A DNA stretch of 33,773 nt, from the NCBI GenBank assembly GCA_024689485.1, contig JAILDK010000033.1, positions 1 to 33,773 of the forward strand, in the 5' to 3' direction. Origin of the DNA: Fibrobacter sp. (GTDB lineage: Bacteria; Fibrobacterota; Fibrobacteria; Fibrobacterales; Fibrobacteraceae). Shown piece by piece: positions 1 to 33,773 of the stretch. Made by a program: the position numbers and the translations under genes. How positions within the stretch are numbered: position 1 is the first letter of the stretch; the number at the start of each line of letters is the position of its first letter. The notes beneath the pieces were generated by a model, which was not told the DNA's origin, made no database searches, and saw nothing but the letters and a program-made list of their open reading frames with translations.

Positions 1-1031
1 GCTTCATCCGAATCCCAATAAACGGAGAGGCTCATGTAATCCGAGCTGTTGATGGGCTTGCAGCCTACCGTACAATTCGAAGGCGCACCCGTCGGAATTT
101 GGACTGTCATTGCCGTCTGCGAAGGAATCACCAAAGAATCCGCGACTGCCACCAACCCTGAAGTATATTCATAATCAGAGGAGTTGATGCTTCCGAGCGG
201 CAGAACCAAGTCCACCGATTCCGGATCAATCACCGTAACGCCTTCGCAGCTGAATGTCACAACCGATTTATCCGCATTCGCCACGGCAACCGTTGCCGTC
301 ACATTTTGCTTATGCATCGAAGATGTGGCAACCATCGAGCCGCTTGTACCCGAACCAGTAACATCGCCATAGCTCGAAGTCCAAGTGTAGCCAGTGATAT
401 CCGATTCGGAAGTTGCATCGACAGTCCACGTAATCGTTTCACCCGCCTTGGCAGTCGAAGAATTTGCTACGCAGGAATTCACCGTAATAGGAATGCCCTG
501 CACCTGAAGCGGATCGCAAGCGATTTCGTTGCCGTCCACATTCAAGTAAGCAGCGTAAGTACCCGCTTCTTCATAACGGACATTCACCGTCTGCAGGCCG
601 TTACCCTGAACGGTCGTCGAAGATCCACCTTCAAAAGCCCAAACGAACGGGGCAAGAATCTGCTCGTAAACATCGCCCGAGGAACGGTAGAACTTCCACG
701 TAGCGAGTTCCCCTTTATTAATAGTAGAAGCTTCTGGTCCGCAGGAACCGCTCACCACCTTCTGCGCTTCGTTCAACTGTTCATCGCTGCTCTGCGTTTC
801 CGTAGAAGCAGAGGATTTTGCCGTAGAAGCGCTCGAAGAAGCCGTCGAACCGCTCGATCCACCCGTAGAGGCAGAAGAAGAACCTGTCGAACCCGACGAA
901 GCTTCTGTAGCCGAAGAATATTCCGGGTCGCTCGATCCCGATCCGGAATCACTCCCACAACCCGCTAAACCAAAAAGAAGCGCAGATGCGCCAATCCAAG
1001 ACAAAATTTGCAAACGACCGGTCAATTTCAT
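1..1031 (-). CDS. Secreted lipoprotein with Ser-rich linker and Ig/PKD-like domains (C-terminus beyond left edge)
   Basis: Reading the minus strand from the ATG at 1031 gives 343 codons with no stop before the window edge. Residues 1-24 are a lipoprotein signal (Lys2, Arg6, then a hydrophobic core) ending in the lipobox GLAGC, so Cys25 is the likely lipidation site. Residues 26 to about 80 are a Ser/Gly/Thr/Ala linker of the kind seen in Fibrobacter surface proteins. Two beta-rich, Cys-containing segments follow, resembling Ig/PKD folds, then a region in which INSSDY occurs twice. No catalytic motif is visible. It diverges from the first GH9 gene over 124 bases, so it may share regulation with the cellulase pair. 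The ribosome-binding site is weak (GAG six bases before ATG). A surface adhesin or carbohydrate-binding role is inference; the missing C-terminus could hold a functional domain. Confidence 0.8.
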   Translation of the reverse strand, partial: MKLTGRLQILSWIGASALLFGLAGCGSDSGSGSSDPEYSSATEASSGSTGSSSASTGGSSGSTASSSASTAKSSASTETQSSDEQLNEAQKVVSGSCGPEASTINKGELATWKFYRSSGDVYEQILAPFVWAFEGGSSTTVQGNGLQTVNVRYEEAGTYAAYLNVDGNEIACDPLQVQGIPITVNSCVANSSTAKAGETITWTVDATSESDITGYTWTSSYGDVTGSGTSGSMVATSSMHKQNVTATVAVANADKSVVTFSCEGVTVIDPESVDLVLPLGSINSSDYEYTSGLVAVADSLVIPSQTAMTVQIPTGAPSNCTVGCKPINSSDYMSLSVYWDSDE

Positions 1032-1137
1032 AGGCTCAAATATACACTCAATCCCCTATCATTTGAATGTAACATTTTTAAAACGAATGCTCAGCCTCCT
1101 ATGAAAAGAGTTATTTTAGGGCGGGATTGTATTTGGA

Positions 1138-1150
1138 TTCAAAAAAGGAG
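1138..1150 (+). promoter_or_regulatory. Strong ribosome-binding leader of first GH9 gene
   Basis: TTCAAAAAAGGAG lies five bases before the GTG at 1156. The identical 13-mer precedes the second GH9 gene at 7955-7967. It fixes the start, because an in-frame TAG at 1117-1119 leaves no upstream ATG, GTG or TTG start in this frame. Confidence 0.75.
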
Positions 1151-1155
1151 CCTTT

Positions 1156-4100
1156 GTGCCTGTTTTTGCGTTTATACTGCTTTTTTCTGCCGCTCTTTTT
1201 GCCGTAGAACAAGAACAACCGACACCTTACGACCTGATTCGCCCGATTTGGCCGATGAAATGGGATACATCCGCAACGGATGACGGTGGTACGGTAGAAA
1301 GCTTTAGCCAGTACGTTCCGAACACGACAAAGCACAATCCGGTTCCGGCAGTTGGCTCCGTGCCGCAGGACTTCGTCCCGAATGGCATTATTCCGGACTC
1401 CTTAAACCAGGCTTACCGTGACGCCCAGAACGTCCGTATCGGTCGTATTCGTATCAACCAGGCGGGCTACCTTCCGGAAGATACTGAAAAACAGTTCTAT
1501 TATGTGTCCGCAGGCAAATGCGCCGAAACCTATTCGGTCGTCGATCTGGATGGCAACGTCGTTGCCGAAGGCGGCGCCTTTACAAGCACGGGCAAAACAA
1601 CCTCTTCTTCTTGGACAATTGTCGCCGGTACGAATGCCGCAACGAACAACCAGAAGCGCTATTCTGTGGCAGAAGACGGTCCTTCGGGAACGGTCTGCGT
1701 CGGTTACCTCGCCCAGATGGCAGGTCTTTCGAGCGATACCCGTTACCGCGTGAAAGTTTTGAATCAATACTCCTCTACGTTTATTATCAGCGATAAAGTT
1801 TACTCGATGGTCCGCGATGCGACCCTCAAGTTCTACGGCATCAACCGTTCTGGTAATTCCGAATCGTGGTTCCACGACGCAAGCCATACCAAGGATGGTG
1901 GCGGATCTTTTGTGAGCGGCGATGCAGCAGTGACAGGTTTTACTCCGCAAGAAGGCGCTCTGCAGGGCGGTTGGTACGACTGCGGTGACCATTTGAAGGA
2001 ATCCCAGACTCAGGCCTACGCCTTTATGGTGCTCGCAGTGATGGCAGCTTCAAACCCGGACCGCGATGAAGATAATTACGCTTATAACATGGGTGAAACG
2101 GTCAATACCGATGGTGTTCCGGATATTCTCCGCGAAGCCAAGCACGGTGCAGACTTTTTCATGCGTTCTTATGTGTTTGCAAACGGCGTGATCGACAACA
2201 TGGTCGTTTCCGTCGGTAACTTCGGTGCGGACCACGGTTGGTGGGGCCGTCCGGAAAATCAGGACGCTCTCCCGACGACTCTCACGGGTCGTGGCGGTCC
2301 GCATGAACGCGACCTGCGTCTTGGCGAACTTGGATCGAATATTTCCGGTCAGATCGCTGCCGGTCTCGCGATTCTCGGTAAGGATTACCAGGATTACGAC
2401 AAGGCTTTTGCCGATTCCTGCTTGATGGTTGCAAAGAAGATGTATGACTTCGCCAAGAACTTGAAGCTCAAGGAAAAAGGCCTTGGCCCGGGAACCTATG
2501 ACGGCGGCAAGCCTTACGTTTACAACACCGTCGCGGACGGTTGGTCGAGCGCCGCTTATAACGGCAACAACGAATCCCACGACGACTTGGCGATTGCCGC
2601 TATCGCTCTCCATTATGCGACCTACGAAGATACAAAGGTCATGGATTATTTGAATGACGCTGTCGAAGATACGGAAATCGGTGATGACCAGGAAGCTTCC
2701 GTCGGTTTCTTCAACGGTGGTTGGATGGCTTGGAACCGTGACGGTATGCGCAAGTCGAGCAAGAACACAAGCTGGGCAAACGCTTACACCTACACGCTGT
2801 ACGGCTTCTACAAGATGCTCCTCAAGGACGAAGCCACCGGTCTCAAGTACGGTATCGACAACACGACCCGTTTGAAGTACGCCGAAAATGTTGCCTTGAT
2901 CCTTGCAACGAACATCAGCTACCTCGGCGGTTCGGGAACCGAAAGTGTAACAATCCCGACCTTGAACGGTGCCACCCCGGTTTCCTACGGCGATCTCTGG
3001 TATAACATGCAGACCGATCAGACCTGGATTTACAACCGTTATCAGGCTGGTAATATTTTTGAAGTTCTCGCCTACGCCGATGTCACGAAGGACCTCGAAG
3101 GTGTGAAGCTCCCGCAGAAGGGCGTCCAGAACTGGAACTCCACCGCAATGAAGAAGCTCGGCATTAACCAGCTGAACTACATGCTCGGTGTGAACCCGTG
3201 GGATGTTTCCTTCCTCCTCGGTGTCGGAGATAAGAACGACGCTCACCCGCACCACCGTGCTTCGAACCCGGAAGGCAAGAACATGCCGGGTGCAAACTAC
3301 GTTTACAATCCGCCAACCGGTGCTCTCTTCGGCGGTGTGACTCCGAGTGTTTCGGATGGTAACGCTTGGGCCCCGAGCACCATGAGCTGGGAAGATTACC
3401 ATCTTTCGGAAACCTGTATCGATGCTACGGCGATGTTCGTCGCTTCTTGCGCAGTCGCAGTGAAGGAAGAAGACCGCACCAAGGCTCCGGAAGAAGTGAA
3501 TGTGGAAATCCGCTATGTCGGTTATGATTCCGCGATTGTGAAGATCGCTCAGGATCAGCGCGGTCCGGCGATGATCCTTTACAGCACAAGTGAAACCGGC
3601 CCGTTCAACCAGATGTTCAAGGACACGGTGAACGCGGTGAGCCATGAAATTCACATGACGGGTCTCGCAAACGGTACAACCTACTACTTCAAGGTCATTG
3701 CGATTAACGCTCGTAGCGAAGCCTACTCTACCAAGTGGCTCGTCGACAGCACAAGTACGCCGTTCTCGTTCACGACTCTCGTGAGCCCGCCGGCTGACGC
3801 CAACATTCAGAACATCAAGGTTTGTAACCTCTCTGCCGACAGCGCAGAAATCATGTGGTACACGCCGAACGGCCAGTACGAATCCAAGGTCTACTGGGAT
3901 ACGCTCCTGACCTCTTACGATCAGATGACCTGCCCGACTTCCCCGACCGGCACCTGCGACTTCGAAGCAAACGCAGACGTTTCGGGTATTCCGACCAGCT
4001 TCCATTATGTGAAGTTCGGCGGTTTGAAGGAACAGACGACTTACTACTACTGCGTCCAGAGCAATACCTCGATCCGTTGCACGGATGACGAAGGCATGCC

Positions 4101-7100
4101 GCTCAAGTTTACGACGCCGGTGACCTCTTACGACTTCGAAGTTCAGACTTACCAGTATGAATTCGGCGGTCTTGACTTCTTGAACATCAACATTTACAAC
4201 AACGAAGACCGTCAGTTCGACAGCTTGACCCTTCGCCTTTACGTGACGGCAAAGCCGGAACAGATCGAAGCTCAGGCCGGTGAAAATAACCAGCCGGGTT
4301 CTTGCCCGCTTTTGCTCGACTTGGATATTTGCCAGGCCTACGACGAAGCAGGCTTCAACAAGCCATGCGAAACCGACAGCGAAATTCGTGAACTTCTCCG
4401 TGGCGCAGTCCCGGTGAAGCTCGAAGACACTTACAACTCTGCAACGGGAACCTACGACTGGTATATTCCTATCCCGCTCGGATCGACGACCATTAAGTCT
4501 TCTTCCCGTATGCGTATGGACTTGGGCTTCTCCAAGGGTCTTTACCAGAACGGCAAGTGTGATCCGCTCCGTACCGCTCCGGAAAAACGCATGTCCGCGA
4601 CTTCGGGCGACTGGACCTGGGCTCCGCACGAACGCGACGTGGACGGTGCCGATTATGCAGGTATGCCGGTTTGGGGCAAGGATGATGGCGACCAGGACGA
4701 AGCTCCGGTGAACCCGTATGTGGTCGTTTACCGCAAGGACGAATTCGTGGTTGGCTTCAGCCCGTCTTATTCGGAAATGGCAACGAAGCGCGCGAATTAC
4801 GAAATCTCTGTTGCCTTCAACGAACCGTTCAACGTTTCGAATGGCTCTTACATTCAGATTGACTCCACCACAAGCACCATGCACTTGACGGGTAACGCCA
4901 CCATTTCGGAAAATGGCTACGTGACCGACATCTGGGTGAACGGTGTGGCGCTTTCTGCAGAACAGCGTGCCAACGCAGCGGTCTATAACTATGCAACCGG
5001 TCGCTTTGACTTGAACATTCCGGTCAAGATGAGCATTGGTACGAACAAGATTGACGTGACGATTTTCGCAGGTCCGGATCCGGATTGTGCGGAATGCCTT
5101 GAAAACGGCGGTTGCGCATTTGTGAACCGTACTTACTATGTGCAGTTCAGCAAGGGAGACCGTACCGCGGGCAAGATTCAGCTTCTCCGCGAAGATGGAA
5201 CTTCTGTGTCGAGCCCGGTGACGGACGATCCGATGAAGTTCAAGGTCTTTGTCAGCGATAAGGACAATGCGGCTAGCGAATCGATCCATGTGATGTTCCA
5301 CAATTCCCGTACCGGCGATTCCACCGAAGTGACCTTGAGCCGTACCAACGAAACTCTCGGCTACTTCGAAAGCGAATGGCTCTCTGCGGTGAACTCGGCT
5401 GACGCAAGCCTCCCGAACGTTTCGCTCCTCGGCGGTGATACGGTGACGGTTGTCTACATCGACGTGGAAGATCCGGAAGATTCGACGGCTCAGGCATTCT
5501 TCGCCGACCCGACGACTCCGATTCCGCAGAAGGCAATTCTCACGGATGCAGATTGCGACGCTACGGCGGATGCAATGACCATTACCTTTAGTGGAAGCCA
5601 GTTCGACGGATCTTCGATCAAGCTCGACAGCGTCCGCCTTTCTCTCGATTCCACGAGCACGACCGCCGCAACGGAAATTCTCGTGAAGCCGTCGGAAACG
5701 GTCATTGGCGCAACGGCGAACTTCTCACTTGCGGGTCTCGGCATTCCGAAGAATGCGGCCCCGGCAGGTAAGGCTACGATCTACATGACAGAAGACGGCG
5801 TGGTGAAGTCTTCGGAAAAGACGATTACTGACGGTATCGCCCCGAACCTCACAAGCGTCGCCATTCTTGAAAATGAAAACCATGAAAATGCCCAGGATAC
5901 GCTCCGCATTGCATTCTCGGAACGCATCACCATGAGTACTTCTTCTTGGCCGCTCGCCATTTACGACAGCACTGGCGCAGAAATTGACCAGAGCACGATC
6001 AAGGTCATCAGCGCCAAGTCTACCGACAACGGCAAGATCTGGGAATATGTGGTCGAAGGCAATACCGAAGGCAATTTCATTAAGCAGGGTTACAAGGCTG
6101 TGATCAAGGCAGGCTTCACGGTTGTCGACTTGGCGACGAACGCCCTCTCCGATTGTAACGGAGCCGTCACGATCATCGAATCCGTACGTCCGGTTCCTGT
6201 GAAGTATGCTAACATCATCGACAACGAAGGTGATGGTCAGCCGGATGAGATTTATATCGAATTCACGAAGCTTCTCCGTGAAAAGGATATGCTCGACACG
6301 ATTGACGTGTACTGGGGCAAGCCGGAAGTCTATGTGGCATTCCCGATGCCGAGCTCCGGTTGGGATCTCGACACCGTTTATGGTGAAAAGGTTGCCAAGT
6401 ACATTACGCAGCTCGACTCTTCGAGAGGAACCTGGGTCAAGGGTTCTGAAAAGAAGACATGCTCTAGCTACAAGGATGTGGTGACTTACGTCACCGACAC
6501 GACTTACACGATTGACAGTACCTCCGGTGATACGACAGGTATTGCTAAAATCGATACGCTCTCTTCGACAACCTCGCAGACTTGCGCAAGCTACGTGACC
6601 ACTCAGGATTCGACGTTTGTCCCGGCGATCGATACGCTCGGTATTGACTCGGTCCAGAGCACCACAACAGCAATCCGTCTCGCTATTACCGGTGATACGT
6701 TCAACAAGAAGACCTACGGTAACCGCAACGGCAACGGTATGATCTTGCCGCGTCAGGGTCCGCTCGGAGGCTTCTTCGACGACAATACGGCAGCCCTTTA
6801 CGACAAGTGCCCGCCGATTATCTTGAGCGCAACAATTTCGAAGCCGACTGAATCCTTCTACATCCTCCGAGTGAATCTCTCGGAACCGATGAACGTGGAT
6901 TCTTCTGCAGTGGGAACAAATTACCTGCAGAAACGTCGTGACGAAAGCCTCTACTGGTTCACCAATACGGGTAAGCTCACGAATACGGGTACGACTTGGA
7001 CGTTCTCTTACGCGGACGAAGGTTCTGAAAACGAAGTCCACGTCGGTGACTACATCCGTCTCCCGATCGGTACGGAATACTCCATTGCACACGACGGATC

Positions 7101-7776
7101 TTCGAACTTCCCGGGCAAAGAAAACCCGTGGGTTCTTGTGCAGGGCGACATCGAAGATGTTTCCTTCAAGGTTCACATGCTCGCAGGCGTAACCTCGGTC
7201 CCGGCAGAAAACGATCTCTATGCGGGCAAGCTCCCGACCCGCGACGAAAGCTTCCGTCTCACCTACCTGGTAGACGACAAGGAAACGCTCATCGCTTCGG
7301 GCAAGAGCAAGCTGCATGAAGTGACGCCGACGACGTACGATACCTTGACTTACATCCACGGCGGTCCGACCTTTGATATCGACGTCGAAATTCCGCTGCT
7401 GTTGCAGCTCGATTCCCTCGGCGAAGATGCTTGGAAGGCAACGCTCAAGATGTCTGCCGATATCTACAGCAACACGGGTAGCCTTGTCGCTCAGACGTCC
7501 TACTCGTTCACGCTCTCGGATATCGCAGAATCTGCAATGAGCACCGACGGTGTGATCAAGCTCCGCCTTGAATGGGTCACGCATGACGGCATCGCTCCGT
7601 TCTCGGAAGCAGGTCGTCACATCGGTACAGGCGCTTACATTTCGAACTTCTCCTTCAAGGCAAACGAAGTCGCTGTGGGCAACACCGCAAACGGCAAGTA
7701 CAAGAAGGGACAGACGAAGAAGCAGTCTGCAAGCAAGACGAAGACCTTCGGCTTCCGCCGAGTCAAGGGCAAATAG
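1156..7776 (+). CDS. Giant multi-domain GH9 endoglucanase (cellulase), 2206 aa
   Basis: Likely a secreted endo-beta-1,4-glucanase acting on cellulose. A hydrophobic signal (residues 1-16) is followed by an Ig-like cellulase N-terminal domain (about 95-215, RINQAGYLP) and a GH9 (alpha/alpha)6 barrel (about 220-765). The GH9 signatures are present: WYDCGDH with the Asp pair 275/278 (nucleophile-water activation), HPHHR at 697-701, and SWEDYHLSET with Asp747 and the expected acid Glu752. Two fibronectin III-like domains (about 777-870 and 877-987) follow, then a beta-rich module with loose CBM3-like spacing (about 990-1190) and several Ig-like modules with Asp-rich loops at 1464 and 1689. The last 75 residues are a Lys/Arg-rich tail ending FGFRRVKGK. 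The start is GTG with a strong RBS. Oddly, the signal n-region has no Lys or Arg. Family is certain; exact substrate is inferred. Confidence 0.95.
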   Translation: MPVFAFILLFSAALFAVEQEQPTPYDLIRPIWPMKWDTSATDDGGTVESFSQYVPNTTKHNPVPAVGSVPQDFVPNGIIPDSLNQAYRDAQNVRIGRIRINQAGYLPEDTEKQFYYVSAGKCAETYSVVDLDGNVVAEGGAFTSTGKTTSSSWTIVAGTNAATNNQKRYSVAEDGPSGTVCVGYLAQMAGLSSDTRYRVKVLNQYSSTFIISDKVYSMVRDATLKFYGINRSGNSESWFHDASHTKDGGGSFVSGDAAVTGFTPQEGALQGGWYDCGDHLKESQTQAYAFMVLAVMAASNPDRDEDNYAYNMGETVNTDGVPDILREAKHGADFFMRSYVFANGVIDNMVVSVGNFGADHGWWGRPENQDALPTTLTGRGGPHERDLRLGELGSNISGQIAAGLAILGKDYQDYDKAFADSCLMVAKKMYDFAKNLKLKEKGLGPGTYDGGKPYVYNTVADGWSSAAYNGNNESHDDLAIAAIALHYATYEDTKVMDYLNDAVEDTEIGDDQEASVGFFNGGWMAWNRDGMRKSSKNTSWANAYTYTLYGFYKMLLKDEATGLKYGIDNTTRLKYAENVALILATNISYLGGSGTESVTIPTLNGATPVSYGDLWYNMQTDQTWIYNRYQAGNIFEVLAYADVTKDLEGVKLPQKGVQNWNSTAMKKLGINQLNYMLGVNPWDVSFLLGVGDKNDAHPHHRASNPEGKNMPGANYVYNPPTGALFGGVTPSVSDGNAWAPSTMSWEDYHLSETCIDATAMFVASCAVAVKEEDRTKAPEEVNVEIRYVGYDSAIVKIAQDQRGPAMILYSTSETGPFNQMFKDTVNAVSHEIHMTGLANGTTYYFKVIAINARSEAYSTKWLVDSTSTPFSFTTLVSPPADANIQNIKVCNLSADSAEIMWYTPNGQYESKVYWDTLLTSYDQMTCPTSPTGTCDFEANADVSGIPTSFHYVKFGGLKEQTTYYYCVQSNTSIRCTDDEGMPLKFTTPVTSYDFEVQTYQYEFGGLDFLNINIYNNEDRQFDSLTLRLYVTAKPEQIEAQAGENNQPGSCPLLLDLDICQAYDEAGFNKPCETDSEIRELLRGAVPVKLEDTYNSATGTYDWYIPIPLGSTTIKSSSRMRMDLGFSKGLYQNGKCDPLRTAPEKRMSATSGDWTWAPHERDVDGADYAGMPVWGKDDGDQDEAPVNPYVVVYRKDEFVVGFSPSYSEMATKRANYEISVAFNEPFNVSNGSYIQIDSTTSTMHLTGNATISENGYVTDIWVNGVALSAEQRANAAVYNYATGRFDLNIPVKMSIGTNKIDVTIFAGPDPDCAECLENGGCAFVNRTYYVQFSKGDRTAGKIQLLREDGTSVSSPVTDDPMKFKVFVSDKDNAASESIHVMFHNSRTGDSTEVTLSRTNETLGYFESEWLSAVNSADASLPNVSLLGGDTVTVVYIDVEDPEDSTAQAFFADPTTPIPQKAILTDADCDATADAMTITFSGSQFDGSSIKLDSVRLSLDSTSTTAATEILVKPSETVIGATANFSLAGLGIPKNAAPAGKATIYMTEDGVVKSSEKTITDGIAPNLTSVAILENENHENAQDTLRIAFSERITMSTSSWPLAIYDSTGAEIDQSTIKVISAKSTDNGKIWEYVVEGNTEGNFIKQGYKAVIKAGFTVVDLATNALSDCNGAVTIIESVRPVPVKYANIIDNEGDGQPDEIYIEFTKLLREKDMLDTIDVYWGKPEVYVAFPMPSSGWDLDTVYGEKVAKYITQLDSSRGTWVKGSEKKTCSSYKDVVTYVTDTTYTIDSTSGDTTGIAKIDTLSSTTSQTCASYVTTQDSTFVPAIDTLGIDSVQSTTTAIRLAITGDTFNKKTYGNRNGNGMILPRQGPLGGFFDDNTAALYDKCPPIILSATISKPTESFYILRVNLSEPMNVDSSAVGTNYLQKRRDESLYWFTNTGKLTNTGTTWTFSYADEGSENEVHVGDYIRLPIGTEYSIAHDGSSNFPGKENPWVLVQGDIEDVSFKVHMLAGVTSVPAENDLYAGKLPTRDESFRLTYLVDDKETLIASGKSKLHEVTPTTYDTLTYIHGGPTFDIDVEIPLLLQLDSLGEDAWKATLKMSADIYSNTGSLVAQTSYSFTLSDIAESAMSTDGVIKLRLEWVTHDGIAPFSEAGRHIGTGAYISNFSFKANEVAVGNTANGKYKKGQTKKQSASKTKTFGFRRVKGK

Positions 7777-7805
7777 CCGGTTCGTTTCCGAATCTTTACA
7801 ATCCC

Positions 7806-7836
7806 AAGGAAACCGAGTCATTCGGTTTCCTTTTTT
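7806..7836 (+). terminator. Intrinsic terminator after first GH9 gene
   Basis: An 11-bp perfect stem (7806-7816 with 7822-7832, loop GTCAT) runs into six T residues at 7831-7836, 30 bases after the stop codon. The two GH9 genes are therefore probably separate transcription units. Confidence 0.9.
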
Positions 7837-7954
7837 GTTTTTCGAAAACACTTCGGGAACAGATTCGCCTTCCCCACTTTGCAAATCCAAATTTTGGGAT
7901 TCTTAAAAAAGGTATTTTTGGAATAGGTGTGTTGGTCATTTGAGTGTTTGGGTT

Positions 7955-7967
7955 TTCAAAAAAGGAG
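7955..7967 (+). promoter_or_regulatory. Ribosome-binding leader of second GH9 gene, identical to first
   Basis: TTCAAAAAAGGAG, the same 13-mer as at 1138-1150, sits six bases before the ATG at 7974. This decides the start: an in-frame GTG at 7944 would add ten residues and put the RBS inside the coding sequence. The bases just upstream (TGTTTGGG against TGTATTTGGA) are also similar in the two copies, pointing to duplication of the whole 5' region. Confidence 0.75.
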
Positions 7968-7973
7968 TCCCCG

Positions 7974-10900
7974 ATGGTACGCCTCATTTTTCTGCTCTTA
8001 ACGTTAGCCGCTGTATTGTTTGCGGACGATCGCATTCCCAATATTGACTTTACCTGCGATACGTGCAGCCGTCGTTACCTCGACAGTTTGAACGTTTACG
8101 ACCGCCCCGTCATCCGTGTAAACCAGATCGGTTTCCGTCCCTCGGATAATCACAAGTTTGCCGTTGTCGCGGATCCAACGGCTACGACATTCAAAGTGGT
8201 GGATGCTTCGAGTGGAGCATCCGCTTGGGAAGGCAACCTGACCGCACTCGGCAACTGGACAAAGCCAGGCATTTGGGTGAATGGAGCCTTCAACTCCATC
8301 AGTGCAGTTTATGAATTTGGCGATACCACTTCTTCGGGAAAAGAAGACCTTTACAGCGCCGATTTTTCGGGTTTGACCTCTCCGGGAACCTACTTTGTCG
8401 TCGTCGGCCAAGACACCTCTTTTAACTTTATCATCAACGAATACCTTTTTAATGCCGTCTTTGAAACGACCTTGAAGTTCTTTGGCATTCAGCGTTGCGG
8501 AAATACGAATTCGCACATTCACGGCGCTTGCCATACAAAAGACGGTTCTGCGATCGGTCACGATTTGAGCGGCGGTTGGCATGACTGCGGCGACCATTTC
8601 AAGGTGAGTCAGACCCTCGGATACGCCGCGTTTGTTCTTTCGATCGCTTATAACGTTTATTCGGAACGTGCCGAAGACCGCTTTGGCGCTTCTTACGCGG
8701 ATACGGTGACAACGGACGGTATTCCGGATATTCTTTGGGAAGCGAAGATCGGTGTGGACTGGATTTACAAGATGTACAAAGCTTCGAAGGCAGACGGCTT
8801 GATTGAACAGGGTGACATGTATCATTCTGTTGCGGTCAGTTCTGCAGACCACCAGTTCTGGGATGTGCCGGAGCATCAAGATGCCCAGAGCACCGCCAAG
8901 GGCGGCGCTCCGCGACCTGTCGCGGCCGGGATCGGAACGAACGCGGCGGGCATGTTTGCCGCTGCGATGGCCTTCTTTGCTGTCGGCTGGGAAATGTATG
9001 AAGACGACAACTATTCGGATTCCTTGATTGCGGCCGCAGCCGATATTTATAAGAACATCATTGCGAAGTACGCTCCGGATGGCAAGAATACCGATAATTT
9101 GGAAGGCTTCTACACCGGCGGTGGTCCGCTTTATGATGACGCCGCAGCCGCCGCACTCGCTCTTTGGTATGCCACGAAGGACACCACCTACGCTTACGAT
9201 CTTTACAAGAATCCGGCAATCAACAACAACGCAAGCAATTACAAGTACAATCTGCCGTATTTCCGCGGCGGTTATATGGGCCACACGAGCGGCTTCTACC
9301 CGGGCGGCTGGATGACGGACTATGAAAACATCCACGCTTATGTGCTTTTTGCTTTCGATAAGCTCATTCTTCCGACGGTTGCCAAGGCGCAGAGCTACGG
9401 CATTTCTTCCGAAGAGCGCGATACCCTTTTGACCCGCATCATTGCGACCATGACCCGTTTGACCGACGATGGAACGCAGGGAGATTCCACCGTCAGTACA
9501 AACCCCTATGGATCCTTTACCATTGTGCCTCCGTACAACCTGGTCTGGACTTCGAGCGACTGGGGCTTTAACCGTTACAACATGGGTGCCGCAAACGCTG
9601 TGTTCATGCTCTACGACATGACGGGCGACGAACAGTATTTGAATGTTGCTCTCGATAACTTCTACTACAACATGGGCGCAAACCCGTGGGGCCTTTCCTT
9701 CATTATGGGCGCAGGAACCCGCAACGAAAACCACCCGCATAACCGCGCAGCAAACCCGGACGGCTATAACGCAGGCGGCATGCCGTATGAATACACCTGT
9801 CCGAAGGGCGCTCTCATGGGCGGCTCCGCACCGGAAAAAACTTTGAAGGATGACTGGAACGACTACACCGCCACCGAAACCTGCATCGACTTTACGTCGC
9901 AGTTCGTGATTCCGGGTCTTAGCCTTTCCAAGAAGGTTCCGGAAGACGTCGATGGACCGGTCTTCTCGAATATCGCGGGAACCGCCATCACGGATACCTC
10001 TGCAGTCATCAGCTGGAATACAGACGAACGTGCTATTGTGACTGTTTACTATGCAACCACACCCGATGCGGCAAAGGTTGATTCCGTGACCGCAACGGCG
10101 GGCGTCGGAGGCTCGGTAACGATTACAGGTCTCACCTCTGGAACGACTTATTACTTCTACCTCGTCGGGCATGACGTCAAACAGAATTACACGACCGATG
10201 ACAATCACGGCCAGTGGTATTCTTGGACGCAGACGACGACCGCAGTCGATATTTCGGGCGTGACAATTTGCCAGGTGACAAACAACAGTGCCCACGTATA
10301 CTGGTGGACGGGTGACGTCGCCATGAACGGCCTTGTGCAGTATGGGACCTCTTCCGCTGCCCTCTCCAGTTCGACCGTAGCGGATTCCGGCAAGGCGGTT
10401 CGTTTCCACGAAGCGATCCTCACCGATCTCGATCCGGGTCAGACCTATTACTTTGACGTGGTTTCCGGTGCGACGACCGAAAACAATTCCGGTTCTCACT
10501 ACAGCTTTACCACTTCCTCGGAAGCGACATTTGTGGACTTCCGCGTGTACGTGAAGCCCGCCAACAAGAATTCTTCTTGCACCGATTGGAAGAGCTGCAA
10601 CACGTTCTTTGTGATCGTGACGAATAGCGATACACTTCCCTACTCCGACGTGGAACTGCGTTTCTACTTGAACCAGAGCGTTTCGGCTACGGGCTGGGGA
10701 CAGCTTGCAAAGGTCTCTTATGACGATGCATCCACGATGTCGCTTTCCTATGGCGCAGCCCAATTCGATGCGACAAGCGGCGGCTACTACCTGCCGATTA
10801 CCTTGGAAGGCACGATCGGCGTTTCGAGCAGTTTCCAGTTTGAAATGCAGTTTACGAATGCCACCTATGGAGATTTGGACGGATCCTGGTCGCTGCGCGC

Positions 10901-13712
10901 TCATACGGATTCAACGGACCCGGAATACTTTGCGGGTATTGACCTCACCAAGGGACCTCTTTACACAGGTTCGGAATCCTCTTACCTCGAAGAAGTGAAC
11001 GGCGTCACGGAAACGGCCTACACAAAGGATCCGTATGTAACGATCTTCTACCACGGCACGCATATCTACGGCTACCCGCCAGATTACGACGCCTCTTCGA
11101 GCGATCTTTCAATTACCCGTACCATCACGCTCGATTTCGTGACCCCATTTGAATCCCCGGCAACGTCCAAGGAAGATACGGTCAATACGGCAACGTACAG
11201 CGGCGAAAGCACCGTTTCTCCGTCGGGCTTCCTCGACGACTTCGAAGGCAACGGCGTTTCTTACTTCAGTTCGAATACGCAGTATGTGAACAAGTACGAC
11301 GATTACATATTCTCGATTTCCAAGAACCTCGCCTACGGCAACAACATGATTGACTGGGTTTCTTGGCACAATCATGGTGCGAATGCCAAGGGCAGTTACG
11401 ATTGCGCCTGTAAGGTCGTCCGTTCGAATGTGGAATGGGACTCCATTGTGACGCCGCTCGAAAAGCGTTACCTTGTGTTCAACAAGGATACTGCCAAGGC
11501 TTATGTCGGCAAGCGCGCCCAGGTAATCGTGACTTTGTACGATTCGACAGGTGCGGTCATTACGGATGACGACATCACGATTTCGCTCTCGGTCGAAGAT
11601 GGTTCCGCCTTCTTCTACACCTCGGCGACTGCGGATATCGCAACGACGTCTCTCACTCTCGTAAACGGCACCGCGACCTTCTACGTCACAAGCGATACGC
11701 CTCTCGAAACGATTCTGTACGCAAGCTCGATTTCTTCAAGTTCCAAGTACAATTACACGTCCGCCAAGGCAGTCCTTTTGATTGAAGAACTTCCGCCTTG
11801 GCCGATTATCGACTACGCGAAGATGCTCGACACGGATTGCGACAACGTTCCGGATCAGCTGCAGATTCTCTTGACCGCCTCCTATCAGAGCGGACAGAGC
11901 TTTAGCTCGGTTTCCTTCGAATACCGCGGCGATACGCTGAGCGTTTCGAGTGCAGACATTCAGGATTCGCTGATTACAGTCAACTTTACCCCGAAGGACA
12001 CTTCCGTGTACACGAACCCGGAAGGTTCCATCACGCTCGAAAGCAACATCAGCGGCGAAACGAAAACGCATACCGATTACTACCAGGACGGCATTTCTCC
12101 GACAGTGCTTTCGCTTTCCGTTTTGGAACGCTTGGATACCGCAACGGTGGACCGCATCTACATCCAGTTCTCGGAACCGATTTCCGCTCCGGGTCTCGCT
12201 TGGCCGCTCGCCCTGTACAACGCAAGCGGAAATCCGTTAGACATTACCCCAAGCGTCACCAGTTCCAAACTTTACAACGAAGCCTTGAACGTTTGGGAAT
12301 ACACGATTTCCTTTGACGCAAGCGGGAACTCCCTCATCACCGAAGGCATGAAGGGTCAGCTCCTTGCGTCCGCAACGATTACCGACAAATCGGGCAACGG
12401 CATTTCCACGCTCTGCACTCAGCCGATTCTCACGTTCACGCTCAAGATCATGCCGATTCCGCTCAAGTATGCAAGCATTTCGGACAGCGACGGAGACGGC
12501 CTCGCCGATCAGGTCTTTGCCGAATTTACGCAGACTGTCGACAGCCGTCACGCTCCGGACAGCGTCTCGGTCATCTTCGGCAGTGCCGTTCCAGAAACAC
12601 TTTGGACAAATTCCTTCAGCTGGAATTCCGAAGGAACCGAAGCGACAATCAAGCTCGATCCAGCATTTAAACTCGGCAACACGAACGGCAACTACTCGGG
12701 CATTTCTTCGAAGGGCGGCGACATCGTGGGCGCAGGTCTTTTGACCCAGCACAAGGGTAGCGGCGCCAACTACGAAAGCGATTCCACCCTCGCCGAAGAC
12801 AAGACGGGCCCTGTGATTGTCGCAGGAACGATCAACGAAGCAGGCTCCTTTGTTTCGCTTCTCGTCGAAGCCAGTGAACCGCTCGTCGTCGGAGACTCGA
12901 CCTTGAACCTGATCCAACGCGAACGCAGCGGTCCGGTGAACGTTTACGCCTACCGCTGGACTCTCGGATCGAATACGTTCAACATGCTCTACGAACAGAG
13001 CTCGGAAACCGCCGTCCAGGAAGGTGACCGCATCCGCTTCACACCGCAAGACGGAAGCCTCTTCCTCGACAAGAACGGCAACCAGCCCTCGCTTGAAAAT
13101 CCGTGGGCAACCGTTGCAGGTTCGGGCGATCCGCAGATTACGTTCGACGTCCACCCGGAAAATCCGGTTTCCGATGTTTCTTCGTCCAAGTCCGAAACCT
13201 GTACCGAAGCGAAGGAACCGTTCCGCCTGATCGTTTTGAACCAGGAAACGCGTAAGTGGGACATCTACGAAAAGGATCAACTCGTGGAAAGCGTCGACAC
13301 GAACGCCTATACATTCGACGGCATGCTTTACGTCATTGACATGGGCATTCCGCGCGGTACGAGCTTCGGCGAAGCTCCGGCATGGAAATCGATTCTCCTG
13401 AGCGTCGATATGCCGTTCTACACGAACCTCGGAACCTTCGTGAACCGTTATGACCGCGACTTCAACCTGACGCCGACGTATCTTTCGAGCGATAACCAGG
13501 TTGTGATGCGCTTGCAGTGGCTTTCGAACTGCACCAAGGGCCTTTCCTCGGAAAGCGGACGAGCCGTTGGTACAGGCGCATACATCGCCAAGATCGATAT
13601 CGGAGCGAAGTTCATTCCGAATACTGAACTGGACGACGAACTTGTCAAGCGCTTCTCGTCGAAGGATAGTTACACAAAGACGCAAACTTTTGGCATCCGC
13701 CGCGTCCAATAA
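7974..13712 (+). CDS. Giant multi-domain GH9 endoglucanase (cellulase), 1912 aa
   Basis: A secreted GH9 cellulase paralogous to its upstream neighbour. The signal peptide (MVRLIFLLL..., cleavage near residue 17) precedes an Ig-like N-terminal domain (about 46-150, RVNQIGFRP) and the GH9 barrel (about 155-650). Catalytic motifs are WHDCGDH with Asp204/Asp207, HPHNR at 587-591, and DWNDYTATET with Asp630 and Glu635. Two fibronectin III-like domains (about 659-755 and 758-852) and a beta module with CBM3-like spacing (about 853-1045) follow. A bacterial Ig (Big-1/invasin-like) domain at about 1157-1270 has no evident counterpart in the first enzyme. Asp-rich loops begin at 1286 and 1504, and the tail (about 1841-1912) ends FGIRRVQ. 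A duplication with later domain exchange is the simplest history. Substrate specificity cannot be read from sequence alone. Confidence 0.95.
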   Translation: MVRLIFLLLTLAAVLFADDRIPNIDFTCDTCSRRYLDSLNVYDRPVIRVNQIGFRPSDNHKFAVVADPTATTFKVVDASSGASAWEGNLTALGNWTKPGIWVNGAFNSISAVYEFGDTTSSGKEDLYSADFSGLTSPGTYFVVVGQDTSFNFIINEYLFNAVFETTLKFFGIQRCGNTNSHIHGACHTKDGSAIGHDLSGGWHDCGDHFKVSQTLGYAAFVLSIAYNVYSERAEDRFGASYADTVTTDGIPDILWEAKIGVDWIYKMYKASKADGLIEQGDMYHSVAVSSADHQFWDVPEHQDAQSTAKGGAPRPVAAGIGTNAAGMFAAAMAFFAVGWEMYEDDNYSDSLIAAAADIYKNIIAKYAPDGKNTDNLEGFYTGGGPLYDDAAAAALALWYATKDTTYAYDLYKNPAINNNASNYKYNLPYFRGGYMGHTSGFYPGGWMTDYENIHAYVLFAFDKLILPTVAKAQSYGISSEERDTLLTRIIATMTRLTDDGTQGDSTVSTNPYGSFTIVPPYNLVWTSSDWGFNRYNMGAANAVFMLYDMTGDEQYLNVALDNFYYNMGANPWGLSFIMGAGTRNENHPHNRAANPDGYNAGGMPYEYTCPKGALMGGSAPEKTLKDDWNDYTATETCIDFTSQFVIPGLSLSKKVPEDVDGPVFSNIAGTAITDTSAVISWNTDERAIVTVYYATTPDAAKVDSVTATAGVGGSVTITGLTSGTTYYFYLVGHDVKQNYTTDDNHGQWYSWTQTTTAVDISGVTICQVTNNSAHVYWWTGDVAMNGLVQYGTSSAALSSSTVADSGKAVRFHEAILTDLDPGQTYYFDVVSGATTENNSGSHYSFTTSSEATFVDFRVYVKPANKNSSCTDWKSCNTFFVIVTNSDTLPYSDVELRFYLNQSVSATGWGQLAKVSYDDASTMSLSYGAAQFDATSGGYYLPITLEGTIGVSSSFQFEMQFTNATYGDLDGSWSLRAHTDSTDPEYFAGIDLTKGPLYTGSESSYLEEVNGVTETAYTKDPYVTIFYHGTHIYGYPPDYDASSSDLSITRTITLDFVTPFESPATSKEDTVNTATYSGESTVSPSGFLDDFEGNGVSYFSSNTQYVNKYDDYIFSISKNLAYGNNMIDWVSWHNHGANAKGSYDCACKVVRSNVEWDSIVTPLEKRYLVFNKDTAKAYVGKRAQVIVTLYDSTGAVITDDDITISLSVEDGSAFFYTSATADIATTSLTLVNGTATFYVTSDTPLETILYASSISSSSKYNYTSAKAVLLIEELPPWPIIDYAKMLDTDCDNVPDQLQILLTASYQSGQSFSSVSFEYRGDTLSVSSADIQDSLITVNFTPKDTSVYTNPEGSITLESNISGETKTHTDYYQDGISPTVLSLSVLERLDTATVDRIYIQFSEPISAPGLAWPLALYNASGNPLDITPSVTSSKLYNEALNVWEYTISFDASGNSLITEGMKGQLLASATITDKSGNGISTLCTQPILTFTLKIMPIPLKYASISDSDGDGLADQVFAEFTQTVDSRHAPDSVSVIFGSAVPETLWTNSFSWNSEGTEATIKLDPAFKLGNTNGNYSGISSKGGDIVGAGLLTQHKGSGANYESDSTLAEDKTGPVIVAGTINEAGSFVSLLVEASEPLVVGDSTLNLIQRERSGPVNVYAYRWTLGSNTFNMLYEQSSETAVQEGDRIRFTPQDGSLFLDKNGNQPSLENPWATVAGSGDPQITFDVHPENPVSDVSSSKSETCTEAKEPFRLIVLNQETRKWDIYEKDQLVESVDTNAYTFDGMLYVIDMGIPRGTSFGEAPAWKSILLSVDMPFYTNLGTFVNRYDRDFNLTPTYLSSDNQVVMRLQWLSNCTKGLSSESGRAVGTGAYIAKIDIGAKFIPNTELDDELVKRFSSKDSYTKTQTFGIRRVQ

Positions 13713-13734
13713 TTTCCTTTTTCTACTAAATTTG

Positions 13735-13763
13735 AAGTACGCCGTATCTGGCGTACTTTTTTT
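13735..13763 (+). terminator. Intrinsic terminator after second GH9 gene
   Basis: A perfect 9-bp stem (13735-13743 with 13750-13758, loop GTATCT) is followed by T residues through 13763, starting 23 bases after the GH9 stop. It separates the cellulase from the sensor-kinase operon. Confidence 0.9.
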
Positions 13764-13796
13764 GATTAAATTGTTTCGGTAGGGAAATTTTCAAGA

Positions 13797-16040
13797 ATGG
13801 AAGCATTTGAATTCAGCGTACACTTTTTGCATGGGTTTATCGCCCTTCTGACTTGTATTGCTCTGCTTCCCATGATCCTTTCGACGATTCTTTCGAATAC
13901 GTTCGCAAAGCATCTTCAAAGAAATCTTGTCTACTTGCTGATTCTGAACATTTTCTGGAATGTTCTGGCGTTCGTGGAGCAGCTCCCCCGCGTTTATGTT
14001 TCCGATGAAATTCGCTATACCGTCTACATTCTAGGCGTCCTTTGCTGGGTGCAGTACGGTTATGCGATCTACCGCGTCATCTGCGGAATTGCAGGTGAAA
14101 ACCTGAAGCCGATTTGGCGAAAAATTCGCGTTTTTCTTAACATTTGGAATGTCATCGGTGTCGCCGTTTGTCTCGTCGCCGGTTTTACGGGAAACTTTTA
14201 CACCGGCATCGTTTCAACGTGGTACGGTTTTACAGCCGCGAACTCGGCTTTTGCGAACATCGCGATTTTAATTTTCCTGATTATTCCGGTCTTCCTTTCC
14301 GCGATCATCTCTTACCAGCAGATGCATTTCACCAATGCGGAAAAGATTTTCCGTTCGATTTTCGTGGCGCAAATGACCGCCATCGTCGCGGGCTTTACCA
14401 TGGACGCGATCCTTCCGGCCTTGGGACTTTTCATCTACGGCGAAAGCGCTTCGATTTTCCTCTTTGTCATTACCTTTTTCCTGTACCGCGCCAATACGAT
14501 TCTTGCCCGCACAGGCATCGACATGCCAAAGTCCTTAAAACACGTGATTCAGGAACTGGACGAAGGCATTCTCATTTTGAATTCCAACGGCAAGATTGAA
14601 CTTTCGAACCGCGCAGCCTGCAAACTTTTTGGCGTCGGCGAAAAAGCGCTCCTTCAAAAATCGATTACGCAGTTCATTCCGGACATCACTGTTCTCGGAC
14701 CGATGAGCAACATTCCGATTTACCTCAAGAACAATTCCGTTTCGGCGAACATCACCATTACACCGCTCGCCTCAAACGGAATTCTCTACGGCTACAAGGC
14801 ACTCTTGCGAGACCTTCGCAAAAACGACGACATGCAGCAGAGGTTCTCCCGCTTGCAGGCGGAATTCAACGATGAACGCGACGCGATCCGCCTGCGCATT
14901 GTGAATTTGCAACAGCTCTATCAGCAGCAACAGATCTTCTTGAATTCTCTCTTGAACAATCTTCCGTCGCGCCTTTGGGCAAAAAATTTGAAGGGAGCTT
15001 ACACCCAGCAGAACAACAAGGATATCGCGGTCCGCGGAAACATCAAGAGCCACATCGAAGAACCGATCTTTACCCCGCAAGAAGCCCAGGCGATGGAAAG
15101 CCCCGGTAAGATTGTCGTGCAAAACGAAACGACCGTCGACGAGAACGGCAAGAAGCACTGGGAAAAGCACACCGTGGTTCCTTTGTACGATGAAGCGTTC
15201 CGCATCAAAGGCGTCCTCGGCCTGATCGAAGACACGACAGACTTCCACGCTCTCGAAGAAGAACGTAACCAGCTCCGTGAAAACCTCGTCAAGGCTTCCA
15301 CCTTCGAAGACATGAGCAACGTCGCCGGCGGTCTCGCCCACGACTTCAACAACTTGCTCGCCGGCATTATCGGTTACCGTGACCTCGCCGAAGCCACGCT
15401 ACCCAAGTCCGAAGACTGCGCCCGTACACAAAAGTACCTGGGCAACATGCAAAAGTCTTTGACGAACGCAACAGAACTCGTCAAACGCACCTACGACCAG
15501 CTCAAGGAACGCCAGGGCGACCAGAAGAACGTCGCCGTCAATTTCAACGTGGGACTTGTCTTCGACGAAGTGCGCAATGCGCTTTCCGCAACGCTTCCAG
15601 ACAACATTCAGATTATCAAGAATTCGACAGACGACATGATCGCCTTCGGCAACCAGACCGACTTCCACCGGATTATGCTGAACATGGGCAAGAACGCCAT
15701 TCTCGCCATGAAGGACGGCGGAACGCTCACTTACGGCTGCCGCGAAGTCGATGTCGCCGAACAGATTGTGACCCAGTTCTCCACGATTCCCGCTGGAAAG
15801 TACCTCTACATTTCCGTCAAGGATACGGGAGCCGGCATGACGCCCGACGTGGTCAAGCACATCTTTACCCCGTACTTCACGACCCGTGCACCGGGCCAGG
15901 GCATGGGAATTGGCCTTGCAGTCGCCATGCGACTCACAAAAGCGGCCGGTGCGCATTTGAATCTGGAAACAACAATCGGAAAAGGAACTAAATTTATCTT
16001 GTATTGGCCTATCGCTAAAAAAATGGGAGGAAATGCTTAA
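13797..16040 (+). CDS. Membrane-bound sensor histidine kinase with 7TM-like N-terminus and PAS domains
   Basis: Autophosphorylating sensor of a two-component system, 747 aa. The N-terminal 240 residues contain about seven hydrophobic segments (near 8-30, 42-62, 72-95, 113-133, 150-178, 192-214 and 216-235), like the 7TM sensor regions of some kinases. A PAS-like domain (about 247-340), a coiled coil (about 345-380) and a second PAS-like region (to about 495) follow. The phosphoacceptor is His515 in GGLAHDFNNLL. The ATPase domain shows the N box (MLNMGKNAILAM), DTGAGM and GQGMGIGLAVA. AGGGA lies 11 bases before the ATG... read here as AGGGA at 13781-13785. Its stop overlaps the next ATG as TAATG, so it is translationally coupled to the receiver protein, the obvious partner. 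The signal it senses is unknown. Confidence 0.93.
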   Translation: MEAFEFSVHFLHGFIALLTCIALLPMILSTILSNTFAKHLQRNLVYLLILNIFWNVLAFVEQLPRVYVSDEIRYTVYILGVLCWVQYGYAIYRVICGIAGENLKPIWRKIRVFLNIWNVIGVAVCLVAGFTGNFYTGIVSTWYGFTAANSAFANIAILIFLIIPVFLSAIISYQQMHFTNAEKIFRSIFVAQMTAIVAGFTMDAILPALGLFIYGESASIFLFVITFFLYRANTILARTGIDMPKSLKHVIQELDEGILILNSNGKIELSNRAACKLFGVGEKALLQKSITQFIPDITVLGPMSNIPIYLKNNSVSANITITPLASNGILYGYKALLRDLRKNDDMQQRFSRLQAEFNDERDAIRLRIVNLQQLYQQQQIFLNSLLNNLPSRLWAKNLKGAYTQQNNKDIAVRGNIKSHIEEPIFTPQEAQAMESPGKIVVQNETTVDENGKKHWEKHTVVPLYDEAFRIKGVLGLIEDTTDFHALEEERNQLRENLVKASTFEDMSNVAGGLAHDFNNLLAGIIGYRDLAEATLPKSEDCARTQKYLGNMQKSLTNATELVKRTYDQLKERQGDQKNVAVNFNVGLVFDEVRNALSATLPDNIQIIKNSTDDMIAFGNQTDFHRIMLNMGKNAILAMKDGGTLTYGCREVDVAEQIVTQFSTIPAGKYLYISVKDTGAGMTPDVVKHIFTPYFTTRAPGQGMGIGLAVAMRLTKAAGAHLNLETTIGKGTKFILYWPIAKKMGGNA

Positions 16041-16414
16041 TGCCTAAAGTACTTATCATCGACGACGAAGAAGATATTCGTTCCGTCTTGAAGGACATGC
16101 TCGGCATGTCTGGTTATGACGTGGATACCGCCGAAGATGGCCGCAAGGCAAAAGAACTCTACGACAAGACGGATTATGACGTAGTCATCACCGACATCAT
16201 CATGCCGGAACAGGATGGCTTTGAAGTGATTTTGGACTATCGTAACAAGAACCAGCTCGACCGCATTATCGCAATCAGCGGCGGCGGACGTACTTCTTCG
16301 GAAGACTACCTGAACATCGCAAGCCACTTTGGCGTGTCTTCGATTTTCTCCAAGCCGCCTAACTACAAGGACCTGATTGCCAAGGTTGACGAAATCGTTG
16401 CTTCTCACGCTTAA
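16040..16414 (+). CDS. Single-domain response regulator (CheY-like receiver)
   Basis: A 124-aa receiver with no output domain. Key residues are intact: the acidic pair Asp8/Asp9, phosphoacceptor Asp52 in VVITDIIMP, Ser80 at the Thr/Ser switch position and Lys105 in FSKPP. It overlaps the kinase stop by one base (TAATG) and is followed 14 bases later by the sigma-54 activator. It probably takes phosphate from the upstream kinase and either acts by protein contact or passes phosphate on; the latter is inference. Confidence 0.92.
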   Translation: MPKVLIIDDEEDIRSVLKDMLGMSGYDVDTAEDGRKAKELYDKTDYDVVITDIIMPEQDGFEVILDYRNKNQLDRIIAISGGGRTSSEDYLNIASHFGVSSIFSKPPNYKDLIAKVDEIVASHA

Positions 16415-16428
16415 GGATTAGCAAACTG

Positions 16429-17853
16429 ATGAACGTCCTGTTGGCAGACGCAGACAGGAGGGTGATAGACCATGTGACTTCCACGTGGTCCCTTTCTGAC
16501 GTGTCTTTATTTACAGTTTCGAACTCGACAGCCCTTTTCAACACCATTGAAGAAAACCATATCGACTTTGCATTTGTCGATATTTCCCTGCTGTTGCATA
16601 AAGACGTCGATGTCATCAGTTTCTTAAAATCGCACAATCCCGAAGCAGAGGTGGTACTTCTTTGTACACAATCCACGGCGAAGGATGCAGAAAAAGCCCT
16701 TTCCCATGGAGCGGCTTCGTACCTCGTCAAGCCTGTCGAAGTCCGCACCTTAGAAGATGTCGCCAAAAAGTATTTGCAGGGCCTCGAACATTCGAGCAGC
16801 TACCGTGAACTGCAAGATCATTTGCTCGGCAACCTTCTCGGCGATACGCCCGAGATGCAAAAGATTCTCCGTCTGCTGAACAAGGTCGCTCCGACGACGA
16901 GTTCCGTGCTGATCACAGGCGAATCCGGTTCGGGTAAGGAATTCCTCGCCCGCATCGTGCACCGTCTTTCGAAGCGCGCGAACGAACCGTTTGTCGCCGT
17001 GAACTGTAGCGCGATTCCGGAGAACCTGGTCGAAAGCGAACTCTTCGGCAGTAAAAAAGGATCCTTCACCGGTGCAACCGCCGACAAGAAAGGTCTTTTT
17101 GAAGAAGCGAACGGCGGAACCCTTTTCCTCGATGAAATCGGCGATCTTTCGCTCGCCACGCAGGTGAAGCTTTTGCGCTTTTTGCAGAGCCACGAAACCC
17201 GCCGAGTCGGTGAAACGGAAACGCGTTACCTGGACGTTCGCATTATTGCGGCGACGAACGCAGACCTTGCAGAAGCGATGGCGAACAAGACCTTCCGCGA
17301 AGATCTTTACTACCGTCTGAACACCTTCCATTTGAACGTTCCGCCACTCCGAGAACGCCGTTCGACGATTCCGAACCTCGTCAAATACTTTATTCTGAAA
17401 TTCGAAAAAGATCAGAACAAACTGATTCAAAAGATCGAGCCTGCCGCGCAAATGGCACTCGCGACTTACAACTATCCGGGCAACGTCCGCGAACTCGAAA
17501 ACATTATCGAACACGCGCTCGTGCTTTCCGAAAACGGAACGATCCGCTTAGAAGATTTGCCCGAAGAATTAAGTTCGCAACCTTTGCGCCAGAACAAGGA
17601 TCTTTTGCCGGCTCCGAAAAAGCACGTTCCTTCCAACGAAGAACCTTTCGAATCCGTACAAAGTAATTCCGAAGTCAAAGCGATCGGTTACGGAAATCCG
17701 GAAGAAATAATCACTCTCGACGAATTGGAAAAACGTCACATTCTGCACGCGCTCGACGTTTGCAAAGGCAACAAGACCGAAGTCGCAGAACGTTTGGGCA
17801 TTAGCCGTGCCACGCTTTGGCGCAAGCTCAAAGATCACAAAATCGAAATTTGA
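16429..17853 (+). CDS. NtrC-family sigma-54-dependent response regulator
   Basis: A 474-aa enhancer-binding transcription activator. The N-terminal receiver (1-120) has its phosphoacceptor at Asp51 in FAFVDIS. The AAA+ domain (about 135-375) has Walker A GESGSGKE at 164-171, the sigma-54 contact loop as GSFTGA at 211-216 (the canonical second residue is Ala), Walker B GGTLFLDEI, and a conserved arginine region near LRERRSTIPNL. A Fis-type helix-turn-helix closes the protein (about 445-470, TEVAERLGISRATLWRKL). The RBS TAAGGA overlaps the preceding stop. It is the likely transcriptional output of the kinase/receiver operon. No clear sigma-54 promoter was seen by eye upstream of nearby genes, so its targets are probably elsewhere. 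The receiver lacks a conventional acidic pair after the first strand (LLADADRR), but Asp7 and Asp9 may serve. Confidence 0.94.
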   Translation: MNVLLADADRRVIDHVTSTWSLSDVSLFTVSNSTALFNTIEENHIDFAFVDISLLLHKDVDVISFLKSHNPEAEVVLLCTQSTAKDAEKALSHGAASYLVKPVEVRTLEDVAKKYLQGLEHSSSYRELQDHLLGNLLGDTPEMQKILRLLNKVAPTTSSVLITGESGSGKEFLARIVHRLSKRANEPFVAVNCSAIPENLVESELFGSKKGSFTGATADKKGLFEEANGGTLFLDEIGDLSLATQVKLLRFLQSHETRRVGETETRYLDVRIIAATNADLAEAMANKTFREDLYYRLNTFHLNVPPLRERRSTIPNLVKYFILKFEKDQNKLIQKIEPAAQMALATYNYPGNVRELENIIEHALVLSENGTIRLEDLPEELSSQPLRQNKDLLPAPKKHVPSNEEPFESVQSNSEVKAIGYGNPEEIITLDELEKRHILHALDVCKGNKTEVAERLGISRATLWRKLKDHKIEI

Positions 17854-17856
17854 TTT

Positions 17857-18492
17857 TTACTTGACGCAGCGAACCGAAAACCCAAAGGTTTTCGGTTTTG
17901 TCATATAGGCGAATCCCATCGATTTGGAACTCATGTACCAGACATTCGCCTCTTCGCCTTCGGCGCTTGCGCTCCAGAAGAATGCGATTTTGCTCAAATT
18001 TCCATAATTGCCGTCGTCAAAGCGATTGCCGGCAGGCATGGCGCTGAATTTGAGAGTATCGTTGCCGTTTGTTTCCCCCGACCAGCCGTAATCCGTTTTT
18101 AAAAGATAGGCGGCGTTAAAGTCCGCACCGGCTGCGGTCCAGAGGCTTTCAAAATCTTCGTCTGTGGGCAGGCGATATCCTGCAGGGCAAGCTTTGATCG
18201 CCGCGTCCCAGGTATAAAGCCTTCCGTAAGCCATGCAGTTGTTTTCGTCTTCGGCGTAGCAGTAGCTGTCGGGAGCATTGAAATTCAGATTGTCGGCGAT
18301 CCATTCGCGGCCGGCAATTTTCACCGTGCGATACTTTTGCTTGTCGCGGGAATCCGTCAATTCCGACTTTTTCAGTTTTGCAACCTTTGCCGTTTTTGCC
18401 TTGGAAGGTTTGGAAGCCTTTGAGGTTTTTGCCGCTTCGGATGTGCAGAACAAAAGCAGAAGCAAGCAAAGAAGGATCTTGACGGATTTCAT
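17857..18492 (-). CDS. Secreted FISUMP-domain protein with Lys-rich linker
   Basis: The 211-aa product has a signal peptide (MKSVKILLCLLLLLFCTSEA), a basic Lys/Ala/Ser/Thr segment (about 21-42) and a FISUMP domain (about 43-211) with the family landmarks TVKIAGREWIADNLNF, YGRLYTWDAA, CPAGYRLPTDEDF, FWSAS and SVRCVK. FISUMP domains are abundant in Fibrobacter secreted proteins; their molecular role is not established. The ATG at 18492 is chosen because it follows the upstream methyltransferase stop by four bases with a purine-rich GAAGTGGGG before it. A TTG at 18510 would add six residues lacking signal character. It is last in a tight operon with nrdR and a methyltransferase gene. The stop is three bases from the stop of the convergent NtrC-type gene. 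Confidence 0.88.
   Translation of the reverse strand: MKSVKILLCLLLLLFCTSEAAKTSKASKPSKAKTAKVAKLKKSELTDSRDKQKYRTVKIAGREWIADNLNFNAPDSYCYAEDENNCMAYGRLYTWDAAIKACPAGYRLPTDEDFESLWTAAGADFNAAYLLKTDYGWSGETNGNDTLKFSAMPAGNRFDDGNYGNLSKIAFFWSASAEGEEANVWYMSSKSMGFAYMTKPKTFGFSVRCVK
17872..17899 (+). terminator. Intrinsic terminator of signalling operon, inside convergent gene
   Basis: An 11-bp perfect stem (17872-17882 with 17887-17897, loop CAAA) ends in TTTT at 17896-17899, 19 bases after the NtrC-type gene's stop. It lies wholly within the last codons of the convergent FISUMP gene (residues around PKTFGFSV). No T tract follows it on the minus strand, so it should act only on the plus-strand operon. Confidence 0.8.
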
Positions 18493-18496
18493 TCGA

Positions 18497-19453
18497 CTAC
18501 CCCACTTCAATCATAACCGCAGAAAGGGCGCTTTCCTTGCGCTTGCCGGATCCCGGGAAATCCATTCCCTGTCCACGCGCCCATGCGATTTTCGCCTTCG
18601 GGAATTGTTCTTTGACAGTCGCCAAGGTTTCTTTCGCAAGGCCTTCCGGCGTGAATGCGCTGTAATTTGTACTCGCGAGGAAGAACGCTCCCGGGGCGAG
18701 AAGTCCTGCGACTTCGGCGACCAAGGTCTGAAAATCCGTTTTCACGGAAAAGACCTTTCCCTTGTTACGGGAAAAACTTGGCGGATCGAGAACGACGCCG
18801 TCAAACTTAAAGCCTTTGCGCAAGCACCACGCCAAATATTCTCGGCTGTCCCCCTTGAAGAATTCACCCTTCAAAGGTTCAAGGCCGTTCAAGCGGTAAT
18901 TCTCGCGACCCTTTTCCAAAATCTTTCCGCTGATATCCGCATTGACCGCACGGGTCGCGCCGCCGACACGGGCGTGCACAGCAAAACTGCACGTGTAGCT
19001 GAAAAGGTTCAGCACTTCTTTTCCGCGGGCGCGGGCTTCCACGTCCAAGCGGCCATCTCGCATGTCCAAAAAGAGGCCCGGGTTGACCGTATCGAGAAGG
19101 TCCACGTGAAAGCGGCAGTTCCCTTCGCGGACGATCGTCGAAGATTCCGTTTCGCTGCCGAGTTCTACATGCATTTCGGGCTTTTCTAAAGATTTTCCCG
19201 ACGGAGAAAGCCGGAACTTGGAGACGATAAACTTCGGAGCAAAAACCTCTTTGACCGCCGTCGCAATTTCTTGTTCGCGGGAAAGCAGTTCCGGGCCAAA
19301 ATATTGAACCTGAAAGCGATCGCCGTACTGGTCGATCGCGACGCCCGGAAATCCATCGTCCGAGCCGTTCACGACGCGAAACGCGTCGGTCAATTCCAAA
19401 AGCGAAGAACGCTTGGAAAAAGCTTTTTCCAGAAGGCTTCGAAAATCGTTCAC
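18497..19453 (-). CDS. Class I SAM-dependent methyltransferase, RlmI/RlmK-like (probable rRNA target)
   Basis: The 318-aa product matches the RlmI/RlmK group of large-subunit rRNA methyltransferases: FRVVNGSDDGFPGVAID (25-41) in the central domain, LFLDMRDGR (127-135), SAM-binding LNLFSYTCSF (148-157), the acidic NADIS strand end (171-175) and DPPSF (223-227). It is shorter than E. coli RlmI (about 396 aa) because it lacks an N-terminal PUA domain. At the place where RlmI has its catalytic Cys (a CS-type motif), this protein has STNYSAF (261-267), so cytosine-C5 chemistry looks unlikely and the methylated base is uncertain. The start is GTG with an AAAGAAAAG leader, two bases after the nrdR stop. 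Predicted location is the cytoplasm. Confidence 0.85.
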   Translation of the reverse strand: MNDFRSLLEKAFSKRSSLLELTDAFRVVNGSDDGFPGVAIDQYGDRFQVQYFGPELLSREQEIATAVKEVFAPKFIVSKFRLSPSGKSLEKPEMHVELGSETESSTIVREGNCRFHVDLLDTVNPGLFLDMRDGRLDVEARARGKEVLNLFSYTCSFAVHARVGGATRAVNADISGKILEKGRENYRLNGLEPLKGEFFKGDSREYLAWCLRKGFKFDGVVLDPPSFSRNKGKVFSVKTDFQTLVAEVAGLLAPGAFFLASTNYSAFTPEGLAKETLATVKEQFPKAKIAWARGQGMDFPGSGKRKESALSAVMIEVG

Positions 19454-19455
19454 GG

Positions 19456-19926
19456 CTACTTTTCTTTGGCCGAACTCACGATCGGCGGATCGAGCTGCAT
19501 CACCTGCTTCACGAATTCGTTGACTTCCTTGAATTCGCGATAGACAGAAGCAAAGCGAACATAGGCAACGGCATCGACTTTTCGAAGTTCTTCCATCACC
19601 AGATTGCCGATTTCGTCGTAGCGCACTTCCTGACTTTCGCTTGTCATCAAAGCGTTTTCGACGCGCGTCACGATTTCTTCAATCGTCTGACGGCTCACGG
19701 GGCGCTTTTTACAAGCGGCATCGATACCGGCGAGAAGCTTTTCGCGCTTGAACGGTTCATGGCGACCGTCTCTTTTTGTCACGGTCAACGGGACAACTTC
19801 GACATATTCGTAAGTTGTAAAACGTCTTCCGCAAGCAAGGCATTCACGCCGACGGCGGATCGAAAGACCGCTGGAGCGGCTATCGACAACTTTGTCTTCT
19901 GTATGGTGGCAATAAGGACAAATCAT
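19456..19926 (-). CDS. nrdR: Transcriptional repressor NrdR
   Basis: Zinc-ribbon/ATP-cone repressor of ribonucleotide reductase genes, 156 aa, the usual family length. The zinc ribbon uses Cys3, Cys6, Cys29 and Cys32 (ICPYC ... CLACGRRFTTYE). The ATP-cone covers about 46-136 (VTKRDGRHEPFKREKL near its start). The start at 19926 gives the family-typical M-x-C-P beginning; a TTG at 19953 would add nine residues and is rejected. It leads an operon with a methyltransferase and a FISUMP gene, and diverges from glnS over 71 bases. No ribonucleotide reductase gene is in the window. Confidence 0.95.
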   Translation of the reverse strand: MICPYCHHTEDKVVDSRSSGLSIRRRRECLACGRRFTTYEYVEVVPLTVTKRDGRHEPFKREKLLAGIDAACKKRPVSRQTIEEIVTRVENALMTSESQEVRYDEIGNLVMEELRKVDAVAYVRFASVYREFKEVNEFVKQVMQLDPPIVSSAKEK

Positions 19927-19997
19927 ACGCACCGAATATAGTTTTTTCGCCAAACCTTTTCTAACTTTTCAACTGAAATTCCCTTCTGGAGAACATT

Positions 19998-21674
19998 ATG
20001 GATATCCCGGAATCTACCAACTTTATTCAAGACATCATCGTAGACGATTTGAAGACCGGTAAACGCGATCACGTTTTGACCCGTTTCCCGCCGGAACCGA
20101 ACGGTTATATTCACATTGGACACGCCAAGAGCATTTGCCTGAACTTCGGCACCGCAAAGAAGTTCTGCGGCAAGACGAACCTCCGTTTTGACGACACGAA
20201 CCCGACGAAGGAAGACACCGAATACGTCGATTCCATTTACAACGACGTGCATTGGCTCGGTTTCAACTGGGAAGAACCGGTTCACTATGCAAGCGACTAC
20301 TACGACCAGCTCTATGATTTTGCTGAACAGCTGATCAAGCTCGGCAAGGCATACGTCGATGACCTGTCTCCGGAAGAAATGCGCGAATACCGCGGCAACG
20401 ATGCAGGCAAGCCGTCGAAGCCGTCGCCGTACCGCGATCGCAGCATCGAAGAAAACCTGGACCTGTTCCGCCGCATGAAGGCAGGCGAATTTGCCGACGG
20501 CGCAAAGACGCTCCGTGCAAAGCTCGACCTCGCAAGCCCGAACATGAACATGCGCGACCCGGCGGTCTACCGCATTAAGCATGCGACCCACCACCGCACC
20601 GGTGACAAGTGGTGCATCTACCCGATGTACGACTTCGCCCATCCGCTTTCGGACTGGATCGAAGGCATTACGCACTCGATCTGCACACTCGAATTCGAAG
20701 CGCACCGTCCGCTGTACAACTGGTTCCTCGAAACCTTGAATTTGGAAAATCGTCCGCAACAGATTGAATTCGCCCGCTTGAACCTCTCCTACACGGTGAT
20801 GAGCAAGCGCAAGCTCTTGGAACTCGTAAAGAGCGGCCGCGTCATGGGCTGGGACGACCCGCGTATGCCGACGGTCTGCGGTCTCCGCCGCCGTGGCTAC
20901 ACCCCGTCTTCGATCCGTGAATTCTGCGACCGCATCGGTATTTCCAAGGCCGACAGCATGGTCGACATCAACCTGCTCTACTTCTGCATCCGCGAAGAAT
21001 TGAACAGAACCGCTAGCCGCGCCATGGCCGTTCTCGACCCGATCAAGGTCGTGATCGACAACTGGGAAGACGGCAAGGTGGAAGACGTCGATGTCGAAAA
21101 CAATCCGGAAGATCCGAATGCCGGCACCCGCAAGGTTCCGTTCGGCAAGGAACTCTTCATCGAACGCGACGACTTCATGGAAAATCCGCCGAAGAAGTAC
21201 TTCCGTCTTAAACCGGACGGCGAAGTCCGTCTCAAGGGCGCTTACTTCGTCAAGTGCGTCAGCGTGGAAAAGGACGCCGACGGCAACGTGACAACCATCC
21301 ACTGCACCTACGATCCGACCACCAAGGGCGGCGACGCTCCGGACGGACGCAAGGTCAAGGGCACGATCCACTGGGTCAACGCTTCTACCGCAGTTGATGC
21401 AGAAGTGCGGCTTTTCGACAACCTCTTCACCTTGGAAAACACGGGCGACGTTCCGGACGGAGAAGATCCGCTGAACTACCTGAACCCGGATTCCATGATC
21501 GTGAAGCAGGCAAAGCTCGAACCGTCCTTGGCTAAGGCAACTTTGGACGACCGCTTCCAGTTTATGCGTCAGGGCTATTTCTGCCTGGATTCTCGCGATT
21601 CCAAGCCGGAACACCTCGTCTTCAACCGTACCGTGGGACTCAAGGATTCCTGGGGTAAGGCTCAGGCGAAGTAA
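19998..21674 (+). CDS. glnS: Glutaminyl-tRNA synthetase
   Basis: Charges tRNA-Gln with glutamine in the cytoplasm. The 558-aa length is close to E. coli GlnRS (about 554). The class I signatures are [17 protein letters not shown] with HIGH at 39-42 and VMSKRK at 267-272 (the KMSKS loop). FDDTNPTKE, typical of the GlnRS/GluRS group, is also present, and the C-terminal beta-barrel anticodon domains are in place. The ATG has GGAG seven bases upstream. GlnRS occurs in only some bacterial phyla; others make Gln-tRNA by amidation with GatCAB. A GatCAB system is not visible here, so whether the cell has both is unknown. Confidence 0.97.
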
Positions 21675-21707
21675 CTCGCACTGGTTACAACTGTATACAA
21701 GAATTCA

Positions 21708-21760
21708 TTTGGTACAAATGCTCTTATCCGAAAAGATTAGATAAATTAATCTGTACCAAA
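21708..21760 (+). repeat. Nested inverted repeats in glnS 3' region
   Basis: TTTGGTACA (21708-21716) is an exact reverse complement of TGTACCAAA (21752-21760). Inside it, GATTA (21735-21739) pairs with TAATC (21747-21751) directly against the outer stem. The sequence lies between glnS and its terminator and codes for nothing I can identify. It could fold in the glnS 3' untranslated RNA or be a protein-binding site. Confidence 0.55.
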
Positions 21761-21772
21761 CACTCCCCCTTT

Positions 21773-21814
21773 AACTCCTTCCAAGGTTCTCCTTTCCTTG
21801 GAGGGAGTTTTTTT
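21773..21814 (+). terminator. glnS: Intrinsic terminator of glnS
   Basis: A 14-bp stem with one G-T wobble (21773-21786 with 21796-21809, nine-base loop) runs into seven T residues ending at 21814. It stops three bases before the end of the convergent gene. On the minus strand no T tract follows, so it is directional. Confidence 0.92.
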
Positions 21815-21816
21815 AT

Positions 21817-23181
21817 TTACCACTTTCCGCCGAATTCAAGTCCAAACCGCCACAGGTGCAAATCTTGAAAACGCTCCGAGCGAAGTTCCAAAGAGCTTTT
21901 TCCGTAAAATTTTGCAGAAAATGCCATTTGCGTTTCTTGTCGCACCACAAAAGGCTTTTTCTTAGGACCGCGTAAAATACACAGCACCGTGGCACGCACC
22001 GCCTCTTCAAACGGAATCGATATCCCAGGACGGATTTCATACAACGTTGTTTTCAACGGATTTCGAGGGGTAAGCCTCCATTCCGCAAACAGACTGTCTT
22101 TTTCAAACAAACAAATTCCACTTTGCCAAAAAAGCGTCGTCGAGAAATCTTCCCCAAGAGCCGTCACCCGCGTTCCAAATCCCAATGCAGCCCGTTCCCG
22201 ATGCCGCACCGCAGAAATCTCTGCCGCGGAACGCGCCTTCCCCGTATCCAGCGGAACAGCCAGGTTCCCCTGCAATCGAAACTTCCATTCCGAAAGAGGC
22301 ACTTGCACCGTAGAATTCGCGACAGCGCGATGCGTTTCCACGGTCTTCGGCAGTCGAAAAATTCCAGGCAGCGAATCGTTCTTGTGCAGATAGGCGCGAA
22401 AGCGCATCCGTAGCGGCAAAGAGCCTTTGCCTTTTTCGGAACTTCCGGCAACGACCAAAAGAGGCGTTTTCCAATCCTTGGAATAAAGAACCTGCACATC
22501 GGCAGTAGAAGTTTTTGTGCGCAGAAAGGCGTCGCGGAATCCGTCCACAGAAAAATTTCCCATGGCGAAGACCTGAACGTTTTTTGGCGATCCGATCGCC
22601 GTGTGCATGCCAGCGGTGGAATCTTCCCACGCAAAAGCGCCAACCGTAAAAGGCTTTAAGCGGGCCGTGAGAATGCCGCCGAGCCTTTTTTGCAAAGAAA
22701 CGGCGCTGCCCACGTCCGCCGAAGAAAGGTTCCCCGCCGCGGCAAAAAAGCGCCTACCCTTGTACTGCAAGCGCCTGTATTCGACAGAAGGGCTTTGTGC
22801 GCCTTGCGACTTAAGGCGTACTTCGCCAGAGATCCGCCACAGTCCAAGAGCAAGGCGCGTCCGCTGACTCCGCAGATTCCCCACGGAATCCAAAGAAAGA
22901 GCCTCTTGAAACGCTCCTCGAAAATTCAAGCCGTCTAAGCGTTCCGTCCAGGCTTTTTCACAAGGCTCTAAGCCTAAAGCCTCCCATTCTGCGCAAGCCT
23001 CTTCCCCGTCGCCCGCTTCGATCAGGCGTAAAAGTTCTTCCAAGTCTTCTTCGCCGATCTTGCCATCGTCATAAGCCCAAAAGGCGTCTTCGACGGAAAC
23101 GCTTTCCCGTTCCGCCGCCCCGAGCGTTCCGAGCAGAGCGAGCAGAATTCCCAAAATTTTCCCAAGGTCACGCCGCAACAT
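21817..23181 (-). CDS. Exported protein of unknown function, probable outer-membrane beta-barrel
   Basis: I do not recognise the family. The 454-aa product has a signal peptide (about 1-22, with Arg3, Arg4 and Lys8 before a Leu-rich core, cleavage near GAA). An acidic helical N-terminal segment follows (about 28-75, rich in Glu, including GEEDLEELLRLIEAGDGEEAC). The rest (about 100-454) alternates short polar and hydrophobic strands, such as RMRFRAYLHKND and LELRSERFQDLHLWRF. It ends in an aromatic residue (FGGKW), as many outer-membrane barrels do. GGAG lies three bases before the ATG. It diverges from rsmG and is convergent with glnS. A resemblance in layout to Bacteroidetes barrel proteins with a helical N-terminal segment is weak and unproven. 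Confidence 0.72.
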   Translation of the reverse strand: MLRRDLGKILGILLALLGTLGAAERESVSVEDAFWAYDDGKIGEEDLEELLRLIEAGDGEEACAEWEALGLEPCEKAWTERLDGLNFRGAFQEALSLDSVGNLRSQRTRLALGLWRISGEVRLKSQGAQSPSVEYRRLQYKGRRFFAAAGNLSSADVGSAVSLQKRLGGILTARLKPFTVGAFAWEDSTAGMHTAIGSPKNVQVFAMGNFSVDGFRDAFLRTKTSTADVQVLYSKDWKTPLLVVAGSSEKGKGSLPLRMRFRAYLHKNDSLPGIFRLPKTVETHRAVANSTVQVPLSEWKFRLQGNLAVPLDTGKARSAAEISAVRHRERAALGFGTRVTALGEDFSTTLFWQSGICLFEKDSLFAEWRLTPRNPLKTTLYEIRPGISIPFEEAVRATVLCILRGPKKKPFVVRQETQMAFSAKFYGKSSLELRSERFQDLHLWRFGLEFGGKW

Positions 23182-23267
23182 TTTCTCCTATCCAAAAGAC
23201 GTTCCCTTTATAAGACGTTCGAAATCCGGAATTGAAGAAAAAACGTTTAATTTTCTACTTTTACGCC

Positions 23268-23978
23268 ATGCCTTCTAAATTTTCAAAACGTCCAGTCAAT
23301 CAGGTCTTTCCCCTTTTCAACGGCAAGCGTGCCGTTCCTTCGGTTGCAGGTTTAAAGCAGCTATTGGAATATCACGGAGTCGATCTTCAAAAGGAAACCC
23401 TTGAACAGCTGTGGGCTTACCACCAGCTTTTGCGCGAACACAACAAGGACCAGGACCTGACCCGTCTGAATGCTTTCGAAACGATTGTAGAACGCCATTA
23501 TGCAGACTGCACGCTCATCAACGCCTATGTGCCGGAATGGCCAAAGCGCATGATCGACGTGGGAAGCGGCGCCGGTTTTCCGGGAATTCCGCTGAAGCTC
23601 GTGAATCCGGACATTCGTCTGACCCTTTGCGAACCGCGCCCGAACCGCATTGAATTTTTGAATCTTGTCATTCAAGAACTCGGTCTCAAAGGCATTGACG
23701 TCTTTGGTCACAAGGTCACAAGCCGCAGCCTTACCTTCCCGGTGCAAGGCGTCATCAGCCGCGCCTTTGAACTGATTGAGCTCACGCTCCCGAGAATCCA
23801 AAAGGCTCTCGTCCCAGGTGGCCGCGCGTACTTTATGAAAGGCCCTGCGGTTAAAGATGAACTCGCGACCCTCCACCCGGAAGATTACGGTTTCAAGCTG
23901 GTTTCCAAGCATTTCTACCGCATTCCGCGCAGCACGCAGGACCGCGCCCTCGTCATTTTAGAAAAAGAAGAAGAATAA
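23268..23978 (+). CDS. rsmG: 16S rRNA (guanine527-N7)-methyltransferase RsmG (GidB)
   Basis: Methylates the N7 of G527 in 16S rRNA using SAM. The 236-aa protein carries the RsmG landmarks REHNKDQDLTRLN (57-69), ERHYADC (75-81) and the SAM-binding IDVGSGAGFPGIPLKL (96-111). SRAFE and an STQDRALVILEK-like C-terminus also fit. It has about 20 extra N-terminal residues relative to E. coli RsmG. The ATG at 23268 is preferred, but no good RBS precedes it; a TTG at 23232 would add twelve mostly basic and aromatic residues and cannot be excluded. A FISUMP lipoprotein gene follows after ten bases. Confidence 0.93.
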   Translation: MPSKFSKRPVNQVFPLFNGKRAVPSVAGLKQLLEYHGVDLQKETLEQLWAYHQLLREHNKDQDLTRLNAFETIVERHYADCTLINAYVPEWPKRMIDVGSGAGFPGIPLKLVNPDIRLTLCEPRPNRIEFLNLVIQELGLKGIDVFGHKVTSRSLTFPVQGVISRAFELIELTLPRIQKALVPGGRAYFMKGPAVKDELATLHPEDYGFKLVSKHFYRIPRSTQDRALVILEKEEE

Positions 23979-23988
23979 ATTTTTCGCT

Positions 23989-26237
<2,249 letters not shown>

Positions 26238-26239
26238 CT

Positions 26240-26260
26240 ACAAAATAGGCTTTATTTTGT
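26240..26260. promoter_or_regulatory. Perfect inverted repeat between tgt and ECF sigma gene
   Basis: ACAAAATA-GGCTT-TATTTTGT is a perfect 8-bp inverted repeat with a five-base centre, nine bases upstream of the tgt start and 97 bases before the sigma-factor ATG. The shape suits an operator for a dimeric regulator of either divergent gene. A second short repeat, GGAAA-CT-TTTCC, lies at 26270-26281. Which protein binds is unknown. Confidence 0.45.
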
Positions 26261-26356
26261 CATTTCCAAGGAAACTTTTCCAAAATTCCGCCTGTTTTCT
26301 CAAATTTCTTATTTTGAAAGCAACCGATCCTTTTCGAAAAGCATCCAAAGGATAGA

Positions 26357-26902
26357 ATGAGCGAAAAAGAGATTATCAAAAAACTCCAAAAGGGAGATTT
26401 GAGCGCCCTCAAGCGCGTCTGGGACGAGCATAGTCAGCACATGCTGAACCTCGCCTTCCGCATGCTCTTGGACCGCGATCAGGCAGAAGACATTCTGATG
26501 GATGTCTTTGTCCAGATTCCGGAAGCGATTCAAAAATTCCGCGGAGAATCGAGCCTTTCGACGTGGCTTTACATGCTGACGAAAAACGCCTGCCTGATGA
26601 AGCTGCGCAGCGACAAGGTTCACTTGACGATCGAAACCGACCGCCATTTGGAAATAGAAGAACGCGCCATCGGACGATCCGATAAGACAGATGCGATCCT
26701 CGACAAGGAAGCTCTCACTTACGGTCTCTCCATTCTCACGCCCGATCAGCGCAGCCTTTTATGGCTCAAAGACGCGGAAGGTCTCGACATCAAGACCCTT
26801 TCTGAAATGTATAACGCGCCGGAAGGCACGCTCAAAGCCCGACTTTCCCGTGCCCGTGCACAGGTCCGTCAGGTCCTCGATAAGGAGACAACTTATGCGT
26901 GA
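26357..26902 (+). CDS. ECF-type RNA polymerase sigma factor
   Basis: A 181-aa group IV sigma factor with only regions 2 and 4. Region 2 covers about 17-88 (RDQAEDILMDVFVQIPEAI, then KFRGESSLSTWLYMLTKNA). Region 4 covers about 117-175 (LTPDQRSLLWLKDAEGL, then APEGTLKARLSRARAQVR). AAGGA precedes the ATG by five bases. The stop overlaps the next gene's start by eight bases, the usual arrangement for a sigma factor with its inhibitor. It probably responds to an envelope signal passed through the next two proteins. ECF sigma factors usually activate their own promoter, and the 125-base upstream region holds inverted repeats, but no promoter could be assigned with confidence. Confidence 0.93.
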   Translation: MSEKEIIKKLQKGDLSALKRVWDEHSQHMLNLAFRMLLDRDQAEDILMDVFVQIPEAIQKFRGESSLSTWLYMLTKNACLMKLRSDKVHLTIETDRHLEIEERAIGRSDKTDAILDKEALTYGLSILTPDQRSLLWLKDAEGLDIKTLSEMYNAPEGTLKARLSRARAQVRQVLDKETTYA

Positions 26903-27224
26903 AGAAATCGATTTTTCCAAGTCCATGAGGCTGGAACCTCGCAGCGATTCCTGGGCAAAGGTCGTCGCCCGAATCGAAGCCAAGCAAGAAGAAAAACGGT
27001 TCATCTTGTTCCGCAAACTTTCCTCTGTGGCTGTCGCCGCAAGCGTTCTGCTTGTCGCCGGCGCGTTCTTCCTCGGAATGAACACCTCTTCGATCTCTCA
27101 AGAAATCCTTGAAGATACTGATTCTTCGGTGGAATCCCTTTCCTGGTATTCTTCCCTAGGTTCCGGAGAATCCGTCAGTACCTTCGCCACCGCTTTCGAC
27201 AACTACTACACAACAGGAGAATAA
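26895..27224 (+). CDS. Small single-TM protein, probable anti-sigma factor
   Basis: The 109-aa product has a charged cytoplasmic N-terminus (1-40), one membrane helix (about 42-62, SVAVAASVLLVAGAFFLGM) and an acidic, Ser-rich periplasmic end. It has no zinc-binding HCC motif. Starting inside the sigma gene by eight bases, with AAGGAG ten bases before the ATG, suggests translational coupling and a fixed ratio. In size and topology it resembles CnrY (about 95 aa), the membrane anti-sigma factor of the Cupriavidus nickel/cobalt system. Function is inferred from position and topology, because the sequence has no recognised domain. Confidence 0.75.
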   Translation: MREEIDFSKSMRLEPRSDSWAKVVARIEAKQEEKRFILFRKLSSVAVAASVLLVAGAFFLGMNTSSISQEILEDTDSSVESLSWYSSLGSGESVSTFATAFDNYYTTGE

Positions 27225-27227
27225 ACC

Positions 27228-27980
27228 ATGCAAAAAAGCTACACACTTCTTTGGATTTGCGGACTTGTCTTAGCCGCCGCTGTCGGCTTCTTTGCAAGTT
27301 CCGTCGTCTTCTGCGCCAAAAATCCGCATCCGCCTACCGCGCCGGAAATTTCGCAGGATAAGCCTCAAAACGAATGGCGCGCTTTCAAAAAGCAGCAACG
27401 CTTCAACTTTAAGCACCAAATGGACAGCGCTCTTGGACTTTCTAAGGAACAGATCGCCAAGCTCGACTCCAACGGTCGCGCCTGTGATTCGCTCCGCCGC
27501 GAAATGAGTCGCCAGATCAAGCTTGCCGAACAGGAACTCCACACGATCCTCAAGGCAGACAAGATCGACGAAGCGGCTCTCCAGTCTACGCGCGCCAAGC
27601 TGCTCCTGTTGAACGAAACCCGCTTGGATCAGCGCATTCAAGATGTCAAGTTCTTCAAGAGCGTCTTGACCGCAGAACAGCAAAAAAAGTTCAAGGCTCA
27701 AGAATCCAAGTTCGACAAGATGCACCCGAAGGGCGACATGACGGAACATCTGCAAGATGAAATGCATGGTCCGCGTCACGAACAGGATGAACATACCAAC
27801 ATGGATCGTCCTAACATGGAACGTCACGGCATGGAACATCCCAACATGGAAGGTCCGCAGATGGGCCACGGTCCGCACATGGGAAATGGCCCGAAGCCTA
27901 TGGGAAATGGGCCACACGGCGATCGTATGGGTCCCCCGTCAAATCGTGACGACGCTCACAATATGCCTCCGCGTGAGTAA
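27228..27980 (+). CDS. Membrane-anchored periplasmic LTxxQ (CnrX/ZraP/Spy-like) protein with Met/His-rich tail
   Basis: The 250-aa product has an N-terminal membrane anchor or signal (about 5-28). A helical LTxxQ-type domain follows (about 45-165), with LSKEQIAKLD at its start and LTAEQQKKF at its end; this fold is shared by CpxP/Spy chaperones and by the metal sensors CnrX and ZraP. The last 86 residues hold 12 Met and 11 His in short degenerate units (NMERHGMEH, PHMGNGP), suggesting metal binding, possibly copper or nickel. It starts three bases after the anti-sigma stop with AGGAG upstream. The most likely role is sensing envelope metal or stress and controlling release of the sigma factor. 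A purely protective chaperone role is the alternative. Confidence 0.82.
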   Translation: MQKSYTLLWICGLVLAAAVGFFASSVVFCAKNPHPPTAPEISQDKPQNEWRAFKKQQRFNFKHQMDSALGLSKEQIAKLDSNGRACDSLRREMSRQIKLAEQELHTILKADKIDEAALQSTRAKLLLLNETRLDQRIQDVKFFKSVLTAEQQKKFKAQESKFDKMHPKGDMTEHLQDEMHGPRHEQDEHTNMDRPNMERHGMEHPNMEGPQMGHGPHMGNGPKPMGNGPHGDRMGPPSNRDDAHNMPPRE

Positions 27981-28020
27981 TTGCAAAGGGTTTTGCAAGG
28001 AAAAAGTACCCATCCCATCC

Positions 28021-28049
28021 TTGTCCCCTCGTTCCGAAATGTCTATATT
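28021..28049 (+). promoter_or_regulatory. Candidate promoter of a short transcript
   Basis: TTGTCC (28021-28026), 17 bases, then TATATT (28044-28049) matches housekeeping promoter spacing. It lies in non-coding sequence just before a terminator hairpin and has no gene downstream in its orientation, so it would yield an RNA of about 60 bases. Confidence 0.4.
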
Positions 28050-28078
28050 ATAAGTGTAATTGATTTCCTCCATACCCC

Positions 28079-28117
28079 AAACAAGCGTAGGCCTCTTCGG
28101 AGACCTACGTTTGTTTT
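28079..28117 (+). terminator. Intrinsic terminator with UUCG-capped stem
   Basis: The stem pairs 28079-28091 with 28104-28116 (one G-T wobble). After a C/A mismatch, three more pairs are closed by a TTCG tetraloop at 28096-28099. It ends in TTTT at 28114-28117. It terminates the sigma operon or the short transcript proposed just upstream. The minus strand shows TTGTTT after the stem, so it may also serve the convergent dusA gene. Confidence 0.85.
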
Positions 28118-28141
28118 AAACGGTTCTGAATTTTAAGGAAA

Positions 28142-29128
28142 TCAAATTTCTTCGACAGCGTCCATCGCCGAGCGAATCAAAGCGGCTCCGTCTAGAGCCT
28201 TGGGGGCGCCTTCCGAAAGAATCTGGCGGAACTTTCTGCCGCCCGGAAATCCGGTGAAGATTCCGTACAAGTGTTTCGTGAGAATCGAAAGCGGGCAGCC
28301 TTCCGCCTGCGCCTTTTGCACATACGGTAAAAAAGCTTCGAGCAAAGCCTTGCGCGTTTGCGGAGCCGCATCTTTTTCGCCATAGATTTCGGAGTCAGCC
28401 GTGGCGAGCATCCAAGGGTTTGCGTAAACGGCACGTCCCATCATCACACCATCGACATGCTGCAAATGTCCCTTCGCCTGGTCGATGGTTTTGATGTCCC
28501 CGTTTACAGAAATATTCAGCTGCGGAAAAACTTCCTTGAGCTTGTAAACAGTCTCGTAGTGGATCGTCGGCTTTTCGCGGTTTTCCTTGGGCGAATATCC
28601 GCGGAGCCTTGCCGTGCGAGCGTGGATGATGAACGTGTCGCAGCCTGCGCTGTGGACCGTGCGAATGAAGTCTTCAAAGAATTCCCAGCTGGTAAATTCA
28701 TCGACGCCGATGCGGGTCTTGACCGTCACCGGGATCTGCACTTCCTTTTTCATCGCCTGCACACATTCCGCGACTAGATCCTTTTGCTTCATGAGGATCG
28801 CGCCAAAGGAACCGCTCTGAACGCGTTCCGAAGGGCATCCGCAATTGAGGTTCACCTCGTCAAAACCTGCGCCTTCCACAATCTTTGCGCATTCCGCAAG
28901 CATCTTCGGATCGCTGCCGCCGAGTTGCAAGGCGACGGGGTTTTCCACCGGATCGTGCTGCAAAAACTTGGGACCTGCGTGCAAAAGTGCATTCGCCACG
29001 ATCATCTCCGTGTACAGCAAAACGTTCTTCGACAGGAGTCGTAAAAAGAAACGTTCATGCCGATCGGTAAAATCGAGCATAGGAGCGATCGAAAGGCGTC
29101 TATGGAAGTTCAGGTCTTTACAAATCAT
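28142..29128 (-). CDS. dusA: tRNA-dihydrouridine synthase, DusA-type
   Basis: Flavin enzyme that reduces uridine to dihydrouridine in the tRNA D-loop. The 328-aa protein starts with the DusA signature LSIAPMLDFTDRHERFF (12-28) and has NLNCGCPSERVQSGSFGA (93-110) with the catalytic Cys98. FMN-barrel elements follow: VTVKTRIGVDE, FIIHARTARLRGYSPKENRE, VNGDI and GVMMGRAVYANPW. HARTARLRGYSPKENR is the pattern that separates DusA from DusB and DusC. It diverges from the aspartoacylase gene with only 27 bases between the starts. Confidence 0.93.
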   Translation of the reverse strand: MICKDLNFHRRLSIAPMLDFTDRHERFFLRLLSKNVLLYTEMIVANALLHAGPKFLQHDPVENPVALQLGGSDPKMLAECAKIVEGAGFDEVNLNCGCPSERVQSGSFGAILMKQKDLVAECVQAMKKEVQIPVTVKTRIGVDEFTSWEFFEDFIRTVHSAGCDTFIIHARTARLRGYSPKENREKPTIHYETVYKLKEVFPQLNISVNGDIKTIDQAKGHLQHVDGVMMGRAVYANPWMLATADSEIYGEKDAAPQTRKALLEAFLPYVQKAQAEGCPLSILTKHLYGIFTGFPGGRKFRQILSEGAPKALDGAALIRSAMDAVEEI

Positions 29129-29139
29129 GCGCCAAATTT

Positions 29140-29147
29140 AGTATAAT
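29140..29147. promoter_or_regulatory. Overlapping divergent -10 elements of dusA and aspartoacylase gene
   Basis: On the plus strand TATAAT (29142-29147) is a perfect -10 hexamer, with TTTACA at 29117-29122 as a long-spaced (19) -35 candidate. On the minus strand TATACT (29145-29140) faces dusA. Either would give a leader of only a few bases. The plus-strand start would fall near 29154, removing the AAGGA at 29148-29152 from the mRNA. Confidence 0.4.
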
Positions 29148-29155
29148 AAGGATAT

Positions 29156-30049
29156 ATGAGCCAAATTAAGACTATTGTCATCGCCGGCGGAACTCACGGA
29201 AACGAACTCACTGGTATCAAGCTTTACAGCAAATGGGCCGCCGATAGCAACTACTACATTCACGCATGTCCTTCGGCAAAAATCGAACTCGTCCATACGA
29301 ACATCGAAGCGACTCAGCTTTGTCGCCGCTACGTGGAACTGGACCTGAACCGCAGTTTTGCCAACCGACTTTTAGCCCTCAAAAACCCGAACGCGTACGA
29401 AATCCGTCGCGCCAAGGAATTGAACGACCGCTTTGGCCCGAAAGGCGAAAACACAAAGACCGACCTCATTATTGACGTGCACAACACGACTTCGAATATG
29501 GGCGTCTGCCTCATCCTTTCGACCCGCGATCCGTTTACCATGCGCGCAAGCGCCGAACTCGTTCACGAATTCCCGAACTGCTTCATTTACTACCAGCCGG
29601 AAGAACGCGGCGAATCCCCTTATTTTGGAACGGTCGCCAAGGCGGACATCTGCCTGGAAGTCGGTGCGCAGCCACACGGCACTCTGGACGCAAGCCTCTT
29701 TGCCGAAACCGAAAAGGTCGTTCTTCGCTACCTCGAAATGGCAGAAGAATGGAACCAGGGAACTCTGCAAAAGAAGCCGAAGAAAACCGTGGACGTCTAT
29801 ACGCAATACAAAGACATCGACTATCCGCGCGACAAGTTCGGAGAGATCCGTGGCATGGTCCATCCGAACCTGCAAAACGGCGATTACAAAGAAGTGAAGC
29901 CAAGCGACCCGATTTTTATTTCCTTCGACGGAAAGGATATCCCGAACGAAGAAGACAAGAGCGTCTGGCCGATCTTCATTAACGAAAGCGCTTATTACGA
30001 AAAGAAGCTCGCCATGAGCCTTACCCTTAAAACCACAGAGGAATGGTAA
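29156..30049 (+). CDS. Aspartoacylase-type zinc amidohydrolase (AspA/AstE family)
   Basis: A 297-aa member of the aspartoacylase/succinylglutamate desuccinylase family, which removes acyl groups from N-acyl amino acids. Zinc ligands are His14 and Glu17 in GGTHGNELTG and His109 in DVHNTTSNMG. Substrate residues match aspartoacylase: Arg58, Asn65-Arg66 in ELDLNRSF, and catalytic Glu168 in CLEVGAQPHG. The C-terminal part has DYPRDKFGEI, VHPNLQNGDY and FINESAYYEKK, which are near-verbatim vertebrate aspartoacylase signatures. N-acetyl-aspartate or a related N-acyl amino acid is the expected substrate. AAGGA lies three bases before the ATG. Its stop overlaps the next ATG (TAATG). argF lies a few genes downstream, but no metabolic link is proven. 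Confidence 0.92.
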   Translation: MSQIKTIVIAGGTHGNELTGIKLYSKWAADSNYYIHACPSAKIELVHTNIEATQLCRRYVELDLNRSFANRLLALKNPNAYEIRRAKELNDRFGPKGENTKTDLIIDVHNTTSNMGVCLILSTRDPFTMRASAELVHEFPNCFIYYQPEERGESPYFGTVAKADICLEVGAQPHGTLDASLFAETEKVVLRYLEMAEEWNQGTLQKKPKKTVDVYTQYKDIDYPRDKFGEIRGMVHPNLQNGDYKEVKPSDPIFISFDGKDIPNEEDKSVWPIFINESAYYEKKLAMSLTLKTTEEW

Positions 30050-30669
30050 TGTCCGAAGAAAATCAGGAACTGCACACCCCGACGACAGACGAAAAAATTT
30101 CGAGTCTTCTCGCCCTGATCGAAGAGCAGCGCAACTCCCATTACGAATCTCACTTTGACGAAATCCTCGACGGTTTTGAAGATTTTTTGATCAACCGTCC
30201 GGAACCTCCCAAGGAATGGCAGGAACGCTTTGACGCCTCGGGCAAAAAGTTCGACTACTGGCAGATCGTGCTCCCGCAGGATTTCCAGGATCCGTTCGAA
30301 GACGACCTGGGAAACATTCGCCGTCTGCGCAATGAATTTTCGGACACAAAGCCGACGATGGCCTTGGAACACATGCTCATTTCGCGCAATTACTTCTTGT
30401 ACGAAAACGGTCATGCGGCACCGGTTCCCGCTCCGCAGCCGATTCTGATGCTCGAAAGCATGGACGACGAAAATTCGAAAATCGACTGGGACTGCTGCTT
30501 TACGCTCTTTGGCGACGGCAGTTTTTACGCCTATAACCTGAACCAGGACGAAGAAGAAGAACTCGGCGAAGATTTCAAGAGTATTTTAAAGGATAGAATC
30601 GGCGTTCTTTCGGAAATGCGTATGATCGTTCCGGCAGAAGGTCGCGACTACGGATTTTTGCACAGCTAA
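30049..30669 (+). CDS. Acidic cytoplasmic protein of unknown function
   Basis: I do not recognise this 206-aa protein. It has no signal peptide or membrane segment and is strongly acidic, with an EEEE-type run near residue 167 (NQDEEEELGEDF). The N-terminal 40 residues look helical. Aromatic-rich stretches follow (KKFDYWQIVLP, DWDCCFTLFGDGSFYAYNL). The start at 30049 overlaps the aspartoacylase stop as TAATG with AGAGGA six bases upstream; an ATG two codons earlier is possible. The coupling suggests cotranslation with, and perhaps a functional tie to, the aspartoacylase. No function is proposed. Confidence 0.82.
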   Translation: MSEENQELHTPTTDEKISSLLALIEEQRNSHYESHFDEILDGFEDFLINRPEPPKEWQERFDASGKKFDYWQIVLPQDFQDPFEDDLGNIRRLRNEFSDTKPTMALEHMLISRNYFLYENGHAAPVPAPQPILMLESMDDENSKIDWDCCFTLFGDGSFYAYNLNQDEEEELGEDFKSILKDRIGVLSEMRMIVPAEGRDYGFLHS

Positions 30670-30678
30670 GAAGGTCGA

Positions 30679-31929
30679 ATGAAACTCGGAATTCGGACAT
30701 GGGCTTTACTCTGCGGAATGCTTCCGGCATTCGGATTTTCCGCGTTTATCCAGAGTCCGATTCCCCCGTCCACGTCCAAGAATTTTTTCAAGGACATGAA
30801 CGGCGACAGCCAAATGGACCAGGTGGAAATCGGATTTTTGGGAAATCTTTCCCGGGAATATCTGGATTCCACGGTCGCCCGTTTGGAATTTTACTGGAAG
30901 GATTCGAGCGGAATTTCTCAGGTTCTCGCATTCCAAGGCTCTGAGCTCCCATTGGATTCTTCGCATGTGAATTCGATCGTTCTCGATCTTTCCCAAAATG
31001 CGAACCTTTACCGCAGCACAGCCCTTTCCGAAAAATCGAAGACGGCAAAAATCGTTTTCCGCGATTCGTCGGAGATGCCGATTGCGATGAGTGAAAAGCT
31101 CTCGCCGATTGTCGAAAGCGCTTACCTCGCCCATCACAGTTCGGGAAAGGATTCCCTGCGGGTGCGGTTTTCGGAACCTGTTTCCGAAGTTTCTCCGAAT
31201 GCAGATTTTTTGGAATTCAAACATGCTGGAAATGTGCAAACGATTTCCGCCGCCAAAGTCGAATGGGAAACAGACCGATCTTCGGCACTGCTGATTTGGA
31301 ATGCGGGTACCGGTTTTCCGCTTCCGCGCGACAGCGTCCGCATTCTCGTCGGCACGTTGCAGGATTCCCTGTTGAACAAAGCCTTGGCGACTGGCCCGTA
31401 TGCAAAAATCGCCGGCGCCTATCCGTTCGAATTGCAAACAAATTCACTTGCAATGATTCGGGAATCCGACACGCTGGATCGCGCCCCGATCTTTGAACGC
31501 GTCTTTGCAGACACTTCGGCAAAACTTCCTTCTTCCGCAGAACACGGCGTCGCCTTAAAAATCGGCGGAAAGGACTTCCGCGAATTCGTTCAGGAATTTG
31601 CAAGCAGCTCCACGGAAAAGGTTCTCCCGGGCGACATTTCCATTCAGCTCTCGCTCCGCCTTTACTCAACGACCGGCGCCTACGTCACCAGCGTCACCTC
31701 CGAAACCTCCTGCTCGGATTCTCACTTTTTAGACGGCAACTGCCTCGAAAATCCGCAGACCTTCTTCCTCAAATGGAACATGATGGCGAACGACCGTTCC
31801 ATTGTTGCGACCGGCGCCTACCTCGCCAAAATTTTTGCCACCATCCGTTACAAAGACAAAATTCTCTGGAAAAGCGACAGCGGAAAGAACGCGGCGCAAA
31901 TCTGGGGAGTCAAAAGGAACTCGAAATAG
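30679..31929 (+). CDS. Secreted orphan protein carrying the Asp-loop module and C-terminal tail of the GH9 enzymes
   Basis: The 416-aa product has a signal peptide (about 1-21, ending GFSA) and no catalytic domain that I can identify. An Asp-rich loop starts at residue 39 (DMNGDSQMDQVE), at the front of a beta-rich module as in both large GH9 proteins. A second Ig-like stretch has LSPIVESAYL and VRFSEPVSEV, similar to the SEPM and SEPL strands of the cellulases. The last third repeats the cellulase C-terminus: LRLYSTTGAYV, then FFLKW at 362, VATGAYLAKI, and a basic end with WGVKRNSK. AAGAAGG precedes the ATG, ten bases after the upstream stop. It could be a scaffold, a cell-surface attachment partner or a substrate-binding protein; all three are inference. 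Confidence 0.83.
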   Translation: MKLGIRTWALLCGMLPAFGFSAFIQSPIPPSTSKNFFKDMNGDSQMDQVEIGFLGNLSREYLDSTVARLEFYWKDSSGISQVLAFQGSELPLDSSHVNSIVLDLSQNANLYRSTALSEKSKTAKIVFRDSSEMPIAMSEKLSPIVESAYLAHHSSGKDSLRVRFSEPVSEVSPNADFLEFKHAGNVQTISAAKVEWETDRSSALLIWNAGTGFPLPRDSVRILVGTLQDSLLNKALATGPYAKIAGAYPFELQTNSLAMIRESDTLDRAPIFERVFADTSAKLPSSAEHGVALKIGGKDFREFVQEFASSSTEKVLPGDISIQLSLRLYSTTGAYVTSVTSETSCSDSHFLDGNCLENPQTFFLKWNMMANDRSIVATGAYLAKIFATIRYKDKILWKSDSGKNAAQIWGVKRNSK

Positions 31930-31930
31930 C

Positions 31931-32794
31931 ATGGAATCCTTTGAGCGCGAAATCTACGCCCATTACTTTGAAGTCGAAAATTTTCAACCCATGCCGAACG
32001 AGACAAAGTCTGTCAGTCTAGACTTTTTGCTCGAAAATTACGAAGCCTTTTTCTTTGACGCCTTTGGCACCTTCTACTGTCAAAAGGAATACGTGTACCC
32101 CGGAGCCGTGGAAATGTACAACAAGGTTCGCGCTTCGGGAAAGCCGATGCGCCTGGTGACGAACGCGGCTTCCACCTCCATTCCGCTGATGGTCGAAAGC
32201 CTTGCCCGCATGCAGATTCCATTTGAAGCCTCGGAAATTCTTTCTTCGGGAGACCTTTTTGCGCCTTTCGCCAAGGAAAAAGGCATTCACGAAGCCTTTT
32301 ACATCGGACGTCCGAATGGGACGCATTTCGTGGAAAAGGGAGGCGTCAAAATTTCGGACAATCCTTCCGAGAACACGGTGATCGTTTCAGCGACGGGAAA
32401 AGAAGAGCACCTTTTTGAAGATGCGCTGAAGATTCTCCGTCGCCCTGGAGCGAAAATGGTCGTTTTGAATCCGGATGCCTGGGCTCCCCGTGTGAATACC
32501 CCACGCGAAGGCGTTTCGGGCTGTTACGCGCATCGCCTTTACAAGGAAGCCCACCCCGAGACTTTCTACTTCGGAAAGCCCTTCAAAGCCTTGTACGAAA
32601 AGGCTCTAGCCTCTCTTCCGCGCAAGATGAAGACCGTGATGATCGGTGACACTCTCGCCACGGATATCGGCGGAGCGATGCACGCAGGAATCGATGCAGC
32701 TCTCCTCATCGGACGAAACCAGCCGGCCTCCGAGCTCGCCGACGACGAAAAATTCCTGAAACTTCGCCCTACTTATTACCTGGATAAGCTTTAA
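31931..32794 (+). CDS. HAD-superfamily hydrolase, class IIA (NagD-like) with altered nucleophile motif
   Basis: The 287-aa protein has the HAD fold motifs: nucleophile Asp43 in FFDAFGTFY, motif II VTNA (76-79), Lys216 in YFGKPFKALY, and IGDTLATD with Asp240 and Asp245. The arrangement of PGAVEMYNKVR and the late Lys/Asp motifs is that of class IIA (NagD-like) enzymes with a C2 cap. The residue two after the nucleophile is Phe45, whereas phosphatases normally have an acid Asp there. The ATG at 31931 is chosen because it starts one base after the previous gene's stop; the reading frame is open further upstream but inside the preceding gene. AAAGGA lies about 12 bases upstream. Substrate is unknown. 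Confidence 0.85.
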   Translation: MESFEREIYAHYFEVENFQPMPNETKSVSLDFLLENYEAFFFDAFGTFYCQKEYVYPGAVEMYNKVRASGKPMRLVTNAASTSIPLMVESLARMQIPFEASEILSSGDLFAPFAKEKGIHEAFYIGRPNGTHFVEKGGVKISDNPSENTVIVSATGKEEHLFEDALKILRRPGAKMVVLNPDAWAPRVNTPREGVSGCYAHRLYKEAHPETFYFGKPFKALYEKALASLPRKMKTVMIGDTLATDIGGAMHAGIDAALLIGRNQPASELADDEKFLKLRPTYYLDKL

Positions 32795-32836
32795 ATAGCT
32801 TGCCAAAATTGTCGAATTTTAATTAAATTGAACATC

Positions 32837-32893
32837 TCCCTGATATTCTAGGGAAACTTAGCTAGCCCAAAAAGTTTTTGGACCGGTTTTTTT
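32837..32893 (+). promoter_or_regulatory. argF: argF leader: extended -10, inverted repeat and terminator-like element
   Basis: TCCCT (32837-32841) and AGGGA (32850-32854) flank TGATATTCT (32841-32849), which fits an extended -10 promoter element. Downstream, CCAAAAA-G-TTTTTGG (32867-32881) is followed by ACCGG and seven T residues (32887-32893), only 29 bases before the argF ATG. This could be a terminator for the upstream operon, an attenuator in the argF leader, or both. The short stem makes the terminator weak as drawn. Confidence 0.4.
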
Positions 32894-32922
32894 GTTTTCC
32901 AGGGAGAAGAAGGAATAACTCA

Positions 32923-33773
32923 ATGATCGATAAAAACCGTCATCTTTTACGTCTCGCCGACTGGAGCGAGGAACGCATCCTCGAAACGGTCGACATTGCT
33001 ATGCGCCTGAAAAAAGAAGTCCACAATGGACAGTTCTCTGATCGATTCCACGGTCAGACGATTGGCATGTTCTTTGAGAAACCTTCTCTCCGCACCATTA
33101 CGACTTTCCAGGTCGGCATCCACCAGCTCGGCGGTGCCGCCGTTCTCCTCGCGCCGGATTCCATCGGTCTCGGCAAGCGTGAAAGCGTCCATGACGTTGC
33201 CACGTGCCTTTCCCGCTGGGTCAACGCTCTCGTCGTTCGCTGCTTCAAGCAGGAACTCGTCGAAAAGCTCGCCGAATACGGCAACATCCCGGTCGTGAAC
33301 GCTTTGACCGACGACTCTCATCCTTGCCAGGCCTTCGCATTCGCCCAGACCATCAAGGAACAGGTCGGCGACTTCAAGGGCAAAACGATTGCCTTTATCG
33401 GTGACGGCAACAACGTCGCCAATTCCTTCCTCGTTCTTTGTGCAAAGCTCGGCATGAACTTCACGCTCGCTTGCCCGAAGGGCTTTGAACAGCCGACTTC
33501 CGTCATCGACGAAATGCAACCGTTCTTCAAGCAGCACGGTACGCAGTACCGCGTCTTCAACGATCCGAAGGAAGCCGTCAAGGACGCAGATATCCTTTAC
33601 AGCGACGTCTGGGTCTCCATGGGCCAGGAAGGCGAAAAGGACTCGAAGCAGAGCCACTTCCTCCCGTTCCAGATCAACGACGATCTTCTGAAGCTCGCTC
33701 CGGCTCACTGCAAGGTTAGCCACTGCCTCCCGGCTCACCGCGGCGAAGAAATCACGGACTCCGTGATGGACAA
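32923..33773 (+). CDS. argF: Ornithine carbamoyltransferase (C-terminus beyond right edge)
   Basis: Makes citrulline from ornithine and carbamoyl phosphate in arginine synthesis. The first 283 codons are present out of about 300-310. Motifs include MFFEKPSLRT (carbamoyl-phosphate site), HPCQAFA, the ornithine-domain FIGDGNNVANS, SDVWVSMGQE and HCLPAHRGEEI. At the first site the sequence is Ser55-Leu-Arg57-Thr58-Ile59, whereas ornithine carbamoyltransferases typically read S-x-R-T-R, so the last Arg is replaced by Ile, and the usual downstream SFE/TFE reads TFQ. AAGGA lies eight bases before the ATG. The reading frame is open to the edge. Confidence 0.94.
   Translation, partial: MIDKNRHLLRLADWSEERILETVDIAMRLKKEVHNGQFSDRFHGQTIGMFFEKPSLRTITTFQVGIHQLGGAAVLLAPDSIGLGKRESVHDVATCLSRWVNALVVRCFKQELVEKLAEYGNIPVVNALTDDSHPCQAFAFAQTIKEQVGDFKGKTIAFIGDGNNVANSFLVLCAKLGMNFTLACPKGFEQPTSVIDEMQPFFKQHGTQYRVFNDPKEAVKDADILYSDVWVSMGQEGEKDSKQSHFLPFQINDDLLKLAPAHCKVSHCLPAHRGEEITDSVMD

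Follow-up and report, generated by a model that had tools for sequence, protein, structure and literature searches.

A conserved operon of an ECF sigma factor, a presumed anti-sigma protein and a Spy-like protein in Fibrobacteraceae, and its predicted efflux regulon

On a 33,773-nucleotide stretch of DNA from a member of the Fibrobacteraceae (assembly GCA_024689485.1, contig JAILDK010000033.1; the whole stretch is called the window here), a gene for an ECF sigma factor is followed directly by genes for a small protein with one transmembrane (TM) helix and for a membrane-anchored LTxxQ protein. Which genes does this sigma factor control, and is the signal that sets it free a metal or some other stress on the cell envelope?

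The operon, its proteins and their distribution

The sequence-only reading of this locus had described an ECF sigma factor, a 109-residue single-TM protein whose gene overlaps the sigma gene by eight bases and an LTxxQ protein starting three bases later. An ORF check of the window confirmed all three reading frames and their coordinates. The features of the region are:

26320-26348, + strand: autoregulatory ECF promoter, conserved at the sigma gene and recovered in a pattern search of the window's own genome
26357-26902, + strand: ECF sigma factor gene, 181 aa, with Pfam Sigma70_r2 and Sigma70_r4_2 over cut-off
26895-27224, + strand: presumed anti-sigma gene, 109 aa, with its ATG at 26895 and an 8-bp overlap with the sigma gene
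27228-27980, + strand: gene of the anchored LTxxQ/Spy-like protein, 250 aa, presumably a sensor or modulator, beginning 3 bp past the anti-sigma gene
27723-27977, + strand: Met/His/Pro/Gly-rich tail of the LTxxQ protein, seen in the sequence and disordered in the model (pLDDT mostly 44-57)
28079-28117, no strand assigned: inverted repeat followed by a T run, found by eye; possibly a terminator serving both the operon and the dus gene that converges on it

That the three genes form one conserved operon is practically certain. By protein search, the LTxxQ protein was present in 53 of 121 Fibrobacterota genomes, all but one of them in the family of the window, and in a first survey of loci found through this protein the trio was contiguous in 30 of 30. 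A second survey, independent of the first, scanned named genomes with a sigma profile and found the trio kept in 65 of 65 Fibrobacteraceae loci, a set that takes in F. intestinalis ATCC 43854 and many F. succinogenes MAGs. Four extra loci carried the trio where the LTxxQ protein had been missed or matched weakly. The 8-bp overlap is usual across the surveyed loci. Flanking genes vary, with tgt beside the trio only in the nearest relatives and dus in a few more. An anti-sigma profile recovered a single copy per genome within six family genera (g1-g6), no match in the family genera g7, g8 and g9, and a single weak match (E = 0.006) outside the family in the phylum sample. The next matches of the sigma profile, 12 Bacteroidota ECF sigma factors of 24-28% identity (L231-L242), had no credible partner of either kind, and we therefore claim no wider family. 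Genome G118 holds two anti-sigma/LTxxQ pairs on different contigs (L021; G118:C97:5519-6381).

The 181-residue sigma factor consists of Sigma70 regions 2 and 4 only (PF04542, 1.3e-11; PF08281, 2.3e-8; both over the Pfam cut-off), lies within the size range of ECF sigma factors (ca. 160-200 aa) and scores 77 bits against TIGR02937 (cut-off 42.9). Its nearest solved structures by sequence are those of SigW (91 bits) and of the AlgU/RpoE type (RpoE, 70 bits).

For the 109-residue TM protein, no Pfam or NCBIfam family was matched, and its inhibitory role is therefore deduced from gene position, topology and conservation; taken together, these make it highly likely to be the anti-sigma protein of this sigma factor. 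A conserved cytoplasmic block at residues 5-28 (IDFSKxxRxxPRxDSWxKVxAR) is presumably the sigma-binding part, and the single TM helix is followed by a conserved periplasmic SWYxxLG motif (residues 83-89), presumably a docking or cleavage site. Class II (CnrY-type) anti-sigma proteins carry a cytoplasmic sigma-binding segment of less than ca. 50 aa before one TM helix (PMC7406223), and the TM protein, in which ca. 42 residues precede the TM segment, falls into this size class. Anti-sigma proteins of this class would contact regions 2 and 4 of their sigma factor with two helices; the single-chain structure model of the TM protein was of low confidence (pTM 0.26).

The LTxxQ protein is built from a TM anchor (residues 3-29), a helical core (ca. 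47-165) and a Met/His-rich tail (ca. 166-250). In the window protein, matches to Metal_resist/LTXXQ (PF07813, 21.1 vs 24.3 bits) and Spy stay below threshold, and among 39 homologues, 34 reach E <= 0.01 against PF07813 (lowest E-value 2.7e-9). Together with LTxxQ-type motifs at the ends of helical hairpins, this profile match assigns the protein to the LTXXQ/Spy-CpxP-ZraP superfamily. In profile comparisons its sequence comes close to Spy (3.7e-4) and to a VirG-like protein (2.2e-5), not to CnrX. The core was modeled as helical hairpins with pLDDT > 90, and in a Foldseek search of the PDB the best 14 fold matches all belonged to the ZraP/Spy/CnrX/CpxP superfamily, with probabilities up to 1.00, TM-scores of 0.62-0.72 on CnrX chains and E-values of 0.07-0.3, which are modest because the core is small.

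Q75 and E150-Q151 are invariant among the LTxxQ homologues, and conservation extends to an Asp (37/39), to R136 and to the LTxxQ-type motifs. The metal ligands of CnrX, which we take to be H42, H46, E63, H119 and M123 and placed by anchoring on the LTxxQ motifs, correspond in the 39 homologues mostly to Pro, Asp (37/39), Arg, Gly and Leu, with no conserved His, Cys or Met at these positions; a CnrX metal site was rejected on these grounds. The added Met/His tail of the sequence-only reading is real, but it is confined to the lineage of the window and not conserved family-wide. In Fibrobacter, the homologues frequently carry instead a linker rich in Cys and His between anchor and core (as many as 15 Cys and 11 His), and early branches have little of either tail or linker. 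Linkers with 10-15 Cys, unusual for a periplasmic protein, occur in part of Fibrobacter (L171, L193, L201, L212, L220, L222, L227) and possibly bind metal in an anaerobe. To judge from these residues, metal binding by the LTxxQ protein is possible, yet it is no feature of the family.

Elsewhere in the window, the proteins encoded at 17857-18510 (- strand) and 23989-25092 (+ strand) share a similar C-terminal domain of the KYRTVKIGxxxWxAxNLNF type, which we take to be familiar from paralogous lipoprotein-like proteins of Fibrobacter; in the second protein it is preceded by a long Ser-rich stretch. Two giant consecutive secreted proteins of 2206 and 1922 aa, encoded at 1156-13712, have N-terminal parts that, by eye, look similar to each other and cellulase-like.

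The promoter and the predicted regulon

A promoter of the consensus GCAACC-N16-CATCNAA precedes the sigma ATG, with GGAACC or GCAACG as -35 box in a few genera and one CACC variant. It was found at the sigma gene in 30 of 30 loci of the first survey and 64 of 65 of the second. In the window, the -35 element GCAACC (26320-26325) and the -10 element CATCCAA (26342-26348) are separated by a 16-nt spacer, and the -10 element ends 8 nt before the sigma ATG; this distance is 8-9 nt in 26 of 30 loci. ECF promoters typically carry AAC in the -35 box. Since the spacing allows transcription to start only at or a few bases from the ATG, the sigma mRNA is probably nearly leaderless. Possible start codons of other regulon genes (L074, L075, L077, L080, L089, L332) lie 0-5 nt past the -10 element. 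Leaderless transcripts may be common in the regulon.

The sequence-only reading had suggested a search for regulon promoters, and these were found ahead of RND and MacAB-type genes elsewhere in the genome. In the 2.5-Mb genome of the window, GCAACC-N15-18-CATCNAA matched six times (reversed control: 0), and three of the six matches sit 8-25 nt before a start codon, namely those of the sigma factor, an RND adaptor and a MacB-type ATPase. At the RND locus (C101), the gene after the adaptor encodes an RND permease of 1468 aa in fusion with an outer-membrane efflux domain; at the MacB locus (C77), the MacB-type ABC ATPase is followed by its permease. A relaxed promoter pattern gave no added target in this genome. 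Intragenic matches (C21, C74 and C92 of this genome, and many of the loci L041-L070) were counted as chance.

The regulon was tested family-wide on sites independent of the sigma promoters. A weight matrix built from sigma promoters only was applied to the 200 nt before the gene at 30 adaptor and 30 MacB ATPase loci, with more than 13 bits taken as positive and 305 windows of the same length as background. Matches above 13 bits were obtained for 26 of 30 RND adaptors and 29 of 30 MacB genes, and for none of the 305 background windows (best 9.2). The single MacB gene lacking a match lies near a contig end. For one RND adaptor (L109) the site is just beyond the 200 nt read (seen in L101), and for three (L111, L129, L132) no site was found within the first 200 nt. 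Across 60 family genomes, the exact pattern occurred 272 times compared with 27 for the reversed control, some matches being intragenic, and this control understates the noise in coding sequence, where CATCGAA-like strings are common. Our claim therefore rests on the matrix test, on the loss of the motif and on covariation of the -35 box.

As for motif loss, the genera that have no module (g7, g8, g9) showed no motif before MacB (0/6) or before the best adaptors (0/5). As for covariation, the -35 box reads GGAACC at both sigma and MacB in g6, GGAACC and GGAACT in g3, and GCAACG at sigma, the RND adaptor and the TolC-MacA-MacB operon in g5. These patterns strongly support the assignment of the GCAACC-N16-CATCNAA promoter to the sigma factor of the trio, and that it drives the RND and MacAB genes is very probable indeed.

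The arrangement of the target genes differs among genera. In g5, one promoter stands ahead of the entire TolC-MacA-MacB-permease operon, and in one g4 genome it precedes a MacA-MacB-permease set; in Fibrobacter (g2), the TolC-like, MacA-like and MacB genes lie apart and each was found with its own promoter copy. The C-terminal fusion of the RND permease to an outer-membrane channel (OEP) occurs in g1, g5 and g6 (1457-1468 aa; L039:3075-7481, L244-L247, L250, L251), where the junction holds a hydrophobic stretch resembling a signal peptide, and the Fibrobacter permease is unfused (1019 aa). The separate Fibrobacter TolC was considered as a simple fission product of the fused protein, an idea that was dropped because its identity with the channel domain of the fusion is only ca. 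25%. In several Fibrobacter genomes, the same promoter is also found at the gene of a DUF3300 protein with unassigned function (L057, L073, L084, L090), which points to a possible role of this protein in envelope stress.

Known systems and competing explanations

The locus had been likened to CnrH, CnrY and CnrX, and of this comparison layout, the size class of the anti-sigma protein and the sensor fold stand, whereas sequence kinship and metal ligands do not. CnrYXH of Cupriavidus metallidurans (pMOL28, NC_007972, 53310-54612), a Ni/Co-responsive system, likewise combines an ECF sigma factor, a short single-TM anti-sigma protein and an anchored CnrX/ZraP/Spy-fold protein in one operon, and both systems have an RND pump among their targets. 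However, our trio has the sigma gene first, a difference already pointed out and confirmed here against the CnrYXH locus, its pump is unlinked and of the multidrug type, and MacAB-type exporters are added. CnrX and the sensor align with 3.7 bits (hhalign probability ca. 1%), CnrY and the anti-sigma protein with 1.1 bits (1.3% over 12 columns), and CnrH gives a generic ECF match only, with 25 bits as compared to 91 for SigW. Unlike CnrYXH with its adjacent heavy-metal (HME) RND, no RND lies within +/-3 kb of the 65 loci. The earlier statement that no efflux pump is nearby thus holds for the window and for these flanks, except for ABC ATPases at some loci that are only ca. 30% identical to the MacB ATPase. 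The trio is not a Cnr member: neither the sequences of sensor and anti-sigma protein nor the metal ligands, the order of the genes or the class of the pump agree.

In regulon content, the closest likeness is to BaeSR of enterobacteria, whose regulon comprises BaeSR, Spy, AcrD and MdtABC (PMC4107485). Here, too, a small regulon unites the regulator's own genes with a Spy-fold protein and a multidrug RND. The likeness is one of regulon content only, since the operon encodes no kinase in place of the histidine kinase and response regulator of BaeSR: a sigma/anti-sigma pair replaces the two-component system, the Spy-like protein is anchored and co-encoded with the regulator, and MacAB-type exporters are included. 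By analogy, the trio would resemble a Bae-type response carried out by a sigma factor and its anti-sigma protein in a CnrYXH-like layout. CpxP, an LTxxQ-fold periplasmic protein, is thought to restrain the membrane regulator CpxA until stress titrates it; in the trio, the partner of the Spy-like protein would be an anti-sigma protein instead of a kinase. With RpoE/SigW-type sigma factors, its nearest solved relatives, the sigma factor shares autoregulation and an AAC-containing -35 box, but its anti-sigma protein is much shorter and not related by sequence to any known family, the promoter is GCAACC/CATCNAA and the regulon is one of efflux.

We consider the trio to be an envelope-stress switch controlling efflux, with a probability of about 0.7. 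The trio, its conservation throughout the family, the common promoter and the targets of this promoter are observed in the sequence; sigma/anti-sigma binding, the sensor role and the signal are what we infer. In the resting state, the sigma factor would be held by the short N-terminal part of the TM protein in the cytoplasm, and the anchored Spy-like protein would contact the periplasmic SWYxxLG motif and keep the TM protein inhibitory. Envelope stress, such as toxic amphiphiles, misfolded protein or possibly metal, would engage the Spy-like domain, whereupon the inhibitor would release the sigma factor or be cleaved. RNA polymerase carrying the sigma factor would then transcribe from GCAACC-N16-CATCNAA promoters its own operon, the multidrug-type RND pump and the MacAB-TolC-type exporter genes, and transcription of the own operon would yield more sigma factor together with fresh inhibitor and Spy-like protein.

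The sequence-only reading had left metal and envelope stress side by side as signals. Envelope or toxicant stress is favored because the predicted regulon is made up of multidrug-type RND and MacAB-type exporters and no heavy-metal RND: the RND under the promoter scores 975 bits against the multidrug family NF033617 and 336 bits against CusA/CzcA, and a metal-pump regulon was rejected accordingly. A metal-responsive system of the CnrYXH type, in which the LTxxQ core, the Cys/His linker or the Met/His tail binds a transition metal and sigma release leads to metal export, would be consistent with component types, topology and the CnrX-type fold, and the linkers of Fibrobacter homologues and the tail of the window protein leave a metal input open. 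We nevertheless regard it as unlikely in light of these targets, the replaced ligand positions, the variation of linker and tail among genera and the missing kinship with CnrX or CnrY. That metal is not the main natural signal can be said with good confidence; the likely signal is toxic amphiphiles or damage to the envelope, and plant phenolics of the kind that induces Bae in enterobacteria, tannins for example, are our guess by analogy for a signal in the gut.

The role of the LTxxQ protein is less settled. It could be output only, a stress-made Spy-like chaperone, with the signal entering through proteolysis of the anti-sigma protein at or near SWYxxLG. Regulated proteolysis is the usual release route for ECF sigma factors (RseA type), Spy is itself an output of BaeSR, and the periplasmic SWYxxLG motif is conserved in its own right. 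A free periplasmic chaperone, however, would not need an anchor, and in every locus the LTxxQ protein has an anchor and is translated directly after the anti-sigma protein, as a partner would be. We thus hold the output-only role to be doubtful, though less so than metal sensing, and lean towards an LTxxQ protein that tunes the anti-sigma protein. It is very improbable that another sigma factor reads the motif, or that the motif acts as a general promoter in Fibrobacteraceae with the trio as just one target among others. The link between motif and sigma factor is statistical, but the motif is rare (the six matches in 2.5 Mb), is missing at pump genes of genera that have no sigma factor, varies in its -35 box together with the sigma factor's own promoter and stands ahead of the sigma gene itself in nearly every locus.

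Meaning for the Fibrobacteraceae

No description of this system and no ECF study was found for Fibrobacter in the open-access literature, in line with the earlier suggestion that this could be a pathway not yet described in the phylum; a literature search on 'periplasmic heavy metal sensor' proteins with sigma factors yielded nothing useful. The trio, a probable stress switch, is common to most gut bacteria of the Fibrobacter family. As a tentative proposal, we put forward a previously undescribed envelope-stress system of Fibrobacteraceae in which an anchored Spy-like protein gates a minimal anti-sigma protein via SWYxxLG, and the sigma factor drives a compact regulon with two tripartite exporters (an RND system with fused or separate outer-membrane channel, and MacAB-TolC), its promoters lying so near the start codons that several transcripts would be leaderless, that of the sigma factor first among them.

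With these results, Fibrobacterota gains an ECF pathway whose promoter code and targets are spelled out, and the pathway is therefore testable at once. If true, the proposed mechanism would join the CnrX/Spy fold with a sigma/anti-sigma switch that serves efflux in general, beyond metals. As one regulator appears to govern both the RND and the MacAB-type exporter, the finding bears on the tolerance of plant phenolics, bile and feed antimicrobials in major fiber degraders of the gut.
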